64,000 nucleotides of DNA from Bifidobacterium boum (GTDB taxonomy: Bacteria; Actinomycetota; Actinomycetes; Actinomycetales; Bifidobacteriaceae): contig NZ_JGYQ01000015.1 in assembly GCF_000741535.1 (NCBI RefSeq), positions 1 through 64,000 of the forward strand. The letters run 5' to 3'. The translations under genes and the position numbers were made by a program. Under the pieces are notes generated by a model, which worked only from the letters and a program-made list of their open reading frames with translations, did no database searches and was not told the origin of the DNA. Position 1 is the stretch's first letter. Each line of letters opens with the position of its first letter. Below, piece after piece: positions 1 through 64,000 of this stretch.

Positions 1-1060
1 GGACGCCAACGCTGGATGTGCCAGGGTTGCAGGACGACGGGCGCGGTACGTGACCTGTCCAGGCGCAGACGCGCCGAGCTGGCGGAGTTCCTCGGCTGGC
101 TGCTCGCGCCATCGCCGCAGCCGTCCGGGTCGCGCGCGTTCCGCAAGAGGACCTCCTGGTGCTGGGGCCTGCGCCCCGTGTTGGAACCCGACGCCGCCGC
201 CAGGCATGTGGTCATGGCGGATGGCATGTACCTGAAAGGCGGCGGATGCCTGCTGATTGTCATAGACGGCCTGTCCGGAGAGGTCATCGCATGGCAGTGG
301 TGCGTGCGGGAGTCGACGGACGAGTACACCGCGCTGTTCTCCCGGATCCCCGCGCCGGACGTGCTGGTATGCGACGGCCTCCGTGGCATCGAGAAAGCCT
401 GTCGGCGGGCATGGCCCGGCACCCGCATACAACGCTGCCTCGTGCATGTGCAACGGGATTCACGCCGCGACCTGACATCAAGGCCGCGCCTGCAGGCGGG
501 ACGCGAGCTCAAGCGGCTCGCCGACACGATCACCGGAATACACGACACGGAGCAGGCCGCGGCATGGGCGGTGCAACTGCACGAATGGCACAACCGGTGG
601 CGCGACATGCTCGCGGAACGCACCTATGCCAAGGACGCGCCCGGGGACCCCCCGCGCCACCGGACAGGAATGGTGGTGGACGCACCAGCCCCTGCGACGT
701 TGCTATCACAGGCTGGAATCGCTGCCCGGATCGGGATCCCTGTTCGCATTCCTCGATCCCGCACTCGCATCCGCCGGCCCCGTTCCGTGCACCACCAACC
801 GCCTCGAGGGCGGAATCAACGCGCCGATCAAACGCATGCTCGTCAATCACCGCGGCCTTCCCGGACGACACCGCGTCCTCGCATGCGAATGGGCATGCTA
901 CATGAAGAGCGCCAAGCCGGACCCCTACCGCTTCGCCATACCGGATGACACGACACCACCCGCCCACGCCGAAACAGACGAACCCCTCGGCGGAGACGCC
1001 CCGGAACCCGGCACCTCAATCGAATGGACAGACCTGCACATGCCCGTCTTCAACACCTGA
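1..1060 (+). pseudogene. IS1249-like (IS256-group) transposase, truncated by window edge and frameshifted
   Basis: The reading frame is already open at base 1, so the start lies outside the window. The first part has a residual zinc-binding CxxC-like start, a DDE-type core with the segment VVMADGMYLKGG and the conserved VLVCDGLRG block. The frame is lost near 643-653, where a G4-A-C6 run sits. The protein continues in the +1 frame with the C-terminal hallmark TTNRLEGGINAPIKRML and HRGLPGRHRV, ending at 1060. This N- and C-terminal pairing is typical of IS1249-type transposases. The family is recognised by motif memory. As written it is a broken gene, though a programmed frameshift or a base-calling error in the run cannot be excluded. 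Confidence 0.8.
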
Positions 1061-1110
1061 ACGAGAAGTCTAAAGCAATAACTTTGGTTCCTATATGCCG
1101 AAATGGAGTG

Positions 1111-1442
1111 CATGCGACTCCCGCGCAGGCGAAAGCCTTGGCCTAACGGTATATCAGTCAGGCGTATAAGAATTGGGATGATGATAAGCAGTGGAACGCC
1201 CTAGTATGGATATGGGAACATGAGTCCGGTTGGAGGCGGGATGCGACCAATCCTTCCAGTGGCGCTTATGGTATCCCCAGGCTTTAGGCCCTGGCCATTC
1301 CGGGGCGAAGATGGCTTCCGCCGGTGATGATTGGCATGATAACGCGTTAACCCGGATCAAATGGGATTTGCAGTACATCAAAAGCCGCTACCATGATCCC
1401 GTAGGCGCACAGGCATTCTGGCAAACGCACCACTGGTACTAG
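1111..1442 (+). pseudogene. Remnant of a secreted lytic-transglycosylase-like domain
   Basis: Two frames joined near 1278 spell a lysozyme-like cell-wall domain common at the C-termini of bifidobacterial secreted proteins. The first frame gives TPAQAKALA, an in-frame TAA at 1144-1146, then WNALVWIWEHESGW and NPSSGAYGIP. The second gives QALGPGHSGAKMASAGDDW, TRIKWDLQYIKSRY and a terminal WY before a stop at 1440-1442. A single missing base in the C run at the junction would restore the frame. No signal peptide or start is left, so this is a decayed 3' fragment. Such enzymes cleave peptidoglycan and occur both in bifidobacterial chromosomes and on mobile elements. Confidence 0.7.
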
Positions 1443-1444
1443 CC

Positions 1445-1475
1445 CATCTTTAGGTACAAAGATGAGTTGACAACT
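1445..1475. other. Small inverted repeats between remnant and DUF3800 gene
   Basis: A 7-bp inverted repeat (CATCTTT, loop AGGTAC, AAAGATG; 1445-1464) is followed directly by the palindrome AGTTGACAACT (1465-1475). No clear T-tract follows on either strand, so a terminator is uncertain. The remainder up to 1562 shows nothing recognisable. Confidence 0.3.
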
Positions 1476-1562
1476 TTATCGCTCACCATTATAATAGGTC
1501 TTACGCCGTGACTGCGCCACATTGCAGGTTTGAGAGTACACCTCTCGACACGGCGTCTATTT

Positions 1563-2333
1563 TTATCTGATTCTTATTGCTTTATGGGGTACAGATACGA
1601 TCCCATATCCGTTTACATCTCCTTCGGGACTCTTTCTAAAGTTATCTTTAATCTTGTTATAGAAACGATCATCATTCTTGGATATCATCCGGTAGACGGC
1701 GCCTGCGACTAAATCAGCAAATTGGACTCCAACACTATGATGGGATGCTGCTATGAAAAGACCTTCAACAAGATTATTGTAATTTGAACGATATGCATCA
1801 TGATTATTCAGTAGCTGATAATGGAACTCATCAAGTTGCTTATTCTGCCATTGATTTCTCTCATCAATCACAATCATGCCATAAATATTGGTCCCCGTTG
1901 TTGCCCTACCCATATCTTGTAAGTAATACTGGAACCTCTCACAAATGACCTCGAATGCGTCATGATATAAATCCTCAGCATCATTTGACGGATGCCGCTG
2001 GTAGTACGCTTTCGTATCTACAACGGCGGCAAGGAGACGAAAGCTCTTAGTCCGTGCGATGATCTGATACAAATCATCGCGTAGATTATCAAGCTGATTT
2101 TGGTCTAGATGCGATGTAGGTGTCGTTCTTTTTGCTAGTGGATGATAAATAAAATATCTCCACTTAATCTCGCCGTCAACGTTATATTCCTTTTTTGTTT
2201 GGCGAAGATTCTTTTGAAGCGACTTCCATTGTGCTTCGGGGACGATGATACCACCAAGCACAAAATAGGGGCTTTTGCTCACGTCATTTTTATTCGGAGC
2301 TGTTCCGCTCTCGTCAAGAAATAACATCTGCAT
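1563..2333 (-). CDS. DUF3800 domain protein
   Basis: 256 aa. It opens with the DUF3800 hallmark FLDESGT and ends with the second hallmark block, VQFADLVAGAVYRM, a short way before the C-terminus. DUF3800 proteins have an RNase H-like fold, unknown biochemical role, and are usually found as cargo of phages, integrative elements and defence regions. The gene is visibly more AT-rich than the core genes of this window and sits directly behind an integrase, which fits acquired cargo. The ATG at 2333 has a weak AGGAT box upstream. It is the only full-length sizeable gene left in the left-hand element. Function cannot be stated. Confidence 0.8.
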   Translation of the reverse strand: MQMLFLDESGTAPNKNDVSKSPYFVLGGIIVPEAQWKSLQKNLRQTKKEYNVDGEIKWRYFIYHPLAKRTTPTSHLDQNQLDNLRDDLYQIIARTKSFRLLAAVVDTKAYYQRHPSNDAEDLYHDAFEVICERFQYYLQDMGRATTGTNIYGMIVIDERNQWQNKQLDEFHYQLLNNHDAYRSNYNNLVEGLFIAASHHSVGVQFADLVAGAVYRMISKNDDRFYNKIKDNFRKSPEGDVNGYGIVSVPHKAIRIR

Positions 2334-2434
2334 AAGCTTTATCCTATCTCACAGGGAAGCCATAATACTTATGTCTTTAGAGGATACTGCCATGTATTTG
2401 CGTAGATGCAACGCAATCATTCCACAGTAAAACC

Positions 2435-2647
2435 TTATTCGTTGTAAGGTTCTGCGGTGGTGTCGATGTAGGGTTGGTCCTCGTCCTCCCGGGAGTTCTT
2501 GTACATCCAGACGCCTGTTTTGATGATGATCAGGGCGATGGTGATTGCGAAGAGCCGGGGCAGGAACGCCGTGAAGAGCTTCCAGCATATCCAGATGAGG
2601 ATGACGATGCCTGCGATGGACCCTATGAGTTTTTCCATTGCTTCCAT
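2435..2647 (-). CDS. Small two-segment membrane protein
   Basis: 70 aa when started at the ATG at 2647, which is preceded by a GAAGGGA box; a GTG start six codons upstream is possible but lies on the ribosome-binding sequence. The first 50 residues contain two hydrophobic segments (GSIAGIVILIWICWKLF and LFAITIALIIIKTGVWMY), then an acidic, charged tail. It lies 30 bp behind the integrase on the same strand and may be co-transcribed with it. No family recognised. The composition suggests an inner-membrane protein carried by the element. Confidence 0.5.
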   Translation of the reverse strand: MEAMEKLIGSIAGIVILIWICWKLFTAFLPRLFAITIALIIIKTGVWMYKNSREDEDQPYIDTTAEPYNE

Positions 2648-2677
2648 GATGTATGTTCCCTTCACTGTTGATTGTAG

Positions 2678-3521
2678 TTAGGCTTGGCAATGTTGCCGGT
2701 AGATGACCAGCTGGTCTACCGCTTGTTTCAGATCGTCTTGCGTGCTGTAAATGTAGGCTTGCATGGTGGCCAAGCTCTCGTGGCCGAGCATTCCTTGGAC
2801 TTTGACTGCGTCTCCGGTCGCATGCCAGAGGTCGGTGGCGAAGCGGCGGCGGATGGCGTGCGGGGGTGGCTCCTGTGGCTCGTTTGACGTACCGGTAGAT
2901 GGTATCAGGGTGGACGTGCCCGTGGAAGCGTCCTGGGAAGAGGTAACCGTCCGGCATGGTGGTGAGGATCTGCTGCAGGCGTTGGGATAGCGGTAGGATC
3001 CTGTCCTCATCGCCTTTGCCATGGATGATGATGGTCGTGTATTTGTCTTCCTGGATGAGGTCCTCTTTGCGGATCTGGGCGAGCTCACTTCTGCGGACTC
3101 CTAGGTCGGCGAGCATCATGACCATGAGACGGGTGGTGGGGTCCGGGTCGTGCAGGCCCTTCTCGACTTGTTGACGGCTGGCGGGCCTCATTTTGTGTTT
3201 GTCTCTTTTGACTTTCGGCAGTGCGGCTAGAGGGTTGTCTTCCCGGAGGCCAGCGGTGATCAGATAGTCGAAGAAGCTGTTGAAAGCGTTCCTGTTGTTT
3301 CTGATTCCATTGGCGCTTAATCCCCTGTCCATGTAGTCGATGATGTCCTCGTCACTGATTTGGTAGGCGGGCTTGTTCAGGATGAGAGCGAGACGGCTGA
3401 CGTTGTACCACCAGTTTTCGATAGTGGCTGGTGTACAGCCACGAATCCTAAGGTATTTGACCCATTGGTCGAGCAGGGGAACCCATTCCTGGGGTGGTTG
3501 TCTGTGCGTTGGATGTTCCAT
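2678..3521 (-). pseudogene. Tyrosine recombinase (XerC/phage-integrase type), frameshifted
   Basis: The N-terminal SAM-like core-binding domain (PLLDQWVKYLRIRGCTPATI) and first half of the catalytic domain (GVRRSELAQIR with the catalytic Arg; HGKGDEDRILPL with the Lys) are in one frame. After GAT the frame shifts by one at the G5 run at 2862-2866. The rest, HAIRRRFATDLWH (HxxR box), LGHESLATMQAYIY (His and nucleophile Tyr) and the tail, continues in the neighbouring frame to the TAA at 2678-2680. Removing one G would give a standard integrase of about 280 aa with every catalytic residue present. It probably inserted the element at the tRNA end at 4851-4895. Inactive as written, unless the extra base is a sequencing error. 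Confidence 0.85.
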
Positions 3522-3590
3522 AACCGTATTCTTCCTCTCACATGCATAGATTTCCCCTTACAATACCCGCGATACTAGCGTTTCTAGCGG

Positions 3591-3809
3591 CTAGTTCGTC
3601 TGGTTCAGGTAGTAGCGGAATGCTTCGTCAACGAGGTTTTGCAGTTTCATCTCGTGGTCGGCGGCGTATCGTTTCGCTCTTTTCCACGTATCCGGCCGGA
3701 CTTTCAGCCCGGTGGCTTTCCATTCGTCGCTCGTGGCCTGTGTGGTGGTGTGGGTGAGTTCCTGGATGATGTGGTGTGTGGCTTGTGGGGTGAGGTTCAT
3801 GTTTTTCAT
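3591..3809 (-). CDS. Small plasmid-type protein beside the parA module
   Basis: 72 aa; ATG at 3809 with GGAAAG about 8 nt upstream. The C-terminal half (RPDTWKRAKRYAADHEMKLQNLVDEAFRYYL, given here as a region) reads like the ribbon-helix-helix DNA-binding or ParG/Omega-type proteins that accompany ParA, but no family is firmly recognised. A 22-bp sequence just upstream (3823-3844) is repeated exactly upstream of parA, suggesting shared regulation or a partition-site arrangement. The codon use is less GC-rich than the core. A role as the centromere-binding partner of ParA is an inference. Confidence 0.55.
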   Translation of the reverse strand: MKNMNLTPQATHHIIQELTHTTTQATSDEWKATGLKVRPDTWKRAKRYAADHEMKLQNLVDEAFRYYLNQTN

Positions 3810-3822
3810 GGTTGTTCTTTCC

Positions 3823-3850
3823 CTGTGTTTTCGTGTGATTGTGTGATTTT
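3823..3850. repeat. 22-bp direct repeat, copy 1 (candidate operator/partition site)
   Basis: 3823-3844 (CTGTGTTTTCGTG followed by TGATTGTGT) is identical to 4651-4672. Further GTGTGATTGTGTGA units follow. It sits immediately upstream of the 72-aa gene as the other copy sits upstream of parA. This is the layout of a ParA-type autoregulatory operator or centromere. Confidence 0.5.
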
Positions 3851-3859
3851 ACGCTTGTG

Positions 3860-4051
3860 TTATTGCTGGTAGTTTCTGATGAGATAGGCGTGTGATTTGC
3901 TGACTGTTCTGTGGTCGGTTTCCTGCCATTGCTTGTCTTCATCGCTCAGCTGGTTGAAGATCTCGATGGCTTCCCGACTGCTGTCGGCGCTGATGGTGGC
4001 GCTCTGGTATTGGCAGATGGTTCTTTTCTGTTGGACGAGGTAGGTTTTCAT
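3860..4051 (-). CDS. Small protein translationally coupled to parA
   Basis: 63 aa. Its ATG (4051-4049) overlaps the TGA of the corrected parA frame as ATGA, so it is read by coupled translation. It begins MKTYLVQQKRTICQYQS and ends YLIRNYQQ. The sequence is polar with no membrane segment. Without the parA frameshift it would be read as a separate gene of a parA operon; with the frameshift it is fused in frame to the end of the shifted parA reading. No family recognised; it may be an accessory partition or regulatory protein. Confidence 0.5.
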   Translation of the reverse strand: MKTYLVQQKRTICQYQSATISADSSREAIEIFNQLSDEDKQWQETDHRTVSKSHAYLIRNYQQ

Positions 4052-4633
4052 GATTGGCCTCCTGTGATGGTTTGTTCGATCTCCTGCCATGCCTGGGCGT
4101 ATTCCCACAGCTTCAACGGTTTGTGTCCCATGCTTGTTTTGATGTCCTGGCGTTTGCGGATTTGGGCGTCGAAGATGGGGGTGGCCCACTGCTGGAAGGC
4201 GTCGGTGACGGCTTTGAGGGCTTTGGTTCCTTGCTCGACGCGCACGAGGAGGATGGCCGCTGGTGTTTTCGCTGCCTCCAGAGTCGCCCAGGCTTGCTGC
4301 GCGCCCAGGGGGGCTGTCTGAGCAGGGGATGATGGTGAAGTCGGCGGTTTCCATGGCTACGGCCAGGGCTGTGCCGGTGGGGGCTGCGTCCACGATCTCG
4401 ATGCGGTCGGTCTTCCTGGGTCTTTTCAGGGTGGCCGGATTGGCGGGCAGAATGTCGAAATCGAGAGACCGGTCTTCCTGGGATGCCATGTCAGCCCATT
4501 GGCTGGCTGATCCTTGGGGATCGGCGTCCAGGACGATGACCTGATGGTTTTTCAGGGATGCTGCCTGGGCCAGGTAGATTGCGGAGGTGGTCTTGCCCAC
4601 TCCCCCTTTCGCGTTGGCGATGGTGATTCTCAT
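4048..4633 (-). pseudogene. ParA-family partition ATPase, frameshifted
   Basis: The N-terminus has the deviant Walker A KGGVGKTT of ParA/MinD ATPases (residues 10-17) and the Walker A' region VIVLDADPQGSASQW. The frame breaks after CSDSP at the G6 run at 4308-4313. The correct continuation, LGAQQAWATLEAAK followed by RVEQGTKALKAVTDAF and ending TITGGQS, is one frame away and stops at 4048. Removing one base restores a ParA of about 195 aa, typical of small partition ATPases of plasmids and integrative elements. ParA of this kind segregates or stabilises the excised element. RBS GGAAAGGAA lies upstream of the ATG at 4633. Confidence 0.8.
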
Positions 4634-4650
4634 GATTGCTGATTCCTTTC

Positions 4651-4736
4651 CTGTGTTTTCGTGTGATTGTGTTATCTCACACTTGCGTTGACGTGTGATT
4701 GTGTGACAGAGTGAAATAGTTATAGTGTGAATGTGT
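4651..4736. repeat. Iteron-like repeats upstream of parA
   Basis: Contains the second exact copy of the 22-bp repeat (4651-4672) and further near copies of GTGTGATTGTGT at about 4692-4705 and GTGTGAATGTGT at 4725-4736. The repeats cover the expected parA promoter. This arrangement is typical of ParA autorepression or a parS/parC-like centromere; the function is inferred. Confidence 0.5.
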
Positions 4737-4850
4737 TATGAATTTAGAAAATAAAAAGGCTTAGAAAACGCCTCTAATTATTGACACCACTGTCAAAGGC
4801 ACACTAAAATGAAAATTCACGAAAGAAAAAGCAGAGCGAAGATAACATCG

Positions 4851-4895
4851 GATCGTAAAGTCGTGGGTTGTGGGTTCGAGTCCCACGGGGGGCAC
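4851..4895 (+). other. tRNA 3'-end fragment, probable attachment site (attR/attL)
   Basis: The T arm is complete: stem GTGGG (4870-4874), loop TTCGAGT, stem CCCAC (4882-4886). It is followed by a GGGGGGC acceptor 3' strand and an A discriminator. No matching 5' acceptor strand, D arm or anticodon 5' stem lies upstream, so this is only the 3' half of a tRNA. Integrases of the tyrosine type commonly use tRNA 3' ends and duplicate them. The intact tRNA should therefore lie at the other end of the element, to the left of this window. Confidence 0.7.
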
Positions 4896-5289
4896 TTTTC
4901 TCAGAGTTCGCATGTGGTGTAGATCCGCCGCGCATACAGCAAATTCCCCCGCAAGGATTGTCCCCAATCTGCCACGTATCAGACTGCTTCCACAACTGCG
5001 TTGATACAATAAATGATACAAAACGCGGCAAGGATGGCCGCATATCTGTATCAAGAGTGATGAGAACTCCCCCTTCCCTTCCGCCTGATGGCTGTTGGGC
5101 GATTTGTTGCGATTTTGCCGGGTTCCTGACTGATGACAGCGAATCTGCACAACACAAATAAGCATGACAAGAAGCGAGGCGAGTCTTGCGACGCGGACTG
5201 CGGGGGACTATCGTGACAACCACGGTATGTTCACAGCGACAATCACCGATGATTATCGCAACAACCGAAGTACTGAGTGGGGGTCGAAG
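4896..5289. other. Non-coding spacer right of the attachment site
   Basis: No convincing gene. At 4993-5050 there are three copies of GATACA-type words (GATACAAT, GATACAAA, TGTATC), perhaps remnant integrase arm sites. An open frame runs leftward through the tRNA fragment, but it encodes the familiar spurious translation of a tRNA T arm and is not a gene. The frame entering the next gene is open upstream of 5290 but lacks a good start. Confidence 0.4.
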
Positions 5290-5979
5290 ATGGACGACAA
5301 GCACAGCAACAACCGCAACAGAGCGATTCGTGCGGCTTTGGCGGCGGTAGTCGTCGCGGCAATGATTATCGCGGCGACGGTCGCATTGACGGGTCTGATC
5401 GGCGGGTACGACGAGCGCGGCGGGCAGAGCGCACTTGTCTCGAAAGAGCAGATTTCCTCGGAGGCAAGATCCTCAGCCTCGACAAGCCCATCTGCCTCAG
5501 CGAGCGGCGCGCCCGAAGGCGACACCGGCGGCAAACGCACATCAGCTCCGGAGCTTCCGGCATCATATACGCGACAGATCGAGGAGTCTCTCGACGCCGG
5601 CAAGCTGAGAATCGAAAACGGTGACGGCGGGTCCGCAGGCGCGGAGCTTGTCACGCAATTCGGCCCATCGCCCAGCTATTCCACCGGAACGTACGGATTG
5701 CGGCAACCCAATGTCGCGCACAACGTGGAGAACTTCCAGATTGAGGCGGGAACCTATCAGCTGACGGTGTACTGCATCGGCACGGGAAATCTGACGGTTG
5801 ATTACGAAATCGGCAGCACCACGAAACGCGGCACCATACGGTGTGACGACAAGCAGGTACAGCGAACCACGTTGAGCATCGGCTCGGACGGCAATGACAC
5901 CGCCCGCATCGTCACCATCACCCCGTCCTACGGTACCGCTTGCGTGTTCGCCTACCAGATTCTGCGCTTCCCTCGATGA
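5290..5979 (+). CDS. Membrane-anchored extracellular protein of unknown function
   Basis: 229 aa from the ATG at 5290, chosen because a GAGTGGGGG box precedes it and the transmembrane anchor then lies near the start; an upstream start at 5164 is possible. Residues about 14-38 (ALAAVVVAAMIIAATVALTG) form one membrane segment. A Ser/Ala/Gly-rich linker follows, then a C-terminal globular region with two cysteines (VYCIGTG and TIRCDD) and a beta-rich look. It probably has an inside N-terminus and an exported domain. No family recognised. It stands alone, with the next gene on the opposite strand. Confidence 0.7.
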   Translation: MDDKHSNNRNRAIRAALAAVVVAAMIIAATVALTGLIGGYDERGGQSALVSKEQISSEARSSASTSPSASASGAPEGDTGGKRTSAPELPASYTRQIEESLDAGKLRIENGDGGSAGAELVTQFGPSPSYSTGTYGLRQPNVAHNVENFQIEAGTYQLTVYCIGTGNLTVDYEIGSTTKRGTIRCDDKQVQRTTLSIGSDGNDTARIVTITPSYGTACVFAYQILRFPR

Positions 5980-6036
5980 CCGGCCGTATGGGTGGTGGCG
6001 TGCGGTGAATTTCGGGTAATTCCACGAGAGTTCGGC

Positions 6037-6828
6037 TTATGCGTGGTGGATTTGTGCCACATGTAACGCTGATAGGACCGCCCGGACCGCCGCCCCGGCG
6101 TTTTGGGCGGCGAGGGTCATGTCCGATTGGTGACGGTTGAGGTCTTCGTAAGCCTCGCCGCAGCGGTTGCTCATCGCGCGCACGGCCAGGAAGGGCACGC
6201 GGTTCTTGGCACACACGTGGGCGGCCGCCGCGCCTTCCATCTCCTCGCAGTCGCCATGCCAGACGCGGCGGGTGTGCTCGAGTACGTCGGGATCGGTGTT
6301 GAACTGGTCACTGGTCGCGATTGTGCCGAGCGTGTACCGGCGGTTGGGATCGTTGTCAGTGGCGGCAACAGCAGCGGCGGTACCGTCCATTTCAGCCAAT
6401 GACGGCACGCGACGATACCCCTGTTCGTCCAGAACCTGGCAGGCGAGCGCAGAAAGACGGGCATCGGACGCATACGTGTACAAAAAGGGGTCGCATTCGG
6501 CGATGATGTCGTTGTTGGTCTCCAGATACACCAGCGAACGGCCGACCACGATATCCCCAATTTCCAGCAGCGGATTGAGACTACCCGCAATACCGCTGAA
6601 TATCAAGGCATCCGGATGATATTCGCAGATCAGCATTTGGGCGGCGGCACCTGCGGCGACCTTCCCCATACCGCCCACGCACACGACGACAGACACCTCG
6701 CCAAGCTGCCCGGTGGCCAAATCAGTGCCGTACCGGCTGCTGCGCTCGATTCCATGCAAGCCCTCGATGATGGGTTCAACTTCCTGCGGCAGCGCACACA
6801 GCACCGCAACGCGATGATGAGTCTCCAT
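6037..6828 (-). CDS. MTA/SAH nucleosidase-like nucleosidase (Pfs/MtnN fold) with Asn in the general-acid position
   Basis: 263 aa. It aligns along its length with 5'-methylthioadenosine/S-adenosylhomocysteine nucleosidase, which cleaves the N-glycosidic bond of MTA and SAH. Seen: ALPQEVEPI (Glu16, matching E. coli Glu12), the FSGIAGSL loop, EEMEGAAAAHV (Glu198, matching Glu174) and RAMSNRCGE. In the last block Asn221 replaces Asp197, the general acid that protonates adenine N7; the Glu198-Asn221 spacing is exactly that of E. coli. Asn at this place is usual in 6-oxopurine enzymes such as trimeric purine nucleoside phosphorylase, so the substrate may differ. Start: ATG at 6828 assumed; a GTG at 6846 is an alternative. 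Stands alone. Confidence 0.8.
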   Translation of the reverse strand: METHHRVAVLCALPQEVEPIIEGLHGIERSSRYGTDLATGQLGEVSVVVCVGGMGKVAAGAAAQMLICEYHPDALIFSGIAGSLNPLLEIGDIVVGRSLVYLETNNDIIAECDPFLYTYASDARLSALACQVLDEQGYRRVPSLAEMDGTAAAVAATDNDPNRRYTLGTIATSDQFNTDPDVLEHTRRVWHGDCEEMEGAAAAHVCAKNRVPFLAVRAMSNRCGEAYEDLNRHQSDMTLAAQNAGAAVRAVLSALHVAQIHHA

Positions 6829-6906
6829 ACTCCGATCGTCGGGCACGGTTGCGACATTCGACGGGCGGCAGACGGACGGGGGGACGGCGACGGGCGGATG
6901 GCGTAC

Positions 6907-7100
6907 GATACCCGGCCGTTGTGCGACGCGGCAGTCGCATGCTGGGCAGATAGCCTGATGGCAGAACCGTGACCCGGTGATATCTCTCCGCCTTGCGACC
7001 CGTCAGTCGCACAGCGGAGAGATACCCCAACCGCAGAGACAAAATCTGCCGCCATCTGACAGCCGTGCAATCGGGCAGTCACAACAACAGAGCGATATCC
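6907..7100. repeat. Three tandem REP-like palindromic repeats (family A)
   Basis: Three imperfectly palindromic units of about 48 bp at 6907-6955, 6979-7026 and about 7054-7100. Each has outer arms like GATAYC(C/T)...CCGC and an inner core TTGCGAC...GTCGCA. The middle unit is clearest: GATATCTCTCCGC (6979-6991) pairs with GCGGAGAGATACC (7014-7026). Related units occur at 28.5, 37.2, 41.1, 46.8 and 53.4 kb. They lie in the divergent gap between the nucleosidase and zwf and could form stable hairpins; function unknown. Confidence 0.65.
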
Positions 7101-7211
7101 CACCGCCGACCCACAACCGGCCTGTTTGGCGCGATACGCCAGTCGTGAAATCAGCACCGCAGCGCGGACGGCCCGAAACCAAACACCTCCCCCACACGTA
7201 TGATGGCCATT

Positions 7212-8750
7212 ATGAGTAACACACCAACCTGGACCAACCCGCTGCGCGACCCGCGCGACCTGCGTCTTCCGCGCATCGCCGGCCCGTGCAGTCTGGTGAT
7301 TTTCGGCGTGACCGGTGATTTGGCTCAGAAGAAGCTCCTGCCAGCCGTCTATGATCTGGCGAATCGCGGTCTGCTGCCGCCTAGCTTCGGCCTGACCGGC
7401 TTCGCCCGCCGCGACTGGACCAACGAACATTTCATCGAATTCGTCAAGCAGGCAGTCAAGGCCCGTTGCCGCACCCCGTTCAAGGAATCAACGTGGGAGA
7501 ACCTTGCCAAGGGCATCCGCTTCGTGCAGGGCACCTTCGACGATCCCGCGGCGTTCGAACGGCTGAGCAACACCGTGCAGGAGCTTGACCGAGACCGCGG
7601 CACGCAAGGCAATCACGCTTTCTACATGTCAGTCCCACCGCGCGCGTTCCCGCTGGTTTCCAAGCAACTCGCCGCATCCGGCCTGTCACGCTCCACCGAG
7701 GGCGCGTGGCGTCGCGTGATCATCGAGAAGCCGTTCGGCCATGACCTGGAAAGCGCCCGCGAGCTTGACCGCGTGGTGTCCGAGGTTTTCGACCCGAGCT
7801 CGGTGTTCCGCATCGACCATTATCTCGGCAAGGAAACCGTGCAGAACATTCTCGCACTGCGATTCGCGAACGAGATGTACGAGCCGATCTGGAATTCGAA
7901 CTACGTGGACCACGTGCAGATCACGATGGCCGAGGATATCGGCATCGGCGGCCGCGCCGGCTACTATGACGGCATCGGCGCCGCACGCGACATCATCCAG
8001 AACCATCTGCTGCAGCTCATGGCGCTCACCGCGATGGAGGAGCCGGTCAGCTTCTCCGCGCAGGATCTGACAGCCGAGAAGACCAAGGTGCTGTCCGCCG
8101 TCCGCCTGCCGAAGGACTTGCGCGCCCACACCGCCCGCGGCCAGTACGCTCGCGGCTGGCAGGGCTCGCACGAGGTGGTCGGTTATCTGGACGAGAAAGG
8201 CATCGACAAGTCAAGCACCACGGAAACGTATGCTGCAATCCGCCTCGATGTGGACACCCGCCGTTGGGCCGGCGTCCCGTTCTACCTGCGCACCGGCAAG
8301 CGCCTGGGCAAGCGCGTCACCGAAATCGCCGTCGTATTCAAGCGCGCCCCGCATCTGCCGTTCGAACAGACCGCGGTCCGCGAGCTGGGCAGCAATGCGG
8401 TCGTGATCCGCGTGCAGCCGGATGAGGGCGTGACCATGCGATTCGGCGCGAAAGTCCCCGGCGGCTCCGCGATGGAAGTGCGTGACGTATCCATGGACTT
8501 CAGCTATGGCCGTTCCTTCACTGAAAGCTCCCCGGAAGCTTATGAACGTCTGATTCTTGACGTGCTGCTCGGCGATCCGCCGCTTTTCCCGACCACTGAG
8601 GAAGTGGATTTGAGCTGGAAGATCCTCGACCCGATCGAACAGTTCTGGTCGACGCTCGGCCAGCCGCAACCCTACCGTTCCGGCACGTGGGGCCCGGCGG
8701 AAGCCGACGAGATGCTGGCCCGTGACGGCCGCCATTGGAGGATGCCATGA
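7212..8750 (+). CDS. zwf: Glucose-6-phosphate 1-dehydrogenase
   Basis: 512 aa. Catalyses NADP-dependent oxidation of glucose 6-phosphate to 6-phosphogluconolactone, the first oxidative step of the pentose-phosphate pathway and a source of NADPH. The coenzyme motif GVTGDLAQKK lies near residue 35, and the family active-site signature RIDHYLGKE near residue 200. Length is normal. The ATG at 7212 gives the usual actinobacterial N-terminus; ATGs at 7200 and 7203 are in frame, and none has a strong Shine-Dalgarno box. The stop overlaps the opcA start, so the two are co-translated. pgl and gnd nearby complete the oxidative branch, which in bifidobacteria runs alongside the fructose-6-phosphate phosphoketolase shunt. 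Confidence 0.95.
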   Translation: MSNTPTWTNPLRDPRDLRLPRIAGPCSLVIFGVTGDLAQKKLLPAVYDLANRGLLPPSFGLTGFARRDWTNEHFIEFVKQAVKARCRTPFKESTWENLAKGIRFVQGTFDDPAAFERLSNTVQELDRDRGTQGNHAFYMSVPPRAFPLVSKQLAASGLSRSTEGAWRRVIIEKPFGHDLESARELDRVVSEVFDPSSVFRIDHYLGKETVQNILALRFANEMYEPIWNSNYVDHVQITMAEDIGIGGRAGYYDGIGAARDIIQNHLLQLMALTAMEEPVSFSAQDLTAEKTKVLSAVRLPKDLRAHTARGQYARGWQGSHEVVGYLDEKGIDKSSTTETYAAIRLDVDTRRWAGVPFYLRTGKRLGKRVTEIAVVFKRAPHLPFEQTAVRELGSNAVVIRVQPDEGVTMRFGAKVPGGSAMEVRDVSMDFSYGRSFTESSPEAYERLILDVLLGDPPLFPTTEEVDLSWKILDPIEQFWSTLGQPQPYRSGTWGPAEADEMLARDGRHWRMP

Positions 8751-9742
8751 TTATCGACCTGCCTAATACACGAACCCGCGAAATCTCCGCGAAAATCGAC
8801 GAACTGCATGAGGAGCGCGGCGAGTCGGCGACCGGGCGCGTGCTCACGCTGCTGATTCGTACCGACGACGCCGAGCTTGAGAACTCGCTGGAAGTCGCGA
8901 ATGCGGCGAGCCGTGAGCATCCTTGCCGCGTGATTGCGATTGTGCCTAACACGCACGCCACCATCGCTTCTGGTGCGGTGTCAGCTGAAGGCGAGGATGG
9001 CACTGACGGCGAAGGCTCCAGCGCCAAGACTGCCAACGAATCTAATCTCGACGCGCAAGTGCGATTCGGCGCGGACGCAGGCGCCGGCGAAGTGATTGTG
9101 CTCCGCCCGCGCAACGGCCTGGTCGACCATCTCGACACGCTGGTCATCCCGCTGCTCGTGCCGGATGCGCCGGTCGTGGCCTGGTGGCCGACGAATCCGC
9201 CGTCCAACCCGTCGAAGGACCTGTTGGGCGCCATGGCGTCGAGCCGTATCACCGACGCGATGCGGTCCAGTAACCCGGAAGCCACCATCGAACGGCTCCG
9301 CCGCAACTGGTCCGCCCAAGATGTGGACCTGTCGTGGACGCGCCTGACCGTGTGGCGCGCCATGCTCGCCTCGATGGTCGACCAGCCGCCGCACATCCCG
9401 ATCGTGCACGCCCGCGTCACCGCGCCGAACGACTTCCTGCCCGCGGACCTGCTGCGCGCGTGGTTGCGGCTCAAGCTCAACGTGCCGGTTGATTTCGAGG
9501 TTGATGAGAACGCGGCCGCGGTCACCGGCGTGTACCTGACCCGCCAGGACGGCGGCGTGCTGTCGTTGGAACGCCCGCACGAGGACCAGTCGATCATCAG
9601 TGTTCCCGGGCAGACCCCGCAGCCGATCAGCGTACCGGTGCGCACGCTCGAAGACTGCCTGACCGAGGAACTGCGCCGCATGGACCCCGATGAGGTCTAC
9701 GCGGACGTCATCAACAAGGGCTGGGATCTGATTTCGCACTGA
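8747..9742 (+). CDS. opcA: Glucose-6-phosphate dehydrogenase assembly protein OpcA
   Basis: 331 aa. OpcA proteins associate with and activate or assemble G6PDH in cyanobacteria and actinobacteria. The OpcA pattern is visible in VLTLLIRTDDAELE, the PDAPVVAWWPTNPP block near residue 150 and the C-terminal ERPHEDQSI region. ATG at 8747 is chosen because GGAGG (8737-8742) sits just upstream and the ATG overlaps the zwf TGA; an in-frame ATG at 8735 would place the box inside the gene. The central region (about residues 80-100) carries a Glu/Ser/Gly-rich insert. The operon ends at the terminator at 9767-9806. Confidence 0.92.
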   Translation: MIIDLPNTRTREISAKIDELHEERGESATGRVLTLLIRTDDAELENSLEVANAASREHPCRVIAIVPNTHATIASGAVSAEGEDGTDGEGSSAKTANESNLDAQVRFGADAGAGEVIVLRPRNGLVDHLDTLVIPLLVPDAPVVAWWPTNPPSNPSKDLLGAMASSRITDAMRSSNPEATIERLRRNWSAQDVDLSWTRLTVWRAMLASMVDQPPHIPIVHARVTAPNDFLPADLLRAWLRLKLNVPVDFEVDENAAAVTGVYLTRQDGGVLSLERPHEDQSIISVPGQTPQPISVPVRTLEDCLTEELRRMDPDEVYADVINKGWDLISH

Positions 9743-9766
9743 GCCAGGCGGATTGGCGGTTTGGGG

Positions 9767-9806
9767 CCGATGACCGGATACCAACTATTCGGTCATCGGG
9801 TTTTTC
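9767..9806 (+). terminator. Rho-independent terminator of zwf-opcA
   Basis: Perfect 10-bp stem CCGATGACCG (9767-9776) / CGGTCATCGG (9790-9799), 13-nt loop, then GTTTTT. It begins 25 bp behind the opcA stop. Confidence 0.85.
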
Positions 9807-10125
9807 ACGATAACGCGACGCCCGGCTGTGCGGCGCCGATTGGGAATTGCTTCCTGATCGGCGTTATGCAGCCGGGCGTTGTTGGTACTGGTATGTTGGG
9901 CCGGTGTTGGGGAACCAGCGTTGGGGTGCTGGGAGAGCGGCGACGCTCATACTGCTGAGACGCAATCGAAACGCCGCGCGGACGATGCCTGGGCACAATC
10001 ATCATGTCATCGGGACGCTGTCGGGACGCAAGCATCATGCCGTCAGGACGCAATCAGGACATACATCATCATGACGCACCCGCGACGTCATCATCAGGAC
10101 ACACCCGCGACGCACCCACAGTGAT
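9807..10125. other. Non-coding region with a second hairpin and degenerate short repeats
   Basis: A second hairpin has outer arms ACGCCCGGCTG (9818-9828) and CAGCCGGGCGT (9869-9879) and inner arms GCCGAT/ATCGGC. From about 9958 to 10118 the sequence is built of degenerate units around GGACGCAATC, CATCATG and GACGCACCCGCGACG, with no consistent reading frame. No gene seen. Confidence 0.45.
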
Positions 10126-10395
10126 TCAGCGGGCGAACGCCTCGCAGATTACAGATTCGGCGGGTTTGTTGTAGAACTCGTAGTAGCGGTCGGAGGCTGC
10201 AGCGTCGGCGCTGTACAGGACCGGCGGCCAGCTCCACAGCACGCAGCCGCGGACCCAGTCACGCGAGGCCATCGCGTCGAACAGGCTGCGATACCAGTCT
10301 GCCTGCGCTTGCAGATCGACCGGTCCTTCGAGCGTCCAGCTGTTGGGGATGCTGCGATCCGGCGGTCCCACGAAGACAGTCACGCAGACAGTCAC
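10126..10395 (-). pseudogene. C-terminal remnant of a TIM-barrel glycoside hydrolase (GH113-like)
   Basis: The 89 codons read GPVDLQAQADWYRSLFDAM, then WVRGCVLWSWPP and a terminal NKPAESVICEAF. This is the pattern of the last strand and helix of GH113-type or glycosidase-like TIM barrels: Gln-Ala-x-x-Tyr helix, Gly-x-x-x-Trp-x-Trp-Pro strand, KPAE end. The rest of the barrel is absent; upstream on this strand lies the pgl promoter region. It is probably the stump of a deleted gene. The first roughly 15 codons may be random. Assignment is by pattern only. Confidence 0.5.
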
Positions 10396-10495
10396 CCGCC
10401 CGGTTACCGCGCTGCGACTATGCTGGCAAGAAGATCGAAAAACATGCCCGCCGAACGCAACCGTTGGTTTGAGGCACGCGGAATCAGGAGGAATT

Positions 10496-11299
10496 ATGGC
10501 TCAACGCACACTCGTGGTATATCCGACCAAAGACGCGGTCGCCCAAGCCGGTGCGCAACGTCTGCTGCTCGCCATCGCCGACCTGCTCGGCGAACGACTC
10601 GCCGGCGGCAAGACCCGCACCCGCGTGGATGTAGCGCTCACCGGCGGTTCGGACACCATCAAAGCGTTGGAATACATGGCATCCAACCCGCTGACCGATA
10701 CCATCGACTGGACGCGCGTGCACCTGTGGTGGGCGGACGAACGATTCGTCGCCGCCGACGACAATGATCGCAACGCGCTGCAGGCACGCCGCATGCTGCT
10801 CGACCGGCTTGTCGCCGATGGGCGGCTGCCCGAGTCCAACATCCACGAGATGGCTGCGGATACCCGAAATGCTGCGGATATCACGGCGGCAGATGACACG
10901 ACGACCGATGCGCTGCTCGACGAAGCGGCACGCGCGTACGAGCGCGAACTGGTCCGCGAACTGGGCGCTGTACCGGTGATGGATATCGCCGTGATGGGCA
11001 TGGGTCCGGACGGCCATTACGCATCGCTGTTCCCCGGGCATGCCGAGGTGTCCATCGCAGACCGACTGGTCGTCGGCGTGAATCACTCCCCCAAGATGCC
11101 GCCGCTGCGTCTGAGCATGACCGCGCCGCTGCTCGCCCAGACGCGCCGCATGTGGTTCCTGACCGCCGGCGCCGGAAAAGCCGACGCGCTGGCCCACGTG
11201 TTCGCCACACGCAATGATCCCGCTTGGCCGTCATCCTTCGCGGACGCCACCGACGAACTCGTCTGGTTCACCACGCCCGACACCGCCGCGCAGCTGTGA
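10496..11299 (+). CDS. pgl: 6-phosphogluconolactonase
   Basis: 267 aa. Hydrolyses 6-phosphogluconolactone to 6-phosphogluconate, the step between Zwf and Gnd. Seen: the ALTGGSDTIKAL phosphate-loop region, VHLWWADERFV (a strong family signature), and MGMGPDGHYASLFPG in the C-terminal half. Length is typical. The start is fixed by AGGAGG 5 bp upstream of the ATG at 10496. It lies about 750 bp behind opcA with the opcA terminator and a decayed gene between, so it has its own promoter. Its stop overlaps the start of the following transporter. Confidence 0.93.
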   Translation: MAQRTLVVYPTKDAVAQAGAQRLLLAIADLLGERLAGGKTRTRVDVALTGGSDTIKALEYMASNPLTDTIDWTRVHLWWADERFVAADDNDRNALQARRMLLDRLVADGRLPESNIHEMAADTRNAADITAADDTTTDALLDEAARAYERELVRELGAVPVMDIAVMGMGPDGHYASLFPGHAEVSIADRLVVGVNHSPKMPPLRLSMTAPLLAQTRRMWFLTAGAGKADALAHVFATRNDPAWPSSFADATDELVWFTTPDTAAQL

Positions 11300-12624
11300 G
11301 GCGCCAGACGCGTGCGCAACGGGCTGACCGCCAGTCTGCTCCTGCGCGCGAACGCAGGCTGTGGAATATCCCGGGTTACGTGCCATGGTTCACGGCGGAC
11401 AGTGCGACGGCAGTCGGCGTAGCCCTGCGATATCTGGCGGTCTCCCTGATCGGCTACAAGCTCACCGGATCGACCACGGCCGCAGGTTGGTTGGGATCGC
11501 TGGCCGCGATCGCACAGCAGGTGACCGCCGTGTTCGGCGGGACATTCGCCGACCGCCACGACCGCAAAACGCTCATTATCGTGAACGCAACTATGGGCGT
11601 CATCTGCTGGGGGTCAGTCGCCGTGCTGCTCATGGCCGGCAAGCTGGTCTTCCCCGTGTTGCTCGCTATCGCGGTGTTCGAGTCCGCGGTCAACGGGTTC
11701 CTTGGCCCCGCCTCGGATGCGATGCTCAAATCCATCGTCGATATTCGCTCATATCCGAAAGCGCGCAGTCTCAACGAAGGTCGTGACGCGACCATAAATA
11801 TGGCCGGTAGCCCGGTCGGCGGCCTGCTGTACGGCATCGCCCCGTGGCTGCCGTTCCTGTCGGCTGCGGTCATGTATCTGCTGGCAGACGTGGCTGCGAC
11901 ACGTATCCGGGTTATCGGGAATCCGCGGAATGGTAGCGATAGCGGCAACGGCAATAGCGACGGTGGCGGCAACAGCGAAAATGCAAGCGGCGCGTCATTT
12001 ATCCGTGATTTCGCCGAAGGGTGGTCATGGTCGCTGCACCGCAGGATGCTGGTGCTGACGATGGTGTCGTCCGCACTGGCGAATTTCGGGGTCAATGGCT
12101 TCCAATATGCGATTCAGCTGCATCTGATGCGCACCGGCGTGAACGCGACGCTCATCGGATTCGTGAATACGGGCGTATTCCTCGCGATGTTGGCTGGAGC
12201 GTTCATCGCCGGGCGGATCAGCGATACCGCACCGGTCGGGCCGGTGACATGCTGCGGATTCGTGTTCATCTGCATCGCTTCGCTGCCGATGCTGCTGACC
12301 GACAACTACCGGGTGTTGCTTATCGCCAACGCCGTGATGTGTCTGCCGTTCCCGATCATCAACGCGCTGCAACTCGGGTTCATCTTCGGCAAGACGCCCG
12401 ACACAATGCAGGGGCGTATCACCGTGACGCTTACCGTGCCAGCTCAAGCACTGTCCGCGTTCTGCTCGGCGACGGCCGGAAGTCTGCTGCCCGCTTTCGG
12501 ATTCAGCAAGACGATGCTGGTGTTCTGGGCGGTGATGCTCGTCAGTATGCTGCTAATCGTCAGTTCGCGCAGCCTGCGGACCATCCCGCGCGCCGACCAG
12601 TGGGATTGCACACCGCTGGAGTAG
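11296..12624 (+). CDS. MFS transporter (MFS_3/enterobactin-exporter-like)
   Basis: About 442 aa if begun at the GTG at 11296, which overlaps the pgl TGA as GTGA; no separate ribosome-binding box is seen, so translational coupling is likely. An N-terminal LWNIPGYVPWFTADSATAVG precedes about 12 hydrophobic segments. GGTFADRHDRKT matches the loop 2-3 MFS motif (G-x-x-x-D-R), and a Ser/Gly/Asn-rich linker lies at the midpoint (around residues 205-225). This resembles efflux-type MFS proteins. The substrate cannot be read; linkage to pgl is probably only positional. Confidence 0.75.
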   Translation: MRRQTRAQRADRQSAPARERRLWNIPGYVPWFTADSATAVGVALRYLAVSLIGYKLTGSTTAAGWLGSLAAIAQQVTAVFGGTFADRHDRKTLIIVNATMGVICWGSVAVLLMAGKLVFPVLLAIAVFESAVNGFLGPASDAMLKSIVDIRSYPKARSLNEGRDATINMAGSPVGGLLYGIAPWLPFLSAAVMYLLADVAATRIRVIGNPRNGSDSGNGNSDGGGNSENASGASFIRDFAEGWSWSLHRRMLVLTMVSSALANFGVNGFQYAIQLHLMRTGVNATLIGFVNTGVFLAMLAGAFIAGRISDTAPVGPVTCCGFVFICIASLPMLLTDNYRVLLIANAVMCLPFPIINALQLGFIFGKTPDTMQGRITVTLTVPAQALSAFCSATAGSLLPAFGFSKTMLVFWAVMLVSMLLIVSSRSLRTIPRADQWDCTPLE

Positions 12625-12976
12625 CCGCGGACGGCTACCAATCATGGGGACTATGCACCGCCGCGCGCTGCTCTCCGCACACGTCTTCCATTCCGCAAAC
12701 TGGCTGCACTGACAGGACAATGAGCACTGTCAGTTTGCGGCAGCCACTTTGGGAAAATCTCAACATCTCGATTCAGAAGGCACAAATCACGAGTTTTTTC
12801 AGATTTCAGTCTGGAAAACTCGGCGGAAAAGACAGATTCCTGAAGAAATTGAGGAATCGGGATGTCCGCCTGCGCGACCGATTCTATAAAAACCGCGGAA
12901 TTCCAACGATTTCGGGATATGCGTTTGCGACGGCATGGGCGCGGAATCTGCAATAGTCCGTCGGATGGCGTTCAGA

Positions 12977-13012
12977 CGCGAGATGTTTAGACTTTTCTCT
13001 AAACATCTCGCG
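12977..13012. repeat. Perfect 15-bp inverted repeat
   Basis: CGCGAGATGTTTAGA (12977-12991), loop CTTTTC, TCTAAACATCTCGCG (12998-13012). No T-tract follows on either strand. It may be an RNA hairpin or a protein-binding palindrome. Confidence 0.6.
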
Positions 13013-13297
13013 GCGAGGGGGCGGAATCGAAAGATATTGGGATTATTGAGATTGGCTGCTGGACATCGAGCGCCCTGTACTGGAACGGGATGCGGCTGGA
13101 CAAATTGCCAAGACCGACGCGGGAGTTCTGTTATGAATCGTCTCGAGGGCAGCAAACTCACGGATGTGCATGGGAGTTTAGCGCGAAAGCATGAATCTGG
13201 CGGAGTTCTCCCCAAAACGGCTTTGAGGCCGATTTTTGAGAATCGCGGAATTCCAACGTTCTTGTTGGGAAATCATGCATGAGAATGCCGGATTCTC

Positions 13298-13410
13298 GTA
13301 AACTCCCGCGTCCGGCACGGGAGTTTAGTGAGGAATTACCGAAATCAGCATAAACTCCCGCAGAATCTGGGAGATTAGGGCACGACAAGGTCTATCAGCA
13401 TAAACTCCCG
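13298..13410. repeat. Cluster of AAACTCCCG motifs
   Basis: TAAACTCCCG occurs at 13299-13308, 13351-13360 and 13401-13410, and CGGGAGTTTA in reverse at 13318-13327; the first pair forms an inverted repeat around CGTCCGGCA. GCATAAACTCCCG is repeated exactly at 13348-13360 and 13398-13410. Further partial copies lie at about 13119 and 13172. Confidence 0.5.
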
Positions 13411-13483
13411 GGCCAGCCAACGTTCAGCAGGCAAAACGACATCAAGACAACGCAGCCGCCGATATGCACGAGCCCCCAATTAC

Positions 13484-13528
13484 ACAAACTGGTTACGCTG
13501 AGAGACTCGTCAGCGTAACCAGTTTGGG
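13484..13528. repeat. 45-bp palindromic repeat (family C)
   Basis: A 17-bp perfect inverted repeat, CAAACTGGTTACGCTGA (13485-13501) / TCAGCGTAACCAGTTTG (13510-13526), inside a 45-bp unit. The unit resembles the two tandem 45-bp units at 58907-58951 and 58959-59003. Confidence 0.6.
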
Positions 13529-13550
13529 GCATCTGATTTGCAAGGGCGCG

Positions 13551-13736
13551 GCCCGGCTGAAATCACGCAGTGATTTCGGGACGGCCGGGCTCGCCTCCGG
13601 CCCTGCAATTATTGACCGACCTACGGCCGGGCTCAATATTTACTGCGGCGCGCACTATCGCGCGCCGCAGCCGAACCCTAGGCACGGCCCACCGGGCCGT
13701 GCCTACCGTCCTGAAATCACGCAGTGATTTCGGGAC
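13551..13736. repeat. Array of four perfect hairpins abutting the gnd 3' end
   Basis: Consecutive hairpins: GAAATCAC-GCA-GTGATTTC (13559-13577) with outer GCCCGGC arms to 13590; CTGCGGCGCGC/GCGCGCCGCAG (13643-13670); TAGGCACGGCCC/GGGCCGTGCCTA (13679-13705); and a second GAAATCAC-GCA-GTGATTTC (13713-13731). The first and last share a copy of about 33 bp that includes the last codons of gnd. The last may act as the gnd terminator stem, but no T-tract follows. Confidence 0.6.
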
Positions 13737-15171
13737 GGCCGGGTTCGGCCCACAACGTGTGGAAGGCGCCTGGCTCGTCGATGCGGCCGTAAGTGTGCGC
13801 GCCGAAGTAGTCGCGCTGGCCCTGAATCAGGGCGGCAGGCAGACGGTCGGAACGCAGGCCGTCATAGTAAGACAGCGAGCTGGCGAACGCCGGGGTCGGC
13901 ATGCCGTTCAGTGTAGCCTTGGCAACCACGCGACGCCATGAATCCTGCGCCTTGGCGATCGCATCCTTGAAATACGGAGCGAACAGCAGCGAAATATCAG
14001 CCTCGCCGGATTCGAACGCCTCAGCCACACGGTTGAGGAACTGCGCGCGGATGATGCAGCCGCCACGCCAGATACGCGCCACTGCGGCGAGATCAATATT
14101 CCAGCCGTACTCCTTGGCACCGGCCTGAATCTCGTCGAAGCCCTGCGCATAAGCGACGATCTTCGAAGCGTACAGCGCGTGGCGAATGTCCTCGATGAAC
14201 GCGGCACGCTCAGCCGGCGCGACATCAAGCTTCTGCTCAGGACCGGCGAGATGCTGCTTCTGCGCTTCGGCACGCTGCTCGGTCATGCCGGACAGTCCGC
14301 GCGCGAATACCGCTTCGGCGATGCCCGTCACCGGAATCGCAAGCGACAGCGCGGTCTGCACAGTCCACGTGCCAGTGCCCTTCATGCCCGCACGGTCAAC
14401 GATCACGTCCACCAGCGCCTTGCCGGTCTTCGCGTCAACCTGATGCAGCACCTCGGCGGTGATTTCAATCAGATACGAGTTCAGTTCGGTCTTGTTCCAC
14501 TCCTCGAACACGTCGCCAATCTCAGCGGCGTCCATGCCGAGCCCGCGGTGCATGAGATCGTAGCTTTCCGCAATGAGCTGCATGTCCGCGTATTCGATGC
14601 CGTTGTGGACCATCTTGACGAAGTGGCCGGCACCGTTCTCGCCGATATGCGTAACGCACGGTTCACCTTCAGCGACAGCCGCGATGGACTTGAGGATCGG
14701 TCCGAGAGTCTTCCAGGATTCCTCAGTGCCGCCGGGCATGAGGGACGGGCCGTTGAGCGCGCCTTCCTCGCCGCCGGACACACCGCAGCCGACGAAGTGA
14801 AGACCGCGAGCGCGAATCTCCTTCTCGCGGCGGATGGTGTCCTCGAAGTAGGAGTTGCCGCCGTCGACGATGATGTCGCCCGGCTCCATGGCGTCGGCGA
14901 GCTCGTTGATCACCGCGTCGGTCGGGCCGCCCGCTTTGACCATGATGATCGCGGTGCGCGGACGCTTGAGCGAAGCGACGAACTCCTCAATGGTTTTCGC
15001 GGGCACGAACTTGCCTTCGTTGCCGTGCTCGTTGATGAGCTTTTCCGTGCGCTCGTAATGCCGGTTGTACACGGCGACGGTGTTCCCGTGATGCGCCAGG
15101 TTGCGGGCGAGGTTAGAGCCCATTGCCGCCAGTCCGACGACGCCGATGTTTGCTGTAGCTTCTACGGCCAT
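13717..15171 (-). CDS. gnd: 6-phosphogluconate dehydrogenase, decarboxylating
   Basis: 484 aa. Converts 6-phosphogluconate to ribulose 5-phosphate and CO2 with NADP reduction. Seen: the Rossmann motif GLAAMGSNLARN near residue 15, the VDGGNSYFEDT region, the substrate-binding signature GVSGGEEGALNGPSLMPGG near residue 130, and the C-terminal GQRDYFGAHTYGR. Length is right for the dimeric GndA type. The ATG at 15171 follows GGGAAAGG. It is monocistronic and ends inside a palindrome. Together with zwf, opcA and pgl it makes the complete oxidative branch in one region. Confidence 0.95.
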   Translation of the reverse strand: MAVEATANIGVVGLAAMGSNLARNLAHHGNTVAVYNRHYERTEKLINEHGNEGKFVPAKTIEEFVASLKRPRTAIIMVKAGGPTDAVINELADAMEPGDIIVDGGNSYFEDTIRREKEIRARGLHFVGCGVSGGEEGALNGPSLMPGGTEESWKTLGPILKSIAAVAEGEPCVTHIGENGAGHFVKMVHNGIEYADMQLIAESYDLMHRGLGMDAAEIGDVFEEWNKTELNSYLIEITAEVLHQVDAKTGKALVDVIVDRAGMKGTGTWTVQTALSLAIPVTGIAEAVFARGLSGMTEQRAEAQKQHLAGPEQKLDVAPAERAAFIEDIRHALYASKIVAYAQGFDEIQAGAKEYGWNIDLAAVARIWRGGCIIRAQFLNRVAEAFESGEADISLLFAPYFKDAIAKAQDSWRRVVAKATLNGMPTPAFASSLSYYDGLRSDRLPAALIQGQRDYFGAHTYGRIDEPGAFHTLWAEPGRPEITA

Positions 15172-15460
15172 TACGTTACCTTTCCCAAGTCCAATGACAC
15201 GTTTGGTAATACAAGCGCGGCGAATCCGCCGCCTACGCTAGCTGCCAGTCTATCGCGAGCCTTGGGCGGAGCGTCGGGACCGTTTCACGAATACGCCCTG
15301 AGCGACATCGCGGTCGGTTCCAGTGTGTGCTGTGACCTGTCAAGTCCGGATGGCGTATTTGTCGGATACCTCACATTTCATCCACCGCTCAGATTGGAAT
15401 CGACAACGTCCTCACGCACCCCGGAACCGTTCTGCCGACTATGTTGAACGACCCCCGCAC
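15172..15460. other. Divergent intergenic region gnd / nrdH
   Basis: Carries the promoters of gnd (leftward) and nrdH (rightward). Apart from the NrdR-like boxes that follow, nothing recognisable was found. Confidence 0.4.
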
Positions 15461-15508
15461 ATCACTAGATGTAGTGGCGACACGCTCAACACGCCACTAA
15501 TTGTGGTG
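15461..15508 (+). promoter_or_regulatory. Two NrdR-like boxes upstream of nrdHIEF
   Basis: Two 16-bp imperfect palindromes, ATCACTAGATGTAGTG (15461-15476) and GCCACTAATTGTGGTG (15493-15508), start 32 bp apart, i.e. three helical turns. The spacing and the CACTA...TAGTG pattern match NrdR boxes, which repress ribonucleotide reductase genes when (d)ATP is bound. The nrdR gene itself is not in this window. Confidence 0.7.
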
Positions 15509-15594
15509 GTTTTTCGTTTCCGTTTGGTCGTGTAGCGTTACTGTTCCGGACAACGCAACCGCAGCAACAGCAGCAACCACAGCGAGGAGGATCC

Positions 15595-15867
15595 ATGACC
15601 GTCACCGTGTTTACCAAACCGCAATGCCAGCAATGCGAGGCGACCAAACGCCGGCTGAACGAGCGCGGCATCACATTCGAAACCGTTGATTTGAGCGAAA
15701 ACCCGGAAACGCTCGCCCAACTGGTACACGCCGGATACCGACAGGCGCCTGTCGTGATCACGCCGGACGCGTCATGGTCGGGTTACCGGCCGGATCTCAT
15801 CGATGAGCTCGCTGAGGCGCTCACCCCCTCGCGCACATCACTCGCCGCCGTCGGGAATCAGGCATGA
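15595..15867 (+). CDS. nrdH: NrdH glutaredoxin-like electron donor
   Basis: 90 aa. NrdH reduces the class Ib ribonucleotide reductase. The redox motif CQQC (residues 11-14, in KPQCQQCEATKR) and the APVV segment before a GYRPD loop are typical of NrdH redoxins, which resemble glutaredoxins but are reduced by thioredoxin reductase. AGGAGG precedes the ATG. It is the first gene of the operon and overlaps nrdI by ATGA. The tail beyond residue 75 is longer than usual and Ser/Thr/Ala-rich. Confidence 0.93.
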   Translation: MTVTVFTKPQCQQCEATKRRLNERGITFETVDLSENPETLAQLVHAGYRQAPVVITPDASWSGYRPDLIDELAEALTPSRTSLAAVGNQA

Positions 15868-16460
15868 CCGACGCATCCATAACACCGGCAGCACCAGCGC
15901 AGGCACCGACAACACCGGAGTCGGCCACACAGCCGGCTACACCCGAGGCCGCCACAGCAACCCCAGCCGCCCCAATCCCGGCACGCCTTCCGAATACCCC
16001 GGAATCAAGCGCCACCGCCGCCCATATCGGCGCGGTCGCGTACTTCTCCTCCGCGTCGGAAAACACCGCGAGGTTCATCAAGAACTGCCACCTGCCCGAA
16101 GCCGGGCTCAACGTCTACCGCATCCCCTTGCGCCCGAAGGACGGCCCGCTCGTCGTCGACGAACCGTTCGTGATCGTCGTGCCGACGTATGGCGGCGGTG
16201 ACATCTCGAAAGCCCTGCCGCCGCAGGTACGCCGTTTTCTCAATGACCGCGGCAACCGCCGGCTGCTGCGCGGGGTCATCGCGTCAGGCAACACGAATTT
16301 CGGCGACGCGTTCTGTGCGGCGGGCGACGTGATCGCCGCGAAATGCCACGTGCCGTTCCTGTATTCCTTCGAGCTGACCGGCACACCCGAAGACATGCGC
16401 AAGGTCCGAGAAGGATTACGCGACTTCTTCCTGCGGCTTTCGGATGGCAGAACCGTCTGA
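15864..16460 (+). CDS. nrdI: NrdI flavodoxin-like protein with Ala/Pro/Thr-rich N-terminal extension
   Basis: 198 aa. NrdI is the flavodoxin that supplies oxidant for assembling the manganese-tyrosyl radical cofactor of NrdF. The NrdI domain begins at about residue 54 ([18 protein letters not shown], the FMN-phosphate loop) and includes [17 protein letters not shown] and [15 protein letters not shown]. The first 53 residues are a low-complexity Ala/Pro/Thr stretch absent from usual NrdI (about 130-150 aa). No internal Met or GTG start fits, and the ATGA overlap with nrdH supports the long start. nrdE follows after 61 bp. Confidence 0.9.
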
Positions 16461-16521
16461 GCCCCAATCCCAACACCCGCAACGACATCACGCTGAATCA
16501 CATCGACCAGAAAGGCCAATC

Positions 16522-18690
16522 ATGACCGCAACCGCCACTTCACCCCAGTTCGCCATCCCGCAGGCGGCCCCCGACTATCACGCGCTCAACGCGATGCTCA
16601 ACCTCTACGACGACAACGGCCGCATCCGCTTCGACGCCGACCATCAGGCCGTCGACGCGTATATGCGCGACCAGGTGGAGCCGCATACCATGCGATTCAC
16701 CTCCACCCGCGAGCGCCTCGCGTATCTGCTGGACAACAACTATTACGACCATCGCATCTTTGACCGCTATTCGGATGATTTTCTGGACAGCTTCTACGAC
16801 CACGTAGAACACCAAGGCTTCACCTTCGAAACCTTCCTTGGGGCGTTCAAATTCTATGCGTCCTACGCGTTGAAGACCTTCGACGGCTCACAGTATCTGG
16901 AGGATTTCCCGCAGCGTTGCGCCGCCGTCGCGTTGGAGCTTGCGGACGGTGACGAACAGCGCGCGATCGAATATGCGGACGCCATCATTTCCGGCCGCTA
17001 CCAGCCAGCCACGCCGACCTTCCTGAATCTTGGCAAGGCCCAGCGCGGCGAGGCGGTGAGCTGCTTCCTGCTGCGCATCGAAGACAATATGGAGTCGATT
17101 TCACGAGGCATCAACGCGGCGTTGCAATTGTCGAAGCGTGGCGGCGGTGTGGCACTCCTGCTGACGAACCTGCGCGAGGCGGGCGCCCCGATCAAACGCA
17201 TCGAACACCAGTCGAGCGGCGTGGTGCCGGTTATGAAACTGCTAGAGGATTCGTTCAGCTACGCGAACCAGCTGGGGGCGCGCCAGGGTGCCGGAGCAGT
17301 GTATCTCAACGCGCATCACCCCGATATCATGCGGTTCCTCGACACGAAACGCGAGAACGCGGATGAGAAGATCCGCATCAAATCGCTGGCCCTCGGCGTG
17401 GTGATTCCGGATATCACTTTCGAGCTGGCCAAGCGTCGCGAACGCATGGCCCTGTTCAGCCCGTACGATGTGGAGCGTGTCTATGGTGTGCCCTTCGCCG
17501 ATATTTCGGTCACGGAACACTATGACGAGATGCTGGCGGATGACCGCATCCACAAAACGTATATCGATGCGCGTGAATTCTTCATGACGCTTGCTGAATT
17601 GCAGTTCGAATCCGGATACCCGTACATGCTGTTTGAGGACACCGTGAACCGTGCGAACCCGATCAAGGGCCGAGTGACCATGAGCAACCTGTGCTCCGAA
17701 ATCCTGCAAGTGCAGGAGCCGAGCACCTACCGCGAGGACCTCGGCTACGAACATGTCGGCCGCGATATCTCCTGCAATCTGGGTTCGCTCAATATCGCGA
17801 AGGCGATGGACGGCGGGCTTGCCGGCAGTGTCGAAACCGCGGTGCGTGCGCTGACGGCGGTCAGCGACCATACGCGATTGGATTGTGTGCCGTCCGTCCG
17901 CCGCGGCAATGAGGAAAGCCACGCCATCGGTCTGGGGCAGATGAACCTGCATGGCTTCCTTGGCCGTGAGGGGCTGAGGTATGGCAGCGATGAGGCACTT
18001 GATTTCACGGATATGTATTTCATGATGGTCGCCTATCACGCGTACCGCACATCGCATGCGATCTCCGTTGAACGCGGTGTACGGTTCACCGGGTTCGAGG
18101 ACAGCGTGTACGCCCGCCCGGCCGGCGAGGGCAACTATTTCGACCGCTACGTGGATGGCACGTATCGCACCGAGCCGCGGACCGATACCGTGCGCAAGTT
18201 GTTCGCCCGCTTCGGCGTGGCCATCCCCTCCGCCGACGATTGGCGTGAACTGCAAACCGAAATACTGCGTGACGGCATCTACAACGCCTACTTGCAAGCC
18301 GTACCGCCGACCGGGTCGATCTCGTATATCAACCATTCCACGAGTTCGATCCACCCGATCGCCGCACGCATCGAAATCCGCAAGGAAGGCAAGACCGGCC
18401 GCGTGTATTATCCGGCACCGTACATGAACAACGAGAATCTCGACATGTTCGAAGACGCGTACACCATCGGCTGGAAGGCGATCATCGACACCTACGCCGA
18501 AGCCACGAAGCATGTGGACCAGGGCCTGTCGCTCACGCTGTTCTTCCCCGACACCGCCACGACCCGAGACCTCAACAAGGCGCAGATCTACGCGTGGCGC
18601 AAGGGGATCAAGACGCTGTATTACATCCGCATCCGCCAGCAGGCGCTCGAAGGCACCGATGTCGAGGGCTGCGTCAGCTGCATGCTGTGA
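16522..18690 (+). CDS. nrdE: Class Ib ribonucleoside-diphosphate reductase alpha subunit
   Basis: 722 aa. Reduces ribonucleoside diphosphates to deoxyribonucleotides with NrdF, using electrons from NrdH. Seen: the N-terminal class Ib region, [13 protein letters not shown] with an active-site Cys, [10 protein letters not shown] with the radical-site Cys, the [17 protein letters not shown] block and the C-terminal redox pair CVSC in the last six residues. The ATG at 16522 follows AAAGG. nrdF lies 84 bp downstream. Confidence 0.95.
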
Positions 18691-18774
18691 GACGGCGAAT
18701 CCAACGTATTCAGCGATACCGGCAATCATCCGGCCCGAACCATCATCCACTCGTCAACCCGTCGAAGGAACATC

Positions 18775-19836
18775 ATGACCGACATCACTTCCATTGCATC
18801 CACGACACCCCGCACTGTCCGCATCGCCGATGACGCGATGATGGCCGCCTCCATCTCCCCGGCGCAATACCGCTACCATCACGGTTCGCGCGTGCGCCCT
18901 ATCAACTGGAACCGCATCGAGGATGACAAAGACCTCGAGGTGTGGAACCGTCTCGTCGCCAATTTCTGGCTGCCGGAGAAAGTGCCGCTGTCAAACGACG
19001 TGCCCGACTGGCGTGCGCTCAGCGAGCGCGAGCGCATCACTACTGTGCGCGTGTTCACGGGGCTCACGCTGCTCGACACCACGCAGGCCACCATCGGCGA
19101 GATCTGCCAGATCGAGCATGCGCGCACCGAACATGAGCAGGCCGTGTACACGAATATCGCGTTCATGCAGTCCATTCATGCGCGTTCGTATTCGTCGATT
19201 TTCTCCACGCTGTGCTCCAGTGAGCAGATCGATGAGGCGTACCGTTGGGCCGTGGGCAACGACATCCTGCAGGAGCGTGTCGACACGGTGCTCGAACAGT
19301 ATGAGAGCGACGACCCGCTCAAACGCAAGGTCGCCGCTACGCTGCTGTCGTCGTTGCTGTTGTACGCGGGCTTCTATCTGCCGCTGTATTTCGCGGCGCG
19401 CGGCACCATGATGAACACCGCTGATATGATTCGTCTCATCCTGCGAGACAAAGCGATCCACGGGTACTATTCGGGCTACAAGTTCCAGCGCGGCCTTGAA
19501 ACCCGCAGCGCCGAAGACCAGCGGATGCTGCGCGACTTCACGATGGATCTGCTCGAGCGCCTCTACGAGCTGGAGATCGAGTATTCCGAAGACGTGTATG
19601 CGGGCTTCGACTTCCTGCCCGACGTGCTTGCCTTCGTGCGATACAACGCGAACAAGGCGCTTATGAACCTCGGCTACCCCACACGGTTCGCCGCAGAGGA
19701 GACGCAGGTAAGCCCGGAAATCCTGGCCGCGCTGTCACCCTCGGCGAATGAGAACCACGATTTCTTCTCCGGGTCAGGCTCGTCCTATGTAATGGGCAAG
19801 GCCGAGGAAACCGACGACGACGATTGGGATTTCTAG
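18775..19836 (+). CDS. nrdF: Class Ib ribonucleoside-diphosphate reductase beta subunit
   Basis: 353 aa. Small subunit holding the dimetal-tyrosyl radical cofactor. Metal ligands are visible in EICQIEHARTEHEQAVYTN (Glu and His region) and later in RDKAIHGYYSGY (His) near residue 225. The acidic C-terminus DDDDWDF is the usual peptide that docks into NrdE. GAAGGA precedes the ATG. It is the last gene of the operon and is followed by a strong hairpin. Confidence 0.95.
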   Translation: MTDITSIASTTPRTVRIADDAMMAASISPAQYRYHHGSRVRPINWNRIEDDKDLEVWNRLVANFWLPEKVPLSNDVPDWRALSERERITTVRVFTGLTLLDTTQATIGEICQIEHARTEHEQAVYTNIAFMQSIHARSYSSIFSTLCSSEQIDEAYRWAVGNDILQERVDTVLEQYESDDPLKRKVAATLLSSLLLYAGFYLPLYFAARGTMMNTADMIRLILRDKAIHGYYSGYKFQRGLETRSAEDQRMLRDFTMDLLERLYELEIEYSEDVYAGFDFLPDVLAFVRYNANKALMNLGYPTRFAAEETQVSPEILAALSPSANENHDFFSGSGSSYVMGKAEETDDDDWDF

Positions 19837-19877
19837 GCCGGAGTACGAAAGTCGGAATCCGTCTCGTCAACCCTCAA

Positions 19878-19922
19878 CCGATGGCGCGTCCGGAGCAATC
19901 GTGTCCCCGGATGCGCCATCGG
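19878..19922 (+). terminator. Stem-loop behind nrdF
   Basis: CCGATGGCGCGTCCGG (19878-19893) pairs with CCGGATGCGCCATCGG (19907-19922) with one G-T wobble; 13-nt loop. No long T-tract follows. It lies between convergent nrdF and the CmpB gene and could act in both directions. Confidence 0.6.
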
Positions 19923-20002
19923 CTGTCTTCGGACATGCTCCAGGCACGCGCGAGAGGCCACTGCGCGACTCGCGGAACCCACAGCCCCCAGATCCGTCGA
20001 AG

Positions 20003-21310
20003 TCAGGCAATACGCCCGGACTTCGACGGATCGATGGTCATCGTCTGGAACCGGTGCTGCATATACGCGTCGTTGAAATGCTCGGCGAAGAACTGCGAGA
20101 TCGGCGCACTCTGCGGCACGCCGGAAACGCGGCTATACCAACAATCCAACGCCATCAGCGTCATCACAATATCAACCAGCATCAGCGCCGCGCACACCGC
20201 AGTCAACGAATACCTGACCTGCCAAGGAATCCGGTTGATCAACCGCAACAAGTACGGCAGCACGAACTTGATCCACGCCAGCCCCAGCAAGCCCCAGAAC
20301 ACCATGTACTTGCCCGATGTGCGACCGCCGATCGACAACCATTGACCGGTGTAATCCCATGCGGTGATACCGAACGCCGCCTCCATGAACCAGCTGACGA
20401 AGAATTCGAACGCGCCGCCGATCACCGCGCTCGCCAAGAAAATCACCACCGGATTCTTACGCCACAACCGGTTCAAGCACACCGTCAAAATCACCGCACC
20501 GCAACCATAAATCGGAGAGAACGGGCCCCACAGCAGGCCTGCACGATCCTGATATTCGTGGACGAGTACGAAGTGATACACGGTCTCGATAGCCAGCCCC
20601 ACCACGCAGCCGACGACGAACAGCCAGAAAATATTGAAGAAATCAAGGGAAATATAGCCTTTGCCGCTCTGATCGCGGCCGAGCATATCCGCTTGGACGG
20701 CCCTGTTGTACGCGTCATGCTCATCCATACGTTTGAGATGCCATTGCAGTTGACGTTCCTGAAGCAGTGCCGGATCAAGCGTCACCGACAGGGCGACCAG
20801 GATGGCCATCTGCACGAACGGCCCGAGCAGATTCTGACCGAACCCTTCCAACGCAAGCGACAGCATGCCATGCGCGAGCGTGAGCGGCATGAGCGCATAC
20901 GCCCACCGGGCGGCATGCCGGCGATGGCTGCGCAACAGTTGCACACCGAACACCGCCATACAGGCAGCATTGGCGATTAGCACCACCACTTCAACACAGG
21001 AAAGGATGAACGGCAGGGCAAGCGCGTCAATCGTGACGTTGCCGTCAAGGACCTGGCGGATTCCGTATGCAAGTTCGTAGATGATCAGCGGGATGGTACA
21101 TACGCCAAGCAGCATGACTAGGCCGCCGTAGAGGCGGGTGATGAAGGGCAGAACCTGCCGGGTGTTATCGTCTTTGTCAGCCGATTCAGTTTCGGCCAGT
21201 TGCTCGACGATCGCTGCACGGGTCGCATCATCCGCGGTCTGTTCGGCGACGATGGGAGCGACGATATCCGCATCGTCCTGCGATTGCGGGATAGGTGTTG
21301 TCTGTGCCAT
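20003..21310 (-). CDS. CmpB-family putative ABC transporter permease (membrane protein)
   Basis: 435 aa. The C-terminal half (from about residue 215) carries the PF06541-type signature: FFNIFWLFVVGCVVGL, LLWGPFSPIYGCGAVI, FEFFVSWFMEAAFG. The family has five or six membrane segments, and its annotation as a transporter is weak. The N-terminal half is an added acidic cytosolic tail (about 40 residues) and four more hydrophobic segments (FITRLYGGLVMLLGV onward). GGAGG precedes the ATG. It stands alone, convergent with nrdF. Function unknown. Confidence 0.75.
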   Translation of the reverse strand: MAQTTPIPQSQDDADIVAPIVAEQTADDATRAAIVEQLAETESADKDDNTRQVLPFITRLYGGLVMLLGVCTIPLIIYELAYGIRQVLDGNVTIDALALPFILSCVEVVVLIANAACMAVFGVQLLRSHRRHAARWAYALMPLTLAHGMLSLALEGFGQNLLGPFVQMAILVALSVTLDPALLQERQLQWHLKRMDEHDAYNRAVQADMLGRDQSGKGYISLDFFNIFWLFVVGCVVGLAIETVYHFVLVHEYQDRAGLLWGPFSPIYGCGAVILTVCLNRLWRKNPVVIFLASAVIGGAFEFFVSWFMEAAFGITAWDYTGQWLSIGGRTSGKYMVFWGLLGLAWIKFVLPYLLRLINRIPWQVRYSLTAVCAALMLVDIVMTLMALDCWYSRVSGVPQSAPISQFFAEHFNDAYMQHRFQTMTIDPSKSGRIA

Positions 21311-21586
21311 ATCGGCCTCCGTTGTCCATCGTGCGTGTGCGAGCGACAGCCGGCATCACACGGTCGCCGGACGCAGCCCCACGTCTCCTCCACCGTAGCA
21401 TCCAGCGGCGCTTTCAGGAATCATTCAAGGATTCAGCAGCATGTTATGCGCGGATTCTTGGCTGCCCGCACGGTATTTCGCAGTGCCCGCGAGGGTTGAC
21501 GCGGTTATCTTGAACCAACAGCAGCACATCGCACCGCAACCGGTGCGCCGGATTCAACATAGCCGGCACGATGAAGGGAGTCACAG

Positions 21587-22381
21587 ATGAACGCGACCGA
21601 GAACCATATCAGCAAGGACAAGACGACTTCAACGGCGAATACACACGCTGAAGGCGCTACTCAAGCAGCAGACAACATCACCAACGGAACCGCCAGCGCT
21701 GCGGCCACGCCGGCGGCCCCATCCGCTGCCACAACGCAGCCGCAGGAAATCGACGGGGTCAGCTGGAATTGGGCGGCAACGCATCGCGGGGAGCCGCAGC
21801 CGGCGTACCATCACACCCGTCCGGCAGCCGACGCACGCCAAGCGCCGCAAGGGCAACCGCATCAGACGGCGGACGGCGCAACAGGCATGACCGGCGCAGC
21901 GGCAGGCGCGGCACGTACTGGAACAACCGGGAACACCACGGGCTCAGGAGTCCCCGCGGATGCCCGAGCCACCGAGCAGCCCAACGGATACACCGCCGGA
22001 CAGTATCCGCAACCTCCGTACCGCAATCCATACGTGGCCCCCGGAGCGTACCCCGCACCGGCAATGGGACAAAAGCCGCCGAAGAAACCGTCGAAAATCA
22101 AAGCATTCTTCGCCAGCCTCAACGCGGGCACCATCGCATGCGCGGCCATCGCGGCCCTGCTGTGCGGCCTGATCGGCGGTCTCGCGGGCGGATACATCGT
22201 GCGAGCGACCATGCCCAGCCGTCAACAGCAAACCGTGCAACCCTACGGATACGGGCGCATGATGCCCGGAAGCTCGAACGGGAACAGCCGGTCAGGCAGT
22301 TCCAGCGATAACAGCGAGTCGAACTCTTCCGGCAACGGATACGATTTCAGCAGCATCTTCAACGATGCCGACAACATGTGA
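21587..22381 (+). CDS. Low-complexity single-pass membrane protein
   Basis: 264 aa. The first roughly 160 residues are disordered and rich in Ala, Thr, Gly and Pro, with a PQPPYRNPYVAPGAYP segment. A basic stretch (KKPSKIKAFF) then leads into one membrane helix (GTIACAAIAALLCGLIGGLAGG, residues about 183-204), and a Ser/Asn/Gly-rich tail of about 55 residues follows. This architecture is like the N-terminal part of actinobacterial HtrA-type or DUF4190-like proteins without the catalytic domain. RBS GAAGGGAG precedes the ATG. No enzymatic domain is seen; possibly a truncated or regulatory membrane protein. Confidence 0.65.
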   Translation: MNATENHISKDKTTSTANTHAEGATQAADNITNGTASAAATPAAPSAATTQPQEIDGVSWNWAATHRGEPQPAYHHTRPAADARQAPQGQPHQTADGATGMTGAAAGAARTGTTGNTTGSGVPADARATEQPNGYTAGQYPQPPYRNPYVAPGAYPAPAMGQKPPKKPSKIKAFFASLNAGTIACAAIAALLCGLIGGLAGGYIVRATMPSRQQQTVQPYGYGRMMPGSSNGNSRSGSSSDNSESNSSGNGYDFSSIFNDADNM

Positions 22382-22438
22382 TTGCGAATCATTGGGCCTG
22401 GCGGGATTCCGGTTCAGGGATCCCGCCGCTCGTCCGAG

Positions 22439-22484
22439 AACGGCCGGCGTTCGTCATACCACGATGACGGATGCCGGCCGTTTG
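22439..22484 (+). terminator. Terminator-like hairpin behind the low-complexity gene
   Basis: AACGGCCGGC (22439-22448) / GCCGGCCGTT (22473-22482) followed by TTGC. A second hairpin GGCGGGATTCC...GGGATCCCGCC lies just before (about 22400-22427). Confidence 0.6.
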
Positions 22485-22490
22485 CTTGAG

Positions 22491-22708
22491 TATCCTTTCC
22501 ACACCGAACAGATGCATGCGCGAAATCACGCGTCTGGAGGCGTCCGGGGGCGCTGGGAATCAAACCATGCTATCTTCCAACACACAAAACCGCAGAAAAT
22601 CAACGTTCCCGATGACCGCGCACCAACCATTCGCCGTCTTGCATGACCGACTTTCCCGGTATCCTTTCCATACGATGCAGATCACCTCGTGAAATCACGA
22701 GTCCGGAA
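22491..22708. repeat. Two copies of dispersed repeat family B
   Basis: TATCCTTTCCA at 22491-22501 and 22660-22670 each opens a unit of about 47 bp that continues with a variable GATGCA part and a CG(C/T)GAAATCACG core ending GTC(T/C)GGA. Related units in the opposite orientation lie at about 56867-56895 and 57034-57062. The rest of 22382-22895 holds no gene. Confidence 0.5.
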
Positions 22709-22826
22709 ACGATCCTGCGGCATTGCCTTCTTGCACCCGATCGAATTTAGACACTCCAAACCGACATGCGCAGGAACCACAATCTGACAGCGAAGTCATC
22801 GGCCCCATCCATTACGCTACATCATT

Positions 22827-22859
22827 CGTAGCGCTACGTGTCACGTATCGCTTCTACAA
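22827..22859 (+). promoter_or_regulatory. Candidate promoter and operator of the yhgE pair
   Basis: Perfect 12-bp palindrome CGTAGCGCTACG (22827-22838) placed just upstream of a TACAAT -10-like box (22854-22859) and 58 bp before the first yhgE gene. A likely target for the TetR regulator encoded downstream; inferred from position only. Confidence 0.45.
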
Positions 22860-22895
22860 TGACTGGCGTACCATCAACCGAACAAGGGGCCACAC

Positions 22896-25472
22896 ATGAG
22901 AAACGCATTGAGAATCCTGCGCCGCGATCTGCTGCGCTGGATCAAAGCCCCCACCGCTTGGGTGATTGCTTTCGGATTGTGCTTCATCCCGCCCATGTAC
23001 GCGTGGTTCAACGTGCGCGGATTCTGGAACCCGTACGGCAACACCGTCGGCATCAAAGTGGCCGTCGCCAACAACGACAAAGGCACCGACAGCGCCGTCA
23101 TGGGCAACATGAACGTCGGCAAGCAGGTCATCGACCAGCTGAAAGACAACAAGCAAATCGGCTGGACGTTCATGAGCGAAAGCGAAGCGATGGACAGCGT
23201 CGAATCCGGCCGCGCCTACGCCGCGATCATCATCCCCTCGAATTTCAGTGATTCGCTGGCAACACTCGCCACAGGAGGGTCGAGCCGTCCGAAACTCAAC
23301 TACTACGTCAACGAGAAATCCAACTCCGTAGCCACCAAAGTCACCGACACCGGTGCGACCACGCTCGACCAGCAAATCAACAGCAGTTTCGTATCCACCG
23401 CCAGCAAAGTGGTCATCGACATCGTCAATAAAACCGCAGATACCATCGAAACCCAAGCCTCCGACGCGGGCGGGAGCGTCGCCAAAAACCTGGCAACCAC
23501 GTCGAACAATCTGTCCACCATCAGCACGACCATGCATGATCTGGACACGACACTCAGTCAAATACCGCAGAAAACCGCGGCCGCACGGTCGGCACTCAGC
23601 ACCGCCACGCAACTGAGCAGTCAGGCGGGAGCAGGCCTGAACACCGCCTCGCAGTTGCTGAACAGCACACAATCCGGCATCACCGCCTTCGCCACGCAAT
23701 CCTCAACTGCGTTGGACAACGGCTCAAACCTGCTCTCCCAAGCCAGCGCGCAAACCAATCTCACCGTAGCGGCCCTCGGCACAGCGTTGACCGATGCGAA
23801 CGGCTCCATCAAATCCGCCATCAGCACCGCACAGGATGTCAGCGACACCAATGCCACCATCATCGCCGAACTCACCGAGCTCAACACCGACCTCAACAAC
23901 GCCGGCATCACCACCGACACCAGCACCGCCGCCCTCAAACGGCTCCAACAACACAATCAGGCACTCCAACAATCAATCGCCGATTTAAGCAAACTCAATC
24001 GCGACATCAACACCACCGTCGCTGCAGGCACCAAAGCCTCGGATTCACTGAACACCGCCACACAAACCACACTGCGCAACACCGGCAAGGCACGCGCCGC
24101 CATCAACTCGCAAGCCCTGCCCCAGCTGACCGGAGGCCTAAACACCCTGTCCTCGACCAGCGCGTCACTCAGCGCGTTGATCACCGGGCAGGGATCGCTA
24201 ATCACGCAAGCCAACACCGTGCTCGACCAGCTCGACCAAGCCGCATCCAGCACGCGAACAGCACTGAGCAACGCGAACGGCGGACTGAACCGGCTTCGCA
24301 GCAAAATCGACTCCCTGTCCACCGATTTGACCGCGTTAAGCACATCCAACACACTGAGCAACATCCTCGGGGAAAACGGCAAGCTCGACGCCAAGAAAAT
24401 CTCCGACTTCATGCTGTCCCCAACCGTGCTGTCCACCAAAGTCCTGTACCCGGTGAACTCCTACGGTTCCGCGATGGCGCCGCTGTTCACCGCGCTGTCC
24501 CTATGGGTGGGCGCGTTCGCACTCACCGTAATCCTGCGCACCGAAGCCGACGACGACGGCATCGACAACGTGACGGCAGGCCAACGCTATTGGGGCCGCT
24601 GGATGCTGCTGGCGATCCTTGCCGCCGGCCAGGGCATCACCACAACCGTCGGCGAAATGCTGCTCGGCGTGCAAACCGTCAACCCGTTCGCCTTCGTGGC
24701 CACCGGCATCCTCGTGGCGCTGGTCTACCACAGCATCATCTACTCGCTGGCGACCACGTTCCTGCATATCGGCAAAGGCATCGCCGTCGCTCTGGTCATC
24801 GTGCAAATACCGGGCGGCACCGGCCTATACCCGATCGAAATGATGCCGAGCTTCTTCCGCACGGTCTACCGGCTGTTCCCGTTCACCTATGCAATCGGGG
24901 CATTACGCGAATGCATCGCTGGATTCTACGACGGCCAGTGGTTCACGAATATGGGCCATCTGATGCTGTTCGCCATCGCGTTCTTCATCCTCGGCTTGTG
25001 GCTGCGTCCGAAAGTCGCGAACGTCAACCGGCTGTTCACCCGACAGCTCGAAGAAAGCGACATGGTCATCAGCGAAACCATCGAAATGCCGGGCCGTGCC
25101 TACGGACTGTCGCAGGTCATCCGCGTGCTCGCCGGACGTGACGAATACCGTGAGCGCATCGAACGCAGAGCGGCACGATTCACATTGCTGTATCCGAAAC
25201 TGCTGCGAGCCGCCCTCGTCGCCGGCATCGCCGTTCCTGTCATTCTCGCCGTCCTGCTGTCGGTCCTGACACCGGGCAGCAAGGTCAACGCGATGGTGAT
25301 ATGGCTGGTGTGGATTCTGTTCATCATCGGTTTCCTCATGACCGTCGAACTGCTGAAAGACAACATCGAGCGGCAAACACGCCTCGGCAACCTCGATGAA
25401 GCCGCGATCCAACAGATCCTGCTCGACGAGCAGAACAACCGGCAGTCCCGCACAGGAAGGCACTCCGCATGA
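22896..25472 (+). CDS. YhgE/Pip family membrane protein 1
   Basis: 858 aa. One membrane helix lies near the N-terminus (AWVIAFGLCFIPPMYAWFNV, the family hallmark, residues 25-45). A long extracellular Ser/Thr/Ala-rich region (about 60-520) rich in heptad-like SLNTATQ/TLRN patterns suggests a coiled coil. Five or six C-terminal membrane helices (LWVGAFALTVILR onward, related to ABC-2 permeases) and a cytosolic tail complete it. The family includes phage-infection protein Pip of lactococci and YhgE; its role in bifidobacteria is unknown. AAGGGG precedes the ATG. It overlaps the second copy by 4 bp (ATGA). Confidence 0.85.
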   Translation: MRNALRILRRDLLRWIKAPTAWVIAFGLCFIPPMYAWFNVRGFWNPYGNTVGIKVAVANNDKGTDSAVMGNMNVGKQVIDQLKDNKQIGWTFMSESEAMDSVESGRAYAAIIIPSNFSDSLATLATGGSSRPKLNYYVNEKSNSVATKVTDTGATTLDQQINSSFVSTASKVVIDIVNKTADTIETQASDAGGSVAKNLATTSNNLSTISTTMHDLDTTLSQIPQKTAAARSALSTATQLSSQAGAGLNTASQLLNSTQSGITAFATQSSTALDNGSNLLSQASAQTNLTVAALGTALTDANGSIKSAISTAQDVSDTNATIIAELTELNTDLNNAGITTDTSTAALKRLQQHNQALQQSIADLSKLNRDINTTVAAGTKASDSLNTATQTTLRNTGKARAAINSQALPQLTGGLNTLSSTSASLSALITGQGSLITQANTVLDQLDQAASSTRTALSNANGGLNRLRSKIDSLSTDLTALSTSNTLSNILGENGKLDAKKISDFMLSPTVLSTKVLYPVNSYGSAMAPLFTALSLWVGAFALTVILRTEADDDGIDNVTAGQRYWGRWMLLAILAAGQGITTTVGEMLLGVQTVNPFAFVATGILVALVYHSIIYSLATTFLHIGKGIAVALVIVQIPGGTGLYPIEMMPSFFRTVYRLFPFTYAIGALRECIAGFYDGQWFTNMGHLMLFAIAFFILGLWLRPKVANVNRLFTRQLEESDMVISETIEMPGRAYGLSQVIRVLAGRDEYRERIERRAARFTLLYPKLLRAALVAGIAVPVILAVLLSVLTPGSKVNAMVIWLVWILFIIGFLMTVELLKDNIERQTRLGNLDEAAIQQILLDEQNNRQSRTGRHSA

Positions 25473-27673
25473 AAACCGCTTGGAAACTGTTTATCGGGGA
25501 CATGCGCCGCATGTTCAGCAACGTCGTCACCATCATCATCGTGATCGGACTGGTGGTTATCCCCGGCCTGTTCACATGGTTCAACGTCGCCGCCGCATGG
25601 GATCCGTTCGCCAACCTCAACCAGCTGAAAATCGCCGTAGCGAACACCGACAAAGGCTACAAAAGCGACCTGATACCGGTGCGGATCACCGTAGGCGACA
25701 ATGTCGTCAACGCATTGCGTTCCAACGACCAGCTTGACTGGACCATCACCAGCAAAGATGATGCGATCGACGGGGCGAAATCCGGCAAATACTATGCAGC
25801 CGTCATCATTCCATCCAGCTTCAGCAAAGACATGATGACGTTCTTCTCCAAAGACGTTCGGCACGCAAAACTCACGTATTACACAAACGAGAAAATCAAC
25901 GCGGTCGCACCGAAAATCACCGGGCAAGGCGCCGACCAGGTAGCAGCCCAAGTGAACCGGACCTTCGCGCAAACCATCGCAAGCGTCGCGCTCAGCGTCG
26001 CCAGCGACTTGTCCAACGAACTGAACAGCCCGAAGGCAACCAAACTGCTCACCACGTTCAACGCGAATATCGGCGATATGGCCGGACAGCTGAACGACGC
26101 CTCCTCCATGCTCACTACATTTGCCGGCTTGACCGGCACCGCACAATCCCTGCTGTCCAGCTCAAACCAGCTGCTTGACAACCTGTCCGTAAGCGCGAAA
26201 AACGCCGACGACACCTTAGGCGGCACCAAGCAGGGCGTCAAAGACATCACCGAGGCGATGACCACCTCGTCCAAAGCCCTGACCCGGGCGTTCAACACCA
26301 GCAGTTCCAGCTACCAAGCGGTCGCCGACACCATCGGGACCACGCTGGACAACGCGGGCGCCAGCGCTTCCGACACGTCGGCAAGCCTGAGAAGCCAAGC
26401 CAACATCATCAACCAGCAGATCACCGACTTCCAGTCGCTCAGAAACAGCATCGCCTCAATCACTCTGCCGGACATGACCGATACGGCCGCGCACGACCGT
26501 ATCATCGCTGCACGTGACGCGGTGCTCGGCAGACTCGACACCGCCATCGCCACACAGACCAAAGTCCGCGACGCCATCACCGCGGCCGCTGACACCGTTG
26601 ATTCGGGCAAGGCGAACGCCGAATCGCAACGCGACGACATCACCAAACTCGCCAAACAAGCGCAACAGGCGATCAGCGGCCTGAAAACCAGCTACACGAA
26701 AGAACTCAAACCGCAAATCACCTCACTGACCGACTCCATCACCAGCGTGAGCACGACGTTGGACAGTGGATCCGACACACTGGATTCCACGCTGAACGAT
26801 TTGGACACCACCACCCAGACGGCGGGCGACGCGTTGACCAGCATTCGCAAGGTCCTGACCTCCACGGCCACACTGCTGCGCGACAACGGCACACGGTTGA
26901 GCAAACTCAATGACAGTCTCGCGCAAGCGCTCAACAGCGGCGATATGAGCGAAGTACGCAGTATTCTCGGCAACAATCCGGAAACCCTCGCCGCCTCACT
27001 CGCCGCACCTGTCAAAGTCAGCAGGAAAGCCCTCTTCCCCATCGGTTCGTTCGGCACCGGACTGACGCCGTTCTACACGTTCCTCCCGTTGTGGGTGGGC
27101 GCACTGCTGCTGGCCGTCACCCTGAAAACCCAGGTGTCGTCACGCATCCGCAAAGAACTCGGCGACCCGAAGCCGCACGTGTTGTTCTTCGGCCATTACG
27201 GCGTATTCGCAGTGCTCGCACTCCTGCAAAGCACGTTCTCATGCGGCGGCACGCTGCTGTTCCTGCGCGTGCACGCCGTCCACCCGCTGCTGTTCATGCT
27301 CACCGGATGGTTGAGTTCACTGGTGTACTCGTTCTTCATGTACGCGATGGTCGTGAGCTTCTACAATGTCGGCAAAGCCATCGGCGTCATCATGCTCGCC
27401 ATGCAGATTTCCGGGTCTGGCGGCGGCTACCCGTTGCAAATTCTGCCGCATTTCACCACACAAATCAGCCCGTTCCTGCCGGCCACGCATTCCATCACCG
27501 CCATGCGCGCCGCCACCGCCGGAATCTACGGCAACGAATACTGGATCGCCATGGGCAAACTGGCGTTGTTCCTCATCCCCGCGCTGCTAGTCGGTCTCGT
27601 AATCCGCAAGCCGGTTATGCGATTCAACCGTTGGTATGCGCACACGCTTGAGGAGACAAAAGTCATCCAGTAA
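25469..27673 (+). CDS. YhgE/Pip family membrane protein 2
   Basis: 734 aa, paralogue of the preceding gene with the same layout. The N-terminal helix contains VIPGLFTWFNVAAAWDPF (family hallmark). A long extracellular coiled-coil-like region and a C-terminal six-helix block follow (LWVGALLLAVTLK; QISGSGGGYPLQILPHF; NPLLPATHSI-like PFLPATHSITAMRAA). Translational coupling to the first gene and tandem placement suggest a heteromeric complex. The ABC-2-like C-terminus suggests export or envelope function, but no ATPase is encoded nearby. Confidence 0.85.
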   Translation: MKTAWKLFIGDMRRMFSNVVTIIIVIGLVVIPGLFTWFNVAAAWDPFANLNQLKIAVANTDKGYKSDLIPVRITVGDNVVNALRSNDQLDWTITSKDDAIDGAKSGKYYAAVIIPSSFSKDMMTFFSKDVRHAKLTYYTNEKINAVAPKITGQGADQVAAQVNRTFAQTIASVALSVASDLSNELNSPKATKLLTTFNANIGDMAGQLNDASSMLTTFAGLTGTAQSLLSSSNQLLDNLSVSAKNADDTLGGTKQGVKDITEAMTTSSKALTRAFNTSSSSYQAVADTIGTTLDNAGASASDTSASLRSQANIINQQITDFQSLRNSIASITLPDMTDTAAHDRIIAARDAVLGRLDTAIATQTKVRDAITAAADTVDSGKANAESQRDDITKLAKQAQQAISGLKTSYTKELKPQITSLTDSITSVSTTLDSGSDTLDSTLNDLDTTTQTAGDALTSIRKVLTSTATLLRDNGTRLSKLNDSLAQALNSGDMSEVRSILGNNPETLAASLAAPVKVSRKALFPIGSFGTGLTPFYTFLPLWVGALLLAVTLKTQVSSRIRKELGDPKPHVLFFGHYGVFAVLALLQSTFSCGGTLLFLRVHAVHPLLFMLTGWLSSLVYSFFMYAMVVSFYNVGKAIGVIMLAMQISGSGGGYPLQILPHFTTQISPFLPATHSITAMRAATAGIYGNEYWIAMGKLALFLIPALLVGLVIRKPVMRFNRWYAHTLEETKVIQ

Positions 27674-27760
27674 TCCGGCAATCCACGGCGGAACGCAATC
27701 GGCCGGCACGGCCGTCCGCCGGCACCACGAGCAGAGAGAACAGAACACGAGGCAACAACG

Positions 27761-28423
27761 ATGAGCAACATAACGGAAGATTCAAGCCAAACCGGCGGAT
27801 CCTCCATACTGGAACATGCAACCGCCGTGGCGGTCGATTCGCCGCGGGCACGGACACTCGAACAGCGGAGGGAACGGCGTCGGGAAGAAACCGATAGGAA
27901 AATCCTGCAAGCCACGTTGCATATCGTAGCCACGCAAGGCATTGGGGCTGTGACCATTGAAGAAGTCGCCCGACGCAGCGGAGTCGCGAAAACCACTATT
28001 TACCGCCGATATCGCAATACCGACGATATGCTGCGCCGGCTGAGCACCATGCAATGGCCCGCAAGCATCATCACTCCCACTAATCTCGAGCCCAGCCGCG
28101 GCAACCTGCAGCATATGCTCGAAGCCGCCACAACCCGCTTCGACGAGGAAATCGGGCTCAAAGCCGTCGGCGTGGTACTGTCTGCGAACAACGGGTATTT
28201 CGAGCAGATCGTCCAGCAAGTGATTCAGCCGGTCAAACAGCGATTCGCCGAGTTTTTCGCACAAGGACAGCAAGCCGGAGTGTTCCGGGGCGGATTGGAT
28301 TTGAGTTTCATTTTCGCGACCATTGTCGGATCGATGATGGCGAATCAGGCACTCACCGATGAAACCGGCATGTCGTGGGCGGCGAAGATGACCGATTTGC
28401 TGTGGCCGATGATCGCCGCGTGA
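27761..28423 (+). CDS. TetR-family transcriptional regulator
   Basis: 220 aa. The TetR N-terminal helix-turn-helix is at about residues 45-90 (RKILQATLHIVATQG, then AVTIEEVARRSGVAKTTIY). A C-terminal ligand-binding domain of the usual length follows. A polar extension of about 40 residues precedes the DNA-binding domain. It lies 87 bp behind the YhgE pair on the same strand and is the obvious local regulator of that pair; the palindrome at 22827-22838 is a candidate operator. Convergent with the iron operon. Confidence 0.85.
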   Translation: MSNITEDSSQTGGSSILEHATAVAVDSPRARTLEQRRERRREETDRKILQATLHIVATQGIGAVTIEEVARRSGVAKTTIYRRYRNTDDMLRRLSTMQWPASIITPTNLEPSRGNLQHMLEAATTRFDEEIGLKAVGVVLSANNGYFEQIVQQVIQPVKQRFAEFFAQGQQAGVFRGGLDLSFIFATIVGSMMANQALTDETGMSWAAKMTDLLWPMIAA

Positions 28424-28490
28424 GCGTCGGTGTGATTGGAAAGTGATGGCTGCCGCGATGTGGTAGTGCCATCGGGAGGATTCCGCTTGC

Positions 28491-28585
28491 GGTGTGACTG
28501 TTTGGTCGCACCGCGGGCCGGTACCGGTGAAGAACCCGGCATCCGCCCCGGCACCCCGGCCGCCATGCAACCAAACAGTCACACC
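28491..28585. terminator. Long inverted repeat between convergent genes (repeat family A)
   Basis: Perfect 16-bp arms GGTGTGACTGTTTGGT (28491-28506) and ACCAAACAGTCACACC (28570-28585) enclose a GC-rich loop with its own GCCGGTACCGGTG palindrome. Positioned between the TetR gene and the convergent iron operon, it could end transcription from both sides. The GTGTGACTG core relates it to the REP-like units at 7, 37, 41 and 46.8 kb. Confidence 0.5.
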
Positions 28586-28616
28586 CCAGGCAGATATTCC
28601 CTACCGGCATCTACCG

Positions 28617-29273
28617 TCACTGAGAGGCTTGCTCTCTGGCGGTTTCGAGGGCTTTGTTGAACGCTTCGGTCGTCCAGCTCGCACCGGCAACTGTATCCAC
28701 GCTCAGCCCTTTGAGTTGTTTGCCGACCACCACGCCGGGAATCGCCTTGGCGAACGCGTCCTGATGCTTCTTGGAAACCGGTGTGAACGGGTGGCCTGTC
28801 ACCTTGATATCCGTGATGCTCTGATCCTTGATCGTAACCTTCACGTCAATGGAATCCTCGCTCACCGGACCATACGTGCTGGTCACGTCGTACGTGCCGT
28901 CACGGTAATCACCGGAATCCTTGCCGTCCGCTGACGCGGACGCCGATGGGGATGACTGCCCGGACAGCGACGACCAGCCGGAGGAGCCGGTGGCACCGGC
29001 CGTATTCCCGGAACCTGACGAGGCCGAAGCATCCGGGGAAGCGCTTGATTCGCCCGAGTTGCCCGCATACTCGTCGTTCATCGGAATCGCCTCTGAGCTT
29101 CCGCACCCACCAAGCAAGGAGGTTGCGGCAACCAGTCCGACCGCAGCCAACGCCACGCTACGACGACCGCGCCCAGCCATGCCACCAGTCATGCCACCGG
29201 CCACGTGCCCGCCATCATGCCGCGTCTTGTCCGGTTCAACAGCCGGCCCATCATTCTGCCGTTTCCACATCAC
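28617..29273 (-). CDS. FMN-binding domain lipoprotein of the iron operon
   Basis: About 218 aa. An N-terminal cytosolic stretch and hydrophobic segment end in the lipobox LLGGC (residues about 53-57), then a Ser/Gly linker and a C-terminal FMN_bind domain. The domain contains [14 protein letters not shown], the flavinylation motif in which a Ser or Thr receives FMN through ApbE. GGAGGTGAC lies 5' of the GTG at 29273. Last gene of the operon, overlapping the ATPase stop. It probably passes electrons at the outer membrane face, for instance to reduce ferric iron before uptake. Confidence 0.8.
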
Positions 29274-30115
29274 CGTACGTCACCTCCGGTTTTCGCTGTT
29301 TTGGTGGGATCGTTGAAATCGACCGGCAGATCACCATGCTGTGCACCCTCCACCTGGGCATCGGTGGATGCGGGACGCCCACCCATCGCTTCGTACTGTG
29401 CGCGAGCCTCGTCACTATTCCACTTCTCCCCGACCAGCACTCCGTGGTTGAGCATGATTTCACGCTGTGCACACGAGGCGACGAGCGCATCATGCGTGAC
29501 CACGATGATTGTGGTGCCCTGCTCGTGCAACGTACGGAACAAGTCGAGCACGATACGCTCGTTCTTCTCATCCAGATTACCGGTCGGTTCATCCGCGAGA
29601 ATCAGTTTCGGACAGTTGATCAACGCCCGCGCGATGCACACGCGCTGCTGCTCGCCGCCTGACAGCTGGCTGGGCAGATGGTGGGCGCGATCCTTCAACC
29701 CGACCTTGTCGAGCGCTTCAAGCGCCTGCCGCTCATCGACCACGGAATGGTAGTATTGCGCGACCATCACGTTCTCCGCCGCCGTCAAATGCGGCACAAG
29801 ATAGAACTTTTGGAACACCAACCCGATAACATCTTTACGCACGTCGGCAAGCTGCCCCGCGTTCAAATCCTCAAGCCGCCGCCCTTCAAGCCTGACCGTT
29901 CCTTCGGTCGGCGTATCCAGGCATCCGATGATGTTCATCAGCGTGGTTTTACCCGAGCCTGACGAGCCGACAATCGCCAGCCATTCGCCCTGCGGCACGG
30001 TGAGACTCAAATCGTCGACAGCATGCACATCCCCGTAGATCTTTGAAATATGGTCCAGTTCCAGCAGCATGCCGCCATCGTTGACGTTACCGCGTTCCGA
30101 TTGTTCCTTGTTCAT
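29270..30115 (-). CDS. ABC transporter ATP-binding protein (MacB/LolD-like) of the iron operon
   Basis: About 281 aa from the ATG at 30115 (AGGGAG 5 nt upstream). Walker [16 protein letters not shown] near residue 50, Q-loop [12 protein letters not shown], signature LSGGEQQR, Walker [13 protein letters not shown] and switch His VVTHD are all intact, as in MacB/FtsE/LolD ATPases that energise FtsX-like permeases. An extra C-terminal tail of about 50 residues is rich in Asp, Gly and Ala. Co-transcribed with the two permeases upstream. Confidence 0.88.
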
Positions 30116-30184
30116 TGCCACTCCCTGATATGTGCCGTATTGTGTTGATTTTCGATCGGCTGATGCCGTTCATTCCAGCCACGC

Positions 30185-31423
30185 TTATTCCTCCCGCAGC
30201 ACGACCGCGGGATCGATTCGTGAGGCACGCCGCACCGGCGATACAGACGCCAGCACCGCCACAATCACGCTGAGCGCCAGCGAGCCGACAGCCAGCGGCC
30301 AATCAATGCCAAGAGTCCGCCCGAAAACCGCGGAAGTCAGCAGCCGGGCGAGCAGATGACCGATCGCCGTACCCAACAATCCGCCAATCAAGCCATACAA
30401 CGCTGATTCCACATAGAATTCAGCACCGATACTGCCCGCGGACGCACCGAGCGCCTTACGCAAGCCAATCTCATTGCGCCGCTGGGCGACGATGGACGAA
30501 ATGGTTGTAGAAACACCAACCAACGTCAACGCAAGCACCACGAATGACACCATCCAGAACAGGGTGCGCAGCATGGTGATGATACGCGTGTCCGATGAGG
30601 TGATTTTGGTGACCTGTTGCGCCCGCACGTGCATCGAGGTCATATCGTTGATGCTGCGCACGACTTGCGAAACGTCCGCCGCACCCGACGAGTATTCGAT
30701 GACGTCCACGCCTCGCGTGCCGCCGGCCAGATTGTCGACGTCTGAAGCGAGCGCATAGATGATGGCGTCTTCTGAACCGCCCGTGTCGACGATGCCGGAG
30801 ACGCGAAATTCGGTGCCGCCAGTGCCGAGCATACTTCCCGAATCGTTTGACACTGAGGATGCCATACGGGGTTTTGGCGCACCGGTGTTGTCTGCCGCAC
30901 GATACCCGATGGTGATGCGCGAGCCGACGGTCAATCCCATTGCGTCGGCGACGTCACGCCCGACCATCACGCTGCCGGCTTCCGGCCACGCCCCGTTCAC
31001 ATTCCAATGGTGGTTCAGGTTGCGTACTTGAGTGGGGTTCACGCCGGCCAGCACATATGACGACGCATTCACGCGAACGTTTTCATACCGGTATGTCGCG
31101 TATGCCGCTGTCCCTTTGGCACGCACCATTTCGGTCGTATGTTTGACCATCGCTTGACCGATCCCGGTTTTCCCGTTGCCGTCCTCAATGGGCGTGACGA
31201 TCAGGTTCGCGCCGTATGAGCGCATTTCCTCACTCATCCGCTGTGGTACAGCGATGCATGTCGCAGCCAGGCAGAACAGTGTCGCCGCCCCGACCGTGGA
31301 CGCGATAACCGCCATGACTGCTCTGCCGCGGCGGCGGAATATCGCACCCCACAGCATGACGAGGAACATCCGCGTGTTGGTCATCGTCGTCGTGTTGACA
31401 GGGTTGTCTTTTTTACCGGCCAT
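30185..31423 (-). CDS. FtsX/MacB-like ABC permease 2 of the iron operon
   Basis: 412 aa. N-terminal membrane helix (GRAVMAVIASTVGAATLFCL), a large extracytoplasmic MacB-PCD-like domain, then three C-terminal helices with the FtsX signature RRNEIGLRKALGASAG and SPVRRASRIDPAVVLREE. GGAGG precedes the ATG, which overlaps the end of permease 1. FtsX-type permeases couple ATP hydrolysis to work in the envelope rather than to substrate passage, which suits a role in iron loading or electron supply. Confidence 0.85.
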   Translation of the reverse strand: MAGKKDNPVNTTTMTNTRMFLVMLWGAIFRRRGRAVMAVIASTVGAATLFCLAATCIAVPQRMSEEMRSYGANLIVTPIEDGNGKTGIGQAMVKHTTEMVRAKGTAAYATYRYENVRVNASSYVLAGVNPTQVRNLNHHWNVNGAWPEAGSVMVGRDVADAMGLTVGSRITIGYRAADNTGAPKPRMASSVSNDSGSMLGTGGTEFRVSGIVDTGGSEDAIIYALASDVDNLAGGTRGVDVIEYSSGAADVSQVVRSINDMTSMHVRAQQVTKITSSDTRIITMLRTLFWMVSFVVLALTLVGVSTTISSIVAQRRNEIGLRKALGASAGSIGAEFYVESALYGLIGGLLGTAIGHLLARLLTSAVFGRTLGIDWPLAVGSLALSVIVAVLASVSPVRRASRIDPAVVLREE

Positions 31424-32726
31424 GCAGCACCTCCGCGGGGTGAACGCTCAGGATGGAACGAATGGATGACAGTGAGGCGACGCACACCACGACCGCCAAC
31501 AATACGAACACCAGCAGGTAGACCATCGGCCGCATGGTGATGCTTGAGCCGAAGACCACGTGGCCGATGATTTGCGCCAGCCCTGAGCCGACGGCGCCGC
31601 CGACCAGTGCGCCAGCCAGGGACACGGTCGCGGTTTCCGCGAGCATCAGTCGCGATACTTTGCTGTCGGTCGCGCCGAGTGCTTTCAGGAGTGCCAGTTC
31701 GCTGGAACGTTCCGTGATCGAAGCGGCCATAAGGTTCGCGACCGCGACCGCCGCGGCGATCAGGGTGAGCGCGGTCATCAGAATCATGACTGCCCGCGTC
31801 TTGTTGAGCACGTTACCTTGCAACGCGGCGACTTGCCGCACCTGTTTTGCGACGGCTCCTGGCAGCGCTTCTTCGATCTGATAGGCGATCGAACTGGGGT
31901 ATGCAGTGCAATACCATGTTTCCCATTCGTCTTGGCTGAGCGCCGCCGGGTTTTTGGCGGCTTTGCGAGCCAAATCGTTGTCCGGTGTGGTGAGTGCTTT
32001 CACTTCGATCTTGTTTACGCTGTCAGGCTGTCCGGCGAGCGTCTGGGTTACCGTGGTCGGCGTGTAGATGGCGTTGTCGTCGTTGTCGCCGGACGTGTAT
32101 TGTCCGACGATGGTGATGGCTTGCGCGCGCCCGTTTTTGCCCAGTGTGATGGTGTCGCCGGTTCGCACGCCGAGTCTGGCGGCGGCTTTGGATCCGATCA
32201 TGCCTTCCGCCGCACCGTCTTTGGGCCACCTGCCGCTGGTTTTCCACCATGAGCGCATGCCGTCTTGGACGCCGACGACGGTGGTTTCGCCTGAGGCGAG
32301 GTGCAGGGTTTTGTTGAACCATGTGCCGACGAGTGGGGTATCCGTACCGTTCACACTGGCGTGGATGGTCAGTTCCGGCGCGAAATTGGTGATGTTGTAC
32401 GCCCAGAAGATCTTTTTGATGTTGCTGGCGTCGGATTCGTTGAGGAAGGCGGTCGGGTCCTGGCTGGAGGCCGCCCCGTTGTTGCCGTTGTCTGTTCCGC
32501 CGCCCCCTGCGCCGTACAGGTCGGTGACGACGGCGTTGGCTTTGGGTTGGACGACGATATTCGAGCCGTACGTGGTCAGTTCGGCGGTGAGTTTGTCGCC
32601 GACGTCGAACACGACGCCGAGCATGGCGACGGATACCGCGGCGGATAGGCCCACGGTCAGCGCGATGAGCAGCCGTTTGCGTAGCTGTCGGCTGAAGGAG
32701 CGGGCCACCATTCGTGTAAAGAACAT
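31413..32726 (-). CDS. FtsX/MacB-like ABC permease 1 of the iron operon
   Basis: 437 aa with the same four-helix layout: N-terminal helix (LLIALTVGLSAAVSVAML), extracytoplasmic domain (about residues 45-300), C-terminal helices with ITERSSELALLKALGATDSK and a final SVHPAEVLHG. It is distinct from the following permease, so the transporter is probably a heterodimer. GGAGAC-type box upstream. It lies 15 bp behind the DUF2318 gene. Confidence 0.85.
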   Translation of the reverse strand: MFFTRMVARSFSRQLRKRLLIALTVGLSAAVSVAMLGVVFDVGDKLTAELTTYGSNIVVQPKANAVVTDLYGAGGGGTDNGNNGAASSQDPTAFLNESDASNIKKIFWAYNITNFAPELTIHASVNGTDTPLVGTWFNKTLHLASGETTVVGVQDGMRSWWKTSGRWPKDGAAEGMIGSKAAARLGVRTGDTITLGKNGRAQAITIVGQYTSGDNDDNAIYTPTTVTQTLAGQPDSVNKIEVKALTTPDNDLARKAAKNPAALSQDEWETWYCTAYPSSIAYQIEEALPGAVAKQVRQVAALQGNVLNKTRAVMILMTALTLIAAAVAVANLMAASITERSSELALLKALGATDSKVSRLMLAETATVSLAGALVGGAVGSGLAQIIGHVVFGSSITMRPMVYLLVFVLLAVVVCVASLSSIRSILSVHPAEVLHGR

Positions 32727-32741
32727 GGGGTCTCCTTGTGG

Positions 32742-34010
32742 TTATTGGAAGTGTGAGCTGAGCGCGTCCAGGTCAGCGGTTTGGATGGTGATCTTTCCGC
32801 CGCCTGCCTGGTATGGCAGTGGCACTGGGTTGCATCCGCCTTTGAAGCCGATGGTGGCGAGGTTGATGGCGACATCGCATTTCTTGCAGATGATTTTTCC
32901 GTCTTTCTCGTAGTATCCGGCGTCACCGCAGTTTTCGCACGCGTCCAGGCCGACACCGTAAGCGCCGCCATTTTTCTTGATGATGATGAAGCGCATCACC
33001 GTACCGTCTTTTGCTTTGTATTGGAAGCGGTGCAGGTGTCCGTCGGCGACTTGCGCGACGGTGATGGTCGCTACGCCGTTTTTCAGCGAGTATTGTTCCG
33101 GCGGGGACAATGTGACGGTCTGCCGGGTGGCGGCAACGCCGACCGTCAATGCGAAGCTCACGCCGATCATAGCGATCAGGCTCCATACCGCCGCGGCGAT
33201 TGCGTGACGACGGAACGCCCGGTGTTTGCGGCTTTGTGCGGCATCCACGCCATGTGAGGGCATGCGCATCCCCGCCACGATGGACGCGATAGCCGGAACA
33301 GCGAACACCCATGCTTGGGCTTGGATGAGCCAGGACGCGTGGTTGATGAGCCAAACCAGCATCCGGAATACAGTGCCGTGCAGCATCACCATGCCGCCTT
33401 GTGCGATTTGCAGGATGGCGGTCAGATGCTGGATGGCGGTCAACGCCACTACGACCGCTGTCGCGAAGGTGAAGGCGGGCTGGCCGGCTGTGGAGCGCAT
33501 GGTCCGGCAGATTGCCGCCACGATGATGGATGCGCCGATGCCAAGCAGGAATCCGAGCGCGCGTAACAGCATGTCCGAAGTGAAGGGGGATTCGCCGGGT
33601 TCGACGAACGCGGTCAATTGTAGGATCACGTCCGGTAGGGCGTAGAACACGCTGAGCGCGATGCATAGCGCGGCAACGGCATTGGCCGCGTGAAGCAGGC
33701 CGGCATGCTGCTGCCAATGTGTGGTGAGGCGACGTGAGTTGATGACGATGGCAACGGTCGCGATATCCATGATTACGGCGGCGAGCAGTACGGGGAAGTT
33801 CACTGCCGACCGCTGGTTGATTATCGAGGTCGCACGTGCAGCGGCGAAGATGATGGCTGCGAGCAGACCGATGATCAGCCCCCAACGGCGCCATGCGGCG
33901 CTGGCGGGCTTGTCTCGGCCTTCACCGATGTCGAGTGTCACGCCCAGGCTCATCACCAGTAACGCGACGGGCAGGGTGCCTGGCATGGCGCTGACGAATT
34001 GGTTGAGCAT
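32742..34010 (-). CDS. Membrane protein with DUF2318 Fe-S-like C-terminal domain
   Basis: 422 aa. Seven or eight hydrophobic segments in the first 260 residues, a further helix (AVWSLIAMIGVSFALTVGV), then the extracytoplasmic DUF2318 domain. That domain has conserved cysteines CENCGDAGYYEKDG, CKKCDVAIN and FKGGCNPVPLP. The family is a constant member of P19/FTR1 iron-import clusters, and its cysteines are proposed to hold iron or a haem/Fe-S-like centre. It follows the P19 gene at 200 bp on the same strand. Confidence 0.85.
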   Translation of the reverse strand: MLNQFVSAMPGTLPVALLVMSLGVTLDIGEGRDKPASAAWRRWGLIIGLLAAIIFAAARATSIINQRSAVNFPVLLAAVIMDIATVAIVINSRRLTTHWQQHAGLLHAANAVAALCIALSVFYALPDVILQLTAFVEPGESPFTSDMLLRALGFLLGIGASIIVAAICRTMRSTAGQPAFTFATAVVVALTAIQHLTAILQIAQGGMVMLHGTVFRMLVWLINHASWLIQAQAWVFAVPAIASIVAGMRMPSHGVDAAQSRKHRAFRRHAIAAAVWSLIAMIGVSFALTVGVAATRQTVTLSPPEQYSLKNGVATITVAQVADGHLHRFQYKAKDGTVMRFIIIKKNGGAYGVGLDACENCGDAGYYEKDGKIICKKCDVAINLATIGFKGGCNPVPLPYQAGGGKITIQTADLDALSSHFQ

Positions 34011-34210
34011 CTGTTGCCTCTCTTGCTGTGCTTGCGGTATGTGCGATACGTATGCTTGGTGTCGCAGGTTGCATCGGATGTGCCGCGGCGGCGTGCAACG
34101 CGAAACCCTTCCTCGCTGTCTTATGCGTCGATCCGCATGGTGAGACGGCGGGAAGGGGTCGCGTCGTGTTCGCAGCCTGCCGTGGCAGGCGGGTCATAGG
34201 TTTGACGGTG

Positions 34211-34870
34211 TTACCATTGCCGCGGCGTGTAATCCCAGTTGTCGAAGGTCACTTCGATCGGTTCGGTCCAGAAATGCCCTTTGACGCCGGTCTCCTTATC
34301 CACGTGCAGCATCCAGCCTTTTTTCGCCGGGGATTCGATGGACAGCTTGAGTTTGTAGGATCCTGCTTGGTCAAGCTTGATGTTGGCGCCATAATGCGGG
34401 CCGTCGGACGCGTTCATTTGCATGAAGGTGCCGGATTGTACGGACTTGTCGGTCGACTTGTCGACGATGCTGTAATTGACGGTCAGGTCGGGGATGAAAT
34501 CGCCTTTGCCGTAGCCGAGCGACGTGCCTTTCTCGTTTGCGTGGATATCCGCCTCAAGGTGGAAGCTCGCATCCGCGGCTTTCAGCCCCATGCCGGACGG
34601 CTCCATGTCGACCGGCTGGAAGTAGACTGCGCCGACCATCAGCGGGCCGACTTCCTGATCCTGATCCGGCCCGACGGGCACCTCTTCGAAGCCTGCGCTG
34701 TTCGAAGAACTGGCGCTGTCATCGGACGAGGATGCCGACTTCGAAGAGCTGGATGATGTTTTCGCGTCGGCTGAGCCTGAACTGGCATTGGACGCGCCGC
34801 AGCCGGCAAGCGCGAGGACCCCGGACAGCACCAGCGCTGCGAGCGCGATCGCCTTGTTGTTGTTCTTCAT
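34211..34870 (-). CDS. P19/Tp34-family iron-binding lipoprotein
   Basis: 219 aa. Signal with lipobox LALAGC at residues about 18-23, a Ser-rich linker, then the P19/Tp34/FetP domain. Metal-binding residues of the family are recognisable in VYFQPVDMEPSGMG, FHLEADIHA and GPHYGANI. Such proteins bind Fe/Cu at the cell surface and feed FTR1-type permeases. It lies 99 bp behind the FTR1 gene. Box GGAGAAACC precedes the ATG at 34870. Confidence 0.88.
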   Translation of the reverse strand: MKNNNKAIALAALVLSGVLALAGCGASNASSGSADAKTSSSSSKSASSSDDSASSSNSAGFEEVPVGPDQDQEVGPLMVGAVYFQPVDMEPSGMGLKAADASFHLEADIHANEKGTSLGYGKGDFIPDLTVNYSIVDKSTDKSVQSGTFMQMNASDGPHYGANIKLDQAGSYKLKLSIESPAKKGWMLHVDKETGVKGHFWTEPIEVTFDNWDYTPRQW

Positions 34871-34969
34871 GTGGTTTCTCCTGATTTCTTCTTGTAGTGA
34901 ATTGGTTGAGGTCAGATAAGTCAGTCTGCATCATTCGCGGCGATGGGTGTCGCTTGAATGTCTGCCGGG

Positions 34970-36694
34970 TCAGTTTTCGGTTTTTCCTGCCAGCTGCCGG
35001 CGGGTACGCGCCTCTTTGATGAGCGCTACCGCCGTCAACGTAATGACCACAATCGCGGCGGCGGCTTGTGTCGCAATGGTTTCGGCATACGGGTACAAGC
35101 CGAGCCAGTCGCTGGTCGGCACGCCCCTGAGGTAGGTGCCGTTGACGGCGTCACCTTCGATGAGCGCGTGCACGCCGCCACCCGCAAATATCACCACAAG
35201 AACAGCCATGAAGACGCTCGTGACAATGAAGAACGGCCGGATTGGCATGTTCACGGATGTACAGCGAATGAGCAGGAACACGATCACCAGCACCACTGCG
35301 GCGCATGCGGCGCCCCACCAGATGCCCGACGTACTGCCGGAGACCATAGAGAAGATCGCCTGATAGAAAATCACCGTTTCGGCGCCTTCACGGAATACCG
35401 CGAGGAAGCTCAACATTGCCAGCGACAGAAGGCTGCCTTTGGATACTGCCGCAACGGTTTTGTCTTTGATATACGCGTTCCAGGCGTGTTCGGAGGAGCG
35501 TGACAGCATCCAGTTGCTCGTGTACAGCAGCATGAGCATGGCGATCAGTGCGACCACGCCTTCGGTGATTTCCTGTTGGGGGCCGGAGCCGCCGAACAGC
35601 GCGTTGAATACGATCGCCAGGATGCCGCTTGCCGCGAGGCCTGCGGCGACACCGAAGTAGATATACCGGGTCATCGACTTGTTGCCGGTTTTGATGAGGT
35701 AAGCGATGCTTGCCGCCACCACAAGGATCGCTTCCAATCCTTCGCGCAGCAGGATGATGAACGCTTGGCCGAATGCGCTGGTCACGAATGCGGTGAACGG
35801 GTTGACTTTGCCGGCTGCACCGCCGTCAAGCGTGGCCGCGTCTTCGACAAGCATGGCTTTGAGGTCGGTGACGTACTGGCTGGCCTGCTTGATCGGCTCG
35901 CCATTGTTCATCGCCTGCCGGCTTTCCTTGAACAGGTATTCGACTTGTGAGACGCGGCCGCCGCTGATGGCGTTCATCACGTTTTTCTCGAAGCCGAGTT
36001 TTTCGTAATACTGGTAGTAGGCGTCGTTCACATAGCCGGCGCCTTTGGCTCCGTCACCGTGCTCATAGGCGGCGAGCGCCTTGTCGAGGATGTCGCCCAT
36101 TTCCTTGGCGACTTCGCTCCAGGTGCGCGCGCCTTTGCCGTTGTTCTTTGTTTTTGCGGCGTCGAGTCTCTTGCGGTCGGCTTTGATTTGGGCGGCGAGT
36201 TTCCGGGCGTAGACGTCGGGCTTGTCGAGGCTCGTGTTCGCGTCGAGGGTGGTTGCGGCGGTATGCAAATCGGTGTTGAGGGCGACGACTTGCTGTGCGA
36301 TTTGCGCGCTGTTGCCGGTGGTGTAAGACAGGCTGGTGATGGTTTGGAATTGCCGCTGATGGTTGGCTTGCCGGTCCGTGCCGAGTGTGTCGTGGACGAC
36401 GGTGGTGAAGTTCGAGCCGACGTAGATGGTGTTGTAGGCGGCCATGAAGTCCGAGGAGGCGCCCGCCGTATTGCCGTCGGCGTACTTCTGTTCGCCTTGG
36501 TTGAGCTGTGCGGCTATTGCGTCGGCTACTTGTCGCCATGTGGTGTAGGTGACTTCCGCGGCGTTGGCGCGCGATGGCATGATTGTCGGGGCGAAGATGG
36601 CGAAGACTGTCGCGCATACGGCTGCGATGACGAGCAGCGCACCGGTACCACTACTGGTGGTTCTGCCGCCTGTCGCTGTCGTGTTCATTCGCAT
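34970..36694 (-). CDS. FTR1-family high-affinity iron permease with fused N-terminal domain
   Basis: 574 aa. The permease half starts near residue 305 and contains both iron-transport motifs, REGLE (317-321) and REGAE (435-439), in seven predicted helices. The N-terminal 45 residues are a signal or anchor helix. Residues about 48-290 form an extracellular helical domain with a repeated Glu/Asp-rich pattern, like the EfeO-type or Cj1658-type extension. First gene of the operon; GAGGTGC lies 10 nt upstream of the ATG. It would import iron presented by the P19-like lipoprotein. Confidence 0.9.
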   Translation of the reverse strand: MRMNTTATGGRTTSSGTGALLVIAAVCATVFAIFAPTIMPSRANAAEVTYTTWRQVADAIAAQLNQGEQKYADGNTAGASSDFMAAYNTIYVGSNFTTVVHDTLGTDRQANHQRQFQTITSLSYTTGNSAQIAQQVVALNTDLHTAATTLDANTSLDKPDVYARKLAAQIKADRKRLDAAKTKNNGKGARTWSEVAKEMGDILDKALAAYEHGDGAKGAGYVNDAYYQYYEKLGFEKNVMNAISGGRVSQVEYLFKESRQAMNNGEPIKQASQYVTDLKAMLVEDAATLDGGAAGKVNPFTAFVTSAFGQAFIILLREGLEAILVVAASIAYLIKTGNKSMTRYIYFGVAAGLAASGILAIVFNALFGGSGPQQEITEGVVALIAMLMLLYTSNWMLSRSSEHAWNAYIKDKTVAAVSKGSLLSLAMLSFLAVFREGAETVIFYQAIFSMVSGSTSGIWWGAACAAVVLVIVFLLIRCTSVNMPIRPFFIVTSVFMAVLVVIFAGGGVHALIEGDAVNGTYLRGVPTSDWLGLYPYAETIATQAAAAIVVITLTAVALIKEARTRRQLAGKTEN

Positions 36695-37255
36695 GAGTCT
36701 GCACCTCGGTTGTTGTCATGCCATGGCGGGGCGCCGTGACCGGCGACCGCTGGAAGATACACGTATCCCCATGTTTTCAAGGATTGTATTGAATGAAGTC
36801 CGCAGCTTGTGGCCGTGAACAATCCTGAGTGTAAGAAAAAAATCCTTCAGGCAACAGTCTTGTTTTTTCCAACGATATGAGGTATGAGGTGGGTCACCCA
36901 TGCACGGTGGGATGCCTGATTATCGGCGTGTCGCCAGGTGTGATGATGTTCGCACGGCGCTGAGGAGTCCAGCATATGGACGCCTGTGTATCGAAACGTC
37001 GCGCCGCCGATAGATGGCGTCCGCCTGTCGCCTGATATCCGACTTATCTGTTCGGTGTGTAATCCGATCATCGCACTGCGGCCAGATACCGATACGATTC
37101 GTTCCGGACGCTGTGTCTATCCGTGTCTATCCGCCTGACGTGCGATGGTATCGTCACACCGCAGCCCGATAGCCCGCCATCAAGCCCTGCAACTGAAGCT
37201 ATCTGCCCGCCGTGCAACCGGACGGTCGCAGGGCGGGCAGATTAGCTCCTCACGT
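36695..37255. other. Promoter region of the iron operon and downstream region of the MFS gene
   Basis: No gene. The leftward promoter of the iron operon must lie here, but no confident -35/-10 pair or DtxR/IdeR-type palindrome could be found by eye. The right end holds repeat family A units (37147-37246). Confidence 0.4.
37147..37246. repeat. REP-like repeats, family A
   Basis: A partial unit (GGTATCGTCACACCGCAG, from 37147) and a full palindromic unit at 37198-37246. In the full unit CTATCTGCCCGCC pairs with GGGCGGGCAGATTAG around the core GTGCAACCGGACGGTCGCA. It lies just behind the stop of the MFS gene and could end its transcript. Confidence 0.6.
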
Positions 37256-38758
37256 TCAGGATTCAAGCACGGACAGCACTTTGCGTTCGTCATAGGACGC
37301 GAAGATGATGCCGCCGATCGCGCACAACACGGCCGCGCAGATCGCCGCGACACGATACCCGGTTCCGGCGGCCACGCCGATGGTGCTCACGCCGGTGAAC
37401 AGCAGCATCGCCACGCTCTGCCCCATTTTCATGGCGAAGGTGCGGGCCGCATAGAACATGCCTTGGCGGTCCTGGCCGGTGGTTTTGGAACTGGCGTCGG
37501 CGATATTCGCGACAATCGCTTGCGGCAGGATGCCGAACGCGGCCATCGGCACCGCGCCGACCACTGACAGCAGCACGCCTTGCACCATCGGCGGAATCGC
37601 GCTGATCGCACCGGATCCGAGCATTCCCGCAAACGCGAACGCGACCGTGAAAATCACGAACGCGATGAGCAGCAGCCGCTTCTTGCCCACCCGGTTCGCG
37701 AGCATGTTCACCGGCATGTAGAACAGCACGGATACCGCGGTCATGAGCACGAAGTACACGGTGGTCACTGATTCAGGCAGTTTCAGCAGACTCGTCACGA
37801 AGAACGGCAGTCCGGTCTGGAACGTGGTGATCGCGATCCAGTAGATCACGTCAGAGCCTACAAACCGGCGGAATTGCGCGTCGCTGAACGTCTGTTTCAG
37901 CGATTCCAGCGTGGATTCGCTGGTCGGCTGCGAACGCACATAGCGTTTCTCATCGATGACGAGCGGCGGGACAAGCATGCAGATGAACGCGATGATCGCC
38001 ATCAATGTGAAGGTGAGTCGGATGGCGGGAACGCGACCCATCATCGGCACGAACGCCCCCCAGATGACGGGTGCAACGTAAGCCAACGCGGTTCCGGCGA
38101 CCCATGTGAACGAGATGGCGGTGGAGATGGCGAGCTGCTGCTTGGAGTTGTGGCCAAGTTCGGCGATTAGCGCGTTGTACGGCGTGCAGTAGAAGGTGAG
38201 CGCCACATAGTAGGCGATGACGGTGATGAACAGGAAGACCGCGTTCAGCCAGCTGGTGCCGTTGATCGGACTCCAGAATACGAGTACGGTGATGGCGGTG
38301 AGCGGCAACGCAGCCCAACGCAGGAACGGCATACGACGGCCGTGAGGCGAGCGGCAACGGTCGGACAGGCTCGCGACCGCCGGGTCGACGAACGCGTCGA
38401 AGAACCGGGCGAACGCGGTGATGGCGCCGACTACAGTCACGATGCCAAGCACGGCAAGGCCTTGCGGCACGAACACGGTTTGCCCTTGGCGGATGGTTTC
38501 AGCGTCCGGCTGATAGAAGTACACGAGCCAGTTGGAAATGATGCCGGACAGCAGCGCCCAACCAAACTGGCCGACGGCGAACGCGCGGATTTTGGAGCCG
38601 GGCAGGGATTCGGGCGTCTCGGGAACCTCTGGTGTTTGAGACATTTCAGACGTATCAGGCGTATCAGGCCTGTCGCCCGCGGGTGTTGTCGTACGCGCGG
38701 CATCATGAGCGGCATCGTTGCCCGCTGCGGTGCCCGGCGAAAGTGTTGTGTCATCCAT
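37256..38758 (-). CDS. MFS/GPH-family sugar-cation symporter-like transporter
   Basis: 500 aa from the ATG at 38758 (GGAGGTG 5-6 nt upstream). About 50 disordered Thr/Pro/Glu-rich N-terminal residues precede 12 hydrophobic segments. FARFFDAFVDPAVASLSDR matches the glycoside-pentoside-hexuronide family motif after helix 2 (D-x-x-x-D-P), and FYCTPYNALIAEL matches the loop of helix 4. The GPH family imports sugars or related solutes with H+ or Na+. The specific substrate cannot be seen, and no sugar-processing gene lies alongside. Monocistronic. Confidence 0.8.
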   Translation of the reverse strand: MDDTTLSPGTAAGNDAAHDAARTTTPAGDRPDTPDTSEMSQTPEVPETPESLPGSKIRAFAVGQFGWALLSGIISNWLVYFYQPDAETIRQGQTVFVPQGLAVLGIVTVVGAITAFARFFDAFVDPAVASLSDRCRSPHGRRMPFLRWAALPLTAITVLVFWSPINGTSWLNAVFLFITVIAYYVALTFYCTPYNALIAELGHNSKQQLAISTAISFTWVAGTALAYVAPVIWGAFVPMMGRVPAIRLTFTLMAIIAFICMLVPPLVIDEKRYVRSQPTSESTLESLKQTFSDAQFRRFVGSDVIYWIAITTFQTGLPFFVTSLLKLPESVTTVYFVLMTAVSVLFYMPVNMLANRVGKKRLLLIAFVIFTVAFAFAGMLGSGAISAIPPMVQGVLLSVVGAVPMAAFGILPQAIVANIADASSKTTGQDRQGMFYAARTFAMKMGQSVAMLLFTGVSTIGVAAGTGYRVAAICAAVLCAIGGIIFASYDERKVLSVLES

Positions 38759-38886
38759 GAGCACACCTCCGTGGCCAATATTGTCTTCTTGTAGTCTATC
38801 GCTGATTCTTGGGTGCCGTCGTTGCGTCAGTCACGGCAATCGTGCCTGTGCAGGCGGGCGGTGCAGGGCAGTGAACCGGAAACGAC

Positions 38887-38941
38887 GGGAGCCATGCTGC
38901 CTGGATACGGAGTGGTTCCGCATCCGGGCAGCATGGCTCCC
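38887..38941. terminator. Strong hairpin between the MFS gene and the small secreted-protein gene
   Basis: Perfect 15-bp stem GGGAGCCATGCTGCC (38887-38901) / GGCAGCATGGCTCCC (38927-38941), extended inward by GGAT/ATCC. It lies downstream of the leftward gene at 39006-39350, upstream of the MFS gene. No T-tract. Confidence 0.6.
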
Positions 38942-39005
38942 CTGGAGGGGCGCGAACGGCATGCGCTCAACGTGCCGGACGCGTCATCGTAGCGTCGTCA
39001 CGCGA

Positions 39006-39350
39006 TCAGGCCACGAGTTTGGCAGCCTTGCGCGCACGGGAGGCGAACACGCCGGCCAGCGTAATCACCGCCACACCGATTACGGTGAAGAACGCGATAC
39101 CGGAAGCATCAAGATACGTTGATTGCGTGGCGTTCGGCTGGACGTTGCTCAGATCGTACTCCGCTACCAGATACTCGGTATATGCGTGGGACGTGTCCGC
39201 ACTACTTATTGGTATTGAGCAGGCATCCAGTGTGATCGTCGGATTGTCGACGGCATGCGCCACCGGTGCCACGACGGCCAGACCGGTGACGGCGAGAATC
39301 GCCGTGAGCATTCTCGCAAGCACTATTGAGACTCTTGTGTTCCCTGTCAT
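39006..39350 (-). CDS. Small secreted or membrane-anchored protein
   Basis: 114 aa. A signal peptide (MLTAILAVTGLAVVAPVAHA, cleaved after about residue 33) precedes an exposed stretch of about 45 residues and a C-terminal membrane helix (GIAFFTVIGVAVITLAGVFA) with a basic end (SRARKAAKLVA). The end looks like a sortase-substrate tail without an LPXTG motif. GGAGAG precedes the ATG. No family recognised. The mature exposed part is too short for an enzyme. Confidence 0.6.
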   Translation of the reverse strand: MTGNTRVSIVLARMLTAILAVTGLAVVAPVAHAVDNPTITLDACSIPISSADTSHAYTEYLVAEYDLSNVQPNATQSTYLDASGIAFFTVIGVAVITLAGVFASRARKAAKLVA

Positions 39351-39798
39351 GGCTCTCCTCCGCTTCGTCTTTCGTTGTTTCAGCCACGGTGCACGGCATT
39401 ATGCGGATAACGTGCGAGATAGCACGTCGGACATCCCACGTCGGACATCTTCGGCTTCCCGCAGTCATTCATGTACATCCGGCATATGGTCTGCGGCCAT
39501 GGCCGTCCGCACAATCTCCCCGCATGTGTGACACCGCCATGGTGCCTCGCGCGCCTCGTTTTCCGTGGTATCACGACCGTCACGCACTGACGTCCGTCTG
39601 CCATGTATTATCATCGCCGCAAACGACACGACGTATCGGACGCATGGCATCATCGTCCTTGCGCGTTCAGCAAAGTCGGCTCACGCAACAGCACGCAAAC
39701 CGTGACCGTCAGCACCCCGTTTGTTACCGCTCATATTTCGCTGATCTCCTTCATGCCGATACAGACACGGCTTCCTATACTTTCGCACGACTTGTACG
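39351..39798. other. Intergenic region with a possible small zinc-finger-like ORF
   Basis: No strong gene. On the minus strand 39465-39653 could encode 62 aa with CHTCGEIV followed by DHMPDVHE, a C-x2-C-x11-H-x4-H pattern, behind an AAGGA box. The ORF is short and has no recognised family, so it is not called as a gene. A TATACT box at 39775-39780 may serve apbE. Confidence 0.35.
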
Positions 39799-40824
39799 AT
39801 GGGCGCCATGAGTGAATTGCAGGAGCGGATGCCGTATGTCGCGGCGTTTCCAGAAGCACTGGGCACCGGCATCATCGTGCGGAGCGCGCAGACAATCAGC
39901 CCGGTATTGCAGCGAGACCTGCAATCGCTGATCGACGAATACGATGCCACGCTCTCCCGATTCCGTACGGATTCGTTAGTCGGGCTCATGGCGGCAGCGA
40001 CATGCGGCGGTTCGTTCGATTTCCCCGACTGGACGCTGCCGCTGTTTGATCTCTATGATGCGTTGGATGCCGCGAGCCGCGGGGCGATCGACCCCTGCGT
40101 CGGCGAGGATCTGATCCGACTCGGGTATGGCGCCGACATGACGTTCACCATCGAACCAGACGCGCATGAGCATACCGGCAGCATCCATGGCCGACCCACA
40201 TGGCGAAGCGACGTGGAACGGCACGGCACGACGCTGGTGACGCGTCGCGCAGTGCATCTCGATTTCGGTGCGTGCGGCAAAGGCTATCTGGTTGATCTGC
40301 TTGCGAGACGGCTGCGGCAGAGCGTCGGAAGCGACCTGCTGATCGACGCGGGCGGCGACATGACCGTCAGCGTTGCCGACGCCGCACAGCCGGTGACAAT
40401 CGGTTTGGAAGACCCGGCGGATGCGTCGAACGCGGTCGGCATCGCGCACATGGCGGACGGGTCGTTGTGTGCGTCGGCGCCAAGCCGGCGGCACTGGGGA
40501 GCGGCGCACCGGTTGCATCATCTGCTCAACGCCATCGACGGACTGCCGGCACACCGTGTCGCCGCATCATGGGTGGCCGTGCCGCGTTCTGCCACAACGC
40601 TTCCGGACCGGTCGGGCGTCCCGGCTGGCACTGCGACCGGCACTGTGGCGGACGCGACATTCTCAGCGTTTCCGACCGCCATCGCTGACGGACTGGCGAC
40701 CGCCTTGTTTGTGACCGAGCCGGATCGGCTCGCTGAATATGTTGCGTTCTCCTGCGCACTGTTGACCCCTGACCGTCGCGTGATACTGAGTCGCTGGTTC
40801 CCCGGCCGTTTCTTTACAGCGTAG
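39799..40824 (+). CDS. apbE: FAD:protein FMN transferase
   Basis: 341 aa (or 338 from the ATG at 39808). ApbE transfers FMN from FAD to a Ser/Thr of flavinylation motifs in exported redox proteins. Seen: ALGTGIIV near the start, LDFGACGKGYLVD (FAD/Mg site), LIDAGGDMTV, and the late IADGLATALFV (metal-binding Asp region). It lacks a recognisable lipobox or signal peptide, so it is probably cytosolic or atypically located. No clear ribosome-binding box; a TATACT -10-like box lies about 20 bp before the first ATG, which would give a nearly leaderless mRNA. Its likely client is the FMN-binding lipoprotein at 28617-29273. Confidence 0.88.
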   Translation: MGAMSELQERMPYVAAFPEALGTGIIVRSAQTISPVLQRDLQSLIDEYDATLSRFRTDSLVGLMAAATCGGSFDFPDWTLPLFDLYDALDAASRGAIDPCVGEDLIRLGYGADMTFTIEPDAHEHTGSIHGRPTWRSDVERHGTTLVTRRAVHLDFGACGKGYLVDLLARRLRQSVGSDLLIDAGGDMTVSVADAAQPVTIGLEDPADASNAVGIAHMADGSLCASAPSRRHWGAAHRLHHLLNAIDGLPAHRVAASWVAVPRSATTLPDRSGVPAGTATGTVADATFSAFPTAIADGLATALFVTEPDRLAEYVAFSCALLTPDRRVILSRWFPGRFFTA

Positions 40825-41032
40825 CCGGATTGTGTGGATGGTCTCGTCACGATTACCGTGTTGCGGCAGTCCGCCCATCGGGCGGCACTGGTGCCGGATT
40901 CGGCGTTGCACGGTATCAGGCGGACTGCGGAATCGGCGGCCGGCAGCAATGGTCGGTTGCTGCGTTCGAGCTCAGGAAGTGACCGATTGCGCCCCGACCG
41001 GTTACTTCTTCATTCGGTATCGGGCAGTGATG
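40825..41032. other. Spacer behind apbE
   Basis: No gene or clear hairpin seen before the repeats that begin at about 41033. Confidence 0.3.
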
Positions 41033-41280
41033 TGATGATTCGGTCGCACTGTAGACGGGTACCTTGCCCGTCGAGGCGGTATCGTGACACTACCCGTCCG
41101 CCGTGCGACCGAACAGTCACACCGCAGACAGATACCGCGCGCCCCCAACTCAATCATGACACTATCTGTCCGCCGTGTAACTGAGCAATCGCACAGCTGA
41201 CAGATACCGTGCCCATCAACCACAATCGTGACTCTATCTGCCAGTTATGTGACGGGATAGTCACACGGTGGGCGGAATCA
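41033..41280. repeat. Three tandem REP-like repeats (family A) between convergent genes
   Basis: Units at about 41089-41136, 41161-41208 and 41233-41277, each about 45-48 bp and spaced about 72 bp. Each has a left arm like CTAYCYGTCCGCCGTG and a right arm like GCAGACAGATACC. A partial unit (GTCGCACTGTAGAC) precedes at about 41043. They lie between apbE and the convergent livF. Confidence 0.65.
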
Positions 41281-41316
41281 ATCAGCCCGCAAACAGGAAT
41301 ACCCAAACCAAGAACC

Positions 41317-41354
41317 AAAAAGGGGAGAAAACAGGAACCCCGTTCTCTCCCCTT
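41317..41354 (-). terminator. Rho-independent terminator of the liv operon
   Basis: Read leftward: AAGGGGAGA / TCTCCCCTT stem (41346-41354 with 41320-41328), followed by TTT at 41317-41319 and TGG. It lies 20 bp behind the livF stop. Confidence 0.7.
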
Positions 41355-41372
41355 CACATGCGTGGCATCCGC

Positions 41373-42077
41373 TCACGCGCCGAGATATGCCTTGCGCACC
41401 TTCTCGTCATGGAGCAGGTCGCTGGCCTTGCCTTCCATGGTGATGCGCCCGGTTTCCAACACATACGCGCGGTCGGCGATTGACAGAGCCATCTTCGCAT
41501 TCTGCTCGACCAGCAGCACGGTGATACCTTCCTCGTGCAGCTTTTCGATGATGCGGAAGATCTCCTTGACCAGTTTCGGCGACAAACCCATCGACGGTTC
41601 ATCCATCAGAATGGTGTTCGGCCGACTCATGATCGCCCTACCCATGGCGACCATCTGCTGTTCGCCTCCGGAAAGCGTACCCGCCAGCTGGCGGCGACGC
41701 TCCTTGAGCCTCGGGAAATACGTGTACACCTTGTCCAGATCCTCAGCCACATGCGAGGTGTCCTTGAGGCTGTACGCACCCATTTCAAGGTTCTCTTGCA
41801 CGCTCATGCGGGTGAACACGTGACGGCCTTCAGGCACATGCGCCATACCGAGGGTCACAATCTTGTTCGCCTTGGTTTTCAGCAGGTCCTGGCCGTTGAA
41901 CACGATGCTGCCGGACCTCGCCGGAACCAGCCCGGTGATGGTGTGCAAGGTCGTGGTCTTGCCGGCGCCGTTCGCACCGATCAGCGACACAATCTCGCCG
42001 TCATCCACATGCAGGCTGATGCCCTTGACCGCGTCGATGGCACCGTAGGATACGCTCAGGTTCTTGATATCAAGCAT
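41373..42077 (-). CDS. livF: Branched-chain amino acid ABC transporter ATP-binding protein LivF
   Basis: 234 aa from the ATG at 42077, preceded by AAGGAGGAG; the frame is open further upstream inside livG. Walker A GANGAGKTTTLHT, signature LSGGEQQM and Walker B ILMDEPSMGLSP are intact. Compact LivF length, and YGAIDAVKGISLHVDDGE is the family start. It overlaps livG by 8 bp. Part of livKHMGF, importing leucine, isoleucine, valine or related amino acids. Confidence 0.93.
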   Translation of the reverse strand: MLDIKNLSVSYGAIDAVKGISLHVDDGEIVSLIGANGAGKTTTLHTITGLVPARSGSIVFNGQDLLKTKANKIVTLGMAHVPEGRHVFTRMSVQENLEMGAYSLKDTSHVAEDLDKVYTYFPRLKERRRQLAGTLSGGEQQMVAMGRAIMSRPNTILMDEPSMGLSPKLVKEIFRIIEKLHEEGITVLLVEQNAKMALSIADRAYVLETGRITMEGKASDLLHDEKVRKAYLGA

Positions 42078-42921
42078 CGTGCTCCTCCTTGCCATCAGTT
42101 GCGGCAGTGGCATCGCCGCCGTCCGCGGTCTCGCCCGCGTCATCTCCATCCTCGTCACTGCCGAGGTAAGCGGAAATCACCTTCGGATTGTGCGCGATTT
42201 CCTCAGGCAGGCCGGACGCAATCGTACGCCCATAATCAAGCACCTGGATGCGCTGGCACACGTTCATCACGAGGCTCATATCATGCTCGATCAGCAGGAT
42301 CGCAATGCCGAACCGGTCGCGGATTGTGTTGATGCATTCCAGCAAGTCCTCAGTCTCGGTCGGGTTCATGCCGGCGGCCGGCTCATCAAGCAGCAGCAGC
42401 TTCATACCGGTTGCGAGCGCACGCGCAATTTCGAGCTTGCGTTGGGCGCCGTACGGCAAGTTCGCCGCCTGCGTCTGGGCGAGACCTTCAAGCTTGAAAA
42501 TCCGCAGCAGGTCGATGGCCTTCCGATGCATCTCCCGCTCTTCACGCCAGAAGCGCGGGGTGCGGAAAATCGCGCCACCCATGTGGTAGCTGAAGGATTC
42601 GTTGAACGCGACAAGCACATTCTCTTCGACGGTCATCTGCTTGAACAGACGGATGTTCTGGAAGGTTCGGGCGATGCCGGCGCGAACGACCTGATAGGTT
42701 TTCTTGCCGTTCATCTTCTCGCCGTCCAGCCAGAATTCGCCGTCGGTGGGCTTGTACACGCCGGTGAGCAGGTTGAAGACGGTCGTCTTGCCGGCGCCGT
42801 TCGGTCCGATCAGGCCGACGAGCTCACCCTTGTTGATGGTCATGTTGAAATCGTCGACAGCGCGCAGACCACCGAAGGTGATGCCGAGATGCTCGGCGCG
42901 CAGGATTGGTTGTTCAGCCAT
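42070..42921 (-). CDS. livG: Branched-chain amino acid ABC transporter ATP-binding protein LivG
   Basis: 283 aa from the ATG at 42921, chosen for AAAGGAGG 7 nt upstream; the stop of livM is one base earlier. Walker A GPNGAGKTTVFNLLTG, signature region LPYGAQRKLEIARAL (the LivG-type variant) and Walker B LLLLDEPAAGMNP are present, as is the FRTPRFWREE insertion of LivG. The C-terminal 25 residues are acidic and alanine-rich. Works as a heterodimer with LivF. Confidence 0.93.
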   Translation of the reverse strand: MAEQPILRAEHLGITFGGLRAVDDFNMTINKGELVGLIGPNGAGKTTVFNLLTGVYKPTDGEFWLDGEKMNGKKTYQVVRAGIARTFQNIRLFKQMTVEENVLVAFNESFSYHMGGAIFRTPRFWREEREMHRKAIDLLRIFKLEGLAQTQAANLPYGAQRKLEIARALATGMKLLLLDEPAAGMNPTETEDLLECINTIRDRFGIAILLIEHDMSLVMNVCQRIQVLDYGRTIASGLPEEIAHNPKVISAYLGSDEDGDDAGETADGGDATAATDGKEEHDA

Positions 42922-42922
42922 C

Positions 42923-44029
42923 TCACGCCTCCTTTCCAGCGGGTTCGGCGCTCTTGGCGGCTGCGGTGGTTCCAGCGGTTCCAGCGCCTTCTGCCGCGAT
43001 GGCCGCCTTCGCTGCACCGCCACGACCGTTGCGGTAGACGATGCGGTTGATGAGCTTCGGCAGCGAGAACTCCCACGAGCCGAAAATGCCCTGCGGGCGG
43101 AAGATCATGAACACGACCAGCACCACCGAGTAGGCGAGCATACGGTAGTCGGAGAACGCGCGCAACGCTTCCGGCAGGATCGTGAGCACGATGGCCGACA
43201 GAATCGAGCCGGTGAGCGAACCCATGCCGCCGAACACGACCATGATCACGTAGTTCGTGGATTGCAGCCAGCCCGCGTACGCCGGGGTGAGCGAACCCAT
43301 GTACTGTGCGTAGATGCCGCCGGCGAGCCCCGCAAAGAACGCGGAAATCGCGAACACGAGCACCTTAAGGTAGGTGACGTTCAAGCCGGACGCGCTGGCC
43401 GCGATCTCATCGTCACGGATCGCTTTGACCGCGCGGCCGTACCGTGAGCGAGCGAACATGAACAGCAGCACGACGGTGACCACGGTGATCCAGAACACCA
43501 CGTACAGGTTGGCGATACGGTCGATGCCGATCAACGCCTGACCGGCCTGTCCCTTGTCAAGGCCGACACCGCCGGCAGCCGGAATATTCTGGAGCACAAC
43601 GCGGATGATCTCGCCGAAGCCGAGCGTGATGATCGCCAGGTAGTCGCCGTGCAGACGCAACGCCGGAATGCCGACCAGAATGCCGAAAATGCAGGCGATC
43701 ACGGCGCCCACGAAAATGGTGAGCAAAAAGCGTGCGGTCGGGTCCATCGCGATACCCTTGGCGACGATCAGCTTGCTGAGCAGGGCGGCGGAATAGGCGC
43801 CGATCATTTCGAAACCGCAGCAGCCGAGTGTCAGCTGGCCGAGCACGCCGACCGTCAGGTTCAGCGACGTGGTCATGATGACCGCGATGCAGCAGGTCAT
43901 CAAAATGCCCTTGATATACGTGTTCGCGGCACCGGATTCGCATATCGCCATGAGCAGGCCGAACAGGACGGCGATACCCACAGCGCACACGATATAGGAC
44001 TGTTTCATGGAAAGCGCGGATTTCTTCAT
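42923..44029 (-). CDS. livM: Branched-chain amino acid ABC transporter permease LivM
   Basis: 368 aa from the ATG at 44029 (GGAGAAGGTG box at a good distance; a GTG two codons upstream lies on it). About ten membrane segments. The inner-membrane permease loop SGLNVTYLKVLVFAISAFFAG and VGIPALRLHGDYLAIITLGFGEI are LivM hallmarks. The C-terminal tail of about 40 residues is Ala/Gly-rich. The start overlaps the livH stop by no more than a few bases. Confidence 0.92.
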   Translation of the reverse strand: MKKSALSMKQSYIVCAVGIAVLFGLLMAICESGAANTYIKGILMTCCIAVIMTTSLNLTVGVLGQLTLGCCGFEMIGAYSAALLSKLIVAKGIAMDPTARFLLTIFVGAVIACIFGILVGIPALRLHGDYLAIITLGFGEIIRVVLQNIPAAGGVGLDKGQAGQALIGIDRIANLYVVFWITVVTVVLLFMFARSRYGRAVKAIRDDEIAASASGLNVTYLKVLVFAISAFFAGLAGGIYAQYMGSLTPAYAGWLQSTNYVIMVVFGGMGSLTGSILSAIVLTILPEALRAFSDYRMLAYSVVLVVFMIFRPQGIFGSWEFSLPKLINRIVYRNGRGGAAKAAIAAEGAGTAGTTAAAKSAEPAGKEA

Positions 44030-44031
44030 CG

Positions 44032-44955
44032 TCACACCTTCTCCGTCTCAGGCTCGCCCATCAGGCCGGACGGGCGTACCAGCAGCACGATGATAAGGAT
44101 TGCGAACACGATCGCGTCAGAGAACGCGGACGTGATCACGCCGCCGGTAATCGTACCGATATAGGCTTTCGTGAGGCTTTCAATCAGGCCGATCGCCAGG
44201 CCGCCGACCATAGCGCCCGGAATCGAGCCGATGCCGCCGAGCACGGCCGCCACGAAGGCTTTCAGGCCGAGCATCATGCCCATCGTTGGGGAGACCTGCG
44301 GGTAGGACACGCAGTACATGAGCGCAGCGATAGCCGCAAGCCCCGAGCCGATGGCGAAGGTCAGGGTGATGGTGCCGTTCACGTTGATGCCCATGAGCAG
44401 GGACGCTTCCTTGTCTTCGGACACCGCGCGCATGGCTTTGCCTTGCTTCGTACGCTTCACGTACAGCTGCATGGCGACCATCATGACCACGCCGAGCACG
44501 ATGGACACGATGGTCGCACCGTCGATCTTCAACTGGCCGATGGTCAGGGTCGGGATGGAAACAATGGTGGGCACCGTCTTGTAATCAGCGCCGAAAATCG
44601 CCTGCGAACCGTTTTCCAGCAGCAAGCTCATGGCGATGGCGGTGATCAGGGCGGTCATACTGTTGCCCTTCTCACGCACCGGCTTGTATGCCAGTCGTTC
44701 GACGAGCACGCCGACCAGCGCGCAGACCAAAGTCGCGGGAATAACAGCCGTCCAGGCGGGCATGCCCATGGCGGCGAGTGCTGGAATGCTGAGCATCAGC
44801 GTGTAGGCACCGATCATGATGAAATCGCCGTGCGCGAAGTTCAGCAACCGGATAATGCCGTACACCATCGTGTAGCCGAGCGCCACAAGCGCATACACGC
44901 TACCGATTTTCAGGCCGTTGAAAATCTGGCTGATGAACATGACGAAACCGCTCAT
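44032..44955 (-). CDS. livH: Branched-chain amino acid ABC transporter permease LivH
   Basis: 307 aa from the second of two adjacent ATGs (44955; AAAGGAGG directly upstream gives this one the better spacing). LivH marks: QIFNGLKIGSVYALVALGYTMVYGI at the N-terminus, LNFAHGDFIMIGAY, and LKAFVAAVLGGIGSIPGAMVGG near the end. Eight membrane segments expected. It lies 195 bp behind livK, with a hairpin between them that may lower its expression relative to the binding protein. Confidence 0.92.
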   Translation of the reverse strand: MSGFVMFISQIFNGLKIGSVYALVALGYTMVYGIIRLLNFAHGDFIMIGAYTLMLSIPALAAMGMPAWTAVIPATLVCALVGVLVERLAYKPVREKGNSMTALITAIAMSLLLENGSQAIFGADYKTVPTIVSIPTLTIGQLKIDGATIVSIVLGVVMMVAMQLYVKRTKQGKAMRAVSEDKEASLLMGINVNGTITLTFAIGSGLAAIAALMYCVSYPQVSPTMGMMLGLKAFVAAVLGGIGSIPGAMVGGLAIGLIESLTKAYIGTITGGVITSAFSDAIVFAILIIVLLVRPSGLMGEPETEKV

Positions 44956-45063
44956 CATTCCTCCTTTCGTGTGTGTGTCAATAGTTGGGGAATGGGATGG
45001 ATGAATACAACAATGATGTGTGCCGCACCTCGTGAAAACCGCGAAAGCCGGCAAGTACGCGAA

Positions 45064-45088
45064 TGGAGAGGGCCGGAACGACCCTCTC
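45064..45088 (-). terminator. Intercistronic hairpin between livK and livHMGF
   Basis: GGAGAGGG (45064-45071) pairs with CCCTCTCC (45081-45088) around a 9-nt loop. There is no T-tract, so it is more likely an mRNA stabiliser or partial attenuator; such hairpins are common behind substrate-binding-protein genes. Confidence 0.55.
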
Positions 45089-45149
45089 CTTCAACGCGGA
45101 TTGTGTGTGTCTCACCGCACCGGCGTATCGGTACGGCAGACGGTCAGCC

Positions 45150-46346
45150 TCACTTGGTGGACGGCTGGATGGTGGTGCGGTACGTCGGCTTGCCGTCCTT
45201 GAGCTCAAGGACGATGACGGACTTGTTCGGCGAGCCCTTCTTGTCGAGGGTGAACTTGCCGGTTACGCCGCTGAAGGACATGCCGGCGATCGCGTTGCGC
45301 ACCTGCTCGCGGGTCGGGTTCTTGCCGGCCTTATCGTAAGCCTGCTTGAACATGTACACGGAATCGTAGGCGAGCGCGGTGAAGGTGTTCGGCTCCTGGT
45401 TGTTGTTGGCCTTCTCATAGGACTTGATGAAGTCCTGCACCTTGGTGTTCGAGGTGTCGTCAGGCGAATAGTGCGTGGTGTACAGCACCTTGTCGTACTG
45501 GGACTTGTCGCCGGTGAGCTTCAGGCCGTCGTAGCCGTCGGGGCCCATGACGTAGCCCTTGTAGCCGAGGGCGCGAGCCTGCGGGATGATGTACGGGCCG
45601 GCGACCGAATAGTAGTACGGCGCGTACAGGAATTCGGCGCCGGAGGCCTGGATCTTCTGCAGCTGCGAAGAGTACTCGGTGTCATCGGCGCTGGAGGAGT
45701 TCTCCTCGTCGACCACGTCGAGGCCGTTCTTCTTGGCCGCGGCGGCGAAGGCCTTGCCCACACCGGAGGAGTACGGATCGCCGGTGCCGTACAGTACGGC
45801 GACCTTCTTGACCTTCAGGGTTTCAGCAGCGAACTTGGCTGCGATCTCGCCCTGATAGGAATCCTTGAAGCAGGTGCGGAACAGGTAGCCGCCGGTGGCG
45901 ATGGAATCAGAGGTCGCCGCCGGTGCGATGGCCGGAAGCTTCGACTGGTCGGCCAGAGGCGCGACCGCCGCCGTGGTGGAGGAGATTGTCGGGCCGAGCA
46001 CGGCGAGGACATTGCTATCGCCGGCGAGCTTGTTGAAAGCGTTCGACGCTTCAGTGGCGTCGCCCTTGTCATCCATGCTTTCCAGCTTGATCTTCTTGCC
46101 GTTCAGGCCGCCCTTGGCGTTGATTTCGCTGATGGCCAGCTTAAAGCCCTTGAGCTCGGCCTCGCCGTATGCAGCGGCGGTGCCGGAGTTCGTGGTGATG
46201 CTGCCGAGGGTGATGGTGTTGCCGCTGGCTGCGCCTGCGGAGCTGCCGGAATCGTCCATGCTGCCGCCGGAGCAAGCCGCCATAGACATCATCATGGTCG
46301 CGGCCGCCGCGATAGCGGTCGCCTTGCCGAAGAACGTTGCGTTCAT
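45150..46346 (-). CDS. livK: Branched-chain amino acid-binding lipoprotein LivK
   Basis: 398 aa. Signal peptide with lipobox SMAAC (Cys about residue 25), a Gly/Ser linker, then the periplasmic-binding type-I fold of the Leu/Ile/Val family: ITLGSITTNSGTAAAYGEAE at the start, VAVLGPTISSTTAAVAPLAD, and FTALAYDSVYMFKQAYDKAG. AGAGGAAG precedes the ATG. First gene of the operon, with its promoter between 46347 and 46620. Confidence 0.93.
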   Translation of the reverse strand: MNATFFGKATAIAAAATMMMSMAACSGGSMDDSGSSAGAASGNTITLGSITTNSGTAAAYGEAELKGFKLAISEINAKGGLNGKKIKLESMDDKGDATEASNAFNKLAGDSNVLAVLGPTISSTTAAVAPLADQSKLPAIAPAATSDSIATGGYLFRTCFKDSYQGEIAAKFAAETLKVKKVAVLYGTGDPYSSGVGKAFAAAAKKNGLDVVDEENSSSADDTEYSSQLQKIQASGAEFLYAPYYYSVAGPYIIPQARALGYKGYVMGPDGYDGLKLTGDKSQYDKVLYTTHYSPDDTSNTKVQDFIKSYEKANNNQEPNTFTALAYDSVYMFKQAYDKAGKNPTREQVRNAIAGMSFSGVTGKFTLDKKGSPNKSVIVLELKDGKPTYRTTIQPSTK

Positions 46347-46802
46347 CAGGAATCTTCCTCTCTACAAAAGATTCGGGGAATAATCGTGAGAATTCGTCGG
46401 GATGCCTTGGACGTGCGGCATGTCATCGGATCAATCCGCCGGTCAACGTCTGGCAAAGGTTCTTCGGGCTTTTGGCCTTACTGGAATCGAACTCTTCTCA
46501 ATCTATTGCTGAGCTTCTTTTATACGCGAGGATTGCGAGGATGTAAACGGCTTGTCCTTATATTGAACGCTTCGATAGCTTTATATTGAGACAATTTATG
46601 TTCACTATATGAACATACCGTTGAGGAATCGGCTTGATGACGCGATTGTGCCTGACGGTGTCAAGGTGGTGTGAAAGTTGCGACTGGTGGATTTCCCAGC
46701 TGTCTGTGATGTTGCCGACGTATTGGCGCGGAGTAACGTGACGCCGGCGGACACATGGGCGTGATGTGGGGTGCTGAGTGCGGGCTCCGACCCTCACATG
46801 GC
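46347..46802. other. Upstream region of the liv operon
   Basis: No gene. A 15-bp inverted repeat GTTCA-CTATA-TGAAC (46599-46613) and two TATATTGA words (about 46558 and 46581) lie in an AT-rich stretch. They are candidates for an operator and promoter of livK, which would give a leader of about 200 nt. No terminator-antiterminator pair or riboswitch was recognised in that leader. Confidence 0.4.
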
Positions 46803-46966
46803 ATACCGGCCCGCCGTGTGACTATCCGGTCGCACCGCAGCCAGATCCAAGCCCGAGGTATCCGCCCGCCGTGTGACGCACCGATCGCATCACAGCCAGA
46901 TACTCCAGAGGAAACCGGTCCACGACCAAACTACCCGCCACCGTGTGAGCCAATCCTCACACAACG
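46803..46966. repeat. Three REP-like repeats (family A) behind the Fic gene
   Basis: Units at about 46803-46847, 46857-46903 and 46930-46966. The first two share GCCCGCCGTGTGAC...CGCA...CAGCCAGAT. The third is shorter (GCCACCGTGTGAGCC, with AATCCTCACAC) and resembles the half-unit at 53447-53477. Confidence 0.6.
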
Positions 46967-47068
46967 ACCAGCACGATTCGCTCACCTAGCCCGCCTGCGC
47001 GAACTCGCCCGCCCAGACCCTACTCCCCGCAACCCGAGCCATCACCCAGACACGCGCTATTGCGCACC

Positions 47069-48475
47069 TTACTGCCGACGGATCATCTCGGCGTACTCGT
47101 CCAGCGCACCCAGGACCCGTCGCTCCTCCCAGACCCGCCCCCGTTTGCCGCCAGACACTTCCACCAGCACCCCAGAACGCTCGAGCTGGCCCACCGCTCG
47201 CGCCGCCGAAGCCGACGAAACATCCAAAATCCGCGCGACGTACGGCACATTGACCACCGGCTGCTCCACCACCAGCGGCAACAGCTTCCAGCCGAGCGCG
47301 TTGCGTCGCAACGGCAGGCCATGCAGCCGGTCGGCATCATCATCGAGAATGGCGCTCAAGGTGTCGATAAGTTCCGTTCCCGTGTGCGCGGCGTATCGCG
47401 CGGCAGACGAGAAGCATTCCAGAATCGGCCGCGCATCGCCCTCCCGATACGCAGTAAGCGCATCGAAATATCGTTCGGTGTCATGCAGGATTCCAGCGGA
47501 CACCGGCGGTGTCATAGCCGGTGTCAATCCTTTGCCGCGCAGCATGGCGTGAATCAGCGCTCTGCCTACACGCCCGTTGCCATCGATGAACGGATGGATG
47601 GTCTCGAATTGCGCGTGCGCGATGGCGCATTGCGCAAGAATGGGCAGATCGTCGCGGCCAATAAAAGCGACCAGATCGGCCATGCAATCAGGCACTTGGC
47701 CGGGCTGCGGGGCTACATGCGAGGCGCCACGCGGGCCGGCGGAACTGACACCCACCCATACCAGCTGGTCGCGGTACCGTCCCGCGCGATCTTTCCACTC
47801 CTCACAGCCGCCCAACAACGCGGCATGCATCGCAAGAATGTTCGCTTCACTCAGATTCCGGGCGAATTCGAGCGCGGTTTCCATGGCCCGCACATTGCCC
47901 ACCACCAGCGCGGCGTTGCCTCCTTGGGAGCCGTCAAGCGATTCTCGCGCAAGGCGTCGCGCGCCTACGGTGAGGTTTTCGATACGCGACGATGACGTGG
48001 ATTCGGTTCGCAGCAGCACTGCCGACAGCGGTCCCAAGGTACGCCCTCCGGCGCTGAACCGTTCAGCGGCGCGACTGTCGAAAGCAACGAGCTGCTGGGT
48101 CGCCTCGTCGAGGTCGGCGGCAAGATCGGAGGGAATCGTCAAACTGATGGCCGCGATGCGCGCGGGACGGGTGGAATAGTAGTTCCCCGACGCTTTGCGA
48201 CGCGCAGTGCGTGAATAGTATCCGTCATCGGACGGTGTCCAGTAGTGCTCTTCGAGCTCTACCGGCGGCACTCGGCACGGTTCCGGAGGGGCGGATTGCG
48301 CGGTGTTCGCCGTCAGCATGGGTTGCGCGGGCACCCCGGTACCATCCGTATCACCGAAAGACAAGATGCTTTGAACTCTGGTGTTTTGGACCTTGATGCT
48401 CGGCTTTTTCGCGGCGTCTGTCGTCGTGTGGTGCGATTCGTCGCCGATGGGGCGGCTTGCATTGGTACCGGTCAT
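47069..48475 (-). CDS. Fic-family protein with winged-helix C-terminus
   Basis: 468 aa. Fic enzymes move AMP or another phosphoryl group from a nucleotide to a protein hydroxyl. The catalytic motif HPFIDGNGRVGR is intact at residues 294-305. An inhibitory motif of the [ST]xxxE[GN] type is visible at 162-167 (SSRIEN), so this is a class II, self-inhibited Fic. The last roughly 75 residues (VPYVARILDVSSASAARAVGQL) look like a winged helix-turn-helix. AGAGGAA precedes the ATG. Two palindromes lie just upstream and may bind this DNA-binding domain. Monocistronic; target unknown. Confidence 0.88.
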   Translation of the reverse strand: MTGTNASRPIGDESHHTTTDAAKKPSIKVQNTRVQSILSFGDTDGTGVPAQPMLTANTAQSAPPEPCRVPPVELEEHYWTPSDDGYYSRTARRKASGNYYSTRPARIAAISLTIPSDLAADLDEATQQLVAFDSRAAERFSAGGRTLGPLSAVLLRTESTSSSRIENLTVGARRLARESLDGSQGGNAALVVGNVRAMETALEFARNLSEANILAMHAALLGGCEEWKDRAGRYRDQLVWVGVSSAGPRGASHVAPQPGQVPDCMADLVAFIGRDDLPILAQCAIAHAQFETIHPFIDGNGRVGRALIHAMLRGKGLTPAMTPPVSAGILHDTERYFDALTAYREGDARPILECFSSAARYAAHTGTELIDTLSAILDDDADRLHGLPLRRNALGWKLLPLVVEQPVVNVPYVARILDVSSASAARAVGQLERSGVLVEVSGGKRGRVWEERRVLGALDEYAEMIRRQ

Positions 48476-48566
48476 CGCATTCCTCTCGTCTGTTTCACGC
48501 CGCCTGAGTGCACGCTATCTGCGCTCACGCTATCGGAAACGCCGTTCCAGCGATATCCGAGCCGCG

Positions 48567-48639
48567 CTTATTATCACTTAGCCTCTAACTGATAATAACA
48601 TCGTCTCTTATTATCACTTAACGGCTAAGTGATAATAAG
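48567..48639 (-). promoter_or_regulatory. Twin palindromic operators upstream of the Fic gene
   Basis: Downstream copy: perfect 14-bp arms CTTATTATCACTTA (48607-48620) / TAAGTGATAATAAG (48626-48639). The other copy, at 48567-48599, shares CTTATTATCACTTAG and ends in TGATAATAA. They start 40 bp apart (about four helical turns), which suggests cooperative binding of a dimeric regulator. Located about 90-165 bp upstream of the Fic ATG. Confidence 0.7.
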
Positions 48640-48799
48640 GGACGACGGAAACGCCGCGAAATGCACGGCGCCGGGAGAGCATCGGACGAGACGTCAATCG
48701 CGAGACCGAAACGGTCAGCGCGCAACGCCGAGCGAAACGCGAAGCGCCAAACGCGCGGCATCAAACGCAAGGCACCAGGCTCAGCGCCCTACCCAAGCC
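48640..48799. other. Low-complexity spacer behind the ABC exporter genes
   Basis: Rich in GCGAAACGC-like words (AGCGAAACGCGAAGCGC; AAACGCGCGGCATCAAACGC). No gene seen. Confidence 0.3.
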
Positions 48800-50689
48800 T
48801 CACGCAACAAGCGAGGCGAACTGACTGTTGTACAGATCGGCGTAGAAGCCGCCCTTGGCGAGCAGCTCCTCATGAGTGCCGCGTTCGATGATGTCGCCGT
48901 GGTTCATGACCAAGATCATATCCGCATTGCGGATCGTGCTCAGGCGGTGCGCGATCACGAAGCTCGTTCGGCCGACGGCCAGCTGGTCCATGGCCTTCTG
49001 GATGAGCTCCTCAGTACGCGTATCCACCGACGATGTCGCCTCATCAAGAATGAGAATCGGCGCGTCCTGCACCATCGCGCGCGCGATGGTGAGCAGCTGC
49101 TTCTGCCCCGCGGACAGCGCGGCCTTGTCGTCAAGCACCGTGTCGTAACCCTCAGGCAGCGATTCGATGAACCGGTCAAGCCCCACGGCCTTCGCCGCGG
49201 CACGCACCTGCTCGTCGGTCACACCCTGCTTGTCGTACACGATGTTCTCGTGTACAGTGCCTTGGAACACCCAGGTGTCCTGCAGCACCATGGAGAACTG
49301 GCGGTGCACTTCGGAGCGCGGGATGGACGCGGTCGGCACGCCATCAATGCGGATTTCGCCGCCATCCAGCTCGTAGAAGCGCATCAACAGGTTCACCATT
49401 GTAGTTTTGCCTGCGCCCGTCGGCCCGACGATTGCGACTTTCTGCCCGGCTTTCACGGACGCACTGAAATCGTGGATGACCGGCTTGTCGGGCTTATAGC
49501 CGAAACGCACGTGGTCGAAATCCACATCGCCGCGGGCACGGTCACCCAACGCATCGCTCATATGCGCATGGCCTTGTGCCGCCTCGATTTCGGCGCGGTG
49601 TTCGGCGAAACTGCCGGTCGCGTCAACGCTCATCTCCGGCTCCTCAAGGAACCCGAACACGCGTTCCGACGCGGCCGCGCACCGCTGCAGGTTCTGCGTC
49701 GCCTGAGCGAACTGCGCCAGCGGTTGCGTGAACAGGCGGATATACATCATGAACGCCACGATGACACCGAATTCGATACGCCCGTCCATCGCGAGCGCCG
49801 CACCCACCACGCACACGGCCACATAGCCGAGGTTGCCGATGAAAGTCATGAACGGCATCATGAGGCCCGACAGGAACTGCGACTTCCAGCCGGATTCGTA
49901 CAGGCTGTCATTGTAGCGTTCGAAAGTGCGGATGGAGTCGGCCTCACCGGAATACGCCTTGACAATCAGATGCCCGGCATACATTTCCTCCACATGCCCG
50001 TTGGTCTGGCCCAACGCGATCTGCTGCTGCAGGAAGTACTTCTGCGAGAACCGCATAATCAGCGCCATAAGCACGAGACCGATGATGCTTACGCCGATAG
50101 CGGTGAGCGTCATTGTCACATTGTTGGCGAACATCATGATGAGCGCACCGAAGAACAACGTGACCGACGTGACGAGCGCGCCCAGGCTCTGGCCGAGCGT
50201 CTGGCCGATGGCATCCACATCGTTCGTGATGCGGCTCAACACATCGCCATAGCTCATGTTGTCAAAGTATCGCAGCGGCAGACGGTTGATTTTCTTGGAA
50301 ATATCGTCACGCAGGCTTTGCGCGGTACGCTGGCTGATCGTCGCCATAATCCAGCTTTGCGCATAACTCAACAGCGCGTAGCCCACGTACAGCGCCACCA
50401 GCGTGAACCCGATACGGCTGACGGCCTGCAAATCGATGCTACCGAACACCGGCTTGCCGTGCACGATGGCAGGCGTCACACCTTTGATGATCTCATTGGT
50501 GATGTCCTTGAGCTTGTCCGGGCCGACAATCTGGCAGACCGTGCCGGCGGCACCCAGAATCAGCGCGATGATCATCGCAGGCAAGTAACGCTTGCAGTAT
50601 GCGGCAAGCTTGCCCATAACAGCATTGAAATCCTGCGGTTTTTCAACCACTCCACGAGCTCCCGGCCCATGGCCCATTGGTTTTGGCAT
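48800..50689 (-). CDS. ABC exporter half-transporter 2 (canonical ATPase site)
   Basis: 629 aa from the ATG at 50689 (AAAGGA box 6-7 nt upstream). The N-terminal six-helix exporter domain (about residues 35-330) is followed by an ATPase with Walker A GPTGAGKTTMVNL, signature LSAGQKQLL, Walker B ILILDEATSSVD with the catalytic Glu, and switch His (VIAHRLST). Its partner upstream has a degenerate site, so the two should form a heterodimeric multidrug-type exporter (TM287/288, LmrCD style). The gap to the partner is 54 bp. Confidence 0.92.
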   Translation of the reverse strand: MPKPMGHGPGARGVVEKPQDFNAVMGKLAAYCKRYLPAMIIALILGAAGTVCQIVGPDKLKDITNEIIKGVTPAIVHGKPVFGSIDLQAVSRIGFTLVALYVGYALLSYAQSWIMATISQRTAQSLRDDISKKINRLPLRYFDNMSYGDVLSRITNDVDAIGQTLGQSLGALVTSVTLFFGALIMMFANNVTMTLTAIGVSIIGLVLMALIMRFSQKYFLQQQIALGQTNGHVEEMYAGHLIVKAYSGEADSIRTFERYNDSLYESGWKSQFLSGLMMPFMTFIGNLGYVAVCVVGAALAMDGRIEFGVIVAFMMYIRLFTQPLAQFAQATQNLQRCAAASERVFGFLEEPEMSVDATGSFAEHRAEIEAAQGHAHMSDALGDRARGDVDFDHVRFGYKPDKPVIHDFSASVKAGQKVAIVGPTGAGKTTMVNLLMRFYELDGGEIRIDGVPTASIPRSEVHRQFSMVLQDTWVFQGTVHENIVYDKQGVTDEQVRAAAKAVGLDRFIESLPEGYDTVLDDKAALSAGQKQLLTIARAMVQDAPILILDEATSSVDTRTEELIQKAMDQLAVGRTSFVIAHRLSTIRNADMILVMNHGDIIERGTHEELLAKGGFYADLYNSQFASLVA

Positions 50690-50743
50690 ATCTTGTCCTT
50701 TCACGAAGCAAAAACGCGGGATCCGGCATGCGCCGGGCGCATG

Positions 50744-52639
50744 TCAGGAGGCGAGTTCCGCCTCGCTCAACTGGCTTTCAGCGATCTGACGGTACACATC
50801 ACAGGTGCCGAGCAGCTCCTTATGCGTGCCCTGACCCACGACACGACCCTGATCAAGCACGATGATGCGGTCGGCGTCCATAATCGTGCCGATACGCTGG
50901 GCGACAATCAGCTTGGTGGCGTCCCCCGCCTCACGGGCGAGCGCCTCACGCACATCGTGATCCGTACGGAAATCAAGCGCGGAGAACGAATCATCGAATA
51001 CCAGAATCTCCGGATGACGCCACACGGCACGGGCGATGGACAGGCGCTGCTTCTGGCCGCCTGACACGTTCGTGCCACCTTGGGCGATATCGGCCTCATA
51101 CGTGCCGTCCATCCGCGTCACGAACTCGTCGGCTTTCGCCACGGCGACAGCCTGACGTACATCCGCCATCTGGGCGTCGCTCAACATCTCGCCATTGCCG
51201 GACTGCGCCCGCAGCGCTTTCTCACGCTCACGGCCCTGCGGCATGGATGTGTCGGCAAGCTCGATATCAGCCACACTCTGGCCTGCTGGGCGCACACCCG
51301 CCTGACTTTTATCACCAAACGCCACATTCGAGGCGACCGTGCCCTTGAACATCACGGACTGCTGCGGCACGTAGCCGATCTTGTCACGCAGTGACTGCAC
51401 CATGTAATCCTTCACATTCACCCCGTCGACAAGCACCTGGCCGTCGGTGGCATCATAAAAACGCGGCACGAGGTTCACGAGCGTCGTCTTGCCTGAACCG
51501 GTGGAACCGATGAACGCGACCGTCTGACCGGGTTCAGCGGTGAAACTCACATGCTCAAGCATCGGCTCGCGCGAATCAGGGTAGGCGAAGCTCACGTCGC
51601 GGAACTCCACGCGACCACGAATCGGCGTACCATCAGGGTTGTTCGCGCCTTGCGTGCGCTCGCCGTCGGTGATACGCGGCGTAGTGTCAAGCACTTCGAG
51701 AATACGTTTGGCGGACACGTCGGCACGCGGCCACAGCACGAACACCATGCTCATCATCAGGAAGCTCATGATGACCTGGATTGCGTAGCTGGAGAACACG
51801 ACCATGTTGGAAAACAGGGTGAGCTTGTCCGTCAGGCCGGCCGCGTCGATCAGGTATGCGCCGATCCAGTACACGGCGAGCGTCAAGCCGTTCATGACGG
51901 AGTTCATCAGCGGCATCATGATGGACATCATGCGGTTGGTGAACAGCTGGGTGTCGGTCAGATCGGTGTTAGCCTTGTCGAACTTCTTCTGCTGGTAGTC
52001 TTCGGCGTTGTAGGCGCGCACTACGCGCAGGCCGGTGAGGTTCTCGCGGGCCACGCGGTTGATGTTGTCGGTGAGGGCCTGCATACTGCGGAATTTCGGC
52101 ATGACCAGCACCATGATGATGGCGACCGCACCCATGACCAGCGCGAGCGACACGCCGGTCGCGGCCGTCCATTCGACACCCTTGCCGGCGATTTTCGCGA
52201 TCGCCCACACCGCCATGATCGGCGACTGCACGAGCATGAGCAGACCCATGGTGAGGAACATCTGGATCTGGGTCACGTCATTGGTGGAGCGGGTGATCAG
52301 GCTCGCTGTGGAGAAGCGGTTCAGCTCTTCGGGGCCGAAGGATTCCACGCGGCGGAACTGCAGCGAGCGCAGACGCTGAGTGAATGAGGCGGACACACGT
52401 GCGGTGATGAACCCCACGGCGACAGTGGTGAGCATCGCGCCAAGCGCCACGGCGAGCATTTTGCCGCCGGCGATCCACACGTCATGCATCTCGCTTCCGG
52501 GGGTTTCCACAAGTTTGGTGATGTCGGCCATATAGTCGGGCAGCTTGAGCTGGAGCGCCACACCGCCCACGATGAACAGCAGGCCGATGAACAGTTGGAA
52601 CCATTCGGCCTTGGATAAGTATTTGCAGATTCGTACCAC
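50744..52639 (-). CDS. ABC exporter half-transporter 1 (degenerate ATPase site)
   Basis: 631 aa. The GTG at 52639 is chosen because AAAGGA lies 6-7 nt upstream. Six-helix exporter domain, then Walker A GSTGSGKTTLVNL, signature VSGGQKQRL and Walker B LVFDDSFSALD, where Asp replaces the catalytic Glu; the switch block reads VAQRIGT with Gln instead of His. These two changes mark the degenerate half of a heterodimeric exporter. An insert of about 50 residues rich in Asp, Gln, Ser and Arg (around residues 445-490) lies between Walker A and the signature. Co-transcribed with the MarR gene upstream. Confidence 0.92.
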   Translation of the reverse strand: MVRICKYLSKAEWFQLFIGLLFIVGGVALQLKLPDYMADITKLVETPGSEMHDVWIAGGKMLAVALGAMLTTVAVGFITARVSASFTQRLRSLQFRRVESFGPEELNRFSTASLITRSTNDVTQIQMFLTMGLLMLVQSPIMAVWAIAKIAGKGVEWTAATGVSLALVMGAVAIIMVLVMPKFRSMQALTDNINRVARENLTGLRVVRAYNAEDYQQKKFDKANTDLTDTQLFTNRMMSIMMPLMNSVMNGLTLAVYWIGAYLIDAAGLTDKLTLFSNMVVFSSYAIQVIMSFLMMSMVFVLWPRADVSAKRILEVLDTTPRITDGERTQGANNPDGTPIRGRVEFRDVSFAYPDSREPMLEHVSFTAEPGQTVAFIGSTGSGKTTLVNLVPRFYDATDGQVLVDGVNVKDYMVQSLRDKIGYVPQQSVMFKGTVASNVAFGDKSQAGVRPAGQSVADIELADTSMPQGREREKALRAQSGNGEMLSDAQMADVRQAVAVAKADEFVTRMDGTYEADIAQGGTNVSGGQKQRLSIARAVWRHPEILVFDDSFSALDFRTDHDVREALAREAGDATKLIVAQRIGTIMDADRIIVLDQGRVVGQGTHKELLGTCDVYRQIAESQLSEAELAS

Positions 52640-52685
52640 AATATGTCCTTTCGGATACGAGGATCGACGGTGATTGTTGAACGGG

Positions 52686-53294
52686 TTATCCGCGTTGGGG
52701 TGCGGCAGGCGGAGCGGCGGCGCGTGCAGCGGCGTCTGTATCGGCGAACGGGCATTCTTCCGGCCGGGCTGCCGTCAGTGTGATGTTCTCGCGGTCTTGA
52801 GCCGGCCGGTATTGCAGGCCGTTGTCTTCGAAAGCCTTGGCGATTGTCGACTCATCAGGGGTTTGGGCGCCTGGGCCGCACAGACTGGTATAGACCATGA
52901 ACTGTGCGAGCAAATCCAGGAATTCCGCGGTGCGACGCTCCCCCATCTGCCCGAAGATCCAGCGCAGGCGTTCCTCTCTCATCTGCCGGTGGAGCGCGAC
53001 CAAGTTGCGGCCTTCCGGGGTGATGCGCACGATAACCCGCCGACGGTTTTCCGGGTCCACCGTGCGGGTCGCCCAGCCTTTTTTCTCCAGCGCCGCGAGA
53101 ATCGCTGAAATACGGCCCGGGCTGTTTCCAGTCGTCTCGGCAAGGTGGCCTGGCGTGCATGCACCTTGGGCGGCCAACTCGCGCATCACCGCCGGTTCGC
53201 CGCGATGGACGCGATTCATGTGCTCCATCATGGCCGAATGGCTTCCGGACATGATGGTGTGCATGCGTTCGAGCGCGTCATCTTCAAATGCCAC
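52686..53294 (-). CDS. MarR-family regulator of the ABC exporter
   Basis: 202 aa from the GTG at 53294, chosen because GAAAGGAG lies 6 nt upstream. The frame is open to an ATG at 53363, but that ATG lies inside a sigma-70-type promoter. The winged helix-turn-helix covers about residues 40-105 (TPGHLAETTGNSPGRISAIL, then the wing DPENRRRVIVRITPEG). The C-terminus is Ala/Pro-rich. MarR regulators of this kind repress adjacent drug-exporter genes and release DNA on binding the drug. First gene of the operon. Confidence 0.88.
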   Translation of the reverse strand: MAFEDDALERMHTIMSGSHSAMMEHMNRVHRGEPAVMRELAAQGACTPGHLAETTGNSPGRISAILAALEKKGWATRTVDPENRRRVIVRITPEGRNLVALHRQMREERLRWIFGQMGERRTAEFLDLLAQFMVYTSLCGPGAQTPDESTIAKAFEDNGLQYRPAQDRENITLTAARPEECPFADTDAAARAAAPPAAPQRG

Positions 53295-53342
53295 AGCAAG
53301 CTCCTTTCTGGTATCGGGGATTGCGGCTATCAGTCCTGATTG

Positions 53343-53371
53343 TTTATACTCTTCATATTTCATAGTGTCAA
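53343..53371 (-). promoter_or_regulatory. Promoter and probable operator of the MarR-ABC operon
   Basis: Leftward: -35 TTGACA (53366-53371), 17-bp spacer, -10 TATAAA (53343-53348). Two direct repeats of TTTGRCACTAT overlap the -35 (second copy at about 53379-53388), a likely MarR-binding arrangement. Confidence 0.7.
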
Positions 53372-53589
53372 ATATTTATAGTGCCAAATGTGCCGGCAGG
53401 AAAAGCCTGGAAATCAGACGGACGGCGCCGAGCGCCGAGGCCAAGTGCCACCGTGCGAGGATTGGCTCACACACCGGGGCACAAGACGCCCAAAACCCAT
53501 GAACCCAGCCGCTCCACACCCGACTTTGTGAGGAACCACTCGCACAACGCGCGCCTGACGCCGCCGCGTGGTGATACGGGGGTGTTCAT
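53372..53589. other. Spacer between the MarR promoter and the IS607-type element
   Basis: Contains two family A-like half units: CCACCGTGCGAGG / TTGGCTCACAC at 53447-53477 and TTTGTGAG-GAACCAC-TCGCACAA at about 53524-53549. No gene. Confidence 0.4.
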
Positions 53590-53642
53590 CTGTTGGCGTA
53601 TGAGTGGTATATTCTTGCTTATCATATGTTATCATTGTTGGC

Positions 53643-54233
53643 ATGCAGGTTCGTGAATGGGCGGAACGGGAACACCTCAACCCGTACACCGTGTGGAAAT
53701 GGTGCCGGGAAGGCAAAATGCCCGTCCCCACGGAACACACGCCCACCGGCATGTGGCTCATCCACGACCCCAAATACGAAACCGCCCCCAAACCCGCGAC
53801 AACCGGGCGCACCGTATGCTATGCGCGCGTCTCATCAAGCGATCAGAAGGACGACCTGCAACGGCAGGCGGACCGGCTCAAGGCGTTCGCCGTGAACCTC
53901 GGCATTATGGACGCGGAAGTGGTCACCGAAATCGGTTCCGGCATGAACGACAGGCGACGCAAGCTCAACCGCCTGCTCAAAGACCCGACCGTCGCCACGC
54001 TCATCGTCGAACACAGGGACAGGCTCGCCCGCATGGACGCGGGTCTCGTCGAAAGCGCGTTGGAGGCGTCCGGGCGCAGGCTCGTCATCGTGGACGACAC
54101 CGAACTCGACGATGATCTGGTCCGTGACATGACCGAGGTGCTGATCTCGTTCTGCGCCCGCCTGTACGGGCGTCGTTCCGCCCGGCATCGCGCGGAACAG
54201 GCGTTGGAGGCGATACGCGATGACCGCGTATGA
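53643..54233 (+). CDS. tnpA: IS607-family serine recombinase TnpA
   Basis: 196 aa from the ATG at 53643 (MQVREWAEREHLNPYTVW), which gives the usual MerR-like helix-turn-helix start. The resolvase domain begins at residue 57 with VCYARVSSSDQKDDLQRQ; the nucleophile is one of Ser64-66. VEHRDRLARM and the FCARLYGRRSARHRAE C-terminus are typical IS607 marks. It cuts and joins a circular intermediate. It overlaps tnpB by 14 bp. Confidence 0.93.
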   Translation: MQVREWAEREHLNPYTVWKWCREGKMPVPTEHTPTGMWLIHDPKYETAPKPATTGRTVCYARVSSSDQKDDLQRQADRLKAFAVNLGIMDAEVVTEIGSGMNDRRRKLNRLLKDPTVATLIVEHRDRLARMDAGLVESALEASGRRLVIVDDTELDDDLVRDMTEVLISFCARLYGRRSARHRAEQALEAIRDDRV

Positions 54234-55500
54234 GGCCGTGAGAATCAGGCTCGACCCCACACCGCGACAGGAACGGATGCTCATGTCGCATGCCGGCGCG
54301 GCCCGATTCGCCTACAACCTCATGCTCTCCCACGTCACACGGCAGCTGTCACTCGGGGAACGGCCGGACTGGACGATGTACGCGATGCGCCGCTGGTGGA
54401 ACGAATGGAAGCAGGAAATCGCCCCATGGTGGCGTCAGAACAGCAAGGAAGCATACAACAGCGCGTTCGAATGGCTCTCCCTTGCGTTGAAGAACTGGTC
54501 GGACAGCCGCAAAGGACGCCGCAAAGGACGCAAGACCGGCTGGCCGCGATACAAGTCGAAACGGACAAGCGTCCCGCGATTCGCGTACACGACCGGCAGG
54601 TTCGGGCTCATCGACGGCGACCCGAAAGCCCTGCGACTGCCGCGCATCGGGCGGGTCCACTGCATGGAGAACGCCGCAAGGCTCGTACGCGGCAGGCGCA
54701 TCGTGCGCATGACCGTCAGCCGCCGGGCCGGCGCATGGTACGCGGCGCTCACCGTCGAACAACAGCCCGGCACCCATCCCACGGCGAAAACACGCCGCCG
54801 CGACTATCCGGTGGGCGTGGATCTGGGCGTCAAAACCCTCGCCACCCTGTCGGACGGCACCGTGTTCCCCAATCCACACGCCTACGCGCGCAGCCAACGC
54901 AAGCTCCGCCGCGCGCAACAGACGCTGTCCCGTCGTGAACGCGGGTCGAACCGGTGGGGCAGGAGCCTCGACCGGTTGCGTCGCGTCCACATGCGCGTCA
55001 CGGCGCAACGCGCCGACCATGTCGGCAAGCTCACCGCATGGCTCGCGGCCACCTACCCGTCCATCAGCATCGAAGACCTCAACGTGCAAGGCATGACCCA
55101 TAATCACAGGCTCGCCAAGCACGTGCTCGACGCGGATTTCGCCGAGTTCCGCCGCCAACTCGAATACAAGACCGCACGCACCGGCGCGAGACTGCATGTC
55201 ATCGACCGGTGGTACCCAAGCAGCAAGACATGCCACCGCTGCGGGACAGTGAAAACCAAACTGCCCCTGGGCGAACGCGTCTACCATTGCGACAAGTGCG
55301 GCCTGACCGTGGACCGCGACCTGAACGCGGCCATCAATATCATGGTCGCCGGGAGTGCCCCGGAGACCCTAAACGCGCGCGGAGGGGACGTAAGACGACC
55401 CGGCTCGCCCGAGGCTACGCAGACCCCCGTGAAACGTGAACCAAGCAGGCGTGCGAACGCCGTGAGACTTGGAGCTGCCCCGGGCAACCGGGGCATGTAA
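54220..55500 (+). CDS. tnpB: TnpB RuvC-like RNA-guided nuclease
   Basis: 426 aa. TnpB proteins are the ancestors of Cas12 and cut DNA guided by an omega-RNA from the element's right end. RuvC residues are intact: Asp201 in VGVDLGVKTLATL, Glu285 in SIEDLNVQGM, and the DRDLNAAINI box at 365-374. The zinc ribbon has Cys338/Cys341 (CHRCG) and Cys357/Cys360 (CDKCG). The N-terminal helix-turn-helix region (PTPRQERMLMSHAGAARFAYN) is present. All key residues being present argues for an active nuclease. Co-translated with tnpA. Confidence 0.93.
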   Translation: MTAYEAVRIRLDPTPRQERMLMSHAGAARFAYNLMLSHVTRQLSLGERPDWTMYAMRRWWNEWKQEIAPWWRQNSKEAYNSAFEWLSLALKNWSDSRKGRRKGRKTGWPRYKSKRTSVPRFAYTTGRFGLIDGDPKALRLPRIGRVHCMENAARLVRGRRIVRMTVSRRAGAWYAALTVEQQPGTHPTAKTRRRDYPVGVDLGVKTLATLSDGTVFPNPHAYARSQRKLRRAQQTLSRRERGSNRWGRSLDRLRRVHMRVTAQRADHVGKLTAWLAATYPSISIEDLNVQGMTHNHRLAKHVLDADFAEFRRQLEYKTARTGARLHVIDRWYPSSKTCHRCGTVKTKLPLGERVYHCDKCGLTVDRDLNAAINIMVAGSAPETLNARGGDVRRPGSPEATQTPVKREPSRRANAVRLGAAPGNRGM

Positions 55501-55529
55501 GCACGGGTTAAATAACCAACATGCTTACA
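55477..55529 (+). ncRNA. Candidate omega-RNA 3' scaffold at the IS right end
   Basis: Over the tnpB stop lies a hairpin GCCCCGG-GCAA-CCGGGGC (55477-55494). It is followed by TGTAAGC...GCTTACA (55496-55502 / 55523-55529) with an inner GGTTA-AA-TAACC (55506-55517). The position matches known omega-RNAs, which overlap the tnpB 3' end and extend into flanking DNA that acts as the guide. The upstream limit is unknown, and the true RNA is likely 150 nt or longer. Confidence 0.55.
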
Positions 55530-55585
55530 ACGGGCCGACGATTACACCCGCCCGGCGGAGACGTGGCCGAACGCCAAAGAAAGAT

Positions 55586-55972
55586 CTATGCCGCTTGGCC
55601 TTCCGGCGATACCGATTGCGCGTTGACGATCTCGTCGAGTGCGAGATAGAGGCTATCGAACAAGTCGAGACTCTGCTTGGCGATTTGGTGCCCGGGCTCA
55701 GTCAGCGCGTACGTGCCGGCGGCGTCATCTTTGACGACCAGACGGTCTTCGACCAGTGCGGCGAGCGTCGCGGACAGCATGCGGTCACTGATGCCATCGA
55801 CCCGCTCGCGGATCTGCCCAAAGCGCAACGACCCGTCCAACAGCGCGGCGAGCACGAGGATGCTCCAGCGTCGCGTCACGTCATTCAACAGTTTGCGCGA
55901 CGGGCATGCCGCGGCGAAAACGTTGAAATGATGCGGATTCTTTGGGTTTTCCGATGATGTCATGCCCTCCAT
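55586..55972 (-). CDS. HxlR-family transcriptional regulator
   Basis: 128 aa (125 if begun at the ATG at 55963). HxlR/MarR-like winged helix: CPSRKLLNDVTRRWSILVLAAL is the family start with the redox-capable Cys (residue 23), and FGQIRERVDGISDRMLSATLAAL is the recognition helix region. HxlR proteins often respond to aldehydes or electrophiles and control a neighbouring reductase. It is divergent from the NADP oxidoreductase gene with twin CTAACAA sites between. Confidence 0.85.
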   Translation of the reverse strand: MEGMTSSENPKNPHHFNVFAAACPSRKLLNDVTRRWSILVLAALLDGSLRFGQIRERVDGISDRMLSATLAALVEDRLVVKDDAAGTYALTEPGHQIAKQSLDLFDSLYLALDEIVNAQSVSPEGQAA

Positions 55973-55995
55973 TCTACCGACGACACGCCGGAAGT

Positions 55996-56044
55996 GCTAA
56001 CAAAAAGTAAGTGGTAGCATCGTCTTAGCGCTAACAATTTGTTA
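55996..56044. promoter_or_regulatory. Operator pair between HxlR and oxidoreductase genes
   Basis: Perfect palindrome CTAACAA-T-TTGTTAG (56030-56044) and an imperfect one CTAACAA-A-AAGTAAG (55996-56010), 34 bp apart. They are placed between the divergent starts; expected binding sites for the HxlR dimer. Confidence 0.7.
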
Positions 56045-56119
56045 GTAGGCACGGCTCCGCACACACGGACACGGCGAACCACAACGCAAGCGGCACACAC
56101 CCGCACGAAAGGAACCATC

Positions 56120-56695
56120 ATGGCAACCATCACAATCTTCGGTACCGGCAACATGGGCACCGCCATCAAGAGCGTCTTCGAGGACGCGGGCGCGACCGTT
56201 CAGTCCCTCGACTCCCACTCCGAAAACCCGACCATCGAAGGCGACATCGTCGTACTCGCCGTCCCGTATCCGGCCCTCGCCTCCATCGCCGAACAGTACG
56301 GCGACCAGCTGGAAGGCAAGACCGTCGTCGACATCACCAACCCGCTGGACTTCTCCACCTTCGATTCGCTCGTCGTGCCGGCAGACAGCTCCGCCGCCGC
56401 CGAGCTGCAAGCCAAGCTCCCCAAGTCGCACGTGCTCAAAGCGTTCAACACCGTCTTCGCCGCGAACATCGCATCCAAGAAGACCGGCAACGCCCAGTCC
56501 ACCGTGCTGGTCGCCGGCGATGACGACGCCGCCAAGGCCGCGTTCATCGACCTGGTGAAGGCCGGCGGTCTTGACGCCATCGACGCAGGCGCCCTGAAGC
56601 GTGCGCGCGAGCTCGAAGCCTTCGGATTCCTGCAGCTGGCCCTCGCCGTGCAGAAGAAGATCGGCTTCAACGCCGGCTTCGCCGTGTACCGCTGA
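56120..56695 (+). CDS. NAD(P)-binding oxidoreductase (F420-dependent NADP reductase-like, COG2085)
   Basis: 191 aa from the ATG at 56120 (GAAAGGAACC box). Rossmann motif FGTGNMGTAI at residues 6-15, then DIVVLAVPYPAL, VVDITNPLDF and VLKAFNTVFA. This is the compact NADP-oxidoreductase coenzyme-F420-dependent fold without an obvious F420 pathway in the window, so NAD(P)H-linked reduction of an aldehyde or quinone is likely. Controlled by the divergent HxlR gene; followed by a terminator. Confidence 0.82.
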   Translation: MATITIFGTGNMGTAIKSVFEDAGATVQSLDSHSENPTIEGDIVVLAVPYPALASIAEQYGDQLEGKTVVDITNPLDFSTFDSLVVPADSSAAAELQAKLPKSHVLKAFNTVFAANIASKKTGNAQSTVLVAGDDDAAKAAFIDLVKAGGLDAIDAGALKRARELEAFGFLQLALAVQKKIGFNAGFAVYR

Positions 56696-56703
56696 CCACG
56701 ATA

Positions 56704-56733
56704 GCGGGTCGCGGGCAGTAACGAGCGACCCGC
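56704..56733 (+). terminator. Hairpin behind the oxidoreductase gene
   Basis: GCGGGTCGC (56704-56712) / GCGACCCGC (56725-56733), 12-nt loop, 9 bp behind the stop; no T-tract. Confidence 0.55.
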
Positions 56734-57272
56734 AGCAGAACCATCGGCAGATTCCTCAGGTCCCGGTATCCATGGAACTTGCGGATCTGTCGATTCGTCG
56801 TTTCCGAACGGGAACGCGGGACGTCGCAACCCGCAGTTCCACATCACGCGAATCAAGCCCCGATTCCCATCGTATGGAAAAGATACCGGAGGATTCGGGC
56901 AGATCACCGGCGTCCACGGCACTGCAGCACAGCAGGGATCGTTGGAATCATGCGGTTCCCGCTTTCGGACACGGACCAGCAGATCGCCGAGTGCCGACCC
57001 GCGCCTCCAGACCTGTAACATCGCCCATCAATCTTCATCGTGTGGAACGAATACCGACGAGCCATGCGACCGCGATTGGTGCAGTCGCGCATCGTCCGCC
57101 TCACCGTATATCAGGCGATTCGACTTCCGCCAAATCCCGGACCATCGCCCGCAGCCCGCATCGCACCGGCATAATCGAGTGATGCCGCCCGGCAGCGCAA
57201 GCCACTGGACGGCATCATCAACCGGCCGGAAACACCTGACCGACTCGCCCACTCGGGCACAATCAACCTGGA
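56734..57272. other. Long intergenic region with two family B repeats
   Basis: No gene in about 540 bp between convergent genes. Two units like (T/C)CATCGTRTGGAA followed by ATACCG lie at about 56867-56895 and 57034-57062; the same unit occurs inverted at 22491 and 22660. A GCGAC...GTCGC inverted repeat lies at 57067-57089. Confidence 0.45.
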
Positions 57273-58634
57273 TCAGGCATCGGCATGCGCATTATCCGCA
57301 GGTTTGCGGTCGCGCATCACCAGCAGAATCGCCACCAGGGCGACCGTGTACAGCACGGCCAGCATCGGCATCAACGCGGCATACCGGTGCGACTGGTCAG
57401 CGGCATGCGTCACCACGAAGGATGCCAGCTGGTTGCCGGACAGTCCGGCGAAAGCCCACGCGCTCAACGCCAGCCCATGCACCGTCGAGACGGAGGACAT
57501 ACCGAAATGCTGTTCCAACAGTACCGGCAGGGTGGAGAAACCGCCGCCATACCCCGCGTTGACCAGGAACAGCATCATAAGAATCATCCACAATGTGCCG
57601 TTGTCAATCGAATGGAACACGACCTGCAACAGGCAGACGACAATGGACATCACGAAAATCACCACGTAGCTGGTTTCGCGGCGGCGGCAGTGGTCGGACA
57701 GCGTGGAAAAGCCCAGTCGGCCTACCGCGTTGAACACCGCGTCAACCGCCAGCACCGTACTGATGACGCCGGCGGTCGCGGCGGCGAAGGCAGCAGTATC
57801 AAGCCCTGCGAAGCGCGGCATCACCGCGAGCGCATCATGCAGAATGTCCTTTTCCTGCGAAATCAGCGCAAGACCGCACGTGATATTGAGGTAGAAGGCG
57901 AGCCAGATCGCCCAGAACACCGGGCGACGCATCACCGTGCGACGCCTGACACGCGCGGCAGCGGAGTACACGTAGCCTGCGGGGCGGCGGATCAGCAGAA
58001 AGCCGGCGAACATCATGACCGCGTACACCACGGCCAGCACGTAGAACATGTTCACGAGGCCGACGGAGGCGATCAGCCAGGTCATCACCGGGCTGGCGAT
58101 CGCTTTGGCGAGGCCGAATCCCGCGACCGCGATACCCGTGGCGAGGCCTTTGTTATCGGCAAACCACAGCATGAGGTTCTTGACCGGCGTGAGGTATCCG
58201 ACGCCCAGGCCGACGCCCATGATTGCGCCATAGCAGATGAACACGCCGGGCAGCCAGCCGGCGGCGATGCTCGCACCCGTGCCGGCGAATCCGGCGACGA
58301 AGCAGACCAGGCTGATCAATGCGGAACGGCGGATGTCCTTCTCCACGACCGGGCCCAAGAATGCGGCGGACATGCCGAGAAAGAAGATCGCGAGCGAGAA
58401 GCCCCATTCGATGGTGCTCGGGGCGACGTGCATCTGATCGGCTATGAGCTGTTTGAATACGCTCCAGCAGTAGACGGTGCCGATGGAAATATGGATGAGC
58501 AGCGCGGGGACGACCGCGCGCATCCAACGGTTGTCGAGACGGCTCGGCGTATGGGCCGCAGGGCTCGGCGCGACGATGCTGGCATCTGCCGGGCGGGTGG
58601 ATGACGGTGAAATCGGCTGGGTGGTGGTTGCCAT
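57273..58634 (-). CDS. OFA-family MFS transporter (oxalate/formate antiporter-like)
   Basis: 453 aa from the ATG at 58634 (GAGAGGAAG box). Twelve membrane segments. IHISIGTVYCWSVFKQLI is the start of helix 1 in OFA transporters, GVGLGVGYLTPVKNLMLWF the family loop in helix 4-5, and GFGLAKAIASPVMTWLI follows. The family exchanges small monocarboxylates or dicarboxylates such as formate, oxalate, lactate or pyruvate. No oxalate-degrading gene (frc, oxc) is next to it, so the substrate is open. Monocistronic. Confidence 0.85.
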   Translation of the reverse strand: MATTTQPISPSSTRPADASIVAPSPAAHTPSRLDNRWMRAVVPALLIHISIGTVYCWSVFKQLIADQMHVAPSTIEWGFSLAIFFLGMSAAFLGPVVEKDIRRSALISLVCFVAGFAGTGASIAAGWLPGVFICYGAIMGVGLGVGYLTPVKNLMLWFADNKGLATGIAVAGFGLAKAIASPVMTWLIASVGLVNMFYVLAVVYAVMMFAGFLLIRRPAGYVYSAAARVRRRTVMRRPVFWAIWLAFYLNITCGLALISQEKDILHDALAVMPRFAGLDTAAFAAATAGVISTVLAVDAVFNAVGRLGFSTLSDHCRRRETSYVVIFVMSIVVCLLQVVFHSIDNGTLWMILMMLFLVNAGYGGGFSTLPVLLEQHFGMSSVSTVHGLALSAWAFAGLSGNQLASFVVTHAADQSHRYAALMPMLAVLYTVALVAILLVMRDRKPADNAHADA

Positions 58635-59217
58635 AACTTCCTCTCCGCAGCGATGGCGGAGATGTTCGGTTAACACCTTCGCATCTCTGCCCGACTGACT
58701 GTATCAGGCTTTTTCTGAGGATGCTGGAATGTGAGTGGCGTCACATGCGAACAATCGAAATGTTCGTTTCCGTGATGATTTTCGGGTTGATTGTGCGGTG
58801 CTGCGCGGTTCGCGCAAGCGATGATGTTCGGTTGCGATTGAGGGTTGCGTTACGGCGCGAACCGTGCAGCGTACGACAGCTTGGCACAAAACAGCTCGAG
58901 GAGAATACAAACTAGCTACACCAAGAAACCCACCAGCGTAAACAGTTCGAGAAACCACACAAACCAGCCACACCAACAAACCCACCAACGTAAACAGTTT
59001 GAGAGGGGCTCTAATGCATAGCTCCGGCGCGGCAGCCAAACAAACCCCATTCCATCCCCGACTTTTCACAGGTAGATCGACACTACAAGACTGATTTATA
59101 CGGGCTTATACACCGCGATACTTTTCTATACTCGTGGCAAATATGACAGAAACATACCCATCAGTAAAGTCGCAGCATTTCCTCAGATTACGTACGACCG
59201 TGACCAGCAAACCAGCA
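58635..59217. other. Intergenic region with tandem family C repeats
   Basis: No gene. Upstream of the OFA gene; contains the two 45-bp repeats at 58907-59003. The remainder, including the AT-rich stretch 59080-59140, shows nothing recognisable. Confidence 0.4.
58907..59003. repeat. Two tandem 45-bp repeats (family C)
   Basis: Units at 58907-58951 and 58959-59003, 7 bp apart, both starting ACAAAC and ending CGTAAACAGTTYGAG. They have the same length as, and share both ends with, the palindromic unit at 13484-13528. Two copies only, so not a CRISPR array. Confidence 0.55.
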
Positions 59218-60366
59218 TCACATTCCAGCGGCCATTGTCTGCCGGCGGGCGGCGACGACGGCGTTAAGACGGACGAGGTCATCCGGGGCGAGATCAAGTC
59301 GCGCTGCCGCGAAGGAATCGTGGATTTCCTGCGGATTACGGGCGCTGGGAATGGTGAACAGGCGCGGGTATTGCGCCAATTCCCAAGCGAGCGTCACCCG
59401 CTGGTGGGATACGCCGAGCTTCGCCGCGACCTCGCGGAACGGGTCATACGCATGTCGGTCGACCGGGTCAAGGAACCCGCCGAGCGGACTCCAACATACG
59501 AACGCCAAACCCAGTTGCCGGCAGTATTCCAGCGTATGTTCCGGATCGGGGTGCGATGGCGAGAACTGGTTTTGTACGGCGACCAGCCTGTCGCCAAGAA
59601 TCCCCCTCGCGATATCGATCTGTTCGCGGTTCACGCGCGAAATGCCGGCATACCTGATGACGCCGGCATCCAGCAGATCACGCAGGGCGCCGATCTGATC
59701 GGCATATGGCACTGCAGGATCAGGGCCGTGCGAGTACAACAGGTTAAGCGCGTCCACACCGAGGTGCCGCGCTGATTCCTTCGCGTCGCGGATCATAGTT
59801 TCCGGCCGCGAATCCGCCATCCAGCCGTATCGGCTTCCTGCCGCTTGAAGGTGCTGGCGTTCCGGCACGCCACCCGCCGAGGGTGTTTCACGTGGAACAT
59901 CGCCCGTTTCACGTGAAACACTGGAGCAATCGGCATTCACACTGCCGCTGTCCCCTGTTTCACGTGAAACATCCACACAGCCAGCATCGCCAGCGCCTGC
60001 TGTGACGGCTTCACAAGTCCGCCGATATCCGGTTTTGGTGGCAACCAACACGTCTTCACGCGGCCCATTCCATGATGCCAGCGCATCACGGACCAAGAGC
60101 TCGCCATACCCGAGGTCCCCCGGCTCCCCCATCCCCGGACGGCTGGGCAGATAGTACGACCACGCCGTATCCAAATACCGGACACCTTCATCGAGTGCGG
60201 CATGGATTGTCCGTATCGCTGTCTCACGGTCCGGACGCCCCTCGATGGCGAGCGCCATCGTGCCCATGCCGATGCGCGGGATATCAAAGCCCGCGAGTCG
60301 TCCGTCGTATGAGTCACCCTTGCCATGCCTCGTTCGCATGTCGGCATTTTCACCCATATCGGTCAT
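59218..60366 (-). CDS. Aldo/keto reductase with an inserted loop carrying parS-like sites
   Basis: 382 aa. NADPH-dependent aldo/keto reductase fold. Catalytic tetrad: Asp67 and Tyr71/72 in YLDTAWSYY, Lys111 in VATKTGY, His213 in LLYSHGPDP; the late FTIPSARNPQEI binds the cofactor. Residues about 117-172 are an extra Gly/Ser/Thr-rich loop absent from usual family members. It repeats VSRETG (133-138, 150-155) and VPRET (157-161), and the DNA behind these words is GTTTCACGTGAAAC, the ParB-binding parS site. The protein is probably still active because the loop lies between core elements. GAGGTGATGG box upstream of the ATG. Confidence 0.85.
   Translation of the reverse strand: MTDMGENADMRTRHGKGDSYDGRLAGFDIPRIGMGTMALAIEGRPDRETAIRTIHAALDEGVRYLDTAWSYYLPSRPGMGEPGDLGYGELLVRDALASWNGPREDVLVATKTGYRRTCEAVTAGAGDAGCVDVSRETGDSGSVNADCSSVSRETGDVPRETPSAGGVPERQHLQAAGSRYGWMADSRPETMIRDAKESARHLGVDALNLLYSHGPDPAVPYADQIGALRDLLDAGVIRYAGISRVNREQIDIARGILGDRLVAVQNQFSPSHPDPEHTLEYCRQLGLAFVCWSPLGGFLDPVDRHAYDPFREVAAKLGVSHQRVTLAWELAQYPRLFTIPSARNPQEIHDSFAAARLDLAPDDLVRLNAVVAARRQTMAAGM
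59884..59971. promoter_or_regulatory. Cluster of three parS-like ParB-binding sites inside the aldo/keto reductase gene
   Basis: TGTTTCACGTGGAACA (59884-59899, one mismatch), GTTTCACGTGAAAC (59906-59919, perfect 14-mer) and TGTTTCACGTGAAACA (59956-59971, perfect 16-mer) match the near-universal chromosomal parS. Three sites in 88 bp are most unlikely by chance. Such clusters load ParB and condensin near oriC. Confidence 0.85.
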
Positions 60367-60437
60367 TCGCCCATCACCTCGTTATTCCTCGTTGCAGCCC
60401 TGCACCGCGGGCCTGCTGCTTTTCCGCTCCACCCCAC

Positions 60438-60911
60438 TCAGGCGCTCGGGAAATCCCCCAGTTCGATGGTTGGGGTTGGCATGCCCAGCGCACGCATCTC
60501 GACTATCGGGTTCGTGAATTCGCGCTCGCGGTAGATCAGGCCGTCCCGCATTTCGAACGAATAGATGAAATGATTGCGATAGAACACCGGGTCATGGCCG
60601 GGAAGGTTGATATTGCCTTCGCCGTCGCACTCCGCCCACACACGATCCGGATCGTCCGTTGTCCAAATCGTGATATTGCTCCATGCCCAATCAGGGAAAT
60701 GCTCGGACGACCATACGTCATATTTTGCAATATTCTCGCGTCCTTGGGCGAAAACCGGCTCGCCGGAATCCGATGTCCACAATCCGGAAATCCCGTCTTC
60801 GCAGAACAGTTCATGCCGGTGCAGCAGCGCATCGCCGTGTCCGGAATGCAGGTATTTGTCCACCATCGCACGATTGTGTTCGCGGCGTTCTTGTCCATCA
60901 TCGAAACTCAT
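60438..60911 (-). CDS. PhzA/PhzB-like (SnoaL/NTF2-fold) protein
   Basis: 157 aa from the ATG at 60911 (MSFDDGQERREHNRAMVDKY), the usual start of the family; the frame is open further up into the AT-rich element. LHRHELFCEDGISGLWTSD, WSNITIWTTDDPDRVWAECD and the closing REREFTNPIVEMRALGMP are marks of the PhzA/B group of NTF2-like proteins. In phenazine clusters these act on small amine or aldehyde intermediates; no phenazine genes are here, so the role is unknown. It lies at the edge of the acquired element. Confidence 0.75.
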   Translation of the reverse strand: MSFDDGQERREHNRAMVDKYLHSGHGDALLHRHELFCEDGISGLWTSDSGEPVFAQGRENIAKYDVWSSEHFPDWAWSNITIWTTDDPDRVWAECDGEGNINLPGHDPVFYRNHFIYSFEMRDGLIYREREFTNPIVEMRALGMPTPTIELGDFPSA

Positions 60912-61009
60912 ACCCACCACTGTCACCACGACGTCGGACAATCCGTCAACCTCCAAGCGTACGGCCACGCCGCCCATGAAGCGTTTTGTCAAGTGCTTTT
61001 TCGTATTTA

Positions 61010-61057
61010 TTGACATTTTTATAATATTGGAGTATGATTTGTATAACAAATCATACT
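61010..61057 (+). promoter_or_regulatory. Promoter with overlapping palindromic operator of the abrB-glycosyltransferase operon
   Basis: -35 TTGACA (61010-61015), 17-bp spacer, -10 TATGAT (61033-61038). A perfect palindrome AGTATGATTTGT-ATA-ACAAATCATACT (61031-61057) covers the -10, as expected of an autorepressor site for the AbrB-like protein encoded next. TTGGAGGTGA follows as ribosome-binding site. Confidence 0.8.
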
Positions 61058-61072
61058 TTGGAGGTGAATGAA

Positions 61073-61291
61073 ATGAGTGCACAGAAAGGTCAATATGCTT
61101 GGATGGCTACAGTTGGTGAAAAGGGACAGATTGTAATACCCAAGCAGGCACGCGAGATATTTGGAATAAAGCCCGGCGACACCTTATTTCTTTTCGGGGA
61201 CGAGAAAAGAGGAATTGTAATTCCTCCGAAAGAGGAGTTTTCGGAGCTGTTTGGCAAGGTGTTTCTTGAAAAGGACGGCGATAACAAATGA
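61073..61291 (+). CDS. AbrB/SpoVT-type DNA-binding repressor
   Basis: 72 aa from the ATG at 61073 (GGAGGTGA 5-6 nt upstream). The swapped-hairpin AbrB domain is clear: MATVGEKGQIVIPKQAREIFGIKPGDTLFLFGDEKRGI. It is short and without a further domain, as in antitoxin-like or local repressors. The stop overlaps the start of the glycosyltransferase (ATGA), so the two are co-translated. It probably represses its own operon through the palindrome at 61031-61057. Confidence 0.88.
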   Translation: MSAQKGQYAWMATVGEKGQIVIPKQAREIFGIKPGDTLFLFGDEKRGIVIPPKEEFSELFGKVFLEKDGDNK

Positions 61292-62694
61292 AAAAGATAG
61301 CATTCTTTTGTATTCCCGCTCACGGTCATACCAATCCTATGCTTCCCGTTGCGTCTGAATTAGTCAAACGCGGCAATACTGTCAGGTTTTATTCGTTCGA
61401 TGAGTTTGAGAACAAAATAAAGGCGACAGGCGCGGACTTCGTTTCGTGCAACGCATTCCTCGGCGAATTAACGGAAACGGAAGAAGCAGGACTTAAAAAT
61501 GTTTCCACTACGGAAATGACGATTCAGGATATCCGTATTACTCTTAGTATGGACGCTTTTCTTGATGAAGAATTCAAAACCTTTCAGCCCGATGTCGTGT
61601 ATGCCGATTCCGTCTGTTTCTGGGGCAAGCTGAACGCATGGAAACACAATGTTCCGTTGGTCGTTTCGACAAGCACATTTGCATTCAATCAGATGGCTTC
61701 GCAATATATGAAAAACTCCCCCAAGGAACTTGCGGATATGGTTTTCGGGCTGCCGAAAATATCAAAGGAACTGAAAATGCTTAAACCTTACGGGTACAAG
61801 GTAAAGAACGCATTGTCTCTTGTTCAGAGTGATAACAAAACCGACTCGGTTGTTTATACATCAGAAAGATTTCAACCGTATTCCGAAAGCTTTTCTGACC
61901 ACTATGTCTTTGTAGGTCCATCTGTGTTTTCAAAGATTGAGCCGGACAAAGAAAAGGAAAGGCCGCTCGTATATATTTCAATGGGAACGGTTATAAACGA
62001 CAGACCTGATTTTTATGCCAAATGCATTGATGCTCTCAAAGACGAAAAGGTTGATGTCATAATCTCCTGCGGAAATGCACTTGATATTTCCGTTCTCGGT
62101 GAACTGCCCGAAAATATTAAAGTATATCCTTATGTTGATCAGCTTGATGTTTTGTCAAGAGTGGACGCATTTATCACACACTGCGGCATGAACAGCGTTT
62201 CTGAAAGTCTGTATATGGCGACACCGATGATTCTGTATCCGCAGACAAGCGAACAGCAGGCGGTTGCAAGACGTGCAAAAGAAATCGGGGCGGGAGTTAT
62301 GCTTACAAACGATTCGGTTCATGGAATCCGTTCTGCGGTTCTTGAAATACTTAACAATAATACTTACGCCGCAGGAGCTAAGGAATGCAGCGAAGATTTT
62401 CGCTCGTGTTCGGGAACTGTCGGAGCGGCAGCTTTTATTGAAAATGCTCCGCACGAATCCGAGGGTGTTGATATTTTAGAAGAACTAAATAAATCGAACG
62501 GCAAAATTCAGATTTTGTATTGGCTGGCTGCTACCGCACTGGTTGTTCTTTTCGGACTGCTGACAAGCTGGAAATACGTCTGGATTATAGGAATTGCTGC
62601 GGGAGTACTATCAACGCCGATAATCAAGGCGATACAGAAGAAAAAATATAATTCCTTTGTTGAAAAATATGGAAAGAAAAGAAAAAATGATTAG
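61288..62694 (+). CDS. Macrolide-type (GT1) glycosyltransferase with C-terminal membrane anchor
   Basis: 468 aa. GT1/MGT family as in UDP-glucose-dependent macrolide glycosyltransferases: the N-terminal FCIPAHGHTNPMLPVASEL (acceptor-side HGHxNP motif), VYISMGTVINDRP, and the sugar-nucleotide site ITHCGMNSVSESLYMATPMI followed by PQTSEQ. Residues about 1-400 are the enzyme. The end has two hydrophobic helices (LYWLAATALVVLFGLLTSW; VWIIGIAAGVLSTPII) and a Lys-rich tail, an unusual anchor. It could inactivate a lipophilic drug or glycosylate a lipid. Strongly AT-rich codons; acquired from Firmicutes by inference. Confidence 0.85.
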   Translation: MKKIAFFCIPAHGHTNPMLPVASELVKRGNTVRFYSFDEFENKIKATGADFVSCNAFLGELTETEEAGLKNVSTTEMTIQDIRITLSMDAFLDEEFKTFQPDVVYADSVCFWGKLNAWKHNVPLVVSTSTFAFNQMASQYMKNSPKELADMVFGLPKISKELKMLKPYGYKVKNALSLVQSDNKTDSVVYTSERFQPYSESFSDHYVFVGPSVFSKIEPDKEKERPLVYISMGTVINDRPDFYAKCIDALKDEKVDVIISCGNALDISVLGELPENIKVYPYVDQLDVLSRVDAFITHCGMNSVSESLYMATPMILYPQTSEQQAVARRAKEIGAGVMLTNDSVHGIRSAVLEILNNNTYAAGAKECSEDFRSCSGTVGAAAFIENAPHESEGVDILEELNKSNGKIQILYWLAATALVVLFGLLTSWKYVWIIGIAAGVLSTPIIKAIQKKKYNSFVEKYGKKRKND

Positions 62695-62737
62695 GCTATT
62701 AATTTAGGTTTGCTAAATATTTTGCACACCCGCGTTA

Positions 62738-62812
62738 ATGTATGATACCGCAGGAATTGACATTGACACCCCGACATTTATAGATGATTTCGAATACGCT
62801 TTCTGGCAATAA
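62738..62812 (+). other. Short ORF remnant behind the glycosyltransferase
   Basis: 24 codons (MYDTAGIDIDTPTFIDDF and a short end) with protein-like composition but no start signal or family. It may be the stump of a gene lost by deletion. Confidence 0.25.
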
Positions 62813-62851
62813 AATCTGCCTTATCGAAAAGATTATAAACTAATACCATGT

Positions 62852-62892
62852 AACGGCGGGATAGTGCTATTATCCCGCCGTTGTTCTTTTTT
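62852..62892. terminator. Bidirectional terminator between glycosyltransferase and relaxase
   Basis: AACGGCGGGATA (62852-62863) / TATCCCGCCGTT (62871-62882), then TTTTTT at 62886-62892 on the plus strand; strong rho-independent form serving convergent genes. Confidence 0.8.
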
Positions 62893-64000
62893 ACCGTTCA
62901 TGCTCATGCTTCCGTGTCGGCTGTTCTCTGCCGTTTTCTTCTTTCAGAATACTGTAAACATTCCTGCGGATTTGCTCCACTTCCTTGACCTCATCTTTGA
63001 GCGTGTAATACTGTTGGGTCAGTAGTTTCTTCTCGCCGCTTAGCTTGTCGCGTTCCGCTTTCCACACCTTGGAATACCTGTCTTGCCGTTCATCACGGCG
63101 TTCAGATAGCGTTCTGCGGCTTCGTAGTGGGTCAGTTCCATGCGGTGGCTTTCGTAAAACGCTTCCTGCTTTTTCGGCTTCTGCTGTTTGTATTTTCTGT
63201 AAATATCGCGGTACTGAAAATACTTCTCGGCATTTGAAATATGCTCGTCAAGGGTTTTCAATCGCCTGTCTATGGGTTTCAGTTTTTCCGCAATGCTGCG
63301 CTGCTTGCCGTACATATCCTCAACCTTTTCTTCCAGTCCCGCCATATCCTTAATGTCGTTTGTCTGCAAAAACATCAGCATATTCGCAGCCGCTTTCAGA
63401 TTGTGGATAGTGGTGTATCGGCTCTGTTTTCCGCTTTGTTCACGCTTTGACAAGATACCCTGTATCACGTCGGCAAGGGTGGGCGGTTCGGTGTTGGCAG
63501 CTTCTTCTTTCAGCCAGTTTTGCAGCTTGGATATACGCGCTTTAAGCTGCCGCAAACGCTGATTTGTGACTTCGATTTCTCGGTTGAGGTTGCCGCGCTC
63601 GGTGCGTATTCCTCGCTTCTCCATCTGAAAAGCCGCCACGCCTAAATGAACGGTGGGGATTTGGTCTATCCCTTGCCGCGCATAGCTGCGGTGATCTATA
63701 CGCTCGGCGTGTCCGTTCTGTTCCAATGCCCGATTGCAGATTTCAGCCCATGCCGACCGCCATTCCTCCGCTTTTGTCTGCTCGTTCCAATCGGTGGCGG
63801 GAATGGATTTGCATTTGTAGGAACGCTTTTTCGGGTCATAGATTTTGTTTCCGTCCCTGTCAAGAATATACTCTTTTTTCTGTTTTACTCCCCATGTGCC
63901 GTCCTGCTCAATGGGGCGTATCGTCAGCATAATATGGGCGTGAGGGTTGCCGTCCTCTTTGTCGTGTATGGCTATGTCAGCGCACATTCCCACATTTACA
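62891..64000 (-). pseudogene. MobA/MobL-family relaxase, 3' portion, frameshifted and cut by window edge
   Basis: The frame enters at the window edge (VNVGMCADIAIHDKEDGNPHAHIMLTIRP spans the region) and holds the relaxase metal-binding HxH motif NPHAHIML. A long coiled-coil-like region and the AAERYLNAVMNGKTG block follow. At 63067-63072 (CCTTGG, expected CCTTTGG) one base is missing. The proper end continues in another frame: KVWKAERDKL, LTQQYYTLKDEVKEVEQIRR, stopping at 62891. Without the shift it ends abruptly at 63040. MobA/MobL relaxases nick oriT of mobilizable plasmids and integrative elements. The loss is confined to the C-terminal tail, so the enzyme might still work. Confidence 0.85.

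Follow-up and report, generated by a model that had tools for sequence, protein, structure and literature searches.

The ParB-binding sequence parS is already documented within genes, and the available text of three sources describes the systems closest to the one reported here. Nine of the ten parS sites of Pseudomonas aeruginosa most likely lie in coding sequence (PMC4368675), parS1 of Corynebacterium glutamicum lies in trpCF (PMC7083940), and hairpin signatures accompany the parS sites that Limosilactobacillus reuteri has at -180 and +206 kb (PMC10197239). Three parS matches in an aldo/keto reductase (AKR) gene of a Bifidobacterium are a new example of this known phenomenon.

As far as these sources describe them, each system shares some features with the AKR locus and lacks others. 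P. aeruginosa also has several sites of the same kind that fall mostly within coding sequence, but here three sites occupy one variable loop and, as far as sequences were read, a single lineage of the genus (PMC4368675). C. glutamicum is likewise an actinobacterium, and its ten sites lie on one side of oriC with one of them in a gene. However, those sites form one 35-kb cluster 73 kb from oriC, whereas a core at parAB is accompanied here by satellites, and ParB loads SMC in C. glutamicum while smc is broken in the genome studied here (PMC7083940). L. reuteri has satellite parS sites, 180-206 kb from the origin, with contact patterns of their own; these are single sites in a species with Smc-ScpAB, whereas here an intact smc is seemingly missing (PMC10197239). 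Judged by title and the start of the abstract, in a literature scope lying mostly outside subscription journals, none of the papers listed deals with parS inside Bifidobacterium genes; the available text of one source counts parS in a genome set that includes a Bifidobacterium (PMC10197239).

The window is the whole 64-kb stretch of DNA that was analysed, C15:1-64000 of a 2.17-Mb genome assembled in 18 contigs and 99.42% complete. The features discussed below have the following window coordinates.

59218-60366, minus strand: aldo/keto reductase (AKR) gene, an ORF of 382 aa matching Pfam PF00248 (Aldo_ket_red) at 4.9e-55
59863-60009, minus strand: variable loop of the AKR protein, residues about 120-168, with AlphaFold2 pLDDT < 50 at 120-167
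59885-59898, no strand assigned: parS with one mismatch (GTTTCACGTGGAAC on the plus strand), reading VPRET on the minus strand
59906-59919, no strand assigned: parS, perfect 14-mer, reading VSRET
59957-59970, no strand assigned: parS, perfect 14-mer (the perfect 16-mer is 59956-59971), reading VSRET

The preliminary description of this DNA claimed two perfect and one single-mismatch parS copies close together, translated as VSRET/VPRET repeats, and both statements are confirmed. The perfect copies match the 14-mer GTTTCACGTGAAAC, and the three sites together span 86 bp (59885-59970). All lie within the AKR ORF in frame 0 of the minus strand, where they occupy bases 397-482 of the gene and encode VSRET (from residue 133), VSRET (from 150) and VPRET (from 157), residues 133-161 in all. 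The 16-mer form TGTTTCACGTGAAACA, a consensus that also appears in PMC10197239 in its available text, is perfect in one copy and matches 15/16 positions in the remaining two. These are the only parS matches in the window when up to three mismatches are allowed, a threshold at which a mean of 2.76 is expected by chance, which has no bearing on the perfect copies. The number of perfect copies expected from base composition is 1.3e-4 for the window and 0.004 for the whole genome.

Nine perfect and seven one-mismatch parS sites exist in the genome as a whole. With up to two mismatches the count is 23, versus 2 for a control in which the parS pattern is read backwards, and this reversed pattern has no exact match in any of 112 genomes of the genus. 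Exact parS is present in 96 of these genomes and absent from 16. The three matches in the AKR gene are not due to chance, because nine perfect genomic copies stand against about 0.004 expected and because their spelling is more parS-like than the peptide would need. They have the consensus palindrome of chromosomal parS (two perfectly, one with a mismatch) in a genome enriched for it.

Most of the perfect sites are on the contig of the window. Two are in the AKR gene at 59.9 kb, two lie at 117.8-118.0 kb between deformylase-like and PAP2-like genes (names assigned by eye), and three lie at 219.5-221.6 kb, one between an rsmG-like gene and parA (both also named by eye) and two within parB. The remaining two lie on other contigs, one within jetD (C6) and one within an ABC-F-like gene (C13). 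The densest cluster is the one at parAB (C15:219525-221553), with three perfect and three one-mismatch sites within about 2 kb. The dnaA gene is at C15:213942-215591, on the same contig as the AKR sites; these are 154-156 kb (7% of the genome) away from it, and the core cluster is at a distance of about 160 kb from them. The suggestion that the replication origin is near is therefore loosely correct.

Complete relatives provide a reference for these distances. The dnaA gene is at the start of the record in 11 one-contig relatives, and nine of these have exact parS, at 46 sites in total. In the five whose length is exactly known (G001, G018, G019, G040 and G060), 24 of 33 sites are no more than 10 kb from dnaA, and nine are satellites at distances of up to about 220 kb; the remaining 13 of the 46 belong to four genomes with length given only as a rounded figure. 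The best AKR match falls at +110 to +241 kb in eight of the 11 relatives, near the other end of the record in G006, and at 826 and 757 kb in G014 and G043, where it may be a paralogue. The ABC-F-like gene of C13 maps to +257 to +420 kb in all eight of eight complete relatives. The jetD site on C6 has a gluQRS-like gene 20 kb away, which is 231-322 kb before the record end in the five relatives of known length, towards the record end in G027 and G014, and at +358 kb in G011. From these syntenic positions we infer that the C6 and C13 sites are on the origin side as well. By copy count and by distance to dnaA and parAB, a check proposed in the preliminary description, the sites look origin-proximal and not evenly spread, with a core at parAB and the C6 and C13 sites placed by synteny only. 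An even spread, which that description had named as a refuting outcome, did not appear. Dispersal of parS round the genome is rejected on these positions. An identical 25-bp context surrounds parS outside any ORF of 120 aa at G060:C1:2236660 and 2261048, which are 24 kb apart, and at G018:C1:1972021.

The genome also encodes a probable cognate ParB. Its gene comes after a parA-like gene in the core cluster, and its product is close to solved ParBs. The helix-turn-helix reads SKSR...NT...GHAR, in which SKSR and GHAR align by eye to R173 and G201 in Caulobacter numbering; these residues are reported, in the available text of the source from which the numbering was transferred, as conserved in ParBs and linked to parS recognition (PMC7383237). 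Enrichment across the genome, the parS-type recognition residues of this ParB and the DNA-level spelling together make it very probable that the AKR-gene sites are real parS. A second ParB-family protein occurs at G000:C7:23829-24338 (100.7 bits, over the cut-off).

The spelling of the sites was compared with what the peptide permits. VSRE(T) with TCN and CGN codons has 128 possible spellings, GTNTCNCGNGARAC, and nine of the nine places in this genome that match this pattern are exact parS. Other spellings occur in relatives, with one in JCM 1207 (G101), one in G100 and two in G008. Given VSRE, codon usage in 12 ORFs of the genome (7605 codons) predicts the parS spelling with a probability of 0.001. 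By our own gene calls, six of the nine perfect sites are in genes (two in AKR, two in ParB before its conserved domain, one each in the ABC-F-like gene and JetD) and three are intergenic. One of the three parS reading frames contains TGA and is hence forbidden in coding sequence. The perfect in-gene sites use the VSRET or FHVK frames, and a one-mismatch site with TGG occurs near the end of the gluQRS-like gene. Not all of these sites need occupy a loop, the one in JetD being a case in point.

The AKR gene encodes an ordinary enzyme. D66, Y71, K111 and H213, which we take to be the AKR catalytic tetrad, are invariant among 29 aligned proteins, and the loop is positioned just after the strand that bears K111. 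In the AlphaFold2 model, a modest one (mean pLDDT 67, built on 29 sequences), residues 120-167 are the longest of seven segments with pLDDT under 50, the six others being shorter, and the variable loop is probably disordered. Defined as the stretch between TKTGY and DSRPE (by motif in 56 loci and by eye in two), a segment of variable length is present at this position in all 58 AKR loci read, which comprise two sets of 30 and 28 drawn partly from the same genomes and including this one. It is 26-79 residues long with about 18 constant, so that the variable part ranges from about 8 residues in the shortest loci to about 60, with 52 in the window. The loop peptide is not conserved among these loci. 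The preliminary description thus located the sites correctly in a loop of a conserved enzyme gene, but the loop is not extra, and its proposed origin as an insertion accommodating a centromere does not agree with its presence in every locus read. Insertion of the loop together with parS is rejected for the same reason.

Next to the AKR gene, a 6.1-kb insertion with 47% G+C extends from about 60977 to the window end at 64000 and on to C15:67066; JCM 1207 does not have it. The insertion begins on its left within a PHZA_PHZB-like ORF (60438-61082), and it carries a MobA/MobL relaxase, a UDP-glycosyltransferase-like gene and a 629-aa large-serine-recombinase-like ORF (assigned by eye). Delivery of parS by this element is rejected, since JCM 1207 has the same three sites without it.

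Among relatives, parS in the AKR gene is rare. A site with at most two mismatches is found in three of 28 named loci and in none of the other 25. The carriers are JCM 1207, with two perfect sites and one imperfect, DSM 20210 (GTTTCCCGTGAAAC) and B. apri (GTTTCACATGAAAC), the latter two each having a single site with one mismatch. One AKR gene therefore has zero, one or three parS sites depending on the relative, and among the loci read the loop sites are confined to the B. thermophilum/B. apri lineage. The orthologue alignment, which had been suggested as a means of asking whether loop and palindromes are conserved together, indicates that they are not, which is one of the outcomes that the preliminary description had named as refuting it. 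By these sequence comparisons, parS at the AKR locus is dispensable in the genus, a point against the satellite explanation given below, because a site is missing from 25 of 28 named orthologues and exact parS from 16 of 112 genomes. The flanking codons (GAT before, ACA-CCC after) suggest that the DSM 20210 and B. apri sites correspond to the third, imperfect copy in the window; a MAFFT alignment agrees for B. apri but pairs the site of DSM 20210 with the middle copy. These single one-mismatch sites could reflect slow decay.

Comparison with JCM 1207, the closest relative, finds no difference at the 42 site bases versus 96 differences at 1104 bases elsewhere in the gene; at third positions the figures are 0/12 and 56/370. 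Outside the sites the loop has changed little as well (7/147 bases, 4/51 third positions), and for this reason the conservation of the sites is weak evidence on its own and does not by itself prove selection. The JCM 1207 and DSM 20210 records (L053 and L055), both labelled B. thermophilum, have AKR identities to the window of 93% and 81%. We take both to be names of the B. thermophilum type strain, and one of the two labels may be wrong. In B. callitrichos and B. santillanense, a perfect in-frame parS reading VSRET occurs about 2 kb past AKR in an ABC-exporter-like gene (by eye), at L070:3775 and L080:7993.

The preliminary description also invoked loading of condensin by parS. Such loading is doubtful at the AKR sites, because the only smc found is a broken remnant. 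A loading site needs a working SMC in the same cell, but a search of the genome with an SMC model recovers nothing more than fragments with a broken frame at C7:334066-336075. They are spread over three frames, include a stop and all stay below the cut-off. The remnant is about 2.0 kb long, versus a model of 1181 positions. An intact smc was not found in this genome, where 99.42% completeness and 18 contigs make a copy in an assembly gap possible. The SMC model has other, weak matches, among them the JetC encoded in a JetABCD operon. About 5.9 kb at the smc locus is replaced by 1.6 kb in JCM 1207, and a search of that syntenic place (G101:C4, L151) found no smc fragment there. Twenty 20-kb samples of the complete relative G001 (400 kb of 2.09 Mb), in which gene order differs, also yielded none. 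A 2013 review states in its available text that nearly all actinobacteria have Smc, ScpA and ScpB (PMC4255298), while in the available text of PMC10197239 the Bifidobacterium is entered with a distant MksBEF homologue and not among the seven genomes with Smc-ScpAB. The JetABCD operon, a type I Wadjet, is complete at G000:C6:30108-37263; the perfect parS in its jetD reads VSRET and is shared with JCM 1207.

We consider it likely that the three sites are genuine parS and belong to the chromosomal ParABS system as a satellite on the origin side. They would have arisen, and increased in number, at a place where VSRET or VPRET is tolerated in the protein. Other readings overlap partly with one another and with this one. 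That the AKR locus is itself the main centromere, as previously proposed, draws on its three sites in 86 bp, but the parAB-linked core some 160 kb away has twice that number, three of them perfect, and the concentration of exact sites within 10 kb of dnaA in the five relatives of known length points the same way, so this proposal is very improbable and is not upheld. Selection for VSRET repeats as protein, with parS a coincidence, would account for the one frame that the three copies share. It can be given almost no credence, since every match to the 128 spellings in this genome is exact parS, three perfect sites are intergenic by our gene calls, and the loop peptide is not conserved.

A regulatory use is quite unlikely. 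ParB on these sites would then mainly control the AKR gene or its neighbours, much as P. aeruginosa ParB at the intergenic sites parS3 and parS4 represses adjacent genes, but the available text of that study reports other genes of the parS1-4 region as unchanged (PMC7022226). The AKR sites, moreover, are at gene bases 397-482, which is not a promoter position, and promoter-like matches in 59000-60700 are at chance level (one found, 0.8 expected). The loop might instead have gained parS in the past and now carry neutral copies, kept by recent ancestry rather than use. The small number of changes throughout the loop in the comparison with JCM 1207 and the single one-mismatch sites of DSM 20210 and B. 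apri are consistent with such a history. Against it, two of three copies are perfect in both the window and JCM 1207, and one-mismatch forms also occur in core parAB clusters and so need not be dead; we regard it as unlikely.

The satellite explanation draws on what can be seen in the DNA, namely the sites and how they are spelled as DNA, the variable loop and its age, a gain restricted to one lineage, and the position relative to dnaA. From it we infer ParB binding, nucleation and a segregation benefit at the AKR sites. ParB would load at these sites as at the parAB core cluster, adding a further nucleation zone that may help to hold the origin region as one partition complex. The palindrome, read as VSRET or VPRET, would be harmless in an old, variable and probably disordered loop, and the existence of such a tolerant loop of variable length in AKR may explain why the sites sit in a gene. 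A more speculative and, taken whole, improbable extension is that the B. thermophilum lineage lost SMC and gained parS satellites in variable loops and linkers (AKR, ParB, the ABC-F-like protein and JetD of a Wadjet/MksB-type system). The origin region would in that case be held together by several ParB nucleation zones in place of SMC, JetABC possibly being involved, and protein disorder would determine the places to which a centromere can spread.

The AKR case suggests that a centromere-like DNA signal can settle in coding sequence by way of a tolerated frame and a variable loop. The presence of zero, one or three sites in one gene among relatives offers a natural series for dating and testing the gain of satellite parS, and the broken smc in the same genome makes this a possible system for asking what parS satellites do without SMC.
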